Position numbers and translations under genes: made by a program. A model generated the notes under the pieces. The model worked only from the letters and a program-made list of their open reading frames with translations, had not been told where the DNA came from and ran no database searches. A stretch of 64,000 bases of DNA. Origin: an uncultured Pelagibacteraceae bacterium (GTDB lineage Bacteria; Pseudomonadota; Alphaproteobacteria; Pelagibacterales; Pelagibacteraceae). Shown here in pieces: positions 1-64,000 of the stretch. Positions within the stretch are counted from its first letter, which is position 1. Every line of letters begins with the position of its first letter. The DNA lies in NCBI GenBank assembly GCA_902576045.1, contig CACGTU010000002.1:1-64000 (forward strand), read 5' to 3'.

Positions 1-136
1 GATTAATTTAAAAGAGAAGAAATTATCTAAACTTAATATAAAAATTGCCAGTATTGAAAAAAAAGCAGCTGAAAAAAAAGCAAAAAAATTAGCTAAAAAA
101 AAAGCTAGTGAGAGTCCTGCGTCTGTAAATAATTAA
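1..136 (+). CDS. C-terminal end of an unidentified Lys/Ala-rich protein (partial)
   Basis: The frame starting at base 2 is open from the window edge to TAA at 134-136, giving 44 residues. The tail is dominated by Lys, Ala and Glu (KKAAEKKAKKLAKKKA) and ends ASESPASVNN. Such basic helical tails occur on many ribosome- or nucleoid-associated proteins and on some enzymes, so no family can be named. It converges on the manC-like gene, with about 195 bases between the two stops. That gap is AT-rich and holds one hairpin and nothing else I can recognise. Confidence 0.6.
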   Translation, partial: INLKEKKLSKLNIKIASIEKKAAEKKAKKLAKKKASESPASVNN

Positions 137-148
137 GATCTAAATCGT

Positions 149-179
149 CCTCCCCCCTTTTTATAAGAAAAGGGGAAGG
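149..179. terminator. GC-rich hairpin between convergent genes
   Basis: A CCCCTTTT arm pairs with AAAAGGGG across a short loop, and flanking CCT/AGG pairs extend the stem past one bulge. It lies 13 bases after the stop of the upstream + strand gene and is the only C/G-rich stretch in this intergenic region. It could end + strand transcription, but no T-run follows the stem on either strand, so calling it an intrinsic terminator is weak. Confidence 0.35.
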
Positions 180-331
180 TAGTTAATCAACAAAATTTAA
201 ATTGGAGGAAAAAATAATATGACTTTTTAATTTAAAATTTGTAATTAAACAGTAGTAAATGTTGATGACAAAAATATTTAAAAATTATTACAAATTAGTT
301 AAAATGCTTTTCCCATTCATCTTATAAAATT

Positions 332-1537
332 TTATTTTACTCTTCCGTAAACATCCTGATATCTAACAATATCACTTTCTTTAAGTATTGATCCTACTTG
401 TGCTTCAAAAATTTTAACAGGCTTTTTGCCAGGATTTTGAACTCTATGAATTGCTTCTAGTGGAATAAATATATGTTCACCAGGCTTTTTAATTATTATA
501 TCTTTATTTAGCGTAATTTTAGCATTTCCTTGTGTTACTAACCAATGCTCTGCTCTGTGATGATGTTTTTGTAAACTCAAAATACCTTTCGGTTTTACGT
601 ACAATTCTTTAATTAAAAATTCATTACCTTCAAATAAATTTGTGTATTTTCCCCATGGTCGATAATAAATATTCTTCTTTTTAATGTATTTCCGTTTATT
701 TTTATCATACATTTTTAATATTTCTTTCCAGCTTCCAAGATCTGACCAAGGAATATCTAATTTAATAGCATTTATTTGTTTGGTTTTTTCTAAAATGGCA
801 TAATCAAATGATTTAGCTGTAGCTTTTAAAAATGAGGATTTATTTAAATAATAAGTATTAGATTTATATTTAGCTTTATTAACAGCATCTAAGCAGTTTT
901 TATATGTTTTTAACTGATATTTTTTAAAGTTATTAATTATAGAGTCTTTTCTAAGAAAAAACATACCTGAATTCCAATAACCATTTTTTTTAATAACTTG
1001 CTTTGCTTTTACTTCTTTAGGTTTTTCAATAAATTTTGTTACTTTATTAATATTTCCCTTAATTTTTTTTGTAAGAAAGTAGCCATATTCACTTGAGGGA
1101 GATTTAGGTTTTATGCCAAAGATAAATATATTTTGATCAGTCAAATTAGATTTATTTTTATAAATAGCATTATTAAAAATATTTACTTTTTCTATTAAAT
1201 GATCGGATGAAAAAAACATTAACGGTTGATTGTCTGGTATATCTTTTATTAAGGCAGTGCTTAAAATAGCAGGAGCTGTATTTCTTTTAGCTGGCTCTAA
1301 AACAATTTTGTATTTTTTGATTTTATGTTTTTTTAAATGCTGTTTTATTTGTTTAAGATATTTTGAATTTGTGCTGATAACAGGATTATCAAAAATTGAG
1401 CCTTTTACTCTTTCTAATGTTTTACCTAATAAAGTCCAATTACCAAAATTTATAAATTGTTTTGCTTGATGTTTTTTTTGATTTGGCCAAAGTCTTGTTC
1501 CTGCACCTCCACAAAGAATTACAGGTCTAATTTTCAT
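332..1537 (-). CDS. manC: Mannose-1-phosphate guanylyltransferase / mannose-6-phosphate isomerase-like protein (ManC/AlgA family)
   Basis: This 401-residue protein probably makes GDP-mannose (mannose-1-P + GTP) for surface polysaccharide in the cytoplasm. The N-terminal nucleotidyltransferase domain shows the G-loop CGGAGTRLWP (residues 9-18), FIEKP (169-173) and WSDLGSW (264-270). The C-terminal cupin of type II PMI/GMP enzymes follows from about residue 290, with metal-ligand candidates in QKHHHRAEHW (323-332) and FIPLEAIHR, and ends YQDVYGR. Typical AlgA/ManC proteins are about 470 residues, so this one is compact, with the loss spread over linkers. Its stop lies near the convergent upstream gene. 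It starts 2 bases after the end of ilvD and so probably shares the valS-ilvD transcript. The family call is firm; whether the isomerase half is active is not shown. Confidence 0.88.
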   Translation of the reverse strand: MKIRPVILCGGAGTRLWPNQKKHQAKQFINFGNWTLLGKTLERVKGSIFDNPVISTNSKYLKQIKQHLKKHKIKKYKIVLEPAKRNTAPAILSTALIKDIPDNQPLMFFSSDHLIEKVNIFNNAIYKNKSNLTDQNIFIFGIKPKSPSSEYGYFLTKKIKGNINKVTKFIEKPKEVKAKQVIKKNGYWNSGMFFLRKDSIINNFKKYQLKTYKNCLDAVNKAKYKSNTYYLNKSSFLKATAKSFDYAILEKTKQINAIKLDIPWSDLGSWKEILKMYDKNKRKYIKKKNIYYRPWGKYTNLFEGNEFLIKELYVKPKGILSLQKHHHRAEHWLVTQGNAKITLNKDIIIKKPGEHIFIPLEAIHRVQNPGKKPVKIFEAQVGSILKESDIVRYQDVYGRVK

Positions 1538-1539
1538 GT

Positions 1540-3258
1540 TTAAATATCCGCGTAAACTTTAACCTCGTTTTTGCCCCCAGGATGTGTAGGTGCTCCTAAG
1601 TATGCTGGTCCAACTGTTTGTGCATATTTCCACAAAGTACCATTTCCAAAATTAATCTTTTTTGGTTTCCATTTTTTACGTCTGCTAGCTAACTGTTGTT
1701 TTGTTAATCTAACATTGATAGTTCCTTTTTTAGCATCTATATCGATGATATCTCCATTTCTTAAAAGAGCTATTGGGCCACCTACTGAAGCTTCAGGGCC
1801 AACATGACCAATACAAAATCCTCTAGTAGCACCAGAAAATCTTCCATCAGTTATCAATGCAACAGTCTCCCCTTTTCCTTGACCATAAATTGCAGCTGTT
1901 GTTTGAAGCATTTCTCTCATGCCTGGACCCCCTTTTGGTCCCTCGTATCTAATAATAATTATATCGCCGTCTTTATATTTTCTATTTTTTACAGCTTTAT
2001 AAGCTGTCTCTTCATTATCAAAACATCTTGCTCTTCCAGTAAACTGTAATTTTTTTAATCCTGCTATTTTAACAATACCACCTTCAGGTGCTAAGTTACC
2101 TTTTAAACCAACGACACCACCAGTTTTAGTAATAGGATTTTTGTAACTTCTCATTACTTTTTGATTTATATTAAATTTAACATTTTTTAAATTTTCTTTC
2201 ATTGTTTTCCCAGTAACAGTCATACAATCACCGTGAATAAAACCACCATCGTATAAAGTTTTTAATAACATTGGCACACCACCTGCTAACCACATGTCTT
2301 TTGCAACATATTTTCCGCCAGGTTTTAAATCTGCAAGATATGGAGTTTTTTTAAAAATTTTTGCAACATCCATTAAATCAAATTTAATTCCAATTTCATT
2401 TGCTATAGCTGGTAAATGTAATCCAGCATTAGTAGATCCGCCTGTTGCAGCAACAATTGTTGCAGCGTTTTCTAAAGACTTTCTAGTTACAATATCTCTT
2501 GGTCTAATATTTTTTGCTAATAAATTCATAACAGCTTTACCGCTGTCTACAGCATATTTATCTCTTTCTTTATAAGGTGCAGGTGTTCCTGCTGAATATG
2601 GTAAAGCAAGTCCAATCGCTTCAGATACACATGCCATTGTATTAGCAGTAAATTGACCACCACACGCACCTGCAGATGGACAAGCTTTTAATTCTAATTT
2701 TCTTAAAGCATGTGCAGTCATTTTTTTGGAAGTATATTTTCCAACCCCCTCAAAAACATCTACAACAGTTACATCTTTTCCATTAAATCTTCCTGGAAGA
2801 ATTGATCCACCATAAATAAATACACTTGGAATATTTAATCTAACCATAGACATCATCAATCCAGGTAGTGACTTATCACATCCAGCTAAACCAACTAAAG
2901 CATCATAACAATGACCTCTTACTGTTAGTTCAGTTGAGTCTGCTATAACATCTCTAGATACTAATGAGGATTTCATACCCTCGTGACCCATTGCAATTCC
3001 ATCTGTAACTGTAATTGTACAGAATTCTCTTGGTGTTCCTCCAGATTTAATAACACCTTTTTTAACCGATTGAGCTTGTTTCATTAAATTAATGTTGCAG
3101 GGAGCTGCCTCATTCCATGTTGAAACAACGCCAACAAATGGTTTTGCAACATCTTTCTCGGTTAAATCCATTGCATAATAAAATGATCTTTGAGGTGCTT
3201 TGTCAGGCCCTATAGTTGTGTGTCTGCTTGGTAATTTCTTTTTATTAAATTTTTTCAT
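1540..3258 (-). CDS. ilvD: Dihydroxy-acid dehydratase
   Basis: IlvD dehydrates 2,3-dihydroxy-isovalerate and 2,3-dihydroxy-3-methylvalerate to the 2-keto acids in valine and isoleucine synthesis. The 572-residue chain carries the three iron-sulfur cysteines in their usual contexts: C54 (AAPCN), C127 (GCDKSLPG) and C199 ([12 protein letters not shown]). The C-terminal part has the glycine-rich GRFSGATRG and [13 protein letters not shown] stretches. The length fits the shorter IlvD class rather than the roughly 616-residue E. coli form. The ATG overlaps the valS stop by one base (TAATG), implying translational coupling. Pairing a valine biosynthesis gene with valyl-tRNA synthetase on one transcript is functionally sensible. 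No attenuator peptide is visible upstream. Confidence 0.97.
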
Positions 3259-5885
3259 TATAAATTTTCTAAGGTTAGTTGTATTTTTTTAGCATCTTTT
3301 TCTAGGTTGTTAAAGTTAGATTTTTCTAGTTCAACAATATCTTTTGGAGCTCTATCAATAAAACTTTTATTTGAAAGTCTGGTATTTATTTTATCCATTT
3401 CGTCTTTAATTTTAGAGTGTTTTTTTAATAATGTATCTTTGATAGTTTTAATATCTACATCCTGTTCAAAATACATTTTATAAAGCTCACCTTTTATAAT
3501 TAGACTTGCAGATGATTTTTTTTGATCTTCTAACAATATGTTTGATATTCTTCCTAACTTTTTTAGCACAATTTCATTTTTATAGAAAAAATCTTGTGTT
3601 TTTGAATTTGTATTAGCTAAAGAGATATCAATTAAAGAACCTGGACTAACTCCTATCTCATTTTTAAAGGATCTGATTGATGTAATAATTTCAATTATAT
3701 TACTTACATCATTATATTCGTTGCTTTCTTGAGGTTTCTCCTCACTCCAATTAGCTAACATTAAATAATCACTACTATCTTTATCTAATTTATTATTCAG
3801 CCAAATTTCCTCTGTAACAAATGGAATAAATGGATGTAGGATAATCAGGATCTCCCTAAAAATATATGCAGAGACTTTTTTAACTTCCTCTATAGATGAT
3901 TTGTCATCTGAATATAATATTGTTTTTGATAGCTCTAAATACCAATCACAAAAAGAATGCCAAACAAACTGATAAGCATTTCTTGCAGCTTCATCAAATC
4001 TATAATCTTTTATATTTTGCTTAATCTGATTATTAATTGAATAATATTCAGAAATTATCCATTTATTTATATTTACCTTTAATTCTTTAGGCTTTTCAAT
4101 TTTATCAAAATTACAATCATTTTGTTTGAGTAAATTATTTGCATTCCATATTTTATTTAAAAAGTTTCTATATCCTTTTACCCGATCTTCTGAGAGTTTT
4201 ACGTCTCTACCTGGAGATGCCATTGATAATAATGTAAATCTTAGTGCATCCGCTGAATATTTCTCTATTAAATCTAATGGATCAATTACGTTTCCTTTTG
4301 ACTTAGACATTTTCTGTCCTTTTTCATCTCTAACTAAAGCATGAACATAAATATCTTTAAATGGCTCTTTTTCTAAAAAAGCCATTCCCATCATCATCAT
4401 TCTAGCTACCCAAAAGAAAATAATATCAAAACCAGTTACCAAAACTGTTGTTGGATAAAATTTTTTCAAATAGTCAGTTTGATTAGGCCAGCCTAAAGTT
4501 GCAAATGGCCACAAACCTGATGAAAACCAAGTATCAAGTACATCTTCATCTCTTTTTAATTCAACATCTTTTTTATAATAATTTTTAGCCTCTTTAATTG
4601 CTTCCTCTTCAGTATACTCTACAAAAACTTTTCCATCAGGACCATACCAAGCAGGTATTTGGTGACCCCACCAAAGTTGTCTTGATACACACCATGGCTC
4701 AATATTGTCCATCCATTGAAAATATGTTTTGGACCAATTTTCAGGAAAAAAATTTGTTGATTTATTATTTACAATTTCTTTAGCTTTAATAGATAACTTT
4801 TTTGCATCAGCAAACCATTGCTCTGTTAAATAAGGTTCTATAATTGAATTAGATCTATCTCCATATGGAACTTTATTTTTAATATTTTCTTCTTCAACAA
4901 AGAAGTTATTTTCTTTTAATTTTTTTAATAATTGTTTCCTTGCTTCAAATCTATCTAATCCAATAAATTCTTTTGGTGCATTTTCATTTATTTTTCCATC
5001 TTCAGTAAAAACATTTATAATTTCTAAATTATTTCTTTCACCTACTTCATAGTCATTAAAATCATGAGCCGGGGTAATTTTAACAGCTCCTGTTCCTTGT
5101 TCAGGATCGGCATATTCATCTTCTATAATTTTTATTTTTCTTCCAACAAGTGGAATTTTTACAAATTTACCAACAACTTTTTTATATCTTTTATCGGTAG
5201 GATTTACTGCAATAGCAGTATCACCCAGCATAGTTTCAGGTCTTGTTGTTGCAATAGTTATAAAATCTTCACTATTTTCGATAGGATATCTAATATGATA
5301 AAGTTTTGAATTTACTTCTCTTTGATCTACTTCAAGATCAGAAATAGCAGTTTTTAATACAGTATCCCAATTAACTAACTTCTTTGACTTAAAAATTAAA
5401 TTTTTTTTATATAAATCTACAAAAACTTTTAGAACAGATTTAGATAGATTTTCGTCCATAGTAAAAGCATTTCTTGACCAATCACATGAACATCCTAGTT
5501 TTTTTAATTGATTAATTATTATATCTCCATATTCTTTTTTCCACTCCCAAACCTTTTCAATAAATTTGTCTCTACCTAAATCATTTTTTTTTATACCATC
5601 TTTTTCTAACTTTCTTTCAACAAGAGCTTGAGTTGCTATTCCTGCATGATCAGTGCCTGGTTGCCATAAAGTTTCAAAATTATTCATTCTATGAAATCTT
5701 ACTAATAAATCTTGGATGGAATTATTTAAGGCATGGCCCATATGTAAACTTCCAGTTACATTTGGTGGAGGAATAACTATTGAAAATTTACTGATATTTT
5801 CTTTAGGTTCAAAAAGTTTATTTTTTTCCCAGTAAGAGTAAATCTTATTTTCTACATCAGTATGGATATATTTATCAGCACTCAT
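3258..5885 (-). CDS. valS: Valyl-tRNA synthetase
   Basis: This class I aminoacyl-tRNA synthetase of 875 residues charges tRNA-Val in the cytoplasm. The Rossmann catalytic domain opens with [15 protein letters not shown], with the HIGH-type motif HMGH at residues 48-51. The KMSKS loop lies near residue 524 inside [14 protein letters not shown]. Between them is the CP1 editing domain with the [15 protein letters not shown] signature. The anticodon-binding domain follows, and the last 70 or so residues form the Val-specific coiled-coil arm. It is the first gene of a valS-ilvD-manC run and its promoter must lie in the roughly 120 bases before tRNA-Cys. The length is typical for alphaproteobacteria. 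Confidence 0.97.
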
Positions 5886-6006
5886 TAGATAAATATTTTA
5901 TAAATTAATCATTTCAATAAACAATAACGAAATTAGGATTAAAATTTATAGACTAATCTAAAAAATCAATTATATAAGGTCATCTATCAAATATTGAATA
6001 TTTGCT

Positions 6007-6080
6007 GGCAACGTGGCGGAATGGTTACGCAGAGGATTGCAAATCCTTGTATCCCGGTTCGATTCCGGGCGTTGCCTCCA
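6007..6080 (+). tRNA. tRNA-Cys (anticodon GCA)
   Basis: The acceptor arms GGCAACG and CGTTGCC pair perfectly. The anticodon loop TTGCAAA gives GCA, the T-arm contains GGTTCGATTCC, and the discriminator is U, as expected for tRNA-Cys. CCA is encoded (6078-6080). It lies in the divergent space upstream of valS and 50 bases before tRNA-Asn on the same strand, so the two are probably one transcript. Confidence 0.97.
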
Positions 6081-6130
6081 AAAAAAACTATTGTGATAAA
6101 CTAAAAAAAAAGTAAGTTGCAATTTGTCAT

Positions 6131-6206
6131 TCCTCGGTAGCTCAGTTGGTAGAGCAGTTGACTGTTAATCAATTGGTCGCAGGTTCGAGTCCTGCCCGAG
6201 GAGCCA
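6131..6206 (+). tRNA. tRNA-Asn (anticodon GTT)
   Basis: The acceptor arms TCCTCGG and CCGAGGA pair. The D-arm GCTCAGTTGGTAGAGC is standard and the anticodon loop CTGTTAA gives GTT. The T-arm is GCAGGTTCGAGTCCTGC, the discriminator is G, and CCA is encoded (6204-6206). It sits 50 bases downstream of tRNA-Cys and ends 8 bases before the stop of the convergent XRE gene. Confidence 0.97.
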
Positions 6207-6214
6207 AAAATTCT

Positions 6215-6586
6215 TTATCCTATTTTTGTAATACTTGGCTGAGAAAGTTGAATATTTTTACCAAATTTAATTTTTTGATCTTGTGTTAACTCTGAGTAAA
6301 CCTTTACCAAAAAATTATAATTTACATTCATATGACCTTCTTTTGATTTCTCTAAATTTAAAAGATATTCAGAAAAATCCTCAAAAAAATAATTAATAGG
6401 CACTTTTAAATAATTAGATAACTGAAGTAATCTAATTGAGCTCACACCATTAGTGCCTTTCTCATATTTTTGAATTTGTTGAAATGTTACGTTTATAGCT
6501 TTTGCAACCTTAGTTTGTGTTAAACCTAGAGCTAACCTTCTAAGCTTAAGCTTATTGCCTAAATGTTTATTGAAATTATCTTCCAT
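6215..6586 (-). CDS. XRE-family (Cro/CI-type HTH) transcriptional regulator
   Basis: A 123-residue DNA-binding protein. The helix-turn-helix domain spans about residues 10-60, with RLALGLTQTKVAKAINVTFQ followed by QIQKYEKGTNGVSS. The C-terminal half (FEDFSEYLLNLEKSKEGH onward) resembles the short tail of alphaproteobacterial SinR/CI-like regulators. I start it at ATG 6584-6586, because the preceding codon is TTG and AGGGG is well placed as a ribosome site before the ATG. The target is unknown. It is followed upstream by about 145 non-coding bases before the amino-acid transporter, so it may have its own promoter. A small inverted repeat overlaps its ribosome-binding site. Confidence 0.88.
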   Translation of the reverse strand: MEDNFNKHLGNKLKLRRLALGLTQTKVAKAINVTFQQIQKYEKGTNGVSSIRLLQLSNYLKVPINYFFEDFSEYLLNLEKSKEGHMNVNYNFLVKVYSELTQDQKIKFGKNIQLSQPSITKIG

Positions 6587-6587
6587 C

Positions 6588-6601
6588 AAAGACCCCTCTT
6601 T
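6588..6601. promoter_or_regulatory. Inverted repeat over the XRE gene's ribosome-binding site
   Basis: AAAGA-CCCC-TCTTT is a perfect 5-bp inverted repeat lying immediately before the ATG of the XRE gene and containing its AGGGG ribosome site. Autoregulatory binding or RNA hairpin occlusion of the site are both possible. The repeat is short, so it could be chance. Confidence 0.3.
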
Positions 6602-6731
6602 AATTAAAATATAAGTTTGAGTTAATATAAATAGAACATGTATTACAAGAAGAATTTTTTTTAAAAATTATTCTTTTTTTTAAAATTAAATATCCTGTCA
6701 AGTATCTTTTTTACAATATAGCCAATTATTT

Positions 6732-7466
6732 TTAGAGTATCTGACTTAAAAATAGCTTAGTTCTGTCGTTCTTTGGATTGGCAAAAAATTCATTTGTTGC
6801 AGCTTTTTCAACTATCATCCCTTCATCCATAAAGATAACTTCATCTGCAACTTCTTTAGCAAAGCCCATTTCGTGTGTAACAACTATCATAGTCATACCT
6901 GCTTTAGCTAAATTAACCATAGCGTCCAAAACTTCCTTAATCATTTCAGGGTCTAAAGCTGATGTAGGTTCGTCAAAAAGCATTATTTTTGGCTCCATAC
7001 ATAAAGCTCTTGCAATCGCACATCTTTGCTGTTGTCCTCCTGATAATTGACCAGGAAATTTATGTGCTTGATCGGCAATTTGAACCTTTTCTAAGTGTTT
7101 CATAGCTAAATCTTCAGCATCTTTTTTTGGCATTTTTTTAACCCAAACAGGAGCAAGAGTACAATTATCTAATATAGATAAATGTGGGAACAAATTAAAT
7201 TGTTGGAAAACCATTCCAACCTCGGCTCTTATTTGCTCAATATTTTTAGTATCTTCTGTAAGTTCATTTCCATCAACAATAATTGATCCTTGTTGATGCT
7301 CTTCTAATCTATTTATACATCTAATTAAGGTAGACTTTCCAGAACCTGATGGTCCGCAAACAACAATCTTTTTATTTTTTTCAACATTCAAATTAATATC
7401 TTTTAAAACCTGAAAATCACCAAACCACTTGTTTACGTCTTTAATTTGAATAATTGTATCTGACAT
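6732..7466 (-). CDS. aapP: General L-amino-acid ABC transporter, ATP-binding protein (AapP/YhdZ)
   Basis: This is the ATPase of a polar amino-acid uptake system on the cytoplasmic face of the inner membrane. The 244-residue chain has Walker A GPSGSGKS near residue 38, the signature LSGGQQQR, Walker [14 protein letters not shown], and the switch histidine in VVTHEMGFA. It is closest in pattern to GlnQ/AapP/YhdZ ATPases. It is the last gene of aapJQMP and its start overlaps the aapM stop by one base. The HisJQM-type transporter at 55.3-57.6 kb has no ATPase beside it, so AapP is a candidate shared subunit (inference). Confidence 0.95.
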
Positions 7467-8908
7467 TATCTCTCTGTTTTATATTTTTCTTCTAAGTTAT
7501 AACTATATTTACTCATTGCATAGCAAATTATCCAAAATACTACAGCTGCAAATACATAACCTTCCATTGAATATCCTAGCCACTTAGGATTTGTTTTTGC
7601 CATTTGAAGCATTCCAGCAATTTCTAATAAACCAACTACTAAAATTAACGGTGTGTCTTTTACTAAAGCTAAAAACGTATTTGCAATACCAGGAATTACT
7701 AATTTTAGTGCCTGAGGTAAAATTACAAATATATGCATTTTCCAGTATCCCATTCCTAAAGATTTTGCTGCATCGTACTGACCTCGAGGGAGTGCTTGCA
7801 GCCCTCCTCTAATAACCTCAGCTACATAGGCTGCTTCAAACAAAGAGATAGCAATTATAACTCTTACCAATTTATCTAAGAAGAAATCCTCAGGTAAAAA
7901 CATTGGGAACATAACTGATGACATGAATAAAACAGTTATCAGTGGAACTCCTCTCCAAAATTCAATAAACACAACTGAGGTATATTTTATAAATGGTAGT
8001 TCAGATCTTCTTCCAAGGGCTAAAGCCATACCTACTGGAAAGCAAAAAATTAAGCAGAAAAATGAAACTATGAAAGTCAAAGCCAAACCACCCCATGCCC
8101 CAGTTTCAACCCAATTTAAACCTTCTAATTTACCTAGTTCAACATATTCCTCGGGTAATATGAAAAGATTTAGAGATAAATAAACTGCCAATGGTACAAA
8201 ACAAAAATAATATAATTTGAATTTATTTGGAACAAAAAATCCAATAATAATTGCAACAACGCTTGCAATAATTCCATATGAAAAATCAAAGAATACAGGA
8301 CCACCTGAGATAAAAAAGAATATAAATAAGAAAGCAATAATTGGATAAATAACTACATAATATAAAGTTAAATATTTTTTAAATTTTTCTGTTGCAAAAT
8401 ACCCTACTGATCCAAGAGCTAATAAAGATATAAAGGACAAATTAATTCTCCATTGCTCTTCATTTGGATACAATCCATATATAAATCTTCTTAACCAAAC
8501 TTTAATATAAGTCCAGCATGCACCATCACCTGTGCAAGCTTCTTTTGAATGGCCTGAAATATTTGCATCAATAACAGTCCAGCTTAAAACTGGTGGTATT
8601 GATTTAATAATTATAAAGATAATTAATAATGATAGGACAGCATTAAAATTATTGTTATTAAAGTTTTTATTAATTTCATCTAATCTTCTTATTCCAGAAT
8701 ACTCAATCCTAATAAAGTGTAATCCAATAAAACCAATTATTAATGGTAGTAAAAAACTTATAGATGTAGGCAAAAAGCCAGTGGCATTTATTTTAAAGAA
8801 AGATGATAAAAATACATCAAAAATACTAATAAACACTAAAGATAATCCTAAAATTAAAAATAAATTTAAGTTTGACTTATCTGGTTTTAAAAAATTTATA
8901 TTATTCAT
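7466..8908 (-). CDS. aapM: General L-amino-acid ABC transporter permease (AapM/YhdY)
   Basis: A 480-residue inner-membrane permease. A long hydrophobic N-terminal part of about six predicted membrane segments precedes the His/Glu-type permease core from about residue 270. The coupling (EAA) loop reads [15 protein letters not shown]-like at [19 protein letters not shown]. It contains the CTGDGACW-type periplasmic loop ([16 protein letters not shown]) seen in AapM/YhdY proteins, which are much longer than ordinary HisM. It abuts aapQ (stop and start adjacent) and overlaps aapP by one base. It forms a heterodimer with AapQ to pass amino acids delivered by AapJ. Confidence 0.94.
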
Positions 8909-10060
8909 TTATTTTTCTTTGATCGCAATTTTTTTGTTATACCAATTCATTAAAACTGAAATTGATAAACTTAACGACAGATAAGTAAGCATCGTTATTG
9001 AAACTATTTCTATCGCTTTACCTGTTTGCATTAATGCAGTCCCAGCAAAAACTAGGACTAGATCTGGATATGCAATTGCAGCAGCTAAAGAAGAATTTTT
9101 TGTTAAATTTAAATATTGGTTGGTTGTTGGTGGTATAATTATTCTTAAAGCTTGAGGCATAACAACTAACTTTAAAATTTGATTAGGATTTAAACCAATA
9201 GAAGCTGCGGCTTCTTTTTGACCTTTTCCAACACCTTGAATTCCAGCTCTTACACATTCGGCAATAAAAGTTGCTGTATATAATGATAAAGCTAATGTTA
9301 AAGCAATTAATTCTGGAGGTATTCCAACGCCTCCTTCGTAAATATATGATGTTTTAGCTAACTTCTTGAGAACAGGTATTTCGAAACTTAGTGATACACC
9401 TCCGATTAAAAAACTTAACAACGGTAGAATAAGTAATAAGCCTATTGATATTAAAAATACTGGTATTTGTTTTCCTTCATTTTCTTGTTTTCTTTTCGCA
9501 TAATTTTTAATTACTACAATTGATACTACTGCAGCAATTATTGAATATAAAAAAATATTAAAATTTTCCCATATAAAAGCTGGGATAAACAAACCTTTAA
9601 TTGTCAAATAAAAGACTCCCATGATACTCTCAGTATCTTGAGGCAATGGCAAAGCTCTTAAAGCTGCAAAGTACCAAAAGAAAATTTGTAATAAGAGTGG
9701 GATGTTTCTAAAAAATTCTACATAAAAGGCTGCTGTGTTTTTAATTAAGTAATTTGAAGATAATCTTGCAATACCAACTATTACACCAATTATAGTTGCT
9801 AAAATTATACCAATTACTGAAACTAAAATTGTGTTTAGAAGTCCTACTAAATAAGCTCTAAAATATGAGTGTGATCCATCATACTCAATTAAGGAAAATT
9901 GAACATCGAATGAAGACTCCTGACTTAAAAAACCATAACCAAAATCTATACCTCGATTTTCCATATTAAGTTGAGCATTGTATGAAAAGAAGCCAAACAC
10001 CAATATTACAAATAAAAGTGTTAATAATTGTGGTGCGATTTTTTTGATATTAAATTTCAC
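8909..10060 (-). CDS. aapQ: General L-amino-acid ABC transporter permease (AapQ/YhdX)
   Basis: A 383-residue inner-membrane permease with about eight hydrophobic segments. The EAA loop GIQGVGKGQKEAAASIGLNP near residue 275 contacts the ATPase. An inserted hydrophobic pair between about residues 165 and 215 distinguishes AapQ/YhdX from shorter HisQ-type subunits. It starts 61 bases after the aapJ stop, beyond an intrinsic terminator, so permease and ATPase genes are probably made at lower levels than the binding protein, by read-through. Confidence 0.94.
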   Translation of the reverse strand: MKFNIKKIAPQLLTLLFVILVFGFFSYNAQLNMENRGIDFGYGFLSQESSFDVQFSLIEYDGSHSYFRAYLVGLLNTILVSVIGIILATIIGVIVGIARLSSNYLIKNTAAFYVEFFRNIPLLLQIFFWYFAALRALPLPQDTESIMGVFYLTIKGLFIPAFIWENFNIFLYSIIAAVVSIVVIKNYAKRKQENEGKQIPVFLISIGLLLILPLLSFLIGGVSLSFEIPVLKKLAKTSYIYEGGVGIPPELIALTLALSLYTATFIAECVRAGIQGVGKGQKEAAASIGLNPNQILKLVVMPQALRIIIPPTTNQYLNLTKNSSLAAAIAYPDLVLVFAGTALMQTGKAIEIVSITMLTYLSLSLSISVLMNWYNKKIAIKEK

Positions 10061-10071
10061 GGAGATTTTAT

Positions 10072-10104
10072 AAAAAAAAGGGCTAGAAAAATCTAGCCCT
10101 TTTT
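10072..10104 (-). terminator. Intrinsic terminator/attenuator between aapJ and aapQ
   Basis: AGGGCTAGA pairs with TCTAGCCCT (9 bp) around an AAAA loop. On the minus strand it is followed by an uninterrupted T-run, and an A/T extension lengthens the stem. It lies 18 bases after the aapJ stop and 12 bases before the aapQ start. The likely role is to trim most transcripts after the abundant binding protein. Confidence 0.85.
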
Positions 10105-10121
10105 CATTAATTAATTAGCAA

Positions 10122-11162
10122 TTATCTTGCTGGTGGTACGTAAAGAATTCCACCTTTTGTCCATAATTGGTTTGGACCTCTGTCTGGTAAAATTCCAGGA
10201 GCAGCAATATTTCTTTCGTAGCTTTCTCCGTAGTTACCAACTTGCTTAATGATTCTTAAGCTCCACTCATTATCTAATCCAAAAGCAGCACCTAATTCAC
10301 CTTCTGCTCCAACTAATCTTTTAATAGCTGGGTTGTCAGATGTTTTCATCATATCAGCGTTAGCAGATGTAATGCCATATTCTTCAGCTTCGATCATTGT
10401 GTTTAGTGACCATCTTACGATGTCTTCCCAAACAGCATCACCTTGTCTAACAACAGGGCCTAAAGGCTCTTTTGATATAGTCTCAGGTAATACCATGTGA
10501 TCATCTGGATTTGACATTTTAGTTCTTTGTGCAGCAAGACCTGATTTATCTGTAGTGTAAGTATCGCATCTTCCAGCATCATAGGCAGCAACAACTTCGT
10601 CAGCTTTTTCAAAAGCTACTGGTTCATATGAAATTCCTTTAGAATTAAAGAAGTCTCTCATGTTAAGCTCTGTAGTTGTACCAATGTTTGTACATGCAGA
10701 AATACCATCTTTGAAATCATTCACTGAATTAATTCCAGAATTTTTTCTTACCATGAAACCTTGACCATCATAAAAGTTTACACCAACAAATGTTAAACCA
10801 ATGTCAGCATCTCTAGACAATGTCCAAGTTGTGTTTCTTGATAATACATCGATCTCTCCAGATGTAAGTGCAGTAAATCTTTCTTTAGCACTTAGTGGAG
10901 TAAATTTAACTTTACTTGCATCACCTAGTACTGCAGCAGCTACCGCTCTACATACATCAACGTCAACACCAGTCCAGTTTCCTGCAGCATCAGCATTAGA
11001 AAATCCTGGAAGACCTTGTGAAACACCACATCTCACAAAACCTTTTTTCTGAGTATTTTTAAGAGTTTTAGATTTCTTAGCAGCCATAGTTTCAGTTGTA
11101 AATGCAAACAGAACTGCAAATACAGCAACTAAAGAAGTCAATTGTTTTACTATTTTAAACAT
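10122..11162 (-). CDS. aapJ: General L-amino-acid ABC transporter, periplasmic binding protein (AapJ/YhdW)
   Basis: A 346-residue secreted solute-binding protein that captures polar L-amino acids in the periplasm. The signal peptide runs from MFKIVKQ through a hydrophobic core to TMAA, with cleavage likely after about residue 28. The mature SBP family 3 fold begins GFVRCGVSQGLPGFS. GNWTGVDVDVCRAVAAAVLG and TWTLSRDADIGLTFVGVNFY are typical AapJ segments. The ATG has a strong GAGGAAG ribosome site. The gene heads aapJQMP; two inverted repeats sit in its leader and a terminator follows it. In SAR11 this protein (YhdW) is known, from memory, to respond to nitrogen limitation, and the ntrYX genes lie close by. 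Confidence 0.96.
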   Translation of the reverse strand: MFKIVKQLTSLVAVFAVLFAFTTETMAAKKSKTLKNTQKKGFVRCGVSQGLPGFSNADAAGNWTGVDVDVCRAVAAAVLGDASKVKFTPLSAKERFTALTSGEIDVLSRNTTWTLSRDADIGLTFVGVNFYDGQGFMVRKNSGINSVNDFKDGISACTNIGTTTELNMRDFFNSKGISYEPVAFEKADEVVAAYDAGRCDTYTTDKSGLAAQRTKMSNPDDHMVLPETISKEPLGPVVRQGDAVWEDIVRWSLNTMIEAEEYGITSANADMMKTSDNPAIKRLVGAEGELGAAFGLDNEWSLRIIKQVGNYGESYERNIAAPGILPDRGPNQLWTKGGILYVPPAR

Positions 11163-11188
11163 TATTTCTTCCTCTTGTTATTAATTTA

Positions 11189-11223
11189 TTTGTTAACAAA
11201 TAATTCAAAAATTAATTTGAATT
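11189..11223. promoter_or_regulatory. Two adjacent inverted repeats in the aapJ leader
   Basis: TTTGTTAACAAA (11189-11200) is a perfect 12-base palindrome. One base later AATTCAAA and TTTGAATT (11202-11209 and 11216-11223) form an 8-bp inverted repeat with a 6-base centre. They lie 26-60 bases upstream of the aapJ ATG. Two palindromes this close suggest an operator for a dimeric regulator, possibly NtrX or another nitrogen regulator, but low GC makes chance palindromes more common here. Confidence 0.35.
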
Positions 11224-11351
11224 ATCATAAGTAAAGCAGAAACAGGGATCTTCATCAATGATAATTTAAGCCCATCATTTCTTATTTATCTGAGATTTGA
11301 AAATATCAAGTCCAATACTGCATGTTATGAAAAAGAATAATTATGAAAATA

Positions 11352-11428
11352 TGGCGCGCCCTGAAGGATTCGAACCTCCGACCCACGGTTTAGAAAACCG
11401 TTGCTCTATCCAGCTGAGCTAAGGGCGC
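11352..11428 (-). tRNA. tRNA-Arg (anticodon TCT)
   Basis: On the minus strand the acceptor arms GCGCCCT and AGGGCGC pair perfectly. The anticodon stem ACGGT/ACCGT encloses TTTCTAA, giving TCT (reads AGA/AGG). The T-arm GGAGGTTCGAATCCTTC is normal, the discriminator is G, and CCA is encoded at 11352-11354. AGA is the dominant Arg codon in these AT-rich genes, so this is probably a major tRNA. Confidence 0.97.
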
Positions 11429-11454
11429 ACAAAATTAGAACGTATAATACAAAA

Positions 11455-12864
11455 TTAATTTTTGAAAAGGAATTTTTTTATTAAAATCAATAATGTCAAT
11501 AATTCAATTCTACCGATAATCATAAATATGATTAAGGATAATTTGGATATAACATTTATGCTGAAAAAATTAAAATCAGCTAATCCATACATAGATGAAT
11601 TTACAGTATTCATAATCGTTAAAATTCCTAACTTGAATGAATTTTCAAATTTTATGCCTGATATAGTCAATAAACTTGAGACAGCAAAAAGTGAAATAAT
11701 AAAAACTAAAACAGTTAAAAAATATTTATTTACGTCAGATTTATCTGTGTTTGATTTTAACAAAGTAACTTTATTTAAATAAATTTGATTTGGTTTGGTG
11801 TTGGAAAGCAAATTATTTAAGGAGTATTTAAGTAAACTCAATATCTTAATTACCCTCAAACCTGAGCTAGTAGAAAAAAATGATCCCCCAATAATTACTA
11901 AAATAAGAAAAATAAATGATAAATTTGACGGTATATTCTCAAAAGAAATACCTAGATTTGAAACACTACTAGATAAAGAAACTAAAATATTTAGAAAATT
12001 ATTTTCAGAATTAAAAAAAATAAATAAAATTGAAATTATTATTATTAGATATAGTGCTAAATATAAATCTTCGCTAAGATAATTTAGATTATTTTTTTTA
12101 AAAAAAATTAAATTATAAATAAAAAACAAACTGAAATATGATGATAGTATTAAAATTGATAATATAATTTTACTCAAGTCACTCTCAAATAAGCTGTCAA
12201 AATTATTCATAGGTAAAAAACCACCAGAGGAAATTATTGTCATTGATAAATTAAAAGAGTCAAAAGTCCTTAAATTTATCAATTTTAAAAATATAAAAAT
12301 AATAAAAGTAATTGATGAATAAATTATTATTATTTTTAAAGATTGTTTTAATGTTTCAGAGGAATTAAATGATATGTAATTTGTTAATGATTTTTTTAAA
12401 TTATCATCAAAAATATCTATTAATAAAAGTAGAGAAAATAAAAAATATAATCCACCTATCCATTGTGATGATGATCTCCATATAATTAGACTTTGATCTA
12501 ATTGTTTAATATTATCAAAAATAGAAAAACCTGTAGATGTAAATCCTGATATTGCCTCAAAATAGGAGTTTAAATAAGAAATATTATTTATACTGAAGTA
12601 AAAAGGTAATGAAATAATTACTGGAAAAAATAAATAACCTATTATTACTATTAATATTTTCTCATAAATATTAATTTTTTTAAAATGAATTCGTTTAAAA
12701 AAAATTAAAAATAAACCAAGAGTTAAAGTAAATAAAAAAATAATAAAGTAAGTATTTATATTTAAAAATAAATTTAAGTAATATGAATAAATGATGTTTA
12801 AAAAGGAAAATAAACTAATCAAAAGAGTAAATGACCCAATAAAAATTAAACTAAATCTGCTCAT
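11455..12864 (-). CDS. trkH: Trk potassium uptake system, membrane subunit (TrkH family)
   Basis: A 469-residue membrane protein of the Trk/Ktr/HKT superfamily that forms the potassium channel gated by TrkA. About ten hydrophobic segments are visible. Degenerate selectivity-filter motifs recur, clearest in ISGFTSTGFSIFDN (near residue 105), with later ones at ISSGGFLP and ISFENIPSN-like positions. The C-terminus ends GRIELLTLLILIKKF, typical of TrkH. It is 7 bases downstream of trkA and shares its transcript. The length is slightly below the usual 480-500. The tRNA-Arg follows on the same strand. Confidence 0.9.
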   Translation of the reverse strand: MSRFSLIFIGSFTLLISLFSFLNIIYSYYLNLFLNINTYFIIFLFTLTLGLFLIFFKRIHFKKINIYEKILIVIIGYLFFPVIISLPFYFSINNISYLNSYFEAISGFTSTGFSIFDNIKQLDQSLIIWRSSSQWIGGLYFLFSLLLLIDIFDDNLKKSLTNYISFNSSETLKQSLKIIIIYSSITFIIFIFLKLINLRTFDSFNLSMTIISSGGFLPMNNFDSLFESDLSKIILSILILSSYFSLFFIYNLIFFKKNNLNYLSEDLYLALYLIIIISILFIFFNSENNFLNILVSLSSSVSNLGISFENIPSNLSFIFLILVIIGGSFFSTSSGLRVIKILSLLKYSLNNLLSNTKPNQIYLNKVTLLKSNTDKSDVNKYFLTVLVFIISLFAVSSLLTISGIKFENSFKLGILTIMNTVNSSMYGLADFNFFSINVISKLSLIIFMIIGRIELLTLLILIKKFLFKN

Positions 12865-12871
12865 TAATTTT

Positions 12872-14245
12872 TTAGATAGAGCTTATTCTGAATAAATTTT
12901 CTACTGTTGGTAATTGATCTCTTTTAGAGAGCAATACAATTATATCATTTTTTTGAAATTTATAGTTTGAACTAGGTTTTATGAACTCATCTCCTCTAAG
13001 TATAGATCCAATTCTTATATCGTCTGGAAGATCAGAGTCTTTTAATTCTTTGTTTATTAAATCAGATGATTCTAATATTTCTGCCTCAATAACTTCATAA
13101 TCTCCATTCAAAATTGTATAAGCATTTTCTATAGTGCCTTTATGAACATGTTTAAGAATACTAGAAACTGTATCCATTCTTGGGTCGATCATATCATCTA
13201 TTTTTAGAGATGTTTGTAGAAGAGAATAATTTGGCTTATTTATTAAGGCCATTGTTCTTTTATCTTTAGAGAATTTTTCTACAAGTACACTTACCATTAA
13301 ATTATCTTCATCATCATTGGTTAAAGCTAATACTGTCTCTACTTCATCTATGTTAGCTTCATTTAATACATCCTCATCAAGTCCATTACCATTGATAACA
13401 ATTGTGTCATTTAAATCATTGGCAATTAATTCTGCTCTTTCTTTGCTTTTCTCTATTATTTTTACTCTTGCAGACTCAAATGTTTCCTCAATATTTTTAG
13501 CTAAATTAAAACCAATATTTCCTCCACCAATTATTAGTATTTTATTTGATTTTTTTTCGTTATGACCAAATACTTTTAGAGTTTCCTCCATTTGATTTGA
13601 GCTTACCATGACATAAGCTTTGTCGTTGTGTTCTAAGGAATCGTTTTTCTTTAATATTTTAAATTCACCTTTTCTTATAACTCCTAAAATATATGCATTT
13701 AATTTAGGAAATTTTTTTGTGAGATCGTTTAGTTTTATGCCATTTATTGGACAATTGTCGTCTATTAGTATCTCTAAAAGTCTAATTTTATTTTCTACAA
13801 ATGGTACATTATCGAGGGCACCTGGAGCTTCTAGTTTTCTTTGTAAAGATTTTGCTATTTCTAACTCTGGTGAAATAACATAATCGATAGGCAGATTTTC
13901 CCTATTGAATAATGTAGAAAATTTTGGATCTAAATATTCTTGAGACCGGATTCTTGCAATTTTTTTTGGGACTTTAAAAATTGAATATGCTATTTGGCAA
14001 ATTAACATATTTATCTCATCATTTCTTGTGACTGCAATAATCATATCAGCGTCACTAGTATTAGCTCTCTCTAAAACTGATGGAGAAGTTGCTTTTCCAA
14101 CTATAGCTTTAACATCAAGGCTATCATTTATTTTCTGTATATCATCACCAGACTGATCAATTACTGTAATTGAATGATTTTGTTCTGTTAATAATTTTGC
14201 TATTGTGAAACCGACCCTACCGGCGCCACATATGATAATATTCAT
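12872..14245 (-). CDS. trkA: Trk system potassium uptake regulatory protein TrkA
   Basis: A 457-residue cytoplasmic NAD-binding gating subunit of the Trk potassium transporter. It has two copies of the TrkA-N/TrkA-C unit: a Rossmann fold at CGAGRVGFTIAKLL (residues 6-19) and a second at IGGGNIGFNLA near residue 240, each followed by a TrkA-C ligand-binding domain. It starts one base after the ntrX stop and precedes trkH by 7 bases. The ntrY-ntrX-trkA order is the classic alphaproteobacterial arrangement, which ties potassium uptake to the Ntr two-component genes on one transcript. Confidence 0.95.
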   Translation of the reverse strand: MNIIICGAGRVGFTIAKLLTEQNHSITVIDQSGDDIQKINDSLDVKAIVGKATSPSVLERANTSDADMIIAVTRNDEINMLICQIAYSIFKVPKKIARIRSQEYLDPKFSTLFNRENLPIDYVISPELEIAKSLQRKLEAPGALDNVPFVENKIRLLEILIDDNCPINGIKLNDLTKKFPKLNAYILGVIRKGEFKILKKNDSLEHNDKAYVMVSSNQMEETLKVFGHNEKKSNKILIIGGGNIGFNLAKNIEETFESARVKIIEKSKERAELIANDLNDTIVINGNGLDEDVLNEANIDEVETVLALTNDDEDNLMVSVLVEKFSKDKRTMALINKPNYSLLQTSLKIDDMIDPRMDTVSSILKHVHKGTIENAYTILNGDYEVIEAEILESSDLINKELKDSDLPDDIRIGSILRGDEFIKPSSNYKFQKNDIIVLLSKRDQLPTVENLFRISSI

Positions 14246-15601
14246 CTAATTTAGATCCTTTACACCTAGAATTTTTAGCTTTCTATGTAAGGCTGATCTT
14301 TCCATGCCAACAAATTTTGCAGTTTTTGATATATTTCCACCAAATTTTTTTATCTGTGAAATTAAATATTCTTTTTCAAACGTCTCCCTTGCCTCTCTTA
14401 GTGGCACTGAAAGAGTATCTGTTACAGAAAAGTTTTCATCTAAAGATCTAGATAGCGATTCTTTTACAATATTAATTATCTTATCCTGATTGTCTCCTGG
14501 TGATAAAATTGCTATTCTTTCAATTAAGTTTCTTAATTCTCTTACATTACCTGGCCAATCATAGTTAAGTAGATAATTGTTATCTTTTATTGAAAATTTT
14601 TTGTAACTATAAGTATTGCAAATATTTTCTATAAAATAATCTATTAATAGTGGAATATCTTCAATTCTCTTGGTTAATGGATCAATTTTAATATTAAAAA
14701 CATTTAGTCTGTGAAAAAGATCTTCTCTAAAATTTCCATTTTTTATTTCTGTTGACATATCTTTGCTCGTTGAACAGAAAATTCTTACATCTACTTTGAT
14801 ATCATGGTTACCATTTAATCTTTTAAATTTTTGATCAATCATTACTCTTAAAATCTTAGATTGTGTTTCTAAAGGAATTTCTGTTACTTCATCAATTAAT
14901 AATACACCTCCAGATGCTTTTTCAAACGCACCATATAAAATAGATCCATCTTTTTTTTCTTCACCGAAAAGTTCTAATTCATACTTTTTTGCATCTAGCA
15001 AGGCACCATTTATGATGACAAACGGACCATTTTTTCTTTTAGATTTTTTATAAATTTTTCTTGCAACTAATTCCTTTCCAGAACCTGTTGGACCATTTAT
15101 AAATACTCTACTTTCAGATTGTGAAAGTTTTTCTATTTGATCTTTGATAGAGATAATGTTGTTACTTTTGCCAATAAGATCAAAAGAATGAAATAATTTG
15201 TTACTTAAATTTTTATTTTCTTTTTTGAGGTTAAAATTTTCAACTGCTCTATTCACAAAATTAAGCAATCTATCCTTGTCGAACGGTTTTTGTATAAATT
15301 CAAAAGCTCCTGATTTCAATGAATTAACAGCCATCTCAATATTTGCGTGGCCTGAAATCATAATTACAGGTATATCGTTATTTTTTTGCTTAATATGTTC
15401 CAAAAGTTGAATACCGTCATTGTCTCCCTTATCTAACTTTACATCTATAATTGCTACATCAGGAAGTTTTTTATCTATTTCAGTTAATGCTTGGTTAAAA
15501 TTTGCAGCTAACCTAGTTTTATATCCAGCATCTTTTATAAGCTCTTCTAATATAAGCCTTATGTCCGAGTTATCGTCTATTATTAAAATTTCAACCGACA
15601 T
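14246..15601 (-). CDS. ntrX: NtrX-type response regulator with AAA+ domain lacking the GAFTGA loop
   Basis: A 451-residue partner of NtrY. The receiver domain has acidic residues D9-D10, the phosphoacceptor D53 (IIDVKLD) and K105. The AAA+ domain has Walker A GPTGSGKE (170-177) and Walker B LLIDE (234-238), and a Fis-type HTH lies at about 423-445. The stretch between LFGEEKKDG and GAFEKASGG, where bacterial enhancer-binding proteins carry GAFTGA to engage sigma-54, is changed and the motif is absent. SAR11 genomes are known to lack rpoN, so this NtrX probably acts on sigma-70 promoters. It is followed directly by trkA and preceded by ntrY, 4 bases apart. Confidence 0.94.
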   Translation of the reverse strand: MSVEILIIDDNSDIRLILEELIKDAGYKTRLAANFNQALTEIDKKLPDVAIIDVKLDKGDNDGIQLLEHIKQKNNDIPVIMISGHANIEMAVNSLKSGAFEFIQKPFDKDRLLNFVNRAVENFNLKKENKNLSNKLFHSFDLIGKSNNIISIKDQIEKLSQSESRVFINGPTGSGKELVARKIYKKSKRKNGPFVIINGALLDAKKYELELFGEEKKDGSILYGAFEKASGGVLLIDEVTEIPLETQSKILRVMIDQKFKRLNGNHDIKVDVRIFCSTSKDMSTEIKNGNFREDLFHRLNVFNIKIDPLTKRIEDIPLLIDYFIENICNTYSYKKFSIKDNNYLLNYDWPGNVRELRNLIERIAILSPGDNQDKIINIVKESLSRSLDENFSVTDTLSVPLREARETFEKEYLISQIKKFGGNISKTAKFVGMERSALHRKLKILGVKDLN

Positions 15602-15605
15602 CTAA

Positions 15606-17381
15606 TTATTTATTTGGTAATATAATTTTAACTTTTGCTCCATTTTTATGATTCAAAAATTGTATTGATCCATTATGATCACTTATAATTTTATCTACAA
15701 TCGAAAGCCCTAAGCCTGTCCCTTTTTCTTTTGTTGTAAAATATGGTTTTATTAATTCTTTCGTTTTTTTGTTTTTAAAACCTATACCACTGTCAATGAC
15801 ATTAACAATTATATAGTCTCTTCTTTGCCTTATTTCTATATCTATATTTTTGTCAATTTTACTATCTTTTTCGGCTTTCTCTTGAATACTTTCCAGAGAA
15901 TTTTTAATCAAATTAAAAAATAATCTATTAAATTGTTCTAAATCAAAATTAATATTAATCTCTTTTGATAAATGATTAATAAGTTTGATTTTTATATTTG
16001 AATCAATTTTATTAATTAAGTTTATATTCTCATTTATAACTTTATTTAAATTATTTTTTTTTAATAAGGGCTTTGGCATTCGTGCAAAATCTGAAAATTC
16101 ATTTACTAAATTTTCAATTTGTTTGATCTGTTTTTGTATAGTTTGAAGATTGTTATTAAATTTATCTTTGTTTTCTATCTCAATATTTTTTAAATACTTC
16201 GACTTAATATTATCGATTGTCAACTGTATGGGGGTGAGCGGATTTTTGATTTCGTGAGCAAGTTTTCTTGCAACATTTTCCCAAGCTTCATGTCTTTCAG
16301 AGGTAAGTAATTTTTCTTGTTGGCTTTTTAGTCTGTCTATCATTGAATTAAAATTTTTATTTAAAAGCTCCATCTCTTTGTCAGCTTTAAGCTCTGGTAC
16401 TTTGGTATCTAAATTTCCTTTACCAATTTTTTCTGAGGCTGAAATTAAATTGTTAATTGATATAAAAAATCTTGATGAAAATCTAATTGCTATTGTAATC
16501 GATAAAAATAACAATAATGTTACTAAAGCTATATATATAAGAGCAAAGGAGATTCTTATACCTAAACTTTGATTTTCAACTGTGTAATAAAAATTAACCG
16601 CTTCTTCAGATTGTATTAGATATTGTGATATATTTTTATCAATTAATTTTACTACGTATAAAAAAGTATCATTATAATTAGTTAACCTAATGACGGCTGC
16701 AGATTTATTCTCAAATGTATTTATTATTTTCAAAGGTCTATCATCATTTAAAACCATTTTAATAGCTCTATCTTCAATTTTTTTATACGATGATTTACCT
16801 GCTGAAAGAATTAAATCTCCATTTCCATCAATCAAATGTAATTGGTCAATATCTCTTATAAGTCTTTGAGTATTTAAAAGAGATTGAAATCTTTGAGGAT
16901 TGTCATTTATTAAATTTGAATATTTATTTAGATCAAAAGCAATTAAAATTATTTCAGATTCGATTTTGTTTCTTTTTTCCTCAACATAATTTTTTGCTAT
17001 TTCATATGAATTATTTACAGCAGATGTGATTTTTGTGTCAAAATATTTATCTAAAGCAAATGAAAAAATAAATAGAGAAAATATAGAAATTAATAATGAA
17101 GGAATTAAAGTAAATAATCCAAACGAAATAATATATTTTCTATTTGCAATTGCTCCTTTAACATTTATGTTATTTTTTATTGAATTTTTAATATCAAAAA
17201 AAATTAAAATAAAAAAAATAATCAATAATATAAAGTTAAATATTAATAAGGTTTGAAGATTATTATCATTAAGATTAATAAAACTTTTGCCTATAAATGT
17301 TAAAAAAGTAATGAAACCTAATGATAGTGTAAAAATAAAAATTATTATTATAAATAAATTTCTTTTTAACAAAGCAAACAT
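15606..17381 (-). CDS. ntrY: NtrY-type membrane sensor histidine kinase
   Basis: A 591-residue inner-membrane kinase proposed to sense nitrogen or redox state and phosphorylate NtrX. Membrane segments lie at about 8-30, 45-62 and 85-110, then a roughly 170-residue periplasmic domain, and a fourth segment at about 278-300. A HAMP linker (RFFISINNLISASEKIGKGN) follows. The H-box is KLAHEIKNPLTP with H376. The N, G1 and G2 boxes of the ATPase domain end the protein (FNLIKNSLESI, DSGIGF, GTGLGLSI). A typical NtrY has an extra PAS domain between HAMP and H-box; here HAMP runs nearly straight into the kinase, so it is shortened. It is divergent from ispDF, with a 36-base gap. Confidence 0.94.
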   Translation of the reverse strand: MFALLKRNLFIIIIFIFTLSLGFITFLTFIGKSFINLNDNNLQTLLIFNFILLIIFFILIFFDIKNSIKNNINVKGAIANRKYIISFGLFTLIPSLLISIFSLFIFSFALDKYFDTKITSAVNNSYEIAKNYVEEKRNKIESEIILIAFDLNKYSNLINDNPQRFQSLLNTQRLIRDIDQLHLIDGNGDLILSAGKSSYKKIEDRAIKMVLNDDRPLKIINTFENKSAAVIRLTNYNDTFLYVVKLIDKNISQYLIQSEEAVNFYYTVENQSLGIRISFALIYIALVTLLLFLSITIAIRFSSRFFISINNLISASEKIGKGNLDTKVPELKADKEMELLNKNFNSMIDRLKSQQEKLLTSERHEAWENVARKLAHEIKNPLTPIQLTIDNIKSKYLKNIEIENKDKFNNNLQTIQKQIKQIENLVNEFSDFARMPKPLLKKNNLNKVINENINLINKIDSNIKIKLINHLSKEININFDLEQFNRLFFNLIKNSLESIQEKAEKDSKIDKNIDIEIRQRRDYIIVNVIDSGIGFKNKKTKELIKPYFTTKEKGTGLGLSIVDKIISDHNGSIQFLNHKNGAKVKIILPNK

Positions 17382-17417
17382 AATTTAAAGATATATTACT
17401 ATTTATAAAATATAAAC

Positions 17418-18524
17418 ATGAGAGACTGTTTTATACTACTTGCAGCAGGCAAAGGTAAGAGATTTAAATCGAATACATTTAAACAATTTCATATTTTAAA
17501 TGGAAAACCTTTAATTAATCACTCAATAGAAAAAGCAATAAAATCAAAGATATTTAAAGAAATTATTGTTGTAACAAATTCAAAAATAAAAAAAACAGAA
17601 GATAAATCTGTAAAGGTAATAAAAGGTGGTTCTGAAAGATTTGAGTCATCAAAGAAGGCACTCGAATATATTAAAAATAAAAAATTTAAAAATGTTTATA
17701 TTCATGATGCAGCTAGACCAAATTTTTCAATTAAATTATTAAAAAGATTAAAAAAAGAATTAAATAAAAATAAAGCAGTAGTTCCTTATATTAATACTGA
17801 TCATTCTGTAAAATATAAAGATAGATCAAATATATTAAATCTGAAAAGAGAAAACCTAATATTGACCCAAACGCCTCAGTGTTTTGATTTTAAAACACTC
17901 TACAAATTATCAAATAATAATAAAAAATATATATCAGACGAAGCAACATTATTTATAAAAAATAATTTAAATATCAAATTTATTAAAGGAGAAGAAGATA
18001 ACTTTAAAATCACCACTACTAAAGATTTAGAAAAAGTTAAGTTAAAAACTTTTTATGGAATTGGATTTGATATTCATAGATTAGTAAAGGGTAAAAAACT
18101 ATATTTAGGTGGTATCCACATACCTTATCATTCAGGTTTAAAAGGACATTCTGATGGAGATGTTATTATTCATTCAATTATAGATGCACTATTAGGATGT
18201 ATGAAAAAAAATGATATAGGAACACTATATCCGAATAATGATTTAAAATATAAAAATATTAGATCAACTAAAATGCTTAAGCCAGTTTTAGATACTTTAA
18301 AAAAAGAGAACTATAATTTAAATAATATTGATATTAATTTAATTTGTGAAAAACCAAGTGTTGCAAAGAATAGAAGCAAAATAATAAAATCTTTATCAAA
18401 ATTACTACAAATCAAAAAATACAAAATAAATCTCAAAGGTAAAACAGTTGAAAAATTAGGAATTATAGGAAAAGAAAAAGCTATAGCATGTGAGGTTATA
18501 GTTTCGGTTTCTAATTATGATTAA
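17418..18524 (+). CDS. ispDF: Bifunctional IspD/IspF isoprenoid synthesis enzyme
   Basis: A 368-residue cytoplasmic enzyme of the MEP pathway. The N-terminal IspD domain (about 1-207) transfers CMP to methylerythritol-4-P and shows LLAAGKGKRF (residues 7-16). The IspF domain (about 210-368) forms the cyclic diphosphate and shows metal-binding GFDIHR and GHSDGDVIIHSIIDALLG, then a GRNNEKLG-like KTVEKLGIIG stretch. The fusion is common in alphaproteobacteria. It overlaps pgpA by 8 bases. The pathway supplies precursors for quinones and undecaprenyl carriers, and for retinal where proteorhodopsin is present. Confidence 0.96.
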   Translation: MRDCFILLAAGKGKRFKSNTFKQFHILNGKPLINHSIEKAIKSKIFKEIIVVTNSKIKKTEDKSVKVIKGGSERFESSKKALEYIKNKKFKNVYIHDAARPNFSIKLLKRLKKELNKNKAVVPYINTDHSVKYKDRSNILNLKRENLILTQTPQCFDFKTLYKLSNNNKKYISDEATLFIKNNLNIKFIKGEEDNFKITTTKDLEKVKLKTFYGIGFDIHRLVKGKKLYLGGIHIPYHSGLKGHSDGDVIIHSIIDALLGCMKKNDIGTLYPNNDLKYKNIRSTKMLKPVLDTLKKENYNLNNIDINLICEKPSVAKNRSKIIKSLSKLLQIKKYKINLKGKTVEKLGIIGKEKAIACEVIVSVSNYD

Positions 18525-19017
18525 AAAATTTAATTCTATTTTTGTTACAATGTTTTCTCTAGGAAGAATTGGTTTTCTTCCTGGCACGTTTGGATCACTA
18601 GCAACTGTAATATTTTTATTTGTCTGCTTTCATATTTTAAATATTTCTTCAAATATAATTTTAATTATTTTAATTATTGCTTTTGCGTATTCGTTTATAG
18701 CTATTAAAAATTACACTGAAAATGATGAAAATAAAGATCCAGGAGAAATAATTATTGATGAATTTATTGGTCAATCAATTCCAATATATCTTTATGAAAT
18801 ATCTCATGGTACAGAAAAAACAATGGATCAGGCACTTATCATTTATACTGTGTGTTTTATACTATTTAGGTTTTTTGATATACTAAAACCATTTCCGGTT
18901 AGTTATTTTGACGGAAAACACAAAAACAGTTTTGGTGTTGTCATGGACGATGTTTGTGCTGGTCTTTATGTTGTTTTATCATTGATATGCTTTATGATTT
19001 TAAAAAGCCAAATTTAA
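18517..19017 (+). CDS. pgpA: Phosphatidylglycerophosphatase A
   Basis: A 166-residue inner-membrane phosphatase that converts phosphatidylglycerol-phosphate to phosphatidylglycerol. GFLPGTFGSLATV near residue 20, the metal-binding IIDEFIGQ near residue 87 and FGVVMDDVCAGLYV near residue 140 are the conserved PgpA blocks. Three to four hydrophobic segments are visible. Its ATG lies inside the end of ispDF (8-base overlap), and the next gene begins 2 bases after its stop, so the three genes are translationally coupled. Confidence 0.94.
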   Translation: MIKKFNSIFVTMFSLGRIGFLPGTFGSLATVIFLFVCFHILNISSNIILIILIIAFAYSFIAIKNYTENDENKDPGEIIIDEFIGQSIPIYLYEISHGTEKTMDQALIIYTVCFILFRFFDILKPFPVSYFDGKHKNSFGVVMDDVCAGLYVVLSLICFMILKSQI

Positions 19018-19019
19018 TT

Positions 19020-19478
19020 ATGAAAGATCTAGTTAATAAACTACAAAAGAAAAAGCTCAAAATATCTTTTGCTGAATCATGTACTGGTGGCATGCTTGCC
19101 GTAACAATTACTTCAATTAGTGGTGCTTCTAAAATATTTAATCTTGGACTAATCACCTATTCCAATGATGCAAAAATTAATATTTTAAAGGTAAATAAAA
19201 AGATAATTCAAAAATACGGCGCCGTTAGTTCACAGTGTTGTGAAGCTATGGTCAAAAATTTATCTAAGATCTCTAAAGCTGATGTAAATGTATCAATTAC
19301 TGGTATAGCAGGACCAAAAGGAGGCACAAAGACTAAACCTGTAGGGCTAGTTTATATAGGTGTTAAAAAATTAGATAAATTGGTTATAACAAAAAATATT
19401 TTTAAACAAAAAAAAAGAAACGATATTCAAAAAGCAACAGTAAAAAGAGCTTTATACTTAGTTAATTCTTTAATTTAA
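19020..19478 (+). CDS. pncC: CinA-family nicotinamide-nucleotide amidohydrolase (C-terminal domain only)
   Basis: A 152-residue cytoplasmic protein of the CinA C-terminal/PncC family that deamidates NMN to nicotinic acid mononucleotide in pyridine nucleotide recycling. Conserved blocks are FAESCTGGMLA, with the catalytic serine expected here, and SITGIAGPKGGTKTKPVGLVYIG. I start at ATG 19020, two bases after the pgpA stop; the open frame extends upstream to 18954, but that part overlaps pgpA and adds no family sequence. The N-terminal molybdopterin-binding half of full CinA is absent, as in E. coli YgaD/PncC. Confidence 0.92.
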   Translation: MKDLVNKLQKKKLKISFAESCTGGMLAVTITSISGASKIFNLGLITYSNDAKINILKVNKKIIQKYGAVSSQCCEAMVKNLSKISKADVNVSITGIAGPKGGTKTKPVGLVYIGVKKLDKLVITKNIFKQKKRNDIQKATVKRALYLVNSLI

Positions 19479-19520
19479 TTGATACTTTTAAATTTTAAAA
19501 CATTATTAAATTAACATATT

Positions 19521-19958
19521 TTATATTTTTTCTGCTCTTTTTTGAAAAGCATCGGCAATCTTATTTAACCCAAATTCAAATGACTTAGTCATAATAATAT
19601 TTAAAAACTTATTTTTTATTTCAAAATCCACATCAAATATAACTTCAGTAAAATTATCTTTCTGAACAAATTTCCAATTATTTTCTAAATAGTTTAATGG
19701 TCCATCTATGTTTGTAACATGAATAAGATCCTGGTTCTTAATGTACTTAACATCGCTTTTGTATGTATCTACAAAAGGTTTTTTTCCAATTGTCAAATCA
19801 GCAATGATATTTACAACTTCATCATCTTCTCTCTTTTCATATACTTTAGAATCGATGCAGAATGGAATAAATTCCGGATATTTTTCAATATCTAAAACAA
19901 AATTTATTAGCTTAGCTTTATCGCGTTCAATTAAACGCGTTACAGATGCTTTTGGCAT
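19521..19958 (-). CDS. ratA: START-domain coenzyme Q-binding protein (RatA/COQ10 family)
   Basis: A 145-residue cytoplasmic protein of the polyketide cyclase/START superfamily. It has the family opening YxDVxxYPxFxPFC as VLDIEKYPEFIPFCI and an ending FExxLxKIADAFxxRA as FEFGLNKIADAFQKRAEKI. Mitochondrial and alphaproteobacterial members bind coenzyme Q and support respiration; E. coli RatA has been reported as a ribosome-association toxin, and the former role is likelier here. It overlaps the stop of lipA by one base. The lipA-ratA pair next to cinA, pgpA and ispDF is a familiar alphaproteobacterial neighbourhood. Confidence 0.9.
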   Translation of the reverse strand: MPKASVTRLIERDKAKLINFVLDIEKYPEFIPFCIDSKVYEKREDDEVVNIIADLTIGKKPFVDTYKSDVKYIKNQDLIHVTNIDGPLNYLENNWKFVQKDNFTEVIFDVDFEIKNKFLNIIMTKSFEFGLNKIADAFQKRAEKI

Positions 19959-20890
19959 TAGTTGATAATATTTCTATTTTTTTTCAGTTTATCAAAATCA
20001 TCATCAGCGTGGTAGGATGATCTCGTTAATGGTGATGATGTCACTAGAAGAAATCCTTTTGATTTAGCAATTTTTCCCAAATCATCAAATTCATCTGGAT
20101 GATAATATCTATTCAATGGAAAATGTTTTACAGACGGTTGTAGGTATTGTCCAATTGTTAAAAAATCTACGTCTGCCGATCTTAAATCATCCATTACTTG
20201 AATAATTTCATCTTTTGTTTCTCCAAAACCAACCATTAATCCTGACTTAGTAAAAACTTTTTTGTTAAATTTTTTTGAATTTTTTAAAAGCTCTAAAGAT
20301 CCAAAATATCTAGCTCCTGGTCTTACTTTTAAATACAAACTAGGAACTGTTTCTATATTATGATTAAAAACATCTGGGTTTGCCTCTAAAACTTTTTTGT
20401 ATGCCTCCCCTTTTCTTAAAAAATCAGGAGTTAAAACTTCTATTGTAGTATGTGGATTTTTTTTTCTGGTTGCAATTATCACATCATGAAAATGATTTGA
20501 TCCACCATCAGGGAGATCATCTCTATCAACTGAGGTGATGACTACGTGTTTTAAATTTAATTTTTTTACTGCATTAGCAATTTTAATAGGTTCAAATTGA
20601 TCAAGTTTTTCAGGCTTGCCTGTTTTTACATCGCAGAAGGCACAAGCTCTTGTACATGTATCACCCATTATCATAAGTGTTGCATGTCTTTTACTCCAAC
20701 ATTCTGTAATATTTGGACAATTTGCTTCCTGACAAACAGTTACTAAATTATCTTTATTTACGACTGTCTTAGTTAAGAAAAATTCTTTACTGTTTAAAAG
20801 TTTAGATCTAATCCAATACGGTTTCTTTTTTATTGGATTTGCTGGTTTATTTATCTTTTCAGGGTGTCTAGGTTTAATTTTGTTTTCCAT
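19958..20890 (-). CDS. lipA: Lipoyl synthase
   Basis: A radical SAM enzyme of about 310 residues that inserts two sulfurs into octanoyl groups of 2-oxoacid dehydrogenases and the GcvH protein. The auxiliary cluster cysteines are [12 protein letters not shown] (C53, C58, C64), the radical SAM motif is CTRACAFC (C79, C83, C86), and the RSSY motif closes the chain ([10 protein letters not shown]). I prefer ATG 20888-20890; the longer frame starts at a TTG nine bases upstream. Either start lies inside the end of ftsB. Each turnover yields 5'-deoxyadenosine, a possible extra substrate for the MTA module at 57.7-63.3 kb. Confidence 0.95.
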
Positions 20891-21182
20891 CGTTTTCAAT
20901 TATATAGGTAGTCTCTCCCTGTTTTCCAAACAAAAATTTTTCTCTTATTAAAATTTCTATAAAATCTAAATCTAAATTATCAGTTAATAAGGAATTTTTT
21001 TGCTCAAGATCCTCAATTTTTCCAATTAAATTACTCTCTTTTAATTTTAAATCTTTATAGATCTTTTTTTTTTCTAAGTTAGAAATTAAACCTCTATTAC
21101 CATCCAGTAGATTAAAGAAAAAATATATAAATAAAAAAGTGATTATAAGTAAGTAATAGTTTTTTTTTAATTTATCTAACAT
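20874..21182 (-). CDS. ftsB: Septum formation initiator family protein (FtsB/DivIC)
   Basis: A 102-residue single-pass membrane protein that links FtsL and FtsQ in the divisome. One membrane helix ([16 protein letters not shown]) is followed by GNRGLISN and a leucine-zipper coiled coil of about 40 residues, then the conserved end of the family (DxxExxxRExLxFGKxGE), here [19 protein letters not shown] use ATG 21180-21182, since the first codon of the longer frame is TTG. It lies between mcd and lipA and overlaps lipA. The usual alphaproteobacterial neighbours are eno and pdhA, so this placement differs. Confidence 0.85.
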
Positions 21183-21190
21183 TATCAAAT

Positions 21191-22498
21191 TTATTGAATC
21201 AGTTTTTTCACTTTATTTGATATTATAGTTGTTTTTTTGTTAATATATTCCTCATGATTTTTTTCAATATTTTTAAGTTCATATAAATAATTCACCATAA
21301 CACCAAATGATCGTTTAAAACCTACTTCAGATATATTTGCATTTATTACTATATCATCGATTATTGCTCCATTTCCAAGATGAAATCTACAAACATCGTT
21401 GATAGGCAATTGTTTTGAGTTTTTCTCATTCATTAAATAATGAGCAACCAATTTATATATAGCATTCTTATTTGATATTATTCTTGTGTCGCCTATTTTT
21501 AAACTAGAAGATTTTAAAAAAGATATATTTTCTAAAGGAATATTTCCCAAAATATTTTTTATCAATTTTTCATCCAAGTTAACAAACCAATCTCTAAAAC
21601 CTGGTATTGGTGATAAAGTTCCAAAATTCTTAATATTTGGAAGTTCTTCTTGTATTTCAAAGACAACTCTTTTAATTAAAAAATTTCCTAAAGTTACTCT
21701 TGATAATCCATCTTGACAATTGCTTATCGAGTAAAATGTTGCAGTATCATAATTTTTATCACCATCAGTTCTAGGTTTTGTTATTTCCTGAATTGATTTA
21801 CCTAATCCATTAGTTAAAGCAACTTGAACAAAAATAATCGGCTCATCTTCTAGAGCCGGATGGAAATATGCAAAAAATCTTCTGTCTTCTCCTAATCTTC
21901 GTTTTAGTTCATCCATATCTTTAATCTCGTGAACTCTTTCATATTTCATTATTTTTTCTAATACTGCAGCTTTTGTATCCCAGGTAATTTTTTCAAGTTT
22001 TAAAAACCCTGGATTAAACCATGACTTAAATAATTCTCTCAAATCATCATCTAAAGGAATTAGATCTTTATTTTTATATATAATTTTCAACAAATCTTCT
22101 CTTAAAGAAACAATTGTTGATATTCCATTTGGAGACATATTTATTCTTTTAAATAATTCTCTTCTCTTTCCCTCGGATGTAACAGATAAGTTATATAAAT
22201 TTTTGTCATTTTGCGTTCTTTGATATTCTTCAATTGCTTTGGAAACTTCTGTGTGGCTGGGTTTATACTTTTCATTTATCTTTTTAAAAAATAGAAGTTT
22301 GTTTTCAATTGAAAGACTTGAGTATAAGTCTGTAATATCTCTTGCTACTGTAATACCAAATGCAGCACCCTTTGTAGACAATAAATCACCACAAAGTGAA
22401 AGGATTGTATCAAGATCATTTTTTTTAAGCTCTTTTTTTTTAAATAATTTTTGGCCAACATCAGCTATTGACGAAATTATTTCCTTTAAATTAAACAT
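21191..22498 (-). CDS. Malonyl-CoA decarboxylase
   Basis: A 435-residue enzyme that decarboxylates malonyl-CoA to acetyl-CoA. It has the helical N-terminal domain and the acetyltransferase-like catalytic domain, with HPALEDEPIIFVQVAL, FYSISNCQDGLSRVTLGNFL (catalytic serine region) and VCRFHLGNGA (catalytic histidine region). FGTLSPIPGFRDW is a third strongly conserved block. The length matches bacterial MCD (about 430-460). It precedes ftsB and lipA by 8 bases and follows a TauE-type permease by 21 bases. Together these hint at uptake of a malonate-like anion or at fatty acid-acetyl-CoA control, but no malonate-CoA ligase is next to it. Confidence 0.93.
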   Translation of the reverse strand: MFNLKEIISSIADVGQKLFKKKELKKNDLDTILSLCGDLLSTKGAAFGITVARDITDLYSSLSIENKLLFFKKINEKYKPSHTEVSKAIEEYQRTQNDKNLYNLSVTSEGKRRELFKRINMSPNGISTIVSLREDLLKIIYKNKDLIPLDDDLRELFKSWFNPGFLKLEKITWDTKAAVLEKIMKYERVHEIKDMDELKRRLGEDRRFFAYFHPALEDEPIIFVQVALTNGLGKSIQEITKPRTDGDKNYDTATFYSISNCQDGLSRVTLGNFLIKRVVFEIQEELPNIKNFGTLSPIPGFRDWFVNLDEKLIKNILGNIPLENISFLKSSSLKIGDTRIISNKNAIYKLVAHYLMNEKNSKQLPINDVCRFHLGNGAIIDDIVINANISEVGFKRSFGVMVNYLYELKNIEKNHEEYINKKTTIISNKVKKLIQ

Positions 22499-22519
22499 AT
22501 TTAAATGATTTACTATTTT

Positions 22520-23356
22520 TTAACTTATTTTTAAATATTCAATAAAAGATCTTATAGATACAATAATTAGAAAAGATCCAAAAATTTTACTTAATAACTT
22601 CTTATCTATTTTATATACTGCTTTTGCTCCTATTCTTGCCATTAACATCGTCACAGGCACAAAAACAATAAATCCAAATAAATTTATGTAACCAATAGTG
22701 TAAGGCGTACTTATATTATTGATAATTTCTCCTCCTGTTATCATTGTAATTGTCCCACTAATTGCAATCAAAATACCAATTGCTGAAGCTGTTCCAATTG
22801 ATTTTCTAATGTCGTATCCAAAAGTTCTCATAAATGGTACCATTAGGGATCCACCACCTATACCCAGCAAAACTGAAATAAAACCAACTGCTACTCCTGA
22901 AATATTTTTAATTGAGTCTTTTATTTTTTTTGGATTTTCTAAAAATTTATCTCTAAAAAATATAAAAAATAATCCAACTATAAATGCCATTATAGAGAAA
23001 AATAAAATAAAATCGGATGTTCTTAAATTAACTGCTAAAAAGGTTCCTCCAATTACACCAAGAACTATAAAAATTCCAAAAGACTTTACTAAATTTACGT
23101 CAACAGCTTTGTGTTCCATGTGGGTTTTGGCTGATATTATTGAAGTAGGAACTATTATAGCTAGAGATGTTCCGACAGAAATATGCATTCTGGTTGCAAG
23201 ATCAAAGTCTAAGACAGTAAATGCATAATATAAAGCAGGCACCATTATTATGCCGCCACCAACTCCTAATAAACCTGCCATAAAACCTGCAACAGATGCG
23301 GCTATAGATAATACCAGTAATAAATTTACAATTTCACCAAAATTTAAAACATCCAT
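22520..23356 (-). CDS. TauE/SafE-family membrane permease
   Basis: A 278-residue inner-membrane protein with about eight hydrophobic segments. It has two repeated glycine-rich motifs, GLLGVGGGIIMVPAL near residue 30 and LLGIGGGSLMVPFM near residue 165, the hallmark of the family. Members export sulfite, sulfoacetate or other small anions. The substrate cannot be read from sequence. It overlaps the start of the dusA frame by one base and precedes malonyl-CoA decarboxylase, so an organic-anion role is possible. Confidence 0.9.
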   Translation of the reverse strand: MDVLNFGEIVNLLLVLSIAASVAGFMAGLLGVGGGIIMVPALYYAFTVLDFDLATRMHISVGTSLAIIVPTSIISAKTHMEHKAVDVNLVKSFGIFIVLGVIGGTFLAVNLRTSDFILFFSIMAFIVGLFFIFFRDKFLENPKKIKDSIKNISGVAVGFISVLLGIGGGSLMVPFMRTFGYDIRKSIGTASAIGILIAISGTITMITGGEIINNISTPYTIGYINLFGFIVFVPVTMLMARIGAKAVYKIDKKLLSKIFGSFLIIVSIRSFIEYLKIS

Positions 23357-24360
23357 TATGAGTTTGCTTGAATTGCTTTTTCATTATTTTGAACAATACT
23401 CATAATATGCTTTGCTTTTTGAAAATCAGAATCGCGAGCCATCATATTATCACTCAAATATCTTTTCCAACTTTTAGAGCCAGCTTGGCCATGATACAAA
23501 CCAACTGTATGCCTCATGATATGATTTACTTTAGTTCCTAACTTTACCTCCTTATCAACATAATCTAAAAGTTTCTCTACAACTTGTTCTCTTGTTGGAA
23601 TAATTTCTGTATTGAATATGCTTTTTTCTATATCAACCAATGAATAAGGATTTTGATAAATTGATCTTCCAATCATAACTCCATCACATTTAGAAATATG
23701 GTTTTTGATTTCTTCAATTTTAGAAATACCACCATTTATTATAATTTCTAAATTTGGATTTTCTTTTTTTATTTCATAAACCATGTTGTAGTTAAGTTTA
23801 GGTATATTTAAATTTTGTTTTGGTGATAAGCCAGTAAGCATCGCCTTTCTTGCGTGCAAAATAAATGTTTTTGTTCCTGCGTTGTGCATTTTATTTATAA
23901 AATTGTTCAAATATTCAAAACTTTCAACATCATCAAAACCAATTCTAGTTTTAGCAGTTACAGGTATTTTGCATGAATTAACCATCGAATTTATGCATTC
24001 TGCAACGAGTTCGGGTTCTTTCATCAAACATGCTCCAAATTTATTTTTTTGAACCTTTTTGCTTGGGCAACCTAAGTTTATGTTTATTTCATCATAACCC
24101 ATATCTTCAGCTATTTTTGCAACCTCTGATAATTCCTCTTTATTTGAACCACCAACCTGTAACGCAAGTGGTTTCTCTTCAGGACTAAATGATAAAATTT
24201 TTTTTCTGTCTCCGTGAATTGCAGATTTAGTTGCAACCATTTCACTATAAAGCATCACATTCTTACTCATTAATCTCAAAAAGAAACGATCATGACGATC
24301 AGTGCAATCCATCATCGGTGCAACAGAAATTTTACGATTTATTTTATTTCTAGTATCCAA
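23356..24360 (-). CDS. dusA: tRNA-dihydrouridine(20/20a) synthase DusA
   Basis: An FMN enzyme of 334 residues that reduces uridine to dihydrouridine in the tRNA D-loop. SVAPMMDCTDRHDRFFLRL is the DusA-type opening, the catalytic cysteine C98 lies in NINLGCPSKKV, and MIGRSIYQNP and HGQAGSKSWKRYLSD match DusA rather than DusB or DusC. The reading frame opens at TTG 24358-24360 within the end of dctM, leaving an 11-base overlap; no earlier ATG is available and the first internal ATG lies inside the SVAPMMD motif, so the TTG start is likely. This couples a tRNA modification gene to a TRAP transporter operon. Confidence 0.93.
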   Translation of the reverse strand: MDTRNKINRKISVAPMMDCTDRHDRFFLRLMSKNVMLYSEMVATKSAIHGDRKKILSFSPEEKPLALQVGGSNKEELSEVAKIAEDMGYDEININLGCPSKKVQKNKFGACLMKEPELVAECINSMVNSCKIPVTAKTRIGFDDVESFEYLNNFINKMHNAGTKTFILHARKAMLTGLSPKQNLNIPKLNYNMVYEIKKENPNLEIIINGGISKIEEIKNHISKCDGVMIGRSIYQNPYSLVDIEKSIFNTEIIPTREQVVEKLLDYVDKEVKLGTKVNHIMRHTVGLYHGQAGSKSWKRYLSDNMMARDSDFQKAKHIMSIVQNNEKAIQANS

Positions 24361-25681
24361 GAGGTTTACCCATTATTTTATCAGGTAGCCATGTCACTAT
24401 TTCTGGAAAAATACATAAAATTAATATGGCTAAAGCCATTATAATCATAAACGGTATAGAGCCTTTTAAAATTTCTGACAAACTAACATCTGGGGTAATT
24501 CCTTTTATAATATAAAGATTTAATCCAACGGGTGGGGTTATTAATCCTATTTCCATGTTTATTGTAAATACAATTGCAAACCAATAAGGATCAAAACCTA
24601 AAGTAGTAATTACAGGTAACAATATAGCTGAAGTCATGACGATTACGGCTACAGGCGGCAAGAAGAAACCAGCTATTAAAAGAAAAATATTTATTAATAT
24701 AAACACAACCCATTTGTTTGAGCTTATATCTACCATGCTTTGAGCCAAAGACTGAGTTACGTACAATTGTGAAAGTGTAAATGCAAAAAGATATGAAGCT
24801 GCAATGATAAACATTATCATTACACTTTCTTTCATGGAAACTTTAACAATGTTCCATATTTTTTTTGGCTGATAAATTTTGTAAACTACTGCTATTAATA
24901 CAAAAACTAAAAATGCCCCAACACCTGATGCTTCAGATGGTGTTGCAACACCACCATATAACACATAAAGAACGCCAGCTATAATTGCTAAAAATGGTAA
25001 GATCCTCGGTAATACTTCAAGCTTTTCTTTTAATGTAGGTCTTTTACGATTGCTTAAAGCTTTTGCTGAATCTTTATCTATAAAATAACTATGTATAAGT
25101 GCCCAAATAGCAAACATACCTGCCAGCATAAAACCTGGAACTAACCCACAAAGAAATAATCTTCCTATTGATGTTCCTGTTGCTATTCCATAAACAATTA
25201 AAACAATGCTTGGAGGAATTAAAACTCCAAGTGTCCCCCCAGCAGCAATTGTTCCAGTTGCAATTTGATCAGAATATCCCCTTTTTCTCATTTCTGGGAT
25301 CCCCATAGTACCTATTGCGGCACACGTTGCTGGACTTGAACCGCTTAAAGCTGCAAAAATTGAACAAGCACCAATATTTGAAATGACTAAGCCACCAGGT
25401 ACTCGCCAAAGCCATCTATCCAACCCTGTATATAAATCTTTTCCCGCTGGTGAATTGGCTACAGCCATTCCCATTAAAATAAACATTGGAATTGAAAGAA
25501 GCACAAAAGAATTCAAACCTGCATAAAAGGTCTCTGCAAATACATCTAACATTTGAAAACCTTCAAAAGCAACTAATAGAGCAATCGATACAAAGCTCAA
25601 ACCAAAAGCTATAGGTATTCCAGAAAATAAAACGATAAGCGTAAAAACAGCAACTATCACTGCAATTAATAAAGGATCCAT
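24350..25681 (-). CDS. dctM: TRAP transporter large permease (DctM family)
   Basis: A 443-residue inner-membrane protein with about twelve hydrophobic segments, the sodium-coupled permease of a TRAP uptake system. It shows family motifs PMFILMGMAVANSPAG, SGSSPATCAAIGTMGIPEM, GGTLGVLIPPSIVLIVYG and a near-C-terminal EIGLITPPVGLNLYIIKG. It starts directly at the dctQ stop (one-base overlap). The substrate is probably a carboxylate, but the binding protein alone decides it. The dctP gene of this system is frameshifted in the window. Confidence 0.95.
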   Translation of the reverse strand: MDPLLIAVIVAVFTLIVLFSGIPIAFGLSFVSIALLVAFEGFQMLDVFAETFYAGLNSFVLLSIPMFILMGMAVANSPAGKDLYTGLDRWLWRVPGGLVISNIGACSIFAALSGSSPATCAAIGTMGIPEMRKRGYSDQIATGTIAAGGTLGVLIPPSIVLIVYGIATGTSIGRLFLCGLVPGFMLAGMFAIWALIHSYFIDKDSAKALSNRKRPTLKEKLEVLPRILPFLAIIAGVLYVLYGGVATPSEASGVGAFLVFVLIAVVYKIYQPKKIWNIVKVSMKESVMIMFIIAASYLFAFTLSQLYVTQSLAQSMVDISSNKWVVFILINIFLLIAGFFLPPVAVIVMTSAILLPVITTLGFDPYWFAIVFTINMEIGLITPPVGLNLYIIKGITPDVSLSEILKGSIPFMIIMALAILILCIFPEIVTWLPDKIMGKPLGY

Positions 25682-26175
25682 TAATTACTATCCTGTTCGT
25701 CGTTAAGTTTTATTATTTCTGCAATATATTGCAATATCATCAACGCAGCACCTATCATCATTGAAGAATAAGGAATCCAAAGAGGTGGATCCCATACAGT
25801 TCCTGTAGAATAATTTTTTGTAAAAGCTTCCTCTACCATTAAAAATCCAAAATAAAATAAAATTAAGAAAAATAATAAACTTACTAAAGATGTAAAAATT
25901 TTGAGTCTTAAAATATTTTTCTTTGATAAAAAATCATAAATCCATTCCATGCTCACATGCGCTTTTTCACTTAATACATAAGCACTTCCAATAAATGTAG
26001 ATGCTACTAGAAGCATGGTAACTAACTCTGTTTGCCAAGTAATTGCTCTTTGGAAGAAATATCTTTCAAAAACTAGTTCTACAATAACAAGGATTGATAA
26101 AAGTAAAGCTAATACAGCAAAAGCTCCACAAGCTTTGGCAATATGATCACAGAATTTTAAATATTTATTTTTCAT
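25681..26175 (-). CDS. dctQ: TRAP transporter small permease (DctQ family)
   Basis: A 164-residue inner-membrane protein with four hydrophobic segments, which docks on DctM. Typical features are LVASTFIGSAYVLSEKAHVSMEW around residue 65-85 and a late WIPYSSMMIGAALMILQY. I start at ATG 26173-26175, because the eight extra codons of the longer frame would be read from the stem and T-run of the terminator just upstream. The ATG comes directly after that T-run, so translation of dctQ from read-through transcripts is likely coupled to termination efficiency. Confidence 0.92.
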   Translation of the reverse strand: MKNKYLKFCDHIAKACGAFAVLALLLSILVIVELVFERYFFQRAITWQTELVTMLLVASTFIGSAYVLSEKAHVSMEWIYDFLSKKNILRLKIFTSLVSLLFFLILFYFGFLMVEEAFTKNYSTGTVWDPPLWIPYSSMMIGAALMILQYIAEIIKLNDEQDSN

Positions 26176-26211
26176 AAAAAAACCCCTACTTACATTCAAT
26201 AAATAGGGGTT
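26176..26211 (-). terminator. Intrinsic terminator/attenuator between dctP and dctQ
   Basis: AACCCCTA (26181-26188) pairs with TAGGGGTT (26204-26211), with TTA/TAA extending the stem inside around a 7-base loop. On the minus strand a seven-base T-run follows and ends at the dctQ ATG. It lies 15 bases after the dctP stop. It should make the binding protein more abundant than the permeases. Confidence 0.85.
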
Positions 26212-26225
26212 CTTTATATACCAGT

Positions 26226-27237
26226 TTATTTTACTGCTAAAGCCATTTCCATTAACTTATCACCACCTGGAACTTTCTCAGCAAATGCTTTATGAGAAGA
26301 TTGTTTTGCAATCTCTACCCATGCTGCATGATCTTTTTCATCCATATATACTAACTTAACACCTGCTGCTTTATAAGCATCTTCAAATTTTTTATCTAAA
26401 TTTTCAACTTGTGCAGTCATATATTTTTCAGCAACTTTACCAGCTTTCATAAGAGCATCTTGTTGTTTTGAATTTAATGCATCAAAACTTTTCTTTGACA
26501 TCAAAATTGGTTCATACATAAACCATAGACCAAATTTTCCTGGAGGTGTTGCGCATGAGACCTGTTCATAAATTTTGTAACTTACAAAACTTCCTGAACT
26601 AGTGTTAGCACCAGTTAATACACCTGTTTGAAGACCAGTGTAAATTTCTGATGATGGCATACTCTGAATACCTGCTCCTGCTGCTTCTAACATTTGGTTA
26701 AATGCTTTTCCTGCAGCTCTCATTACTTGTCCTTTTGCATCGCTTGGGTTTTTGATACATTTAGTTTTAGATGCAAATCCACCACCTAACCATGCATCTG
26801 AAAGAACTACTACTCCAGCGTCATTGATTATTTTTTTAATTTCGGTCATCATTGGACCTTTATTAAATCTTAATGCATGGTCGTGATTTTTTACAGTGCC
26901 AGGCATAAGTGTTGCATCAAATTCTGGATGGAATTTAGAAGCATATGCTAAAGGGAAAGCTGAAATATCTAACTGACCAGTTGTCATAGGCTTCCATTGC
27001 TCTTTTGGTTTATAAAGTGATTTAGCAGGATAAATTCTTATATCTAAATCAACATTAGCTTTTTTAACCTCATCTGCAATAATTTGAACCATTTCATGTC
27101 TTGGATCGTATGAACCATCTGCTCTTTGTGTGCCAGGCCATTGGTGGCTAGCTTTAAGAGTTACTGCTAAAGCAGATCCGATTAAAGAAAAAAGTTAAAA
27201 TTACTGAAGTGAAAATTAAAGATAATTTTCTTAACAT
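26226..27237 (-). pseudogene. dctP: TRAP transporter solute-binding protein DctP, single-base frameshift in the signal peptide
   Basis: An ATG at 27235-27237 with GAGGAG ribosome site starts a signal peptide, MLRKLSLIFTSVILTF, that runs into a wrong frame at an A6 run (27188-27193 on the + strand). Dropping one base of the run restores SLIGSALA followed by VTLKASHQWPG and the long open frame below 27197. The restored protein is about 336 residues, normal for DctP. The mature part has the conserved arginine region GQVMRAAGKAFNQML, where TRAP binding proteins hold the substrate carboxylate. Either the extra base is a sequencing error or the gene is inactive; the intact rest of the gene and operon favour error. 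The substrate is unknown. Confidence 0.85.
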
Positions 27238-27322
27238 GTTATTTTCTCCTCATTAGTTTAAAATGATATTAAATTGAACTTCTTAATAAGAGTCAATATA
27301 ACCATATGTCATTATATTTATT

Positions 27323-28466
27323 ATGAATGGTCCATTAAAAAATTTATTAGTTGTTGATTTAACAAGGGTTTTGGTAGGTCCTTACTGTACAATGATTTTA
27401 TCTGATCTTGGAGCGAGAGTAATTAAAATTGAAGCTCCTGAAATTGGAGATGACTCGAGAGGATTTGGTCCTTTCATTGATGATTACTCTGCATATTTTA
27501 TGTCATTGAATAGAGGAAAAGAAAGTATCGCTCTTAATTTAAAAAATGAAAATGACAAAAAAATATTTGAGAAAATTTTGGCAAAAGCAGACATATTAGT
27601 TGAAAATTTTAAACCAGGCACTTTAGAAAAATGGGGATTTGGTTGGAATGAAGTAAGTAAAAAATATCCTAAATTAATTTATGCGTCAGCTTCAGGTTTT
27701 GGTCAAACAGGTCCGCTTAAAGAATTGCCCGCATATGACATGGTTGTTCAAGGTATGGGTGGATTAATGAGTGTTACTGGACATCCAAATTCAGAACCAA
27801 CAAGAGTTGGAACGTCTATCGGGGATATTACAGCTGGTTTATTTACTGCAATTGGTATCAATGCAGCTTTGTATGATAGGCAAAAAAACAGGTAAAGGTG
27901 CTTTCATTGATGTATCAATGCTAGATTGTCAAATAGCAATTTTAGAAAATGCTATTGCTAGATATCTTTCAAAAAACGAAATCCCTGAACCAATGGGTTC
28001 GAGACATCCATCCATTGCTCCTTTTGAAGCTTTTAAAACAAAGGACAGTTTTTTGATTATTGCAGCTGGTAACGACAAATTATTTAAAAGCTTATGCGAA
28101 GTTCTTGAAATACCGAATATTGCAAATGATGAAATGTATAAAACAAACTCTTTAAGATCACAAAATATAGATAAACTTAAATTAATTATTGAGGATAAAC
28201 TTCAGCATAAAAATACAGATGAATGGATTAAAGTTATGGAAAATTTAAAAATACCATGCGGTCCAATTTTTAATATTAAACAAGCTGTAGAAAATCCACA
28301 AATTAAAGAGAGAAATATGATTGTAAAATCTTTTCATAAGAAAATTGGAGAGTTTAAATCTGCAGGAAACCCTATAAAAATGTCTACTTACAAAGATGAA
28401 AAAACAAGGGGAGATATTCCAGATCTTGATGAACACCGAGATAAAATACTTAAAGAATTTAGTTAA
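27323..28466 (+). pseudogene. Class III CoA-transferase (CaiB/BaiF/Frc family), single-base frameshift
   Basis: The restored protein of about 380 residues would move CoA between carboxylic acids. The N-terminal half reads LLVVDLTRVLVGPYCTMILSDLG, ILVENFKPG and GFGQTGP, with catalytic aspartate candidate D139 in LPAYDMVVQG. The frame breaks at an A7 run near 27883-27889, after ALYDRQ; removing one A continues as KTGKGAFIDVSMLDCQIA, the conserved middle of the family. The second half ends IPDLDEHRDKIL, again family-typical. The second frame starts at 27771 only because it is open there. No other decay is visible, so the lesion is probably a sequencing error. It is divergent from dctP and 22 bases upstream of an aldehyde dehydrogenase. 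Confidence 0.87.
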
Positions 28467-28488
28467 CTAATATATAAGCTATGAAATT

Positions 28489-29922
28489 ATGATAGATAAA
28501 AGAAAATTTTATATTAACGGTCAATGGGTTTCACCAAGTAAACCAAATGATTATGAGGTAATTAATCCTTCAACAGAAGAAGCATTTGCAACTATATCAT
28601 TAGGATCAACGGAAGATACTAATGCTGCAGTCTCGGCTGCCAAAAAAGCTTTGGTTAGCTGGAGCGAAAGTTCAAAAGATGAAAGATTAAATTTATTAGA
28701 AAAATTACTATCTATTTATAAAAAAAGATATGGAGAGATGGCTGATGCTATATCTATGGAAATGGGAGCTCCAATGGATTGGGCAACAGACGTTCAAACA
28801 TCAAGCGGACAATCTCATCTAGAAGATTTTATAAAAAGACTCAAAGAATTTAAGTTTGATGAGCAATTTGAACCAAACTCTAATAATCAAATATGTTATG
28901 AGCCAATTGGAGTTTGTGGATTAATTACTCCATGGAACTGGCCAATAAATCAGATAGCTTTAAAAGTTGTTCCAGCCTTTGCAACAGGTTGTACAATGAT
29001 TCATAAACCATCGGAGATAGCTCCAATGTCAGCAATGTTGTTTGCGGAAATGATTGATGAAGCAGGCTTTCCAGCTGGTGTATTTAATCTTGTTAATGGG
29101 GATGGCGCTGGTGTTGGAACGGATATTTCATCTCATCCTGATATTGATTTAGTATCTTTCACAGGATCAACAAGAGCAGGTAAATTAATTTTAAAAAATG
29201 GAGCTGATACAATCAAAAGAGTTTGCCTGGAATTAGGTGGAAAAGGTGGAAATATTGTTTTTGCAGACTCCTACCCTAACGCTGTACGAGATGGTATCAG
29301 AAACGTAATGAGTAATTCAGGTCAGTCATGTGATGCACCGACAAGAATGCTCGTTGAAAAATCAATATATGAAAGAGCAGTTAAAGAGGCTGTTGAGGAA
29401 GCAAATTTGATAAAGGTAGACCATGCTTCAAAAAAAGGAGATCATATAGGTCCAGTTGTCTCTAAAATTCAATACAATAAAATAATAAGCCTTATTCAAA
29501 GTGGAATTGACGAAGGAGCAACCCTTGCAGCAGGTGGACCGGAATTACCTAACGGTATGAACAAAGGCTATTTTATTAAACCAACTATTTTTACTGATGT
29601 TACAAATGATATGCGTATTGCAAAAGAAGAAATATTTGGTCCAGTTTTATCTATAATACCTTTTGAGACAGAGGAAGAAGCAATTCAAATTGTAAATGAA
29701 ACTGAGTATGGATTAGGTAACTATTTACAAACTGAGGATAAAGAAAAAGCAAAAAGAGTTGCCAAAAAACTTAAGGCTGGAACAATTTATGTAAATGGAA
29801 ACGGTGCAGACCCTGGTGCTCCATTTGGAGGATATAGACAATCTGGAAATGGACGTGAAGGTGGTGTTTGGGGATTACATGAATTTTTAGAAGTTAAAGC
29901 TGTAACTGGTTGGCCAAAATAA
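28489..29922 (+). CDS. NAD(P)-dependent aldehyde dehydrogenase
   Basis: A 477-residue cytoplasmic dehydrogenase that oxidises an aldehyde to its acid. Catalytic residues are present: N150 in TPWNWPI, E248 in LELGGKGG and the nucleophile C281 in NSGQSCDAP. SFTGSTRAGK binds the cofactor, and APFGGYRQSGNGREGG is the oligomerisation region. The length is that of betaine-aldehyde-type enzymes. The substrate is not readable. It is preceded by the CoA-transferase (22 bases) and followed by the VOC gene (1 base), so it works in the same catabolic route, perhaps on an aldehyde made by the alcohol dehydrogenase further along. Confidence 0.93.
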   Translation: MIDKRKFYINGQWVSPSKPNDYEVINPSTEEAFATISLGSTEDTNAAVSAAKKALVSWSESSKDERLNLLEKLLSIYKKRYGEMADAISMEMGAPMDWATDVQTSSGQSHLEDFIKRLKEFKFDEQFEPNSNNQICYEPIGVCGLITPWNWPINQIALKVVPAFATGCTMIHKPSEIAPMSAMLFAEMIDEAGFPAGVFNLVNGDGAGVGTDISSHPDIDLVSFTGSTRAGKLILKNGADTIKRVCLELGGKGGNIVFADSYPNAVRDGIRNVMSNSGQSCDAPTRMLVEKSIYERAVKEAVEEANLIKVDHASKKGDHIGPVVSKIQYNKIISLIQSGIDEGATLAAGGPELPNGMNKGYFIKPTIFTDVTNDMRIAKEEIFGPVLSIIPFETEEEAIQIVNETEYGLGNYLQTEDKEKAKRVAKKLKAGTIYVNGNGADPGAPFGGYRQSGNGREGGVWGLHEFLEVKAVTGWPK

Positions 29923-29923
29923 T

Positions 29924-30307
29924 ATGATTGGTTATGTTATGGTTGGCACAAACAATTTAGATCAGTCCATTAAGTTTTATGATGAATTGTTGGAAGTTTT
30001 AGATTTAGAAAGAACTGAAAAAGATGAAGTGTGCGCTGGATATTCTCAAAAAAATAGCAACGGAAAAGTAGAATTTTACGTCACAAAACCTTTTAACAAA
30101 GAAAAAGCAACAGTAGGTAATGGATGTCAAATTTCATTTCAAACAAGCTCAAGAGAATTGGTTGATAAGTTTCATGATGTTGGGATTAAGTTGGGAGGTG
30201 CTAGCGAAGGATCTGGTGGTGAGAGACCTGAAGGCTCTGGAGTTTACTATTCTTACATTCGTGACTTAGATGGAAATAAAATCTGCGCTTTTACAAATAA
30301 TCAATAA
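29924..30307 (+). CDS. VOC-superfamily (glyoxalase/bleomycin-resistance fold) protein
   Basis: A 127-residue protein with the beta-alpha-beta-beta-beta modules of the vicinal oxygen chelate fold. It begins IGYVMVGTNNLDQSIKFYDE and ends YSYIRDLDGNKICAF, standard for the family. Metal-ligand positions are not clearly glyoxalase I, since the usual first histidine is replaced by MVGTNN. The role could be a lyase, dioxygenase or binding protein. It lies one base after the aldehyde dehydrogenase and three bases before a homocysteine S-methyltransferase gene, so co-translation is likely. Confidence 0.85.
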   Translation: MIGYVMVGTNNLDQSIKFYDELLEVLDLERTEKDEVCAGYSQKNSNGKVEFYVTKPFNKEKATVGNGCQISFQTSSRELVDKFHDVGIKLGGASEGSGGERPEGSGVYYSYIRDLDGNKICAFTNNQ

Positions 30308-30310
30308 TAA

Positions 30311-31228
30311 ATGTCATACAATCTTGTAGAGAAAAAATTAAAAGCTAATGGTGTAGTTATTTTAGATGGTGGAAATGGAGTAGAGTTAGAAAGTTCAGGC
30401 GCAAAAATGGATAAAGATCTGTGGGCTGGAAAATGTGCAATAGATGACCCAGATCAAATGCTTCGAGTACATGAAAACTATATTAATGCTGGTGCAGATA
30501 TCATTACTTCAAATACCTACGCTATTACACCGATATCAATGAAAGAGTACGGATATAATCAATTTACAAAAGCTTGGAATGAAGAAAGTGTAAAATTAGC
30601 TTTAAAGGCTGCTAACCATTCAAAAAGGGAAATAGCTGTTGCAGGATCAGTTTCAACTTCAGGCAGTTGGGATAAACTATCAGAAGAGGATATTAAACCT
30701 GGTTTTAATGAACATTTAAAAATTTTAAAAGAAGCAGGTGTAGACCTAATTATTTTAGAAGCCATGACGTCAAAAGATAGAACTGTTGAAAATATTATTG
30801 AGTGCTCAAAAAATATTAAATTACCTATCTGGCTATCTATTTCTTGTGCAATAAATGAAGACGAGAATATATTAATGCACGGCTATCAAGAAAGTATAAC
30901 TAATTCAAAAGCAAAATTTTACGATACTTTGGAAAATTCTCTATCTAAATTTAGTAAAATGCATGAAGGACCAATTTTAGTGGCACATTCAGATATCAAA
31001 GTTACAGGTGAAGCGGTTAAAATTTTAAAAAAGGTTCACAAAGGAATTGTAGGTGCATATCCAAATAATGGTTACTTTGAAAAACCTCATTGGAAATTAA
31101 TTAATGATATATCCCCGTCTAAATATTTAGAGGAAGCGAAAAATTGGATATCTAATGGAGCTCAGATTATAGGTGGATGTTGTGGAGTTGGTCCCGATAA
31201 AATAAGTGCAATCTCAGTTTTAAAATAA
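30311..31228 (+). CDS. Homocysteine S-methyltransferase family protein (first copy)
   Basis: A 305-residue zinc methyltransferase-type TIM barrel. It has the family start VVILDGGNGVELESSGAK, zinc cysteine C179 (WLSISCA) and the C-terminal pair C290-C291 in GGCCGVGPDK, so the metal site is complete. Members move a methyl group from betaine, S-methylmethionine, DMSP-like sulfonium donors or similar compounds to homocysteine. The donor cannot be assigned. A second, diverged copy lies on the opposite strand at 33.4-34.4 kb. Three bases separate it from the VOC gene and ten from the serine hydrolase. Confidence 0.9.
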   Translation: MSYNLVEKKLKANGVVILDGGNGVELESSGAKMDKDLWAGKCAIDDPDQMLRVHENYINAGADIITSNTYAITPISMKEYGYNQFTKAWNEESVKLALKAANHSKREIAVAGSVSTSGSWDKLSEEDIKPGFNEHLKILKEAGVDLIILEAMTSKDRTVENIIECSKNIKLPIWLSISCAINEDENILMHGYQESITNSKAKFYDTLENSLSKFSKMHEGPILVAHSDIKVTGEAVKILKKVHKGIVGAYPNNGYFEKPHWKLINDISPSKYLEEAKNWISNGAQIIGGCCGVGPDKISAISVLK

Positions 31229-31238
31229 AATTTAAGAA

Positions 31239-32405
31239 ATGACAAAAGATAAAAAAATAATTAGTGAATTAAATCCTACGCTTAAAATTATAAGAGACAA
31301 TAAGCCAAAATGGTATTTGCCAGAAACAAGAAGAGAGGGTTACCGAAATTTACATAAAATCAACAGATATGGTCTACTTCTAAGATCTGATCATGTATTT
31401 AAATTAAACCAAAAATATAATGACAAGATAGAAAAAATTCCATCGGTAAATAAAATGATAAATCATAAATATTTTTGCTCATTGTTGGTAGGCAAAGATC
31501 AAGACATTTTATATGAAAAATATGCAGATGATTTTAACGAAAATACCCCACAAACAATAATGTCAATCACAAAAATGTTTATTAATTTATTTATTGGAGA
31601 ACTTGTTGAAAAAAAAATTATTGAATTAAATAAAAAAGTTTCAGAATATTTACCTAATATTGGCTCTGGGTATGCATCTGCAACGATTCAAGATGTTTTA
31701 GATATGAATATTCAAAATGCTTATAGCGAAGATTATACAGATCCATACACCTCTTCATTTTTACATGAACCAGTTTGTGGTTGGAGACTACCCGATGATT
31801 TAAATTATAAAGTAAGCCAGGAAGAATTTTTAAATTCAATTGAATCTTTGAAAGATCAAGATTTAAAAAATACTTCAGATTTATCTCACTACAAATCAGC
31901 AAATACAGATGTAATAGGTTTATTAGTTGAAAAAGTAAGCGGGAAAAAACTTAAAGAATGGTTACTGGAGGCTGTAGAAGCAGCAGGTTTTGAAGATGCG
32001 ATGTATATGGGGACAGATAGATTTAGTATGCCTTGGATTTCGGGAGGTGGATGTTTAATCTCTAGAGATTTTTTGAGATATGGTCTTCTTTTTTCAAGAA
32101 AAGGGCATGGGGTATTAAATAGAAAAATCGGTTCTGAATTTTTCTTAGATGAAACATTGAAAAATAAAGGAACGAAATATATGGAATTATCAAAAAATAA
32201 ATTTTTAGAGTACTCAAATTCAACTATGAAATGTGGTAATTGGATTGGCCATTCAGGTCTTGGAGGTCAATTTTTGGCAATAAATTTAAATAATGGTGTT
32301 GTTGCAAGTTATTTCTCTGTAATTGAAACAGATTCTGGAACTGATGAAAATTATAAGAAAGATATGATTAATATGATGGACGAAATAGTTAATAATAATT
32401 TTTAA
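31239..32405 (+). CDS. Serine hydrolase of the class C beta-lactamase/esterase family
   Basis: A 388-residue protein with the beta-lactamase/D-Ala-D-Ala carboxypeptidase fold. The catalytic SxxK is S109-I-T-K112 in TIMSITKMF, the middle motif is SHYKSANTDVIG, and the third is GHSGLGGQF. No signal peptide is evident, so an intracellular esterase or amidase acting on a small molecule is likelier than a cell-wall enzyme. It ends 3 bases before the convergent stop of the lyase gene. Its place at the end of the + strand run suggests a hydrolytic step in the same pathway. Confidence 0.85.
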   Translation: MTKDKKIISELNPTLKIIRDNKPKWYLPETRREGYRNLHKINRYGLLLRSDHVFKLNQKYNDKIEKIPSVNKMINHKYFCSLLVGKDQDILYEKYADDFNENTPQTIMSITKMFINLFIGELVEKKIIELNKKVSEYLPNIGSGYASATIQDVLDMNIQNAYSEDYTDPYTSSFLHEPVCGWRLPDDLNYKVSQEEFLNSIESLKDQDLKNTSDLSHYKSANTDVIGLLVEKVSGKKLKEWLLEAVEAAGFEDAMYMGTDRFSMPWISGGGCLISRDFLRYGLLFSRKGHGVLNRKIGSEFFLDETLKNKGTKYMELSKNKFLEYSNSTMKCGNWIGHSGLGGQFLAINLNNGVVASYFSVIETDSGTDENYKKDMINMMDEIVNNNF

Positions 32406-32408
32406 TTA

Positions 32409-33269
32409 TTAATTTTTGTTTATTTTTTCTGAAATTAATATTTTTCTTTGCATTTCTCTTAAAACAGGTTTTTCTATAAGTTTGCCATCTATTACAACCA
32501 AACCTGTATTTGATTCGTTAAATTGATCTACAATTCTTTTTGCATGACTAATTTCTTCTCTTGAGGGAGTAAAAACCTCATTTAAAATTCCTATTTGTTT
32601 AGGGTGGATAGAACCTTTGCCAGTAAAACCAAGATTTTTTGCAAGCTCTGCCTCTTTTTTCATTCCATCCATATTTTCTAAATCTAAATATGGAACATCT
32701 ATTACATCAACCCCAATACTTGCACCTGCATGAACTAATTTTGATCTTGCGTATACTAAATTTTCCCATTTATGCTCACATCTAAGTTCAGCTGCCATAT
32801 CAACACCTCCAAAATACAATGCCACCGTTCTTTTGCTTGCATGGGCAATGTCATAAATACATTCTAAAGCCTCGTTCGTTTCCATTATTACATGAAGGTC
32901 TGTATCTAAATTACAATCTGTAAGCAGATCATCGATAAATTTTATTTCATCTGGTGTTTTTACTTTGGGAAGCATTATTGCACCGATGTTTATTTTACTT
33001 GAGGCAAAGGCCTCTAAATCTAATAATCCATGTTTTGTTCTTTGACAATTAACTCTTACAACCAATTCTACATCTTCTTTAATCTTGAGCGTTTTTAAAG
33101 CGTTAAGTGTATTATTTCTTGCATCATTCTTATCCTTAAGCGCTATACCATCTTCTAATTCTATACAAACCATGTCGGCCCCAGACTCGATTGCCTTTGG
33201 AAACATCTCTGGTTTTAAACCTGGTGTAAATATAAAGCTTCTTCGTACTCTAAGTTTATTTGAACTCAT
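32409..33269 (-). CDS. HpcH/HpaI aldolase / CitE-type CoA-ester lyase
   Basis: A 286-residue TIM-barrel lyase of the CitE/malyl-CoA lyase group. It shows RRSFIFTPGLKPEMFPKA, the metal-binding CIELEDGIALKDK with an acidic pair, the VVRVNCQRT arginine, METNEALE, and GFTGKGSIHPKQI, which is typical of CitE-like enzymes that act on CoA esters. Possible reactions are cleavage of malyl-, citramalyl- or beta-methylmalyl-CoA, or hydrolysis. It fits with the CoA-transferase across the divergent block. About 118 AT-rich bases with no visible feature separate its start from the stop of the second homocysteine methyltransferase gene. Confidence 0.88.
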   Translation of the reverse strand: MSSNKLRVRRSFIFTPGLKPEMFPKAIESGADMVCIELEDGIALKDKNDARNNTLNALKTLKIKEDVELVVRVNCQRTKHGLLDLEAFASSKINIGAIMLPKVKTPDEIKFIDDLLTDCNLDTDLHVIMETNEALECIYDIAHASKRTVALYFGGVDMAAELRCEHKWENLVYARSKLVHAGASIGVDVIDVPYLDLENMDGMKKEAELAKNLGFTGKGSIHPKQIGILNEVFTPSREEISHAKRIVDQFNESNTGLVVIDGKLIEKPVLREMQRKILISEKINKN

Positions 33270-33387
33270 TTAAATTTATAATGGTATAATCTTGTTTATT
33301 AATATTTAAAGCTATCATAGTAACTAAATTGACTTCAATAAAAAAATTTAATTTTAAATTTTAAAAAATTTCGAAGTATTGATTAAT

Positions 33388-34380
33388 TTACTCAGATATA
33401 GATTGTATAAGTCTTTTTAAATGCTTGTCGTTAACTCCACAACAGCCTCCAACAATTTGAATTTGATCATCTATTAATTCTAAAATTGAGTTTGAAAATT
33501 CTTCCTCTGTCATAGTTATTATTGCTTTATGTGTATTAGTGTCAAATTTATGTATTTCAGGATAAAACATGATTGGTCCTTTCCAATTATTCTTCAATAT
33601 TCTTAAACCACCAATGCTATCTTGAAACCAAGTGTGCATAATTCCATAAACATCACCTCCTAAACTCGTAAGTGATTTTATTATATCTTCTAGTAAAATT
33701 ATTTTATCTTCAGGTAAGTATTTAGGTTGGTCTTTATACTTATTCTCATCATAAATCAGTGATTTTTCTTTCTCTGCTCTAAAATTTCTTCCAATAACGG
33801 AATTATCAAATTTACTATCGCAACAACTCAATCCAACCCATACTGGTAAACCAGTTTCGAGAGCTGCACTTAATAAAATTTTAGAGTGGTCTACATCCAA
33901 AAGCATTTCTAGAACCAATAAATCTGCTCCAGATTCTTTTAAAATTTTTGCAGCTTCTTTGTAATTTTCTTCCTCTTTTTTAAAGATTGGTACAAATTCT
34001 GGGTTTGGAACAAACTCATTTTCCTTTAGAGGAAAAAAGTTTGATAGGCTACCCGCTACTGCAATTTTATTTTCTTTTCCAGTATTTGATATCGCTTTTC
34101 TAGAAAGCTTAACTGAGTCTGAGATAAATTTATGTACTTGATCACCTTTGTTTAAACTTTCCAAATTATGTCTATTTGTTGCAAAAGTATTAGCAGTAAT
34201 TATATCACAGCCAGCATCAATAAAATTTTCATGAACTTTAATTACGATATCCGGTGATGTTAAAGTTGCTAACGCAGAAAACGCAGGGCTCATGTCGCCT
34301 CCAAGTTTTGCTATTTCAGAACCGTTTCCTCCATCTAAAAATATTTTATTTTTTGATTTTAGCTTTTCTTTGAAAAGCAT
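33388..34380 (-). CDS. Homocysteine S-methyltransferase family protein (second copy)
   Basis: A 330-residue member of the same zinc methyltransferase family as the first copy but clearly diverged. It starts IFLDGGNGSEIAKLGGDMSP, has VGLSCCDSKFD in the first zinc-cysteine position and ends with GGCCGVNDKHLKRLI, so the three cysteines are retained. It contains extra sequence around residues 195-230 (FRAEKEKSLIYDENKYKDQP) that the first copy lacks. Two copies in one locus suggest two methyl donors or successive demethylations. It starts 3 bases after the EamA transporter stop. Confidence 0.88.
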   Translation of the reverse strand: MLFKEKLKSKNKIFLDGGNGSEIAKLGGDMSPAFSALATLTSPDIVIKVHENFIDAGCDIITANTFATNRHNLESLNKGDQVHKFISDSVKLSRKAISNTGKENKIAVAGSLSNFFPLKENEFVPNPEFVPIFKKEEENYKEAAKILKESGADLLVLEMLLDVDHSKILLSAALETGLPVWVGLSCCDSKFDNSVIGRNFRAEKEKSLIYDENKYKDQPKYLPEDKIILLEDIIKSLTSLGGDVYGIMHTWFQDSIGGLRILKNNWKGPIMFYPEIHKFDTNTHKAIITMTEEEFSNSILELIDDQIQIVGGCCGVNDKHLKRLIQSISE

Positions 34381-34383
34381 TTA

Positions 34384-35274
34384 CTATGATTCTTTTGGGG
34401 CTAACACTACTGCAAGAACACCCCCCAACACAATCATGGAACTACCAATAATTTCTCGCCATCCAAACGGTTCATCTGTTAATATACCAGCAGACACAAC
34501 TCCAACAACAATTTCACTCAAATATAGTATTGCACAAAGTCCAGCACCTAGAACTGATGGTGACCACATTATTATTACGCCCGTAGGAATAAAATAAAAT
34601 ACTGAAATAAGAACCAAAAAAGTAAACATAGAGAGAAAAGCCTCTACAGGTGGTACAGGTCCTAGATAATCTTTTAAAATATATCCAGCGAAAATATTAA
34701 ATATTGTTCCATAAAAGAAAAAAGAAAATATTACAGGAAATACTCCATCTGTTTTAGTAATTTCCAAACGTATAAGCCCACCACCAAAAAGAACACCTCC
34801 TAACAACGCCAACCAGTCTCCAGCATTTTGAGGTAGTGGTACAATATTTGATTTACTAAAAACAATCCATAAGCCTCCAAGAGCAAGACCCAATGTTAAA
34901 ACTCTTTCTAAGCCAGGTCTTTTCTTTAAAAAAATTATTTCAAAAATTGTTGTCCAAACTGGTATCATGTAAAACATGATTAATGCACGTACAACATCTG
35001 TTAATAAAAAACTTAAGGCATAACATATAAAACCACTTCCTGTTAAAAAACCAACAAATGGTATTTCTAATCCTGACGAACGACCTTTAAATTTTCTCCA
35101 TAAAGAAATTGGAGTTAGTAATAATATACCTATCATCATTTGAGAAATAGTTCCCCACCCACCAGTTAAGCCACCATTTTCTAAATATCTTTGAGGAAGC
35201 CAATAAACTCCCCATGATCCAGCTGCAATTGCTAACATAAAAGCTATCTTAAAATGATGTCGATGTCTTACCAT
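34384..35274 (-). CDS. EamA/DMT-family transporter (first)
   Basis: A 296-residue inner-membrane protein with about ten hydrophobic segments in two EamA repeats. It begins ...FMLAIAAGSWGVYWLPQRY and has EPFGWREIIGSSMIVLGGVL near its end. It could import or export a small metabolite. It lies between the second homocysteine methyltransferase (3 bases) and the amidase (one-base overlap), so it probably moves a substrate or product of those enzymes. Confidence 0.85.
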   Translation of the reverse strand: MVRHRHHFKIAFMLAIAAGSWGVYWLPQRYLENGGLTGGWGTISQMMIGILLLTPISLWRKFKGRSSGLEIPFVGFLTGSGFICYALSFLLTDVVRALIMFYMIPVWTTIFEIIFLKKRPGLERVLTLGLALGGLWIVFSKSNIVPLPQNAGDWLALLGGVLFGGGLIRLEITKTDGVFPVIFSFFFYGTIFNIFAGYILKDYLGPVPPVEAFLSMFTFLVLISVFYFIPTGVIIMWSPSVLGAGLCAILYLSEIVVGVVSAGILTDEPFGWREIIGSSMIVLGGVLAVVLAPKES

Positions 35275-36689
35275 TAGTTTAATTTTGGTTTGTGATTTGA
35301 ATTATTGTAAATTTCCTCAAAGATTTTTGCAAACGCAAATAGTTTTAAGTCATCTTTATTTTTACCAATAATCTGCATTCCCATTGGTAAACCATTTTCA
35401 TTAAAACCGACAGGTATAGTTATAGTCGGTAGCTCCAAGAGGCTTGATATAATAAAAACTTCTAGCCATCTATGATACGTATCGAGACTGGTATCGTTAA
35501 TTTTACTTGGAAATTGAATACTTTTATCAAAAGGAAACAATTGAGCAGAAGGTAAAGCTAAAAAATCAAATTTATCAAAAATTTCATTAACTTGCTCAGT
35601 ACAACTTTTTTTTTGTTCAAAAGCTAATTTTAAATTATCAGATTTAATATCTTTACCCTTGTTGTATTCCCAAATTGCTTGAAATGTCATGGAATCTATA
35701 TCTTTAATACCCATACTTAATGTATCTTGATAAATACTTTTAGATCTAAAGGTAGTCCAGCTGTTCCATAAAGTATCAGTATCTAAGTTTGGCTTTAAAT
35801 ATTCAATCTCAAGATTATTTTTTTCTAAATCTTTTAATTTTTTTTCACATATATCTAAAATGGATTTTTCAATAATATATTTATCATTCATATTAGATAG
35901 CCAACCAATCTTTAAATTAGAAAATTCTTTTTCTGAAAACTTTATGTCTCTAAATGAACTATTTAAATCAAATGAAATATTATCTAATGGATGACTTCCA
36001 GTAATAGCATCAATTAAAAATGCCATATCATTTGGTGTTTTTGCAAAACATCCTGGTGTGGTTAAAATAGGTATATCAAAATTTTGATATGTTCGATCAG
36101 CAGCAATCAAACCAGGAGTTGGTCTATATCCATAAATATTTGCATATGCTGCTGGACCTCTACAAGATCCCATTTGATCAGTACCATCTGCAAATGGAAG
36201 TAATCCAGCTGCAACCGCTGAACTTGCCCCACCACTCGATCCTGCTGCAGACTTTTCAAAGTTATAAACATTAGATGTAGGTCCAAAAAGACGATTAGTA
36301 GTATGTCCACCAACACCTAATTCTGCAGTATTTGTTTTGCCAATTATGATTGCTCCATTATCTATTAGTTTGTCTACAAATAGTGAATTTTTCTTAGGGC
36401 TATTATTTTTTGATCCTTCATAACCATATGTAGTTTTTAAACCAACAACATCAGAAAGATCTTTGATCGCTATAGGCAAACCATTTAAAATTTTTTTGCT
36501 ATTTTTTAAATTATCTTTATGTTCTGCTTCCTTAATTAATAATTCTCTATCTTTTTGTAAAACTATAGCATTAATATCTTTATTAAATTTTTCTATTCTT
36601 TCTAAGTAGTAAACTAAGACTTCTTTAATTGAGATTTGTCGGTTATTAATATTTTTTTGAATTTCTTCAACTGATAGATGATCAAGCAT
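35274..36689 (-). CDS. Amidase-signature family amidohydrolase
   Basis: A 471-residue cytoplasmic amidase. The Ser-cisSer-Lys triad is complete: K76 in LPIAIKDLSD, S151 in AAGSSGGASSA and nucleophile S175 in FADGTDQMGSCRGPAA. The usual GGSIR around the nucleophile is MGSCR here, an unusual variant that may shift specificity. No gatB/gatC neighbour is present, so it is not the tRNA amidotransferase subunit. It would release ammonia or an amine from an amide substrate, feeding nitrogen into a cell that lives on scarce nitrogen. It overlaps the EamA gene by one base and follows the alcohol dehydrogenase by 6. Confidence 0.9.
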   Translation of the reverse strand: MLDHLSVEEIQKNINNRQISIKEVLVYYLERIEKFNKDINAIVLQKDRELLIKEAEHKDNLKNSKKILNGLPIAIKDLSDVVGLKTTYGYEGSKNNSPKKNSLFVDKLIDNGAIIIGKTNTAELGVGGHTTNRLFGPTSNVYNFEKSAAGSSGGASSAVAAGLLPFADGTDQMGSCRGPAAYANIYGYRPTPGLIAADRTYQNFDIPILTTPGCFAKTPNDMAFLIDAITGSHPLDNISFDLNSSFRDIKFSEKEFSNLKIGWLSNMNDKYIIEKSILDICEKKLKDLEKNNLEIEYLKPNLDTDTLWNSWTTFRSKSIYQDTLSMGIKDIDSMTFQAIWEYNKGKDIKSDNLKLAFEQKKSCTEQVNEIFDKFDFLALPSAQLFPFDKSIQFPSKINDTSLDTYHRWLEVFIISSLLELPTITIPVGFNENGLPMGMQIIGKNKDDLKLFAFAKIFEEIYNNSNHKPKLN

Positions 36690-36695
36690 TAAAGC

Positions 36696-37886
36696 TTAAC
36701 GAGCTTTTTTTATACTTTGTAAAACCATTTCTTTCATTTCTTCAAAAGAGACTTTCTTAGGGTTTTGGCCATACGCTTGATCTTTCATTGCTTTCTCTGC
36801 AATTCTTGCTGCACTGTCCTCAGGAACATTTAATTCACTTAAGCTTTTAGGGATTTTAACTCTATCTAACAAATCTTCCATATTTTTAATGAATGCATCA
36901 ACTGAATGATCTTTATATTGCATTGCTTCAGACATTCTTTGAACTTTTTCCTCCATACCAGGTAAATTGAAACGTAAAACTACGGGTAAAACTATTGCAT
37001 TAGTTAAACCATGATGCGTATTGTATTCAGCACCAACCACGTGAGATATAGAATGTACATTACCTAATCCTTTTAGAAATGATATTCCTGCTAAACAAGA
37101 TCCAACATGCATTCCACCTCTTGCTAAAATACTATCTGGTTGTTCTACGGCAGTTACAAGTGATTTGGATATCAATGATAGACCCTCTAATGCTGCTCCA
37201 TCACACATAGGATTAAATCCTGGAACGCAGTATCCTTCAATTCCATGAATTAATGCATCTACACCTGTCCATGCTGTTAGATTAGCGGGTAGTCCTATTG
37301 TTAATTCTGGATCAATTAATGCTAATGAAGGTCTAACATCTGGGTGCCACATGCAAAATTTCATTCCCTCTTTTAAATAAGTTACCATAGCTGTAATTTC
37401 TGTTTCTGCTCCTGTTCCTGCTGTTGTAGGAATAGTTATAATTTTTGGAAATGGGTTATCTTTACTTATTATTGGAGGAGTTAACTCAAACTCAAAATCT
37501 CTGAGTGGAACATTATTATTTGCTGTTAAACAAATTAATTTACCTCCATCCATAGCGCTTCCACCACCTATAGCTATAATTGCATCATGATTTCCGTCTT
37601 TAAATTTTTTGCAACCAACTGAAACTTCATCCTCTCTTGGATTAGGGGATATATCGAAAAATAAATCTGATTTTACATTAGAATTAGACAAATAACTTTG
37701 TAAATTCGAAATAAATGGCAACTTTGGACTTCCCTTGTCAGTTACTATCAAGGGATTTTTTATATTTAAGTTATTACAAATTGTTCCAATTTCTTTTAAA
37801 CGTCCGGGTCCGTATGCAATATTGGTTGGGAAAGTCCAATCTTGATTTGATAAGATATCAGATTCATTTAGTTTAAAGTTACTCAT
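36696..37886 (-). CDS. Iron-containing (group III) alcohol dehydrogenase
   Basis: A 396-residue cytoplasmic NAD(P) dehydrogenase. The nucleotide site is AIGGGSAMDGGK near residue 105, TIPTTAGTGAE follows, and the metal-binding histidines lie in DALIHGIEGYC and HSISHVVGAEYNTHHGLTNA, so the site is intact. It probably interconverts an alcohol and an aldehyde, the latter being a candidate substrate of the aldehyde dehydrogenase at 28.5-29.9 kb. It heads the minus-strand run (dehydrogenase, amidase, EamA, methyltransferase) with a 42-base divergent gap to the second EamA gene. Confidence 0.92.
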   Translation of the reverse strand: MSNFKLNESDILSNQDWTFPTNIAYGPGRLKEIGTICNNLNIKNPLIVTDKGSPKLPFISNLQSYLSNSNVKSDLFFDISPNPREDEVSVGCKKFKDGNHDAIIAIGGGSAMDGGKLICLTANNNVPLRDFEFELTPPIISKDNPFPKIITIPTTAGTGAETEITAMVTYLKEGMKFCMWHPDVRPSLALIDPELTIGLPANLTAWTGVDALIHGIEGYCVPGFNPMCDGAALEGLSLISKSLVTAVEQPDSILARGGMHVGSCLAGISFLKGLGNVHSISHVVGAEYNTHHGLTNAIVLPVVLRFNLPGMEEKVQRMSEAMQYKDHSVDAFIKNMEDLLDRVKIPKSLSELNVPEDSAARIAEKAMKDQAYGQNPKKVSFEEMKEMVLQSIKKAR

Positions 37887-37928
37887 TTTATTTGTAAGGT
37901 TTATACAATTTTTTAAAAGATTTTTACA

Positions 37929-38861
37929 ATGAAATTATCATCTGAAAAAGTAGATGTGAAGAAAACCTATCTTGCTGTGACTACGATGCTCATGGCTATA
38001 CTTTGTATAGATTTATACATGGTTGTGATAAAATTTCTTGGTGATGAATATTCTGTTATTCAACTAGCTGTTTTTAGAAATGCAGCGGGAATTATTCCTT
38101 TAATTCTTCTAATAATATTCACGAAAGAATATTTTTCAATTTTTCGAAAAATTGACAAAAAATTTTTAATTTTAAGTTTTTTTAGAGGTTTGGCATTTTT
38201 ATCAATGAATATATTTGTATTTATTTCTGTAATAAATTTAGAGTTTGCAACAGCAATGACTTTGACATTTTCATCACCATTTTTCATTGTAATTTTATCT
38301 ATATTTTTTTTGAAAGATAAAGTTGGTAAATATAGATGGTCTGCAATTTTTTTAGGTTTCTTTGGTGTTGTTCTAATTATGAAACCAACCAGTGAGATAT
38401 TTAGTTTTTATTCAATATTTCCAATTATGACTGCATTTGCATGGGCGATCAGTGTTATAATACTTAAATTTATTCCCGAAGGTCATTCAACTGCAAAAAT
38501 ACAATTATACTCATTAATTTTTAACGTACTGGGTGGAATAGTATTATTTTTTATAACCAGCGGCCATGTTGAAATCAAAAATGTTCAAGACTTTTTTTTA
38601 ATGACACTAACTGGTATTCTTGGTGGTACAGCTGCTATTTTATTTATTTATTCTTATAGATTAATCTCCGCAAGTAAAATGGCATCATTTGAATATTTAG
38701 GAATACCATCATCATTTGTATTGGGGTGGATATTTTTTAATGAGGCACCTTGGGCTCAACTTTTTCCTGGCGTTATTTTAATAATATTAGCTGGTATGAT
38801 AATTATTTGGAGAGATAAGGTTAATGAGAAAAGTATAAAAGGTAATAAACAAATTAACTAG
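37929..38861 (+). CDS. EamA/DMT-family transporter (second)
   Basis: A 310-residue inner-membrane protein with about ten hydrophobic segments, two EamA repeats and a C-terminal GVILIILAGMIIIWRDKVNEK of the RarD/YdcZ-like DMT group. It differs from the first EamA protein in every region I compared. It is divergent from the alcohol dehydrogenase, and its stop overlaps the convergent proV stop by 8 bases. The substrate is unknown. Confidence 0.85.
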   Translation: MKLSSEKVDVKKTYLAVTTMLMAILCIDLYMVVIKFLGDEYSVIQLAVFRNAAGIIPLILLIIFTKEYFSIFRKIDKKFLILSFFRGLAFLSMNIFVFISVINLEFATAMTLTFSSPFFIVILSIFFLKDKVGKYRWSAIFLGFFGVVLIMKPTSEIFSFYSIFPIMTAFAWAISVIILKFIPEGHSTAKIQLYSLIFNVLGGIVLFFITSGHVEIKNVQDFFLMTLTGILGGTAAILFIYSYRLISASKMASFEYLGIPSSFVLGWIFFNEAPWAQLFPGVILIILAGMIIIWRDKVNEKSIKGNKQIN

Positions 38862-39900
38862 CAGATCTCATTGATTTCAACACAATAGAACGGTCAATTT
38901 CACCTAGCAAGTCTCCAGTTTCTGAACAAATAACGGGAAATTTTTTATCTGTATCAACAAGTTTTTCTATTAAAGTTTCAATTTTGGAATTGTCAGGAAT
39001 GCAATCTGATTTAGATGAATAAAGTTTTTTAGTATCATCACAACAATCTTTTCTCATTACTTTTCCTGCACTTAAAACTTTATACTTTGGTACATCCTCA
39101 CAAAAATCTTTTACATATTGATCCTTAGGATTTGCAACAATTTCTTCGGGTGTTCCTATTTGTGATACTTCTCCATCTTTCATTATTGCAATATGATCTG
39201 CCATTTTGATTGCCTCTAAAAAGTCGTGAGTAATAAACACCATAGTTTTTTTTACTTTTTCTTGAATACTTAATAGTTCGTCTTGCATTTCTCTTCTTAT
39301 GAGTGGGTCAAGTGCAGAGAAAGGCTCGTCAAATATTAAAATTTCAGGATCTACAGCCAATGCTCTTGCTAAACCGACCCGTTGTTGCATCCCGCCTGAT
39401 AATTCTCGAGGATAATTATTTTGCCATCCATCTAAACCCACCATTTTTAAAACTTCCATTGATTTTTCAATTCTCTCAATTTTTTTGCTTCCCCTTACTT
39501 CTAGACCGTAACCAATATTTTCTACAACTGTCCTATGTGGAAAAAGTCCAAAATGTTGAAAAACCATACTCATTTTATTTCTTCTCAAATCTAGAAGCTC
39601 TCTATTACTCATCTTTGTTACATCTACATCATCCATTTTGACTGTTCCTGAAGTTGGTTCTATTAGTCTTGAAATGCATCTTACTAATGTTGATTTTCCG
39701 CTTCCTGACAAACCCATTACAACAAAAGTTTCACCTTTTTGAATTGAAAAACTTACATCTTTAACGGCAACTACATGTCCAGTTTTCTCTTGTACTTCTT
39801 TAATTGATAATTTCGGATCCAGTTCCTTCATTACTCTTTTTTCATCAGGCCCAAAAAGTTTCCAAATATTTGAACAAGTTATTTTTGAAGAACCACTCAT
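38854..39900 (-). CDS. proV: Glycine betaine/proline-type ABC transporter ATP-binding protein (ProV/OpuAA)
   Basis: A 348-residue ATPase of an osmolyte importer. It has Walker A GLSGSGKS, signature LSGGMQQR and Walker B ILIFDEPFSALDP, and the OpuA-type opening FGPDEKRVMKELDP that distinguishes ProV/OpuAA from polar amino-acid ATPases. The C-terminal extension from about residue 285 resembles a single reduced CBS repeat (FPVICSETGDLLGEIDRS), where OpuA usually has two for ionic-strength sensing. It contains CDDTKKLYSSKSDCIPD with an unusual cysteine group (also KDCC just before). It is divergent from proW with a 77-base shared control region. Confidence 0.94.
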   Translation of the reverse strand: MSGSSKITCSNIWKLFGPDEKRVMKELDPKLSIKEVQEKTGHVVAVKDVSFSIQKGETFVVMGLSGSGKSTLVRCISRLIEPTSGTVKMDDVDVTKMSNRELLDLRRNKMSMVFQHFGLFPHRTVVENIGYGLEVRGSKKIERIEKSMEVLKMVGLDGWQNNYPRELSGGMQQRVGLARALAVDPEILIFDEPFSALDPLIRREMQDELLSIQEKVKKTMVFITHDFLEAIKMADHIAIMKDGEVSQIGTPEEIVANPKDQYVKDFCEDVPKYKVLSAGKVMRKDCCDDTKKLYSSKSDCIPDNSKIETLIEKLVDTDKKFPVICSETGDLLGEIDRSIVLKSMRSAS

Positions 39901-39977
39901 AATTTCTTTATATTAAGATCAAAATAGACAATATTTTCCTTTAAATGTAAAATAATATATTTTAACTTATAAATACA

Positions 39978-42101
39978 ATGGATGTAGTCCAAAAAACAAT
40001 AGAAAATAAAAATAATACAAAAAGTATTATAAAATATTCATTGGTATTATTAGTTTTTTTTGGAGCCTTATTTCTTTCAAGTCAAAATGACGGACCATCA
40101 AAATTTCCTAAAGTTGTAACTGATGAATTTACTTTTACAGCATGGGTAAATGAAGGAGAAGATTATCTAAAGAAAAATTACAGATGGATTACAAAAATTT
40201 TAGCAAATTACATTAAAGCTGGTTATTATTTTTTAGAAGATTTTTTGCTTGAGTCACCTTGGGTTTTAGTCGCCGCAATTTTAACTCTTCCTTGTTTTAT
40301 AGCTGGTGGGCTAAGATTAGGCTTGTTTTCATGCTTTGTAATTTATTTTTGGGGAGCTGTTGGAATGTGGGAAGCATCTCTACAAACACTTGCTTTGATG
40401 GGATTATCAGTTTTCTTATGTGTATTTTTTGGAGTATTACTTGGAATAGCGTGCTCTCAGAGTGATAGATTTGAAAATTTTATGAAACCTGTTTTGGACA
40501 CAATGCAGGTTATGCCCGCTTTTGTTTATTTATTTCCTGCATTATTTTTTTTCGGTATTGGAGGGGCACCTGCAATATTGGCTACAATGATTTATTCAAT
40601 GCCACCAATAATTCGATTAACCAACACTGGTATTCGACAAGTTTCAAAAGAAACTGTAGAGTCTGCAACTTCGTTTGGTTCAAGTAAATTGCAATTATTA
40701 TTAAAAATTAAAATTCCTATGTCACTGCCAAGTATTATGATGGGCATCAATCAAGTTATTATGATGGCGTTAGCTCTTGTTGTATTAGCATGTTTTATTG
40801 GTGCAGAAGGGATTGGTGGACAAGTATGGCAAGCAATAAGAAGACTTGATGTCGGATGGGCAATGGAAGGTGGTCTTTGTATTTTATTCATGGCAATAAT
40901 GTTTGATAGATTTAGTAAAGCTTGCAGTAATAAAGAAGATAAACTTCCATCAAATGTAAAAAAATTTCATTTACTTCCTCAAAATTTAGAAAAATATAAA
41001 ATTGCAAGAATTTTGGAAATGCCTTTAGATATTACGAGCAAAATTTTAGACTTTATATGTATTAAATTTACAAATTTTATTGCATCTTTCACAAGTATTT
41101 TAATTTCTATTTTCAATAAAAATACTGCAAATGATATCGGCGAATTTATAAGTGGAAGATTTTATTTGATTCCATCATTGATAGCTTTATTTATTATTTC
41201 ATTCATAGACTCGAATTTATATGAAATAGGAACTTTTCCTAAAGAGTGGAAGTTATCAATAAGACAACCGATTTCTAATGCTGTAGAGTCTTTGACAGTT
41301 GATCCAGGCTTTATTGCATTTTCTAAAGGATTAAGAGGATTTGTTTATCTAAATTTGTTAAGGCCTTTAGATATTTTTTTAACTCATACGCCATGGTGGT
41401 ATACATTAGCAGTTTTTGCAAGTATCGGATATTTTACAGTTGGATTAAGATTTGCAATTATTACAATAATACTTCTATTGTTTATTGGAGCTTGTGGAAT
41501 ATGGCCCCAATCGATGATTACGTTATCCTCGGTTTTAGTCTCAGTATTGTTATGTTTTATAATAGGAGTGCCTCTTGGTATAATAGCCTCTTACAGCGAA
41601 AGATTTAAAAATATTCAAGATGTTGTGCTAGATGCTATGCAAACTCTTCCATATTTTTGTTATTTAATTCCAGTTTTAATGTTTTTTGGAGGTGGAATAG
41701 TTTCTGCAGTTCTGGCTACAGTAATATATTCTATACCTCCTATAATAAGATTAACCGCGCTAGGATTAACTCAAGTATCTGGTACCTATTCAGAAGTTTC
41801 TAGATCTTTTGGTGGATCACTTTTGCAAACTCTTAATAAGGTAAAATTTCCTTTAGCTATACCAAGTTTAGTAATAGGTTTTAATCAAACTGTAATTATG
41901 GCGTTTGCAATGCAAATTGTTACTCCACTTATAGGTGGAAAAGGACTAGGTCTAGAGGTTTTTAATGGATTAGCTAGATCTGATACTGGAAGAGGATTGG
42001 CAGCAGGTGTTGGGATAGTCCTTCTAGCAATTATAATCGATAGAATAAGCCTTGCTTGGACAAAAAAACAAAGAATAGCATTAGGTTTAGCCAAAAAATA
42101 A
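39978..42101 (+). CDS. proW: Glycine betaine/proline-type ABC transporter permease, tandem-duplicated (ProW)
   Basis: A 707-residue inner-membrane protein with two complete OpuAB/ProW permease modules in one chain, each of about six to seven segments. The coupling loops are near residues 225-250 (SATSFGSSKLQLLLKIKIP) and 600-630 (VSRSFGGSLLQTLNKVKFP). A standard ProW/OpuAB is about 280-400 residues and acts as a homodimer; here a covalent dimer is expected. The two halves differ in several places, so they may have split roles. The next gene starts on the base after its stop, and proX is further along, giving a proW-molybdoenzyme-gcvT-like-proX operon. Confidence 0.93.
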   Translation: MDVVQKTIENKNNTKSIIKYSLVLLVFFGALFLSSQNDGPSKFPKVVTDEFTFTAWVNEGEDYLKKNYRWITKILANYIKAGYYFLEDFLLESPWVLVAAILTLPCFIAGGLRLGLFSCFVIYFWGAVGMWEASLQTLALMGLSVFLCVFFGVLLGIACSQSDRFENFMKPVLDTMQVMPAFVYLFPALFFFGIGGAPAILATMIYSMPPIIRLTNTGIRQVSKETVESATSFGSSKLQLLLKIKIPMSLPSIMMGINQVIMMALALVVLACFIGAEGIGGQVWQAIRRLDVGWAMEGGLCILFMAIMFDRFSKACSNKEDKLPSNVKKFHLLPQNLEKYKIARILEMPLDITSKILDFICIKFTNFIASFTSILISIFNKNTANDIGEFISGRFYLIPSLIALFIISFIDSNLYEIGTFPKEWKLSIRQPISNAVESLTVDPGFIAFSKGLRGFVYLNLLRPLDIFLTHTPWWYTLAVFASIGYFTVGLRFAIITIILLLFIGACGIWPQSMITLSSVLVSVLLCFIIGVPLGIIASYSERFKNIQDVVLDAMQTLPYFCYLIPVLMFFGGGIVSAVLATVIYSIPPIIRLTALGLTQVSGTYSEVSRSFGGSLLQTLNKVKFPLAIPSLVIGFNQTVIMAFAMQIVTPLIGGKGLGLEVFNGLARSDTGRGLAAGVGIVLLAIIIDRISLAWTKKQRIALGLAKK

Positions 42102-44432
42102 ATGACCAAAAATAAAGGTCTGCCTTTAACAAGTAACCATTGGGGTACTTATAGAGCTAAAGTTAAAAATGGTAAGGTTGAGGAACTTGTTGGATGGGAA
42201 CATGATAAAGACCCATCACCTATTGCACAAGGAATTGTTGATGTTCTAGACGGACCAACACGTATCGATAAGCCAATGGTTAGAAAAAGTTGGCTAGAAA
42301 AAGGTCCAGGGGCAAACAATAATTTAAGAGGCGTTGAACCATTTATTGCAGTCACTTGGGATAAAGCAGAGGAACTTGTAGCAAACGAAATTAATAGAGT
42401 AAAAGAGAAACATGGGAACTCCTCTATATTTGGCGGTTCATATGGATGGGCCAGTGCAGGAAGATTTCATCATGCCCAAAGCCAATTACACAGATTTTTA
42501 AATTGTGTTGGTGGATATACTAGATCAAAATTTACATACAGTTTTGCTGCTGCAGAGGCGATGGTCCCTCATATTCTTGGGAGTTATCGTGCTTATCTTG
42601 ATACATGCACTAGTTGGGAGTCTATAAAAAAAAATACTGAAGTTTTTCTCTGTTTTGGTGGAATACCAATTAAAAATGGTCAAATTTCTCAAGGTGGGAC
42701 GGGTCATCATTATCAAAAGGAAAATTTAATTGAATCTGCAAATTCAGGAATAGAGTTTATAAATGTTAGTCCACTTAAATCAGATTTAATTAATGAGGTT
42801 AGTGGTGAATGGATTGCAGCAAGACCTAACACAGACACTGCCTTAATGTTAGGGATGGCTCACACAATTTATTCTGAAGGACATAGTGATACTAATTTCT
42901 TAAATAAATATACAGAGGGCTTTGATAAATTTTTACCTTACCTTTTGGGAAAAAATGATGGCGTAGTAAAGAATGCTGAATGGGCTTCAAATATTTGTGA
43001 AATTTCAGCATCTAAAATTAAAGAACTAGCTATAAAAATTGTAAAAAAAAGAAGTATGATATCTATTAGTTGGTCCTTAACAAGACAAGATCATGGTGAA
43101 CAACCGTTTTGGATGGCAATTATGCTTGCTTCTATGATAGGTCAAATTGGATTACCAGGAGGTGGGTTTGGTTTTGGTTATAGTGCTACCAATTTTATAG
43201 GTGGTCAATTTAAAGTTTTACCTGGAGCAGCATTTCCACAATCTGAAAATAAAATAGAGAATTTTATACCAGTTGCACGAATTAGTGATCTTTTACTGAA
43301 CCCAGGAAAAAAATTTGACTTTAATGGAAATTCATATGTCTATCCAGATACTAAAATAGTTTATTGGGCTGGTGGAAATCCTTTTCATCATCACCAGGAC
43401 TTAAATAGACTAATAAAAGCTTGGGAAAAACCAGATACAATAATTTCAAATGAATGGTGCTGGAATACGCTTGCGAAAAGATCTGATATCGTTTTGCCTT
43501 GCACTACTCCTCTTGAGAGAACAGACATAATGATGACGCCCAGGGATCCATTTGTAGTATCTATGGATAAAATAATAGAACCTTATGGACAATCTAAAAA
43601 TGATTTTGAAATTTTTGCAAATATTGCAAAAAAAATGGGTATTGAGGAAAAATTTACTGAGGGAAAAAGTCAAGATGAGTGGCAAGAATGGATTTATAAA
43701 CAAACATTTGATAGAGCAGCGGCTGCAAATATTGAGATACCTAAATATGAAAAGTTCAGAGAGCAAAAATGGTTTAAAATTAGCGATCCAACAGAACCAA
43801 TAATAATGTTGAAAGATTTTAGAGAAGATCCTAAAAAAAATCCACTTAATACACCAAGTGGTAAAATAGAAATTTTCTCGAAGACCGTGGCCGACTTTAA
43901 TTATGATGATTGTCCAGGACACCCAGTATGGTTTGAACCTTGTGAATGGTTGGGCAAAGTAAATAAAAAATATCCGCTTCACTTAATATCAAATCAACCG
44001 AAAAATAAACTACACAGCCAAATGGATCACGGAAAATATAGTAAGTCATTTAAAATAAATGAGAGAGAGCCGCTTGAAATTAATACTATAGATGCAAAAA
44101 AACGTAATTTAAAAAATGGAGATGTAGTTAAAATGTTTAATGATAGAGGATCTTGTTTAGCTGGTATAAAAATCACAGATGATGTAATGCAAGGAGTAGT
44201 ACAAATGAGTACTGGTGCTTGGTATGATCCAGAAAATCCTACTCAAGATGGAAGTATGTGTAAACATGGTAATCCAAATGTATTAACACCCGACAAAGGC
44301 ACATCTAAACTTGGACAAGGTCCAATTGCACATTCTTGTCTTATTGAGATCGAAAAATATAATGATACGCTTCCAGAATTAACTGCATTTGATCCACCAA
44401 CAATTTTAAGATCTAAAGCAAAAACAAATTAG
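42102..44432 (+). CDS. Molybdopterin oxidoreductase of the DMSO/TMAO/biotin-sulfoxide reductase family, cytoplasmic form
   Basis: A 776-residue molybdoenzyme without a Tat signal or an N-terminal [4Fe-4S] cysteine motif. It opens LTSNHWGTYRAKV and DKDPSPIAQ, as in BisC. Active-site residues match Rhodobacter DMSO reductase: Y114 and W116 in GGSYGW, then the molybdenum-ligand serine S147 31 residues on in FTYSFAAAE. Later blocks include SWSLTRQDHGEQPFWM and the C-terminal STGAWYDPENP cofactor domain. It should reduce an S- or N-oxide or run in reverse in the cytoplasm. It starts on the base after the proW stop. The real substrate is unknown; sulfoxide or N-oxide forms of imported osmolytes are my inference. 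Confidence 0.92.
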   Translation: MTKNKGLPLTSNHWGTYRAKVKNGKVEELVGWEHDKDPSPIAQGIVDVLDGPTRIDKPMVRKSWLEKGPGANNNLRGVEPFIAVTWDKAEELVANEINRVKEKHGNSSIFGGSYGWASAGRFHHAQSQLHRFLNCVGGYTRSKFTYSFAAAEAMVPHILGSYRAYLDTCTSWESIKKNTEVFLCFGGIPIKNGQISQGGTGHHYQKENLIESANSGIEFINVSPLKSDLINEVSGEWIAARPNTDTALMLGMAHTIYSEGHSDTNFLNKYTEGFDKFLPYLLGKNDGVVKNAEWASNICEISASKIKELAIKIVKKRSMISISWSLTRQDHGEQPFWMAIMLASMIGQIGLPGGGFGFGYSATNFIGGQFKVLPGAAFPQSENKIENFIPVARISDLLLNPGKKFDFNGNSYVYPDTKIVYWAGGNPFHHHQDLNRLIKAWEKPDTIISNEWCWNTLAKRSDIVLPCTTPLERTDIMMTPRDPFVVSMDKIIEPYGQSKNDFEIFANIAKKMGIEEKFTEGKSQDEWQEWIYKQTFDRAAAANIEIPKYEKFREQKWFKISDPTEPIIMLKDFREDPKKNPLNTPSGKIEIFSKTVADFNYDDCPGHPVWFEPCEWLGKVNKKYPLHLISNQPKNKLHSQMDHGKYSKSFKINEREPLEINTIDAKKRNLKNGDVVKMFNDRGSCLAGIKITDDVMQGVVQMSTGAWYDPENPTQDGSMCKHGNPNVLTPDKGTSKLGQGPIAHSCLIEIEKYNDTLPELTAFDPPTILRSKAKTN

Positions 44433-44442
44433 AGAGATTAAA

Positions 44443-45618
44443 TTGGGAAATCTACAAGAAGAATCTGATCTTAACAAAACCATTAAAATTAGTGCAAGAA
44501 GATTTGAAGAGTCTCCTTACATTGAAAGAACCAATAGTCCTAAAATGGTCCGTGGCGTTTATGCAGGAAGATATTTTCCAATATCAATAGGTGAAGATCC
44601 AATCGAAAAATATTGGCTACTAAGACAGAAAGCATTAATTTTTGATGTTCCAGAAAAGCCAGTGGAAATTTCAGGTAAGGATGCAATTCCCTTTTTAGAA
44701 AAAATATTAACAAGAAAAATTTCATCAATAAAAGAAGGTAGAGGTTATTATTCATTAGCGTGCACTCCCCAAGGTGGGATTTTTATGGATGGAGTAATTT
44801 TTAAATTTAATGATAATAAATTTTGGTATGTACAAGCTGACGGTCCGTTTGAAGATTGGTTATTAGCCCATAGTGAAAATTTTGATGTAAAAATATCAGA
44901 TCCGAAGTCAAGGGTTCTACAAATTCAAGGTCCTGCTTCAATTGATATTATGAAAGCTGCATCAAAAGGAAATATAGATGAAAGCATGCCATATTTTAGA
45001 TCAGGTTTTTTTAAACTTGGTGGACAAGATTTATATGTTTCAAGAACTGGTTTCACAAACGAGCTTGGTTTTGAAATTTATTCTGATGGGTATAAGACAG
45101 ACCACTTAGCTCTTTGGGATCACCTTATGGAATGTGGAAAGCCTTTTGGGATGGAATTATCATCCTCTCGTGCAATGACTATAAGAAGAATTGAAGGAGG
45201 AATATTTGGGAATTTAACTGATATTGATACAACTATGACACCCTTTGAGGCTGGTTTAGAATTTTTTGTAAATATGGATAAAGGTGATTTTATTGGAAGG
45301 GAAGCGTTATCAAAAAAAAATAAAGGAACATGTTTGTTTGGTGTTACTTGTGAAACTGATACACCAACTTCTGGAAGTAAAGTTATAGAAGGTGATAATG
45401 TTGTTGGACATATAACTGCGGGTGTACCCTCACCTACATTAAAACTTGGAATCGGATATGTGAGATTTTATGAACCGAAAGAATGGCCTGGAAAAAAGTT
45501 AAAGTTAGAATTACCTAATGGCACAATCCATGACTGTAATGTTGTTAAATTACCATTTTTTGATCATGAAAAAAAAATTGTTAAAGGAATAGACCGTACA
45601 ATCCCAAATAAACCATAA
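44443..45618 (+). CDS. GcvT-family tetrahydrofolate-dependent methyltransferase/demethylase
   Basis: A 391-residue protein of the aminomethyltransferase/DmdA/sarcosine-dimethylglycine oxidase C-terminal family. Family blocks are FDVPEKPVEISGKDA, GRGYYSLACTPQGGIFMDG, VLQIQGPAS, SRTGFTNELGFEIY, GMELSSSRAMTIRRIEGGI and FEAGLEFFVN. It lacks a dehydrogenase domain. It could be a DmdA-like DMSP demethylase relative or another folate demethylase; the true GcvT of glycine cleavage is less likely away from gcvH/gcvP. The start is TTG at 44443 with an AGAGAGA ribosome site; the first ATG would remove 30 conserved residues. It lies 10 bases after the molybdoenzyme gene and 123 before proX. Confidence 0.88.
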   Translation: MGNLQEESDLNKTIKISARRFEESPYIERTNSPKMVRGVYAGRYFPISIGEDPIEKYWLLRQKALIFDVPEKPVEISGKDAIPFLEKILTRKISSIKEGRGYYSLACTPQGGIFMDGVIFKFNDNKFWYVQADGPFEDWLLAHSENFDVKISDPKSRVLQIQGPASIDIMKAASKGNIDESMPYFRSGFFKLGGQDLYVSRTGFTNELGFEIYSDGYKTDHLALWDHLMECGKPFGMELSSSRAMTIRRIEGGIFGNLTDIDTTMTPFEAGLEFFVNMDKGDFIGREALSKKNKGTCLFGVTCETDTPTSGSKVIEGDNVVGHITAGVPSPTLKLGIGYVRFYEPKEWPGKKLKLELPNGTIHDCNVVKLPFFDHEKKIVKGIDRTIPNKP

Positions 45619-45678
45619 AATGGTCAATAGACCGCATTTTTAATCTATAAATGTATTGGGTATTGAATTTATATACAG

Positions 45679-45708
45679 TTTACATTCACTTAAATTTTGA
45701 GCTAGAAT
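45679..45708 (+). promoter_or_regulatory. Candidate sigma-70 promoter for proX
   Basis: TTTACA (45679-45684) and TAGAAT (45703-45708) are separated by 18 bases in the 123-base gap before proX, with the ATG 33 bases after the -10 element. It would let the abundant binding protein be expressed independently of the upstream operon. AT-rich sequence makes such matches easy, so it is a candidate only. Confidence 0.45.
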
Positions 45709-45741
45709 AAACTTTTAAATTTAAAAAAGAGGATAAAACAT

Positions 45742-46755
45742 ATGAAGTTATCAAAAACAATATCAGCACTATTTTTATCTTTAGTGCTTATGGTAGGTAG
45801 TTTTGGAACAGCAAATGCTGCTAAAAGACTACATGCTGCTATTGCTGACTGGACAGGTGGAATAATTACTTGTGAAGTGGCTGTAGCAATTCTCGAAAGA
45901 GAAATGGGTTATAAAATTAAACAAACAGTATTTCCTTCAGGAACTGGTCTATGGGAAGCTATTGCAGCTGGTGAGCTAGATTTTGCTTGTGAGAGCTGGC
46001 CAAGTTATGCTGAAGCAGATGATGTAATGTTTAATGAAGATTTAATTTATGATGGCAAAGTAGTAAAATCTTACAAAGGCGATGGAACAGTTGACCTTTT
46101 AGGAACTACTGGAATTATAGGTATGTCAGATTACTGGATACCAAAATATGCTGCAGATGAATTAGGTATCAAAACTTGGAGAGACCTAAACAAACATAAA
46201 GCTAAATTTGCAACTATTGAGACAGGTGGTAAAGGAAGACTAATTGGTTGTCCAGTAGCTGGTTGGAACTGTCATGATCAAAAAAGACTAGATCTTTTAG
46301 GAATTGATTTCCAAGCAGATGAGCTAGGTACAGAAGCTGCTGCAATTGCAGAAGCTAAGGCTGCTTACATGAGAAAAGAACCATTCTTATTATACCTATG
46401 GTCACCACATTGGTTTTTTGGAGAGTTTGACATGGTAGGTGTTCAACTTCCTGAGTACGCAACTTGTGAAGGTGATACATTTACCGAAGCAAACAACTGG
46501 AAGACTTGTGGTACAAAAGGATGGCCTGCAACTGGATGGGACAAAGACTATACCATGAACTATGGAAATCCTGCTACTTTTGCTAAGGCGGAACATGCTG
46601 ATGCAAAAGCTTTTTTTGAAAGAATGAGATTAGAAAATATTGACCAAGCTAAAATGTTAGTAGAAGTTGATATCAAAAAAAGAGATGTTAAAGAAGTTGT
46701 TAACGAGTGGTTAGACAACAATCCTGATAAATGGAAAAGTTGGTTACCAAAATAG
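45742..46755 (+). CDS. proX: Glycine betaine/proline-type ABC transporter substrate-binding protein (ProX/OpuAC)
   Basis: A 337-residue periplasmic binding protein that delivers quaternary amine or sulfonium osmolytes to ProVW. The signal peptide runs from MKLSKTISALFLSLVLMVG to ANA, with cleavage before AKRLHAAIADWTGG. Aromatic clusters (DYWIPKYAADELG, LYLWSPHWFFGEFD) are suitable for binding methylated ammonium groups by cation-pi contact. CPVAGWNCHD and YATCEGDTF contain four cysteines that could form disulfides. The AGAGGAT ribosome site is good. A strong terminator follows. The protein is larger than E. coli ProX, as seen in SAR11 and other alphaproteobacterial OpuAC proteins. Confidence 0.94.
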   Translation: MKLSKTISALFLSLVLMVGSFGTANAAKRLHAAIADWTGGIITCEVAVAILEREMGYKIKQTVFPSGTGLWEAIAAGELDFACESWPSYAEADDVMFNEDLIYDGKVVKSYKGDGTVDLLGTTGIIGMSDYWIPKYAADELGIKTWRDLNKHKAKFATIETGGKGRLIGCPVAGWNCHDQKRLDLLGIDFQADELGTEAAAIAEAKAAYMRKEPFLLYLWSPHWFFGEFDMVGVQLPEYATCEGDTFTEANNWKTCGTKGWPATGWDKDYTMNYGNPATFAKAEHADAKAFFERMRLENIDQAKMLVEVDIKKRDVKEVVNEWLDNNPDKWKSWLPK

Positions 46756-46777
46756 TTATTTATTAATTATTTAAATT

Positions 46778-46813
46778 AAAGGGCTTTGATTAATTTCAAG
46801 GCCCTTTTTTTTT
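46778..46813 (+). terminator. Intrinsic terminator of the proW-proX operon
   Basis: AAAGGGCTTTGA pairs with TTCAAGGCCCTTT (one G-T pair) around a 6-base loop, and the + strand continues with a run of nine T's. It is 23 bases after the proX stop. The complement also has a partial T-rich exit, so it may stop the convergent rpoZ transcript too; the rpoZ stop lies just inside it. Confidence 0.9.
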
Positions 46814-47330
46814 ATTCTTGATTATTTGGGTCTTGCTCGTTTGCTAGAGTTTCTTCTTCTTGCATTTCTTCTAAAGAAGCATCACCACTTTCTTCATTCG
46901 TATCGATAGGATCTGAAATTGGTGTTTCAGTTGAATTTTGTAATTCTTCTAAATCATCTTTAGATACTTGAATTTTTTCTGGAATTTTTCTAGCTCTCTT
47001 AGAAGGCAATATTGGAACACCACTTTTAGATATTTCGCCTTTATATAAATTTTCAAAATCATCACCTATATCTTCATCTTCTTCTCCAGTATCATCAATT
47101 TGTTCTACATGTTTTCTTAATTTATAAACTGCAGCTTCGGTTAAATCTGGAACTTTGATTGTTTCTTCGGCAATTTCTCTTAAGGCGATAACAGTATTCT
47201 TGTCATTGTCTCTTTCTAAAGTAGGTTCTATCCCAGAATTTAGTTGAGTAGCTCTCTCTTTTGCTACTAACACTAACTCATACGGACTTTCTACTTTATC
47301 AATACAATCTTCTACTGTTACTCTTGCCAT
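46812..47330 (-). CDS. rpoZ: RNA polymerase omega subunit with long acidic tail
   Basis: A 172-residue protein. Residues 1-65 are the omega fold ([43 protein letters not shown]) that chaperones beta-prime assembly. The rest is unusual: it is rich in Asp and Glu ([29 protein letters not shown]) and extends well past the roughly 90 residues of E. coli omega. Many alphaproteobacterial omegas carry acidic tails of about 40 residues; this one adds about 100. The ATG at 47328 has a possible weak ribosome site. The gene stands alone here, without the usual spoT or rpoZ-relA neighbours. Confidence 0.92.
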
Positions 47331-47373
47331 GGCCGGTTATTTATACCTGGGTCTATAAAAAATCAAGCTATTT

Positions 47374-48582
47374 TTAGATATATTCTGGATTGAGTTTTTT
47401 TCTTACAAAAAAAAGCAAAACTATTGATGAAAATATATAGATTGAGGAAACAATTGCAATTTTCTCAATCGTAAAACCTAAATCAATTAATACACCAAAT
47501 AATGCTGTTCCAAATGCTGTTGAAAAAACCATCAATGCTGTGGTTAAGGCCTTTATAGAGCCAATGTGTTTTACACCATATAATTCAGCCCATGTGGATG
47601 AACCTAAAACGTTAGCTAATCCATTTGAAATACCAATTAAACCTAAAAATACAAATGCAGTAAATGGAACATCAAAAAAAATAATAACAAATGTTGAAAG
47701 TAGCAGAGGTATATTCATAAAAATTAATAATTTTCTGCTAGTAAACTTATCAATTAGGATGCCTGATATTAATAATGTAATTACTGACAGTAATGAATAA
47801 ACCATAAATGATTGTGCAATAACGTATTCTCCCCATTCCTTGGAAGATGTAATAAATGATTGATAAACAAAAACACCAGTGGCAATCCATGGCATAGCAA
47901 GTAAATTTGCACTTATAATATAAAATCTATAATCCTTAATAACTTCAATTCTTGCCCATTGTTTAATGTCTTTATTTTTAACTTCGTTATTTTCAGCATT
48001 TTCTCTTGAGTCTAAATTAAGTTCTTTAATTAAAAAGTAAGCTGCAATTGGAAGAAAAACTAAAACCAATAATGAAATAAATATCCAAATTTTTTGCCAG
48101 TTATATATGGTTAAAAGATAGATTATTGTTACAGGTAAAATAAATTCAGCAACTGATAAACCAAACCATCCTATGCTTAAAGCTTTACCTCTAGATTTAG
48201 TAAAAAATCTTGAGATTGTTGTTGATGCCGTATGTGACATCATTCCTTGACCTGAAAATCGCATTAAAAATATAGCAATGAATAAAAATACAATTGATGA
48301 AATTTTTGAAAAGAAAAAACATGAAAACGATAGAAGAACTGTTACATAAAGTGCAAATCTTAATACATTAATATCGTCAATTTTTTTTCCTACCCAAATG
48401 AATAAAAAACTACTTAATAATGTTGCGGTTGCATAAATTGATCCAAATTGTCCGTGGGAAATATTTAGAGCATCTCTTACACTCGGATTAAATAAACCAA
48501 TAAAAAAACTCTGTCCAAAACTTGAAAAAAATGTAAAAATAAATCCGAATATAATTACTTTTAAACTTAAGCTTTTAAACAT
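47374..48582 (-). CDS. Major facilitator superfamily transporter
   Basis: A 402-residue inner-membrane protein with about twelve hydrophobic segments. It starts GQSFFIGLFNPSVRDALNI and has the MFS inter-helix loop IDKFTSRKLLIFMN near residue 265 (a relaxed GxLaDrxGrr). It belongs to the sugar/acid-type MFS group; the oxalate/formate antiporter branch and nitrate/nitrite carriers are possible relatives, but nothing fixes the substrate. The neighbouring beta-hydroxyacid dehydrogenase begins only 8 bases away in the opposite direction, so both are probably transcribed from inside each other's coding sequence. Confidence 0.86.
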   Translation of the reverse strand: MFKSLSLKVIIFGFIFTFFSSFGQSFFIGLFNPSVRDALNISHGQFGSIYATATLLSSFLFIWVGKKIDDINVLRFALYVTVLLSFSCFFFSKISSIVFLFIAIFLMRFSGQGMMSHTASTTISRFFTKSRGKALSIGWFGLSVAEFILPVTIIYLLTIYNWQKIWIFISLLVLVFLPIAAYFLIKELNLDSRENAENNEVKNKDIKQWARIEVIKDYRFYIISANLLAMPWIATGVFVYQSFITSSKEWGEYVIAQSFMVYSLLSVITLLISGILIDKFTSRKLLIFMNIPLLLSTFVIIFFDVPFTAFVFLGLIGISNGLANVLGSSTWAELYGVKHIGSIKALTTALMVFSTAFGTALFGVLIDLGFTIEKIAIVSSIYIFSSIVLLFFVRKKLNPEYI

Positions 48583-48590
48583 AGAAAATT

Positions 48591-49460
48591 ATGTCGTGTA
48601 ATGTTGCTTTTATTGGTCTGGGTGTCATGGGTTATCCGATGGCAGGTTATATATCAAAAGGTGGTCATAATGTAACTGTTTTTAATAGAACAAAATCAAA
48701 AGCAGAAAAATGGATTAAAGATTACAAAGGTAAAATGGCTGAAACTCCAGCAGAAGCAGCAAAGGATGCAGAATTTATTTTTACCTGTGTTGGAAATGAC
48801 AATGATTTAAGAGAAGTGACCTTTGGTGACAATGGTGTTTTTAAAACTATAAAAGAAGGATCTGTTTATATTGATAACACAACTGCCTCTGCAACAATTG
48901 CAAGAGAAATTTATGATTATGCTAAAAAAAATAATTTTGGTGCATTAGATGCACCTGTTTCAGGAGGTCAGGCTGGTGCAGAGAATGGTGCACTCACTGT
49001 TATGATTGGTGGTGATCAATCTGATTTTGAAAAAGCTGAAGACAAAATTGATTGTTACAGTAAAAAAATGAAGTTACTTGGAAAAGCTGGATCTGGTCAA
49101 CTTGCTAAGATGGTTAATCAAATTTGTATAGCAGGTTTAGTTCAAGGATTGTCTGAAGGTATAAATTTTGGAATGAAAGCTGGTTTAAATATGGAAGATG
49201 TAATTGAAGTTATTTCAAAAGGAGCAGCTCAATCGTGGCAAATGGAGAATAGATATAAAACTATGATTGATGATAAATTTGACTTTGGTTTTGCTGTTGA
49301 TTGGATGAGAAAAGATTTAAAAATTGCAATGGAAGAAGCTAAAAATAATGGTTCTTTATTACCTGTTACAGAGCTAGTAGATAAATATTATGGCGATGTT
49401 CAAGAAATGGGTGGAAATCGTTGGGATACTTCTAGCTTAATAAAAAGATTTAGAAAATAA
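48591..49460 (+). CDS. Beta-hydroxyacid dehydrogenase (3-hydroxyisobutyrate dehydrogenase/tartronate semialdehyde reductase family)
   Basis: A 289-residue NAD(P) dehydrogenase of the GarR/MmsB family. The nucleotide fold is FIGLGVMGYPMAGYI (residues 8-22), the substrate motif is DAPVSGGQAGAENG (120-133) and the catalytic lysine is K173 in GSGQLAKMVNQ. Such enzymes oxidise 3-hydroxyisobutyrate or 3-hydroxypropionate, or reduce tartronate semialdehyde; the sequence alone does not separate these. The start ATG is 8 bases from the divergent MFS start. A PNPOx-like gene follows by 3 bases. Confidence 0.93.
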   Translation: MSCNVAFIGLGVMGYPMAGYISKGGHNVTVFNRTKSKAEKWIKDYKGKMAETPAEAAKDAEFIFTCVGNDNDLREVTFGDNGVFKTIKEGSVYIDNTTASATIAREIYDYAKKNNFGALDAPVSGGQAGAENGALTVMIGGDQSDFEKAEDKIDCYSKKMKLLGKAGSGQLAKMVNQICIAGLVQGLSEGINFGMKAGLNMEDVIEVISKGAAQSWQMENRYKTMIDDKFDFGFAVDWMRKDLKIAMEEAKNNGSLLPVTELVDKYYGDVQEMGGNRWDTSSLIKRFRK

Positions 49461-49463
49461 AGT

Positions 49464-50063
49464 ATGCAACCAGCATACTATGAAGACTTAGCAGAAATAC
49501 AAAATAAGTACTGGTCTATGCTTGAAGATGCAGTAACCAATAGAGGTTCACCTTTTAGAATTCCAGTTTTTATGTGCTCACATAAAGACGATATTGAGGG
49601 AAGAATAGTTGTTTTAAGGAAGTCTGACAGAGAAAACAATTTATTGCAATTTCATACTGATTTAAGGTCTCCAAAAGTAAATATACTTAAAAACAATAAT
49701 AAAGCTTCGTTACTTTTCTATGATAAAGAAGAAAAAATACAATTAAGAGTAAAAGTTGAATGTGAAATAAATAATCAAAATTCAGTGACAGAGGCATCTT
49801 GGAAGAAAACTCAACACATTAGTAGAAGATGTTATTTAACTGATAGTCCTCCTGGAACTGTATCCGAAAAACCTACTTCAGGAATGATTTCTAAGTTAGA
49901 AGATTTTGATTATACAATGGAACAAAGTGAAGATGGTTATAAAAATTTTACTGTTATCAAATGTTATATAAAATCAATAGAATGGCTATATCTTGCAGCA
50001 AAAGGTCATAGAAGAGCTAAATTTGATTTCAAAACAAATAAAAATTCTTGGTTAGTTCCTTAA
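49464..50063 (+). CDS. Pyridoxamine 5'-phosphate oxidase-family flavoprotein
   Basis: A 199-residue split-barrel FMN protein. Conserved PNPOx-like blocks are GRIVVLRKSDRENNLLQFHTD and RSPKVNILKNNNKASLLFYD, and the end IEWLYLAAKGHRRAKFDF places it in the proteobacterial PNPOx-like DUF subgroup rather than true PdxH. It probably oxidises or reduces a small flavin substrate. It follows the beta-hydroxyacid dehydrogenase by 3 bases, and its TAA shares bases with the stop of the convergent gamma carbonic anhydrase (TTAA serves both strands). Confidence 0.85.
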   Translation: MQPAYYEDLAEIQNKYWSMLEDAVTNRGSPFRIPVFMCSHKDDIEGRIVVLRKSDRENNLLQFHTDLRSPKVNILKNNNKASLLFYDKEEKIQLRVKVECEINNQNSVTEASWKKTQHISRRCYLTDSPPGTVSEKPTSGMISKLEDFDYTMEQSEDGYKNFTVIKCYIKSIEWLYLAAKGHRRAKFDFKTNKNSWLVP

Positions 50064-50572
50064 AAAATCGATTTAGAATATCTCTTCCAATTATCCTGAT
50101 ATCTTTCTGCGTTTTTTGTAATTAATTTTGCTTCCTCTGGTGATACTTGTCTTACGACTTTTCCAGGTGATCCCATTACTAAAGAGTTGTCTGGAATTTC
50201 TTTATTTTCAGTTATCAGAGCTTTGGATCCTATGATGCAGTTTTTTCCAATTTTTGCATTGTTAAGAACAACAGCGCCGATTCCAATTAAACTATTATCA
50301 TCTATCGTACATCCATGAAGCATAACCAAATGTCCAATAGTTACATTTTTTCCAATTTTAAGTGGATAACCTGGGTCAGTATGTAAAACACTTCCGTCTT
50401 GAACATTAGATCCCTCTCCTATCAAGATATTTTCTATATCTCCTCTTAAAGTTGCATTGAACCATACACTGCTATTTTTTTCTAAAGTAACATCTCCAAT
50501 GACCACTGCATTAGGTGCAACCCAATTTTCGCCAGAGTTTTTTGGTTTTTTATCTTCCAAATCGTAAAACAT
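50060..50572 (-). CDS. Gamma carbonic anhydrase-family (YrdA/CaiE-type) hexapeptide protein
   Basis: A 170-residue trimeric left-handed beta-helix protein. Repeats of the hexapeptide type are visible from GENWVAPNAVVIGDVTLEKN onward. The zinc-binding histidines lie in VLHTDPGYP and TIGHLVMLHGC, as in gamma carbonic anhydrases and YrdA. Activity in YrdA-type members is often weak or absent, so the function is open. It starts 17 bases from the divergent thioredoxin-like gene and shares its stop bases with the PNPOx gene. Confidence 0.9.
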   Translation of the reverse strand: MFYDLEDKKPKNSGENWVAPNAVVIGDVTLEKNSSVWFNATLRGDIENILIGEGSNVQDGSVLHTDPGYPLKIGKNVTIGHLVMLHGCTIDDNSLIGIGAVVLNNAKIGKNCIIGSKALITENKEIPDNSLVMGSPGKVVRQVSPEEAKLITKNAERYQDNWKRYSKSIF

Positions 50573-50589
50573 AATTTATATAATATTAT

Positions 50590-51147
50590 ATGTCTCTTAC
50601 AAAAACTCCAATATGTGATTTTGGGAAAAAAGCTGACGACTTTCGTCTAAAATCAACTGAAAACAAAATTGTTTCTTTAAATGAAATAAAAGGTGAAAAA
50701 GGAACTCTCATTATGTTTATTTGTAATCATTGTCCGTATGTAAAGGCAATAATCAAAGATATTGCTGAAGATTGCAAAAAACTTGAAAATTTTGGAATTA
50801 AATCTGTTGCAATATGTTCCAATGATCAAATCAATTATCCAGAGGATTCATTTGAAAATATGATCATATTTGGAAAAAAGCATAATTTTAGTTTTCCATA
50901 TTTAATCGATGATACGCAAAATGTTGCAAAAAAATATGAAGCTGTGTGCACTCCTGATTTTTTTGGTTATAACGAAAATTTAGAACTTCAATACAGAGGA
51001 AGAATAAGAGAGTTAAAAGATCTCAAACCTGTAAGATCTGGGGAAAGTGATTTGTATATGGCAATGAAACAAATATCTGAAACAGGAAAAGGTCCCAAAG
51101 ATCAAATACCTAGCATGGGTTGTAATATTAAGTGGTTGAATAATTAA
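50590..51147 (+). CDS. Thioredoxin-fold peroxiredoxin-like protein
   Basis: A 185-residue redox protein of the AhpC/TSA-thioredoxin fold. The active-site region is FICNHCPYVKAI, with a single cysteine where thioredoxins have CxxC; C124 (VCTPDFFGY) is a possible resolving partner. The NHCPYV subgroup is found in marine bacteria and is thought to act as a thiol peroxidase or oxidoreductase. No signal peptide is apparent. It overlaps the following glycosyltransferase start by one base. Confidence 0.85.
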   Translation: MSLTKTPICDFGKKADDFRLKSTENKIVSLNEIKGEKGTLIMFICNHCPYVKAIIKDIAEDCKKLENFGIKSVAICSNDQINYPEDSFENMIIFGKKHNFSFPYLIDDTQNVAKKYEAVCTPDFFGYNENLELQYRGRIRELKDLKPVRSGESDLYMAMKQISETGKGPKDQIPSMGCNIKWLNN

Positions 51148-52230
51148 TGCATTTAATAATAACGAGAACTTTTCCACCTGATGTTGGTGGAATGCAAAAT
51201 TTAATGTGGGGTTTAGCTAGATCTTTATCTAAATTTTTCCTGATAAAAGTTTTTGCAGATCATACTGATGGTTTTGAAAAATTTGACAATTCAGTTTCAT
51301 TTTCAATTGAAAGAGTGAGTGGTGTTAAGTTATTTAGAAAATATAGGAAATCGTATTTAATAAATGAATATTTGAAACAAAATAATAATGTTCAATGTCT
51401 AATTGCAGATCACTGGAAGAGTTTGGAACTAATTCAAACCAATAAAAAAAAGATATGTTTAATACATTCTAAAGAAATTAATCATCCAAAAGGCTCAAGA
51501 TTAAATACAAAAGTATTAAATGTATTAAATAATGTAGATCATGTGATAGCAAATTCTAATTTCACAAAAGATCTCGCTATCAGTCTTGGTGTTGAAGAAC
51601 ATAGAATTTTAGTAATTAATCCAGGTGTTGATCCTGTAAAGGAAATACCAAGCAAAGATTTAAAAAAAGCTGATGAAATATTTAAAGGTAAAAAACAAAG
51701 ACTTATTACTGTTTCAAGATATGATAAACGAAAAAATCACGAAAAAGTAATAATGGCTATAAGAAATCTAAAAGAAGTTTATCCAGATATTGTCTACATA
51801 TGTATAGGTTATGGTGATGAAGAAGAAAATTTAAAAAAACTTGTAATTGAGCTAAAATTGGAGGATCAAGTAAAATTTTTAAAAGATATTCCTAGTAATT
51901 TTAAAAATGCATTAATTTCAAAATCTAATGTATTTATAATGCCATCTATTATTTACAAAAAAATCAGTTGAGGGATTTGGTATAGCCTATGTAGAAGCAG
52001 CTCAGTATGGAATTCCCTCAATTGGAGGAAAAGATGGTGGTGCTTCAGATGCAATTATACATGAAAAAACTGGTTTAATATGTGATGGTAATAATTTGGA
52101 TGATATTTATTCAAGTATAGATCAAATATTTAAAGAAAATAAATATTTTGAATATGGAAAAGCAGCTTATGAAAATTCTAAAAATTTTCATTGGGATAAG
52201 ATTATTGAAAGCTATAAAAGAATCTTATAA
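51147..52230 (+). pseudogene. Glycosyltransferase family 4 (GT-B), single-base frameshift
   Basis: The restored protein is about 360 residues. The N-terminal half has TRTFPPDVGGMQNLMWGLAR, a nucleotide-sugar enzyme start, and the middle reads VIANSNFTKDLAISLGV and ITVSRYDKRKNHEKVI. The frame breaks in an A7 run near 51956-51962, after IMPSIIYKK; dropping one A gives SVEGFGIAYVEAAQYGIPSI, the GT4 donor-site EGFGxxxxEA motif, and runs to the stop at 52230. No other damage is visible, so sequencing error is the simplest explanation. With the GT9 gene it probably builds surface glycan. Confidence 0.86.
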
Positions 52231-52239
52231 TCTTAAAGT

Positions 52240-52656
52240 ATGATAGATAAATTTAATGGAATATTTTACCTAGTTGTATTCATTGTTCATTTTCTAGGTT
52301 ACGCTTTTTACGCATATAGATGCATCTTTGCTACTCAATCTTTCTTAGATCAATACGCAATGGACAAAACTGGAGCTATCATGACTAGATTTTTTGGATC
52401 ATTCTTTCTTGGATCAGTTTTAATGGCTATTTATATTATGTTTATAAGATCTGGAGGTGTTGAAAATACCTGGGGATTTTTTAATTTGATATTTGTACAA
52501 AATTTAATGGCGTTCTTAATTGGTATTTATGCAATTAAGATCAGTAAATTAGGTCACACAGATAAAACTTCAATTGAGGGTGTAATTGCACCTGGAGTAT
52601 TAACTATTTTAAGTGCTATTCTCTGTTATGGTTTAGCAGATAAGATTTACACTTAA
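52240..52656 (+). CDS. Small conserved membrane protein of unknown function
   Basis: A 138-residue protein with about four hydrophobic segments, near residues 8-25, 46-66, 80-102 and 114-134. I recognise no domain. Loops carry RCIFATQSFLDQYAMDKTG and ISKLGHTDKTSIEG, with no metal motif. It starts 9 bases after the glycosyltransferase gene and ends 4 bases before the stop of the convergent GT9 gene. Its size and topology are like small accessory proteins of lipid or glycan export, but that is only a guess. Confidence 0.65.
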   Translation: MIDKFNGIFYLVVFIVHFLGYAFYAYRCIFATQSFLDQYAMDKTGAIMTRFFGSFFLGSVLMAIYIMFIRSGGVENTWGFFNLIFVQNLMAFLIGIYAIKISKLGHTDKTSIEGVIAPGVLTILSAILCYGLADKIYT

Positions 52657-52660
52657 TTTT

Positions 52661-53602
52661 TTAGGCTAACAACTCCAACATTCTTTCAAATACCTTATCT
52701 GCGGATAATTTATTTAAATCTTCAACTTGAATTGCTCTAAATTTTTCTCTTTCTATACTTACAAGTTTTGCAGATTTATGTGGACCAAATAATGCAAGTC
52801 CTCTAACACCTAAGTGGGCAGTTATATGAGCAGGGCCAGTATCATTTGCAATTACAAATGTACTATCTTTTATCAGTGATGCTAATTGAGAAATATTTAG
52901 AGATTTTCCATTATCCAAGATACATTCAGCGTTTGTATTCGAAGCTTCTTTTATTTCTTCTGGTCCAGGTGCAACAATTATCTTGTATTCGTCTTTAAAT
53001 TCATTCTTAATTTTATTTGAGAGTTCATTATAGTATGGCCATCTTTTTATGGTTAAGTGTGGTGAACAAAATGGGAAAAGCAAAATATATTTATTCAAAT
53101 TGTATTTATTTTTAAGATTTGTAATATCAGAACAGGCCCATGAAAAATCAGGGTAAAGAGTATGTTTTGAAATTAAATTACAGGTTCTAATTTGATGATC
53201 AAAACGATCTAAAACTGAAAGCTTATCAAATTCTTCTTTTGTTTTACCCTCTGGCAAAGTTGTTAAAGACGATGACCAAATATTTTTATTAGAATTTTTA
53301 AAAAGGATATTTTTATAGAAGGATGTTCTATTTGAATTTTGTAGATCATATATTTTTAAAAAATTATACTTTTTTAAACTTCTCATTAGTGAATATAGGT
53401 AAAAAAGATTAAATCTTGATAATCGCCTATCTAAAATAGGCTCTTTAATATACGGATTTTTTCTAAATAATTCTAAGTAAGGTTTTGTTGTCAAAATAAA
53501 TATATCATCATCTTTATGATTTTCAGAAATATCTTGAATTACACCACTTGCTTGAGCTATATCGCCTAATGAACCGTGTTTAATAATTAATATATTAGAC
53601 AT
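52661..53602 (-). CDS. Glycosyltransferase family 9 (heptosyltransferase-like)
   Basis: A 313-residue GT-B enzyme that would add a sugar such as heptose to lipopolysaccharide core at the inner membrane. It has the ILIIKHGSLGDIAQASG start, KRWPYYNELSNKI near residue 190, and the donor-site FVIANDTGPAHITAHLG near residue 255 followed by LALFGPHKSAK, as in the WaaC/WaaF/WaaQ group. It is divergent from the DUF gene (32-base gap) and convergent with the small membrane gene. GDP-mannose from the ManC protein could feed the same glycan. Confidence 0.9.
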   Translation of the reverse strand: MSNILIIKHGSLGDIAQASGVIQDISENHKDDDIFILTTKPYLELFRKNPYIKEPILDRRLSRFNLFYLYSLMRSLKKYNFLKIYDLQNSNRTSFYKNILFKNSNKNIWSSSLTTLPEGKTKEEFDKLSVLDRFDHQIRTCNLISKHTLYPDFSWACSDITNLKNKYNLNKYILLFPFCSPHLTIKRWPYYNELSNKIKNEFKDEYKIIVAPGPEEIKEASNTNAECILDNGKSLNISQLASLIKDSTFVIANDTGPAHITAHLGVRGLALFGPHKSAKLVSIEREKFRAIQVEDLNKLSADKVFERMLELLA

Positions 53603-53634
53603 ATTTGTAACAACTTAACACAGTATAAAAAATT

Positions 53635-54024
53635 ATGAATAAAATAGTAGTTGAGGTCTCTGTTGGTGAGCTTTTAGATAAAATTTCAATTTTAGAAATT
53701 AAAAAAGAAAAAATTAAGGATCCTGAAAAACTTAGGTTTATAAATAATGAACATGATGTACTCAAGGATCAATTTCTTAAAAATGTAAAATCTGATGAAA
53801 AACTTGATAGCTTATTTAAATTTCTTAAAGAAATTAATAATAAGCTTTGGGTAATTGAGGATGATAAGAGATTATGTGAAAAAAATTCAGATTTTGGCGA
53901 TGAATTTATAAAACTATCAAGAGACGTTCATTTCTTAAATGATGAAAGAGCAAAAATAAAATTGGAAATAAACAATCATACAGGCTCAAAAATAAAAGAA
54001 ATTAAAGAATATACAAGTTACTAA
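53635..54024 (+). CDS. Conserved helical protein (DUF6165-like)
   Basis: A 129-residue, charged and mostly helical cytoplasmic protein. It starts VEVSVGELLDKISILEIKKE and has no membrane segment; I associate this opening with the DUF6165 family from memory. Proteins like this often sit beside glycosyltransferases. A coiled coil is likely across residues 15-70. The gene is divergent from the GT9 gene and 7 bases before the MATE gene. No function is known. Confidence 0.7.
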   Translation: MNKIVVEVSVGELLDKISILEIKKEKIKDPEKLRFINNEHDVLKDQFLKNVKSDEKLDSLFKFLKEINNKLWVIEDDKRLCEKNSDFGDEFIKLSRDVHFLNDERAKIKLEINNHTGSKIKEIKEYTSY

Positions 54025-54031
54025 TCTCTTA

Positions 54032-55342
54032 GTGAGCGATAAGTCATCAATCAAATATATAATTAGCTTATCTATTCCTATTTTTTTTGCAAATCTTGCA
54101 ATTCCTCTTGTTGGTATTGTTGATACAGCGTTGATGGGAAATTCAGGTAATAAAAGTTTTTTAGCTGCAACAAGTGTAGCTACAAGTTTTTTTTCATTAA
54201 TTTTTTGGAGTTTTGGTTTTTTAAGAATGGGAACAGTTGGGATTGTAAGTCAATCGCATGGAAAAGAAGATTATAAAAGTATTTTAAATTTAGTTTTTAG
54301 AAATTTATTTTTTGTAATTTTAATATCATTTTTTTTGATAATTTTTAAAAAACAGATTTTTAGTTTATGTCTATTATTTTTTGATTTATCTGAAGAAACT
54401 GAAAGAAATTTCGAGATTTATTTTAATATTAGAATTTATTCATCAATATTTGAATTAACTATTTATATTATAATTGGTTTATTTATAGGATTACAAAAAA
54501 CCAAAATATCAAGTTTAGCAATTGGAAGTTTATCAATTTTAAATATTTTAATAAGTACAATATTGGTATTAGAATATGATCTAAATATTAAAGGTGTTGC
54601 GTATGGAACTCTATTAGCTACCTTTGCAACCTCCCTTGTATTTTTAACTTACAGTTTTCATTTCTTAAAAAGATACACGAAAATTAATTTAAATATTAAA
54701 GAAATTTTAAATATTTCTAAAATTAAAAGTTTAATTGAAATAAACTTAAATATATTTCTTAGAACAATTTTATTAACTTTTTCTTTCTTTTGGTTTACAT
54801 ACCTAAGTGGTAAAATTGGTGAAGAGTATATAGCTGCTAACACAATTTTAATTAACCTAATATTTCTCTCCGCATTTATCTTAGATTCATATGCTTTTTC
54901 AACAGAAGGTATAATTGGATTTTCAATTGGTAAAAAAAATAAAAAGTTATTTTCAAATACAGTCAAAAATTCATTTATATTAAGCTCATTTACTGGAGCA
55001 TTAATTTCTTTAATTTATTTTTTTGTAAATAACACATTCATTAATTTTATGACTGATATAGAAAGTGTTAAAAATATAAGTTATCAGTTTTCAATTTGGC
55101 TGATTTTATTACCTTTTATATCCTCATTTTGTTATCAATTTGATGGCATCTTTATTGGTGCTTCACAAACTAAAGAGCTTAGAAATGCAATGTTTATTTC
55201 AGTGACATTGTATTTATTATCTTCTTATTTTTTAGTCCAAAATTTTGAAAATCTGGGTTTATGGATTTCTTTTACAATATTTTTATTTTTAAGAGCTCTT
55301 ACTTTGGGATTTTATTTCAAACGTATATATTTAAAATTCTAA
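54032..55342 (+). CDS. MATE-family efflux transporter
   Basis: A 436-residue inner-membrane protein with about twelve hydrophobic segments, a multidrug/polyspecific sodium- or proton-coupled exporter. Family features are SIPIFFANLAIPLVGIVDTALMGN (start), GFLRMGTVGIVSQSHG near residue 70, and FQFDGIFIGASQTKELRNAM-type YQFDGIFIG near residue 370. This is the DinF/NorM-like branch. The start is GTG 54032. Its stop shares bases with the convergent permease stop (CTAA). Confidence 0.9.
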   Translation: MSDKSSIKYIISLSIPIFFANLAIPLVGIVDTALMGNSGNKSFLAATSVATSFFSLIFWSFGFLRMGTVGIVSQSHGKEDYKSILNLVFRNLFFVILISFFLIIFKKQIFSLCLLFFDLSEETERNFEIYFNIRIYSSIFELTIYIIIGLFIGLQKTKISSLAIGSLSILNILISTILVLEYDLNIKGVAYGTLLATFATSLVFLTYSFHFLKRYTKINLNIKEILNISKIKSLIEINLNIFLRTILLTFSFFWFTYLSGKIGEEYIAANTILINLIFLSAFILDSYAFSTEGIIGFSIGKKNKKLFSNTVKNSFILSSFTGALISLIYFFVNNTFINFMTDIESVKNISYQFSIWLILLPFISSFCYQFDGIFIGASQTKELRNAMFISVTLYLLSSYFLVQNFENLGLWISFTIFLFLRALTLGFYFKRIYLKF

Positions 55343-56016
55343 GTTTGAAAACCGTATTTTTTTTCAAGAAACTTTATTAAATTATGAACGCAAAAGGTCA
55401 TAAATAAATATATACCTCCAGCAACTATAAATACCTCGATTGGTTTAAAAGTTGTTGAAATGATATATTTTGCAACACCTGTAAGATCCATCAATGTTAC
55501 TGTACTTGCAAGCGATGTTCCTTTAAGCATTAATATTATTTCATTTCCATAAGCTGGTAATGATTGTTTAATCGCTATAGGTATTTGGATTTTATAAAAA
55601 ATTACTTTGTTAGAAATACCAAGACTTTTTCCAGCTTCTATTAATCCTGGTTTAATAGTTTGAAAAGCTGATCTTAATATTTCTGATGTGTATGCACCTG
55701 TATTTAATGCAAAGGCAATTATTGCACACCAATAAGGCTCTTTAAGTATCATCCATAAGAAAGTAGACCTTAAGTATTCGATTTGTCCAAGGCCAAAATA
55801 AATAATAAATATTTGAACCAATAATGGTGTGCCTCTAAAAACGTAGGAGTATCCGTATGCAAATTTATTTACAATTGGATTTTTATTCATTCTTAAAATT
55901 GCAAAAAGTAAACCAATAAATAATCCAAAAAATAAGGATAATGACAAAAGCTTCAGAGTAATTACAGTTGCACTTAATAACTTAGGAAAGCTACCAAGCA
56001 TCAATTCAAAATCCAT
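55339..56016 (-). CDS. Amino-acid ABC transporter permease (HisM/ArtM type)
   Basis: A 225-residue inner-membrane permease with about five hydrophobic segments. The EAA coupling loop reads KPGLIEAGKSLGISNKVIFY near residue 120. It pairs with the HisQ-like gene that abuts it upstream (stop and start adjacent). It is the last gene of the unit, and no HisP/ArtP-type ATPase follows. Whether it imports arginine, lysine, histidine or another amino acid is set by the binding protein. Confidence 0.9.
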   Translation of the reverse strand: MDFELMLGSFPKLLSATVITLKLLSLSLFFGLFIGLLFAILRMNKNPIVNKFAYGYSYVFRGTPLLVQIFIIYFGLGQIEYLRSTFLWMILKEPYWCAIIAFALNTGAYTSEILRSAFQTIKPGLIEAGKSLGISNKVIFYKIQIPIAIKQSLPAYGNEIILMLKGTSLASTVTLMDLTGVAKYIISTTFKPIEVFIVAGGIYLFMTFCVHNLIKFLEKKYGFQT

Positions 56017-56709
56017 TTAAAATCCCCTACTATATTTAACTTCTAATTTGTTTATTAGTTTCATACTTAAGTACGTTAATAATAAATATAGAACTGCTGC
56101 AAATGAGTAAAAAAACAAAGGATCTCTAGTTGATCCAGCAGCGATGTATGATTGTCTCATAATTTCAACTAAACCTGTTACTGAGATTAAAGAGGTATCT
56201 TTTAATGTAATTTGCCAAACATTGCTTAGATTTGGAATTGCAAGTCTTAACATCTGGGGAAGGATAATTTTATAAAACTGAATATGTTTTTTTATCCCCA
56301 AAACTTTTGAAGCCTCAAACTGACCTTTATCTATTGATTGTATGGCTCCTCTAAATACCTCTGTTGAATATGCACCTGAAATAATACCTATTGCAAATGA
56401 ACCTGTAATAAATGCGTTAATTTCAATATATTCATAATAACCAAATATAGAAGCAACAAACATTATTGCTCCACTTCCACCAAAAAAGAAAAGATAAATT
56501 ACCAATAATTCTGGAACACCTCTAATAACTGTAGTGTAAAAATTACCAATTAAATTTAGTGATTTGTGTTTTGATAATTTTAAAGGAGTAAAAATAAGTG
56601 CAAAGAAAAATCCGATTAACATAGCTGTTATTGAAACAGCTAAAGTCATTAAGGTTGCATAAAATAACTCATCACCCCAACCAGTTTTACCAAATGCTAG
56701 AAGTTCCAT
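56017..56709 (-). CDS. Amino-acid ABC transporter permease (HisQ/ArtQ type)
   Basis: A 230-residue inner-membrane permease with about five hydrophobic segments. The coupling loop is DKGQFEASKVLGIKKHIQFY near residue 125. The ATG lies two bases beyond an imperfect hairpin of about 16 bp that separates it from the binding-protein gene. No ribosome site is visible outside the hairpin, so expression probably depends on hairpin opening or on coupling. Confidence 0.9.
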   Translation of the reverse strand: MELLAFGKTGWGDELFYATLMTLAVSITAMLIGFFFALIFTPLKLSKHKSLNLIGNFYTTVIRGVPELLVIYLFFFGGSGAIMFVASIFGYYEYIEINAFITGSFAIGIISGAYSTEVFRGAIQSIDKGQFEASKVLGIKKHIQFYKIILPQMLRLAIPNLSNVWQITLKDTSLISVTGLVEIMRQSYIAAGSTRDPLFFYSFAAVLYLLLTYLSMKLINKLEVKYSRGF

Positions 56710-56710
56710 A

Positions 56711-56744
56711 GATTTTGGCGACTATATTATATAGTCGCCAAATC
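56711..56744 (-). repeat. Long inverted repeat between hisJ-like and hisQ-like genes
   Basis: GGCGACTATA pairs with TATAGTCGCC around TTA, and TTT/AAA plus AGAT/ATCT extend the stem beyond one bulge. It fills most of the 43-base space between the two genes. On the minus strand it is followed by AAAATC and then the ATG, so it lacks the T-run of an intrinsic terminator. It may protect the upstream message from exonucleases or hold the hisQ start closed. Confidence 0.75.
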
Positions 56745-56752
56745 TGAAATAT

Positions 56753-57604
56753 TTACATAGAAGCGTCGAAACCAAAGTGTTTAATAGCAAGTTTGCTAAT
56801 AATTCCTTGTTTTCTTGCTTTATCAATTGCTTTGTTGAAATCTTTTAGAAGTTTAGCATCTCTTTTGCCGATAGCATCTTCTCCACCTTGTCTAATTCCA
56901 ACACCTACTCCATTTCCAAATGCACCGCCTGAAAAAGTAGGTCCAACTAGAACAACTGGTTTACCAGATTTATCAGCATAATCAGTAAAAGCAACAGCAG
57001 CTGCTAATGCAGCATCACATCTTCCTGATGCTAGATCTAGATTAACTTCGTCTTGTGTTTTGTAAGTTCTTACATTTACACTTCCTACATCACCTGAATC
57101 TAAAAAGTTTTGGTGAATAGTAGCTGTTTGCACACAAACTGTTTTACCAGCTAATGCACCTGTAAGTGTTTTAAGAGCTTTTTTAACATCAGATCCACCT
57201 AAAGATAAATTTATACCCTCTGGCGTATCCATTCCTTCAAGATCAGATCCTTTCATTACTGCTAAAGAAGCAACTTCATCAGCATAACCTTGAGAAAAAG
57301 TAATTGTTTTTTGTCTTTCTGCAGTTATTGACATACCGGCCATGATCGCATCAAATTTTCTCATTAATAAAGCTGGAATCATTCCATCCCAATCCTGTTC
57401 GACGATTGTACACTCCGCTTTCATGATTTTGCATAGTTCATTTGCAAGCTCAACTTCAAAACCTATTAGGTTTCCAGAAGCATCTTTAGAATTCCAAGGA
57501 GGGTAAGCTCCTTCTGTTCCAATTTTAATAGAGTCTGCATTTGAAGATATTGTTAAGAAAAAGGAAATTAATATTCCTAATCCTAATGTTTTAAATTTAT
57601 TCAT
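56753..57604 (-). CDS. Amino-acid ABC transporter periplasmic binding protein (HisJ/ArgT type)
   Basis: A 283-residue secreted protein of SBP family 3. The signal peptide is MNKFKTLGLGILISFFLTIS with cleavage after SSNA. EGAYPPWNSKDASGNLIGFE and FDAIMAGMSITAERQKTITFSQ are the classic lysine/arginine/ornithine- or histidine-binding motifs, where Asp and aromatic residues hold the alpha-amino acid. The substrate is most likely a basic amino acid; opine or octopine transporters look similar. GGAGG lies 4 bases before the ATG. Two permease genes follow; no ATPase is in the unit. Confidence 0.92.
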   Translation of the reverse strand: MNKFKTLGLGILISFFLTISSNADSIKIGTEGAYPPWNSKDASGNLIGFEVELANELCKIMKAECTIVEQDWDGMIPALLMRKFDAIMAGMSITAERQKTITFSQGYADEVASLAVMKGSDLEGMDTPEGINLSLGGSDVKKALKTLTGALAGKTVCVQTATIHQNFLDSGDVGSVNVRTYKTQDEVNLDLASGRCDAALAAAVAFTDYADKSGKPVVLVGPTFSGGAFGNGVGVGIRQGGEDAIGKRDAKLLKDFNKAIDKARKQGIISKLAIKHFGFDASM

Positions 57605-57614
57605 TTTTCCTCCA

Positions 57615-57635
57615 AAATAATAAGATTTATTATTT
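57615..57635 (-). repeat. Inverted repeat upstream of the hisJ-like ribosome site
   Basis: AAATAATAA and TTATTATTT form a perfect 9-bp inverted repeat around a 3-base centre. It sits directly before the GGAGG of the hisJ-like gene, 29 bases after the speDE stop on the same strand. It could be an operator, a weak terminator of the speDE transcript or chance in AT-rich DNA. Confidence 0.35.
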
Positions 57636-57663
57636 CACAAATATTGATATTTAAAAAGAAAAA

Positions 57664-58704
57664 TTAATGATTTATTGATGAAGAAAAGTTCCAAGCACAA
57701 TCAAAACTTGGGATATAAACTCTTGAAAGTTGCGTATTTCCAAAATTTTCATTAAAAACATTTAACCAATTGCCAACTTGTTTTGGTTTTTTATCTTGGC
57801 TTCCAACCTGTGCTGTAATAACTCCTTTAGGTTTTAATATTCTTGCTAAAGAGTTCATATTTTTTGCTGCAAGATCTATACAAAATTGATCATCATTTAA
57901 ATCAACAAAAATTTGATCGTAAGTGTCATCCTTGACAGATTTTATGCTTTCAAAAGCATCTCCCCATACACATTTTACAGAATTTTTTTCAGTAGCCTTT
58001 TCACCTATTTTACTTAAATGTTTGTCACATACATCAACTACCTCAGGATCCAATTCAAACCAATCTATAAAACCAAAGTTTTGTGAAATGCATTCTCTTG
58101 CAACTCCACCATCTCCTCCTCCAACAATTGCAGCTTTTTCTTTTTTTGGATTTAATTTAAGACCAGAGTTAACAAATGTTGAGCTATAAAGATGTTCATC
58201 GCTTTCGGCTACTTGTATTTCGTTATCAATAAATAGCGCTTTTCCAAACTGCTCCAAATCAAGAATTTCAATATATTGACCTACTTTAGATTTAAAATTT
58301 TCTAAAACTTTATTGACTACATATGCTTTATTTAAACCAGGCGAGCTGTAATTATCATGGTAAAAATCAATTGTATCTCTATTAAATTCTTTTTTAATTA
58401 TATTTGTATGTTGAATTTCCTCTTTAATAATTTTCAATGCAACTGAAGGTGAAACCTTTCCACACGTAAAGAAATCAAAGCTAATTATACCATTTTCTGG
58501 AAAAGTGTGAAAACTTATATGGCTCTCTGCAAGAAGTGCTACAAGTGTAAAACCTTGAGGTTCAAACTTATATTTTGAAATTTCTAGAACTGTTACTTTT
58601 GCGGCTTTTGCTATTTTATAAACTAATTTTTCAAAGAAATCGGGATCGTACTCCTTATTCGTGCCAATTATATCAAGTGTTATATGTTCACCAACTTTTA
58701 TCAT
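57664..58704 (-). CDS. speDE: Fused S-adenosylmethionine decarboxylase (SpeD) and spermidine synthase (SpeE)
   Basis: A 346-residue protein with AdoMetDC (class 1B SpeH-type) at about 1-115 and spermidine synthase after it. In the first domain the pyruvoyl-forming site is E60-S61 in LLAESHISFHTFPE, with H66 and C81 (FFTCGK) in place; autocleavage must split the chain at S61. The second domain starts near GLNKAYVVNKV and has VGGGDGGVARECI and FELDPEVVDVC for decarboxylated AdoMet. Spermidine and MTA are the products. I use ATG 58702-58704; the open frame extends 38 codons into the divergent gene's promoter and adds no family sequence. Such fusions are known in some bacteria. Confidence 0.92.
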   Translation of the reverse strand: MIKVGEHITLDIIGTNKEYDPDFFEKLVYKIAKAAKVTVLEISKYKFEPQGFTLVALLAESHISFHTFPENGIISFDFFTCGKVSPSVALKIIKEEIQHTNIIKKEFNRDTIDFYHDNYSSPGLNKAYVVNKVLENFKSKVGQYIEILDLEQFGKALFIDNEIQVAESDEHLYSSTFVNSGLKLNPKKEKAAIVGGGDGGVARECISQNFGFIDWFELDPEVVDVCDKHLSKIGEKATEKNSVKCVWGDAFESIKSVKDDTYDQIFVDLNDDQFCIDLAAKNMNSLARILKPKGVITAQVGSQDKKPKQVGNWLNVFNENFGNTQLSRVYIPSFDCAWNFSSSINH

Positions 58705-58777
58705 TACTTTTTCTAGTAACAAATTTTTTACTTCTTTCAAATAAAAAACTAATGTAATAGTTCTCAAGGGTTGTATC

Positions 58778-60811
58778 GTGAAAAATAATTGGTCAAATAC
58801 TAAAGCTATAAAATACATTAAACACTATAAAAAACTTGGCCACTCGAAGGATATGGCTTTGAGAGTTTATACAACCAGATTACTTGGAAGAAATCCTGAA
58901 TTAGTATTGCATGGTGGAGGAAATACATCGGTAAAAACAACAGTAAGAGATGTTGATGGAAAAAATTACAAAGTTTTATGCGTAAAAGGGAGCGGGTGGG
59001 ATATGGCTGAAATTGAGCCAGCTGGGCTACCAGCAGTAAAACTTGAACCTCTATTGGCATTTAAAAATAAAAAATACCTTTCAGATGAAGACATGGTGGC
59101 CTATCAAAAGAAAAACCTTATAGATATTAAATCACCAAACCCATCAGTGGAAACTTTTTTACATGCATTTTTGCCTTTCAAATTTGTGGATCATACACAC
59201 TCAGATGCAATAATGAATGTTACCAACAGACCTAATGGAGTTCAGTTTTGTAAAAAAATATTTGGAAAAAAAGTAAGTATTGTACCTTATGTGATGCCGG
59301 GTTTTGGTTTGGCAAAAAAAATTCATGAAGTTTATTCTAAAAATCCAAATATTAATTGTTTAATTTTATTAAATCATGGAATTTTCACTTTTGCTGATGA
59401 TGCAAAAACTTCTTATAATTTAATGATTAAATATGTATCTGACGCTGAAAAGGCAATTAATAAACTAAAAAGAAAAAAAATTACTCAAGTAAAAAAACTA
59501 AAATTTAAATTCACTCCTGAGGATGTAGCGCCAATTTTAAGAGGTTTACTCTCAGAAAATAAAGATAATAAATTTATTTTAAATTTTAGGAAAAATAATA
59601 AGTTGGATTATTTTATTAATGGAAAACATGTAAATCGATATGCAAATGAAGGAACTGCTACTCCCGATCATGTTATAAGAGTTAAGCCTTTTCCATTAAT
59701 CATCGAGCCAAAAGAAAATTGTTCATTAGAGGAATTTAAAAAAATAGCTATCAAATCCTTTAAAAACTATAGAAAAAAATACATTAATTATTTCAATGCC
59801 AATAAAAAAAAAGTAAAAGAAAAAAAGACAATCTTAGATACCTCTCCCAGAGTAATACTTGTTCAAAATCTTGGTTTGTTTTCTGTTGGAAGCACATTGT
59901 CTGCAACCAAAATAGCTGGAGATTTAACAGAAACTAATGCGAGGGTAATTTCATCTGTGGAAGAAACTACAAAATATAAATTTATATCAAAGAAAGATTT
60001 ATTTGATGTTGAATATTGGTCATTAGAACAAGCAAAAATTAAAAAAGTAAAAAAAGAACTACAAGGTAATGTTGTTGTAATTACTGGAAGCACTGGGGCG
60101 ATTGGAACTGAGACATATAAACTGTTTAAAAAATATGGTGCTGAAGTTGTTCTTTTGGACATAAATAAGAAGAAGATTTTAGAAATGCAAAACAAGGTAA
60201 ATGATCTTTGTATTTACTGCGATGTGACTAACAAAAAAAGTGTCAAAGATGCATTTAAAAAAATATCGAGAATTTATGGAGGCGTGGACATATTAATTTC
60301 AAATGCAGGTACAGCTATTGGGGGTTCAATAGCTGAAGTTGATGAAAATATTTTAAGAAAAAGTTTTGAAGAAAATTTCTTCTCTCATCAAAATTGCGCT
60401 TCAGAAGCAGTCAAAATTATGAAAAAACAAAATATAAATGGTTGTTTGCTTTTTAATATTTCAAAACAATCAGTTAACCCTGGTAAAAATTTTGGTCCTT
60501 ATGGTTTGCCTAAATCAGCACTATTAGGCTTGTGTAAACAATATGCATTAGACTATGGAAATTTAGGTATCAGATCAAATGGAGTAAATGCTGACAGAAT
60601 AAGAAGTGGCTTACTTAATGATAAAATGATCAAATCAAGAGCAAAAGCCAGAGAAGTTTCTGAAGCCCAGTACATGAGTGGAAACTTATTATTAAACGAG
60701 GTAAAAGCTGAAGATGTTGCTAAAGCTTTCTTCCATTTAGCAATATCAAAGAAAACAACTGGAGCAATATTGACTGTAGATGGTGGAAATATTGCTGCTT
60801 CTATGCGTTAA
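58778..60811 (+). CDS. Class II aldolase / short-chain dehydrogenase fusion (RhaD-RhaE-like), proposed methylthioribulose-1-phosphate aldolase
   Basis: A 677-residue two-domain protein. The N-terminal class II aldolase domain (about 1-400) has phosphate-binding HGGGNTSVK (45-53), E125, and zinc histidines H139 and H141 in VDHTHSD and H200 in LLNHGIF. The C-terminal SDR domain starts near residue 429 with VVVITGSTGAIG, then ISNAGTAIGG and catalytic YGLPK near residue 574. The layout and length match rhamnulose-1-P aldolase/lactaldehyde dehydrogenase fusions, but no rhamnose isomerase or kinase is here, whereas mtnA and mtnP are. The natural substrate is therefore probably methylthioribulose-1-P or deoxyribulose-1-P. 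GTG start, AAGGG ribosome site. Confidence 0.85.
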   Translation: MKNNWSNTKAIKYIKHYKKLGHSKDMALRVYTTRLLGRNPELVLHGGGNTSVKTTVRDVDGKNYKVLCVKGSGWDMAEIEPAGLPAVKLEPLLAFKNKKYLSDEDMVAYQKKNLIDIKSPNPSVETFLHAFLPFKFVDHTHSDAIMNVTNRPNGVQFCKKIFGKKVSIVPYVMPGFGLAKKIHEVYSKNPNINCLILLNHGIFTFADDAKTSYNLMIKYVSDAEKAINKLKRKKITQVKKLKFKFTPEDVAPILRGLLSENKDNKFILNFRKNNKLDYFINGKHVNRYANEGTATPDHVIRVKPFPLIIEPKENCSLEEFKKIAIKSFKNYRKKYINYFNANKKKVKEKKTILDTSPRVILVQNLGLFSVGSTLSATKIAGDLTETNARVISSVEETTKYKFISKKDLFDVEYWSLEQAKIKKVKKELQGNVVVITGSTGAIGTETYKLFKKYGAEVVLLDINKKKILEMQNKVNDLCIYCDVTNKKSVKDAFKKISRIYGGVDILISNAGTAIGGSIAEVDENILRKSFEENFFSHQNCASEAVKIMKKQNINGCLLFNISKQSVNPGKNFGPYGLPKSALLGLCKQYALDYGNLGIRSNGVNADRIRSGLLNDKMIKSRAKAREVSEAQYMSGNLLLNEVKAEDVAKAFFHLAISKKTTGAILTVDGGNIAASMR

Positions 60812-61891
60812 TTATTTATTAAATAATTTTTTTAATCCATCTTTAGAGGCATCACATATACCTTTTTCAGTTATTAAAGATGTAACATATTTTGCTGGTG
60901 TTACATCAAAAGCTAAATTCATAGCCTTACTTTTTTTTGGATAAATTTGAACACTATCAATTTTATTTTCTCCCAACATTCCATCTATATGTGATAGTTC
61001 TTTTGTGTCTCTCTCCTCTATTGGAATATCTCTTGAATCTTTTAAATTCCAATCAATAGTAGAACTAGGAAGAGCAACATAGAATGGAACATTATTATCG
61101 TATGCTGCTAATGCTTTTAAATACGTTCCTATCTTATTACAAACGTCACCATTTGATAAAGTTCTATCTGTACCAACAATACACATATCAACCTGTCCCC
61201 TTTGCATTAAAATTCCACCTGTGTTATCTGCTATAATTGTATTTGGTACACCTTCTTCATTTAATTCATAAGAAGTTAAATTTGCTCCTTGATTTCTAGG
61301 TCTAGTTTCATCAACCCATATATGAATTGGAATACCTTTTTTATGTGCGTGATAAATTGGTGATGTTGCAGTTCCCCAATCAATTGTTGCTAACCACCCA
61401 GCGTTACAATGTGTAAGAATATTTATTGTATTTTTTTTCTTTTGGTAAATTTCCTCTATTATTTTAAGACCATTTTTTCCAATTTTCTCAGAAAATTTCT
61501 CATCTTCATCACAAATTAACTCAGCTTCATTTAAAGCAACATCAAATAGCTTTTCAGATTTAATCATAGAGATCTTGTTATTTACTCTGTGAACAGCCCA
61601 TTGCAGATTAATAGCAGTGGGTCTTGCTTTTACTAATTCTTCAGAACTTTTTTTTATAAAATTTAAATCATTATTTTCTTTAATAGCTAACACAATACCA
61701 AATGCTGCTGTTGCCCCTATTAAAGGAGCGCCTCTTACCTCCATAACTTTTATTGCATTTATTGCATCCTTAACAGTTTCTAATTCTTTAATTTTAAATT
61801 CATGAGGTAGTTTTGTCTGATCAATTATTTTGACATTTTTTGAATTTTTATCAAACCAGATGGTCTTATAATTCTTTCCTTCAATTCTCAT
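60812..61891 (-). CDS. mtnA: S-methyl-5-thioribose-1-phosphate isomerase
   Basis: A 359-residue cytoplasmic enzyme that turns methylthioribose-1-P into methylthioribulose-1-P. It belongs to the eIF2B-like family. The catalytic cysteine is in LTHCNAGWLAT and the catalytic aspartate in VGTDRTLSNGDVCNKIGTY. EVRGAPLIGATAAFG is the sugar-phosphate loop. It overlaps mtnP by one base, and its stop directly abuts the stop of the aldolase fusion on the other strand. No mtnB, mtnC, mtnD or mtnK homologue is beside it, so the usual route to methionine is not visible here. Confidence 0.95.
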   Translation of the reverse strand: MRIEGKNYKTIWFDKNSKNVKIIDQTKLPHEFKIKELETVKDAINAIKVMEVRGAPLIGATAAFGIVLAIKENNDLNFIKKSSEELVKARPTAINLQWAVHRVNNKISMIKSEKLFDVALNEAELICDEDEKFSEKIGKNGLKIIEEIYQKKKNTINILTHCNAGWLATIDWGTATSPIYHAHKKGIPIHIWVDETRPRNQGANLTSYELNEEGVPNTIIADNTGGILMQRGQVDMCIVGTDRTLSNGDVCNKIGTYLKALAAYDNNVPFYVALPSSTIDWNLKDSRDIPIEERDTKELSHIDGMLGENKIDSVQIYPKKSKAMNLAFDVTPAKYVTSLITEKGICDASKDGLKKLFNK

Positions 61892-62763
61892 TATTTATTT
61901 AATACTCTTCCGGCAATATACTTAAGCTTTTGTATAGTTTTTTTTGATCTCTTTTCAGGAGCAGTGATTATTGCAACATCTAAACAATTATTGGTTGGAT
62001 CATTTGGATCAATATGATTTTCAAAATTCTTTATCAAATTTTTGATCATATTTTTTGCTTTAGCAGCATTATCTAACAGGACTTTGATAACCTGTTGTAC
62101 ATCAACATTTTCATGATCTGGGTGCCAACAATCATAATCTGTTACCATTGATACCGATGCATATCTTATTTCAGCTTCTCTTGCGAGTTTTGCTTCAGGC
62201 ATGTTTGTCATTCCAATCACATCAGCGTTCCATGATCTATATAAGTTAGACTCAGCTAATGTAGAAAATTGTGGGCCCTCCATAACCACATATGTGCCCC
62301 CTCTTTTATAATTTATATTTTCTAATTTAATCGCTTCTTCACAAGCATTCATTAAACCATTTGAGGTTGGATGAGCCATTGATACATGGGCTACTATCTC
62401 ATCGTCAAAAAAAGTTTTATTTCTTGCAAATGTTCTATCAATAAATTGATCAACTATTACAAATTTTCCTGGAGAGTGATCTTCTTTTAAAGATCCTACT
62501 GCTGAAACTGATACAATATCTGTAACACCTAGTTGTTTTAATGCATCTATATTAGCTCTAAAATTAATTTTTGATGGGGATATAAAATGACCTTTACCGT
62601 GGCGTGGTAAAAAATATACTTCATTATTATTATATTTTGTTTTTAAAATTTGATCAGATGGGTTTCCCCAAGGTGTATCAATATTTAACATTTCTCGATC
62701 CTTAAATTCCTCTACGTCGTAAAGACCACTTCCACCAATTATAGCTAATTTATTATTTGCCAT
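61891..62763 (-). CDS. mtnP: S-methyl-5'-thioadenosine phosphorylase
   Basis: A 290-residue trimeric purine nucleoside phosphorylase-family enzyme that splits methylthioadenosine, and in many bacteria 5'-deoxyadenosine, with phosphate to adenine and the sugar-1-P. It has IGGSGLYDVEEF (start), PRHGKGHFISPSKINFRAN, EGPQFSTLAESNLYRSW and GMTNMPEAKLAREAEI, all typical of MTAP rather than general PNP. It is coupled to mtnA and divergent from apt with a 38-base gap, fitting one MTA recycling module. Confidence 0.95.
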   Translation of the reverse strand: MANNKLAIIGGSGLYDVEEFKDREMLNIDTPWGNPSDQILKTKYNNNEVYFLPRHGKGHFISPSKINFRANIDALKQLGVTDIVSVSAVGSLKEDHSPGKFVIVDQFIDRTFARNKTFFDDEIVAHVSMAHPTSNGLMNACEEAIKLENINYKRGGTYVVMEGPQFSTLAESNLYRSWNADVIGMTNMPEAKLAREAEIRYASVSMVTDYDCWHPDHENVDVQQVIKVLLDNAAKAKNMIKNLIKNFENHIDPNDPTNNCLDVAIITAPEKRSKKTIQKLKYIAGRVLNK

Positions 62764-62801
62764 ATTTTTAATTATTTATTACATACTTATAATTTATAAA
62801 T

Positions 62802-63329
62802 ATGAATTTAAAAGATTATATTAGATCAATACCTGACTATCCTAAAAAGGGTATTTTATTTCGTGACATTACTACATTAATTAAAAATGAATATGCATTT
62901 CAGGAAACTATAAATCAAATAATAGACAGATCAAAAAAATATAAAGTAGATAAAATAGCAGCAATTGAATCTAGAGGTTTTGTATTTGCATCAGCAGTTT
63001 CATATTTAATTAAAAAACCATTTATTCTGCTTAGAAAAAAAAATAAACTTCCAGCTGATGTCTATTCAGTGGATTTTGACCTTGAATATGGCTCTGCAAC
63101 CATAGAGGCTCATAAAGATTCATTTCAAAAAGGTGACTCGGTTATTATAATTGATGATCTTATAGCTACTGGTGGGAGTGCTGAAGCAGCATCAAAATTA
63201 ATTAAAATGTCTGGTGCAAATATTACTGCATTTATTTTTGTAATAAACTTGTTTGATTTAGGTGGGACAGAGAAATTAACAAAACTAGGTTTCAAAGTTG
63301 AAAATTTAATTGATTTTCCTGGTCATTAA
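62802..63329 (+). CDS. apt: Adenine phosphoribosyltransferase
   Basis: A 175-residue cytoplasmic enzyme that converts adenine and PRPP to AMP. The N-terminal IRSIPDYPKKGILFRDITTL is the type I Apt signature, AAIESRGFVFASAV follows, and the PRPP site is VIIIDDLIATGGSAEAA near residue 121. It is divergent from mtnP, where it would recover the adenine that MtnP releases. It ends one base before the minus-strand tRNA-Met. Confidence 0.96.
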   Translation: MNLKDYIRSIPDYPKKGILFRDITTLIKNEYAFQETINQIIDRSKKYKVDKIAAIESRGFVFASAVSYLIKKPFILLRKKNKLPADVYSVDFDLEYGSATIEAHKDSFQKGDSVIIIDDLIATGGSAEAASKLIKMSGANITAFIFVINLFDLGGTEKLTKLGFKVENLIDFPGH

Positions 63330-63330
63330 T

Positions 63331-63407
63331 TGGTAGCGGGAAGTGGGATCGAACCACTGACCTCGGGCTTATGAGTCCCGCGCTCTAACCAACTGAGCTA
63401 CCCCGCC
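63331..63407 (-). tRNA. tRNA-Met, elongator type (anticodon CAT)
   Basis: On the minus strand the acceptor arms GGCGGGG and TCCCGCT pair with G-T pairs at both ends. The anticodon loop CTCATAA gives CAT, the T-arm is AGTGGTTCGATCCCACT, the discriminator is A, and CCA is encoded at 63331-63333. It lacks the C1-A72 mismatch of initiators. Position 31-39 of the anticodon stem is A-G, not paired. A tRNA-Ile with a modified CAT anticodon cannot be ruled out by sequence reading alone. Confidence 0.93.
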
Positions 63408-63439
63408 ATAAATTGACTAATCTTATACAAATTAAAAAA

Positions 63440-64000
63440 TTATCTTGCAAGTTTTATGAAGATATCACCCATTCCCGATTTTAATTGATTCAAAGGTGTA
63501 TTGTTTCTAAACTCACAAAACTTACCAGTTACTTGGTGGGTGTTAATATAATCTAAATCAGTAGATAAGCACGGCCTGCTTTCATGCAAATAACCAATTA
63601 CTAACTTATTTTCTAACACACTTACTTGGGACTTATCAAGGTTGTCACCATTGCAAAAATAATTTTTATTTACTTGGACAGGAAAATCTTTTTTTCCACA
63701 AGGGTTATCAATTGTTAATACATAAAATTCTTTTTCAATATCAGTGAATTTATATTTCATTTTCTGAGTTTTAGAATATTTCATCAAATCACAGCTACAT
63801 GGAATACAGCATCTATAATATGCACCACATATTTTCTTTTCAGTAATATTTTCTTTTAAATATACGAACTCAGGTGTTGAATTAGGGCTTATTAGTGATC
63901 CTGATACAGCACAATATAATTTATTATATTCTACAAAATCATTGTACGTAATATCTTTATCTAAAATATATTTAAAAAATTTTGGTCCAGCAGCATTTCT
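63440..64000 (-). CDS. Cysteine-rich protein of unknown function (partial, N-terminus outside window)
   Basis: The frame is open from the window end to the stop at 63440, at least 186 residues. The visible part contains eleven cysteines: YCAV, KKICGAYYRCCIPCSCD, NPCGKK, YFCNGD, RPCLST and KFCEFR. The pattern suggests either disulfides in a periplasmic protein or a metal site. I recognise no family. A frame start at 63787 would cut off the cysteine cluster and is not needed, since no stop interrupts the upstream part. Confidence 0.75.
   Translation of the reverse strand, partial: RNAAGPKFFKYILDKDITYNDFVEYNKLYCAVSGSLISPNSTPEFVYLKENITEKKICGAYYRCCIPCSCDLMKYSKTQKMKYKFTDIEKEFYVLTIDNPCGKKDFPVQVNKNYFCNGDNLDKSQVSVLENKLVIGYLHESRPCLSTDLDYINTHQVTGKFCEFRNNTPLNQLKSGMGDIFIKLAR

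Follow-up and report, generated by a model that had tools for sequence, protein, structure and literature searches.

The analysed window is a stretch of 64,000 nucleotides in which ntrX occupies 14246..15601 on the minus strand as a complete open reading frame of 451 amino acids; the plus strand there is full of stops. The gene order on the minus strand is ntrY, ntrX, trkA and a trkH-like gene, and ispDF, pgpA and cinA run the opposite way from a 36-bp A+T-rich gap (17382..17417) between the divergent ntrY and ispDF. The histidine kinase gene ntrY (15606..17381, minus strand, 591 amino acids) ends 4 bp ahead of the ntrX start, and its product was found by Pfam to carry NtrY_N, HAMP, HisKA and HATPase_c domains and no PAS domain. 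Directly after ntrX on the same strand lies trkA (12872..14245), followed by the trkH-like potassium uptake subunit (11455..12864, minus strand), both assigned from Pfam and NCBIfam. It was noted that an amino-acid ABC permease and a family-3 binding protein are encoded just downstream of this ntrYX-trk block (8909-11162, minus strand), and these genes are possible nitrogen-scavenging targets.

The ntrX product comprises a receiver (REC; residues 5-116, Response_reg), an AAA+ domain (residues 142-304, Sigma54_activat) with its lid (AAA_lid_14), and a Fis-type helix-turn-helix (HTH_8, PF02954; residues 405-443, 14273..14389), all on the minus strand, and the REC, AAA+ and Fis HTH domains all score above the Pfam cut-off over the full length. 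The phospho-acceptor of the receiver, D53 (15443..15445, minus strand), was placed by alignment, as was Walker A, GPTGSGKE (residues 170-177, 15071..15094, minus strand). Walker B reads LLIDEV (residues 234-239), with its D237-E238 pair (14888..14893, minus strand) intact, and both arginine fingers, R292 and R298, are intact in the segment FREDLFHRL that begins at residue 291 (14708..14728, minus strand). The best NCBIfam match is the NtrX family NF051870, aligned over positions 2-452 of 452. The score of 554 bits lies below the curated cut-off of 600 bits; this cut-off was reached in none of 197 Pelagibacterales genomes, and the missing score is an annotation threshold and less a biological feature.

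We compared the window ntrX with eight relatives and obtained dN/dS values of 0.029-0.055; in six of these eight comparisons dS had reached saturation, at about 2 or more. The gene is thus under strong purifying selection. Across 145 Pelagibacterales NtrX proteins, 71 positions were invariant; D53, D237, R298 and residues of Walker A are among them, as is a large part of the HTH. An AlphaFold model of the window protein had a mean pLDDT of 85 and a pTM of 0.57, and its domain arrangement is uncertain because of the latter value.

The position of GAFTGA is taken by a shortened loop (residues 214-227, 14921..14962, minus strand; sequence and alignment), and the protein there reads ELFG-EEKKDGSILYGAFE-KASGG with no GAFTGA. 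The sequence from ELFG (residues 210-213) to the Walker B strand is EEKKDGSILYGAFEKASGG. No 6-mer of this stretch is fewer than two mismatches from GAFTGA, and the one near match of the protein at two mismatches is an unrelated LYGAFEK stretch. The span from E210 to V239 is 30 residues in the window NtrX compared to 34 in 28 of 30 NtrC-type and other bEBP controls, four fewer, and the exact GAFTGA was present in 25 of these 30 controls. When the loops were read in 145 Pelagibacterales NtrX, out of 164 genomes with NtrX, GAFTGA was found in none. The shortened loop is not a sequencing slip, because the same kind of NtrX occurs in these 145 Pelagibacterales genomes and in 80 close relatives from named records. 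The named records nearest to the window protein belong to uncultured Pelagibacteraceae, which supports a SAR11 origin. The initial annotation, made from the letters of the window, had placed the replacement of GAFTGA between residues 212 and 230, which we confirmed, adding the minus strand. Its description of Walker A, Walker B and the Fis-type HTH as intact agreed with Pfam and the alignment, and its observation that D53 is kept extended to 144 of 145 Pelagibacterales NtrX, the remaining one being a truncated protein.

We then considered sigma-54. The rpoN profile PF04552 gave no match in the genome from which the window derives (83% complete) and no match above the family cut-off in any of 197 genomes of the order, bearing out the earlier statement that SAR11 lacks rpoN. 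Three sub-threshold PF04552 matches (19.5-19.8 bits) were rejected as a hidden rpoN; they sit in frames of 874/843 amino acids that carry SecA. TIGR02395 likewise found nothing in the source genome or in two other Pelagibacterales, and in the alphaproteobacterial class sample of 192 genomes it matched in 148 (144 above cut-off). The joint presence of rpoN and sigma-54 promoters, named at the outset as what would speak against the annotation, was looked for in the genome and not found. The -24/-12 consensus had one exact match in the genome compared to zero for the reversed control, and this single match is not evidence of sigma-54 promoters. The canonical features of a sigma-54 enhancer-binding protein are thus partly present: the window NtrX keeps both Walker motifs and the arginine fingers, and GAFTGA and rpoN are missing. 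In PMC13198564, only sigma-70 and sigma-32 are described for SAR11 strain HTCC1062, together with four two-component systems that include NtrY/NtrX.

From these observations, we consider it likely that the window protein is the SAR11 orthologue of alphaproteobacterial NtrX, acting as a phospho-regulated DNA-binding regulator at sigma-70-type promoters and not as a sigma-54 remodeller. Judging from the family, the partner gene and the intact residues, NtrY, encoded just upstream, would phosphorylate D53, and phosphorylation would alter the oligomeric state of NtrX. The protein would then bind DNA through its Fis-type HTH and could serve as activator or repressor at sigma-70-type promoters, as suggested by the absence of rpoN and by its relatives. 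GAFTGA being absent, it would presumably do so without remodelling a sigma-54 polymerase, with the AAA+ domain as a putative ATP-binding, dimer- or oligomer-forming module. PMC7240162 reports six regions bound by Rhodobacter sphaeroides NtrX in ChIP-seq, with NtrX as activator and perhaps repressor. The motif given there, GCA-N9-TGC, occurred four times in the 64-kb window compared to 7.8 expected, with none beside ntrY and no match in the 36-bp gap. No target or binding site of NtrX thus came to light, a point against the reading given above. No conserved palindrome was seen by eye in the ntrY/ispDF gap in 30 of 76 regions, of which five were mis-anchored inside ntrY.

The closest solved counterpart is the NtrX of Brucella abortus (5m7n/5m7o/5m7p), which shares the REC-AAA+-Fis architecture and is 44-47% identical along nearly all of the protein; the best match is full-length 5m7n (E 1.9e-125, residues 1-447). 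Its aligned loop, ELFGTEMDGGERKVGALEEAHGG, is also without GAFTGA, and the abstract of Fernandez et al. 2017 on this protein reportedly names the missing motif. Brucella are rpoN-bearing bacteria with larger genomes, unlike SAR11. According to the PDB titles, Brucella NtrX was solved with ATP and with ADP. When structures were ranked with the window model, Brucella NtrX chains came first, including the entries titled with ATP and ADP (Z 33.5, with an rmsd of 15 A across 426 residues that reflects domain placement), with NtrC4 tied at Z 32.8. The NtrX of Caulobacter is likewise reported to lack GAFTGA in PMC10274813. Caulobacter differs from SAR11 in keeping rpoN (its control genome was positive) and from the window in that NtrB/NtrC share the locus with NtrYX, as the same source indicates. 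The initial annotation had instead drawn its parallel to Rhodobacter capsulatus NtrC, a GAFTGA-less bEBP reported, in PMC10274813, to work with sigma-70. This parallel was not supported, as the protein is an NtrC rather than an NtrX, with what is presumably a separate loss and its own deletion, and the loss is general to alphaproteobacterial NtrX. The window gene is an ordinary, functional, GAFTGA-less SAR11 NtrX of a kind already known.

We assessed the ATP site across the order. The window NtrX keeps all catalytic residues that were looked at, including the Walker B glutamate E238, and because this glutamate is intact the protein may hydrolyse ATP. K176, D237, R298 and R354 were invariant in all 145 Pelagibacterales NtrX, and R292 was present in 140 (His in the other five). 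E238 was replaced in 56 of the 145, by Gln in 47, Asn in eight and His in one (e.g. L156, L185, L008). These 56 proteins all keep K176, D237, R292, R298 and R354, with N198 changed to Asp in two. They are not independent cases, because the replacements need only two changes away from Glu on the fast tree. Glutamate was found at this position in all 80 closest relatives from named records. In the NtrX clade outside SAR11, the DE pair of Walker B was kept in 58 of 68 proteins from genomes with an rpoN match and in 19 of 28 from genomes with none, compared to 29 of 30 controls; K176 was lost in 5/96 and R292 in 15/96. The ATP-site losses outside SAR11 look like general relaxation, and those within SAR11 appear nearly confined to the glutamate.

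ATP hydrolysis is probably not essential to the NtrX family, because the catalytic glutamate is gone from many SAR11 members whose ATP site is otherwise retained. The Gln state found in the 47 proteins is equivalent to the E108Q change of PspF. Going by the PDB titles, structures with ATP or ADP exist for two laboratory variants of Walker B, PspF E108Q (4qnm/4qnr/4qos) and a mutant of NtrC1 (3m0e); both are engineered and sigma-54 dependent, whereas the window NtrX keeps its glutamate. R. capsulatus NtrC is reported in PMC10274813 to require the binding of ATP but not its hydrolysis. Taken with the E238 losses and the PDB titles, this speaks for ATP being a structural ligand of NtrX. The authors of that work hold that hydrolysis matters in Caulobacter NtrC, which speaks against ATP as a mere ligand.

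The partner kinase also varies between groups. In 111 of 111 measured Pelagibacterales NtrY, the distance from the FNxM motif of HAMP to the H-box was 32 residues, with the PAS domain deleted (120 loci were inspected and nine gave no H-box frame). Among 36 other alphaproteobacterial NtrY (from 40 loci), the spacing was 141-167 in 32; two of one family (G282, G371) also had 32, and two gave no motif. Brucella NtrY differs from that of SAR11 in having a PAS domain, described as heme-binding in PMC7240162. Searches of the open-licence literature found neither the PAS loss of SAR11 NtrY nor the Walker B Gln/Asn variants of SAR11 NtrX. Both the Walker B replacements and the NtrY PAS loss concern the order rather than the window ntrX.

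These order-wide features allow a bolder reading, which we offer tentatively and rate as possible but the less probable course: Pelagibacterales NtrX might be ATP-gated rather than ATP-driven, the nucleotide serving as structural ligand or energy-charge signal with its turnover dispensable. Two SAR11 lineages would then have independently fixed an 'ATP-trap' Walker B (47 Gln plus one His; eight Asn). The PAS-less NtrY would no longer read a PAS signal, which is heme/redox in Brucella, and the drive would come from the periplasmic/membrane part of NtrY and from the ATP occupancy of NtrX. With the natural Glu, Gln and Asn variants of SAR11, it becomes testable whether hydrolysis of ATP is required in any way by a bEBP that works independently of sigma-54. 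PMC13198564 describes SAR11 as the most abundant heterotrophs in marine plankton, and the mode of NtrX action is ecologically interesting because an organism so abundant has only four two-component systems according to that paper.

It could also be asked whether NtrX, instead of binding promoters itself, acts by titration or by contacting other response regulators. An interaction of R. capsulatus NtrX with RegA is reported, and RegB/RegA are present in SAR11 according to PMC13198564. However, the HTH is highly conserved, with 13 of the 71 invariant positions falling within residues 423-445, and DNA is bound by R. sphaeroides NtrX according to PMC7240162, and we regard this mode of action as very improbable.

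NtrX was found in 164 of 197 Pelagibacterales genomes (counted as rows with a best E < 1e-80). It was not found in the other 33, where the best E was no better than about 1e-22, and 19 of these are listed at a completeness of at least 90%. Some lineages may truly have lost the gene, or the drafts may have gaps there. It was noted that one genome, G056 (97% complete), has zero PF00158 matches. Together with the replacement of E238 in 56 of 145 proteins, the 33 genomes without a match might suggest a decaying remnant with a functionless AAA+ domain that the order is shedding. This seems scarcely credible, as the NtrX-less genomes are mostly drafts, the Gln state is kept in 47 genomes and the 71 invariant positions span receiver, ATP site and HTH; a pseudogene or decay was rejected on the low dN/dS of ntrX.

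The age of the GAFTGA loss was examined across the class. One hundred further alphaproteobacterial proteins were taken as the best matches of 100 of the 192 genomes in the class sample (30 best-scoring, 60 favouring lower scores and rpoN-less genomes, and 10 low-scoring); 72 of these genomes had an rpoN match (69 above cut-off) and 28 had none. Duplicates or fragments were dropped (L253, equal to L006; L064-L071; L132-L134) and L135 (G004:C1:1-2000) was excluded. Neither GAFTGA nor a one-mismatch form was seen in any of the 245 proteins (145 plus 100), and six, the window NtrX included, came within two mismatches. In a FastTree phylogeny, the 145 Pelagibacterales proteins and 96 of the others formed one NtrX clade apart from NtrC, with a support of 76 by this fast method. 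Four alphaproteobacterial rows (G212, G243, G264, G346) fell outside and were left out of the 241, and one control (L196, likewise without GAFTGA) fell inside. None of the 241 clade members has GAFTGA. Among 30 proteins chosen from the phylum's other classes, 17 had GAFTGA or differed from it at one position.

In the clade outside SAR11, an rpoN match was present in the genomes of 68 of the 96 NtrX (65 above cut-off), and all were without GAFTGA; therefore the loss came first, occurs alongside rpoN and is older than the loss of rpoN. On these comparisons, the loss of GAFTGA is a class-wide trait of alphaproteobacterial NtrX, uncoupled from rpoN loss, and it is old and already described, for Caulobacter NtrX, in PMC10274813. 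The link originally drawn between the missing loop and the absence of rpoN in SAR11 was not upheld. That SAR11 lost GAFTGA through rpoN loss in genome streamlining, repurposing a sigma-54 activator within its own lineage, fits its GAFTGA-less NtrX and lack of rpoN but is contradicted by the rpoN-bearing genomes and is exceedingly unlikely, and with it a false lead is removed.

Several minor observations were made on the sampled proteins. Three of the NtrX-like best matches outside the clade (G243, G264 and G346; L100, L102 and L101) have a far larger loop deletion, with 19 residues across the span that takes 30 in the window NtrX and 34 in controls. One alphaproteobacterial NtrC above the ntrC cut-off (L214, from G375) is also without GAFTGA, reading ELFGVENKSAIVSMINPGRFE. 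A record titled as a Parcubacteria MAG (L357, NYYU01000017.1) carries a SAR11 NtrX at 87% identity and is probably a mislabelled or mixed bin.
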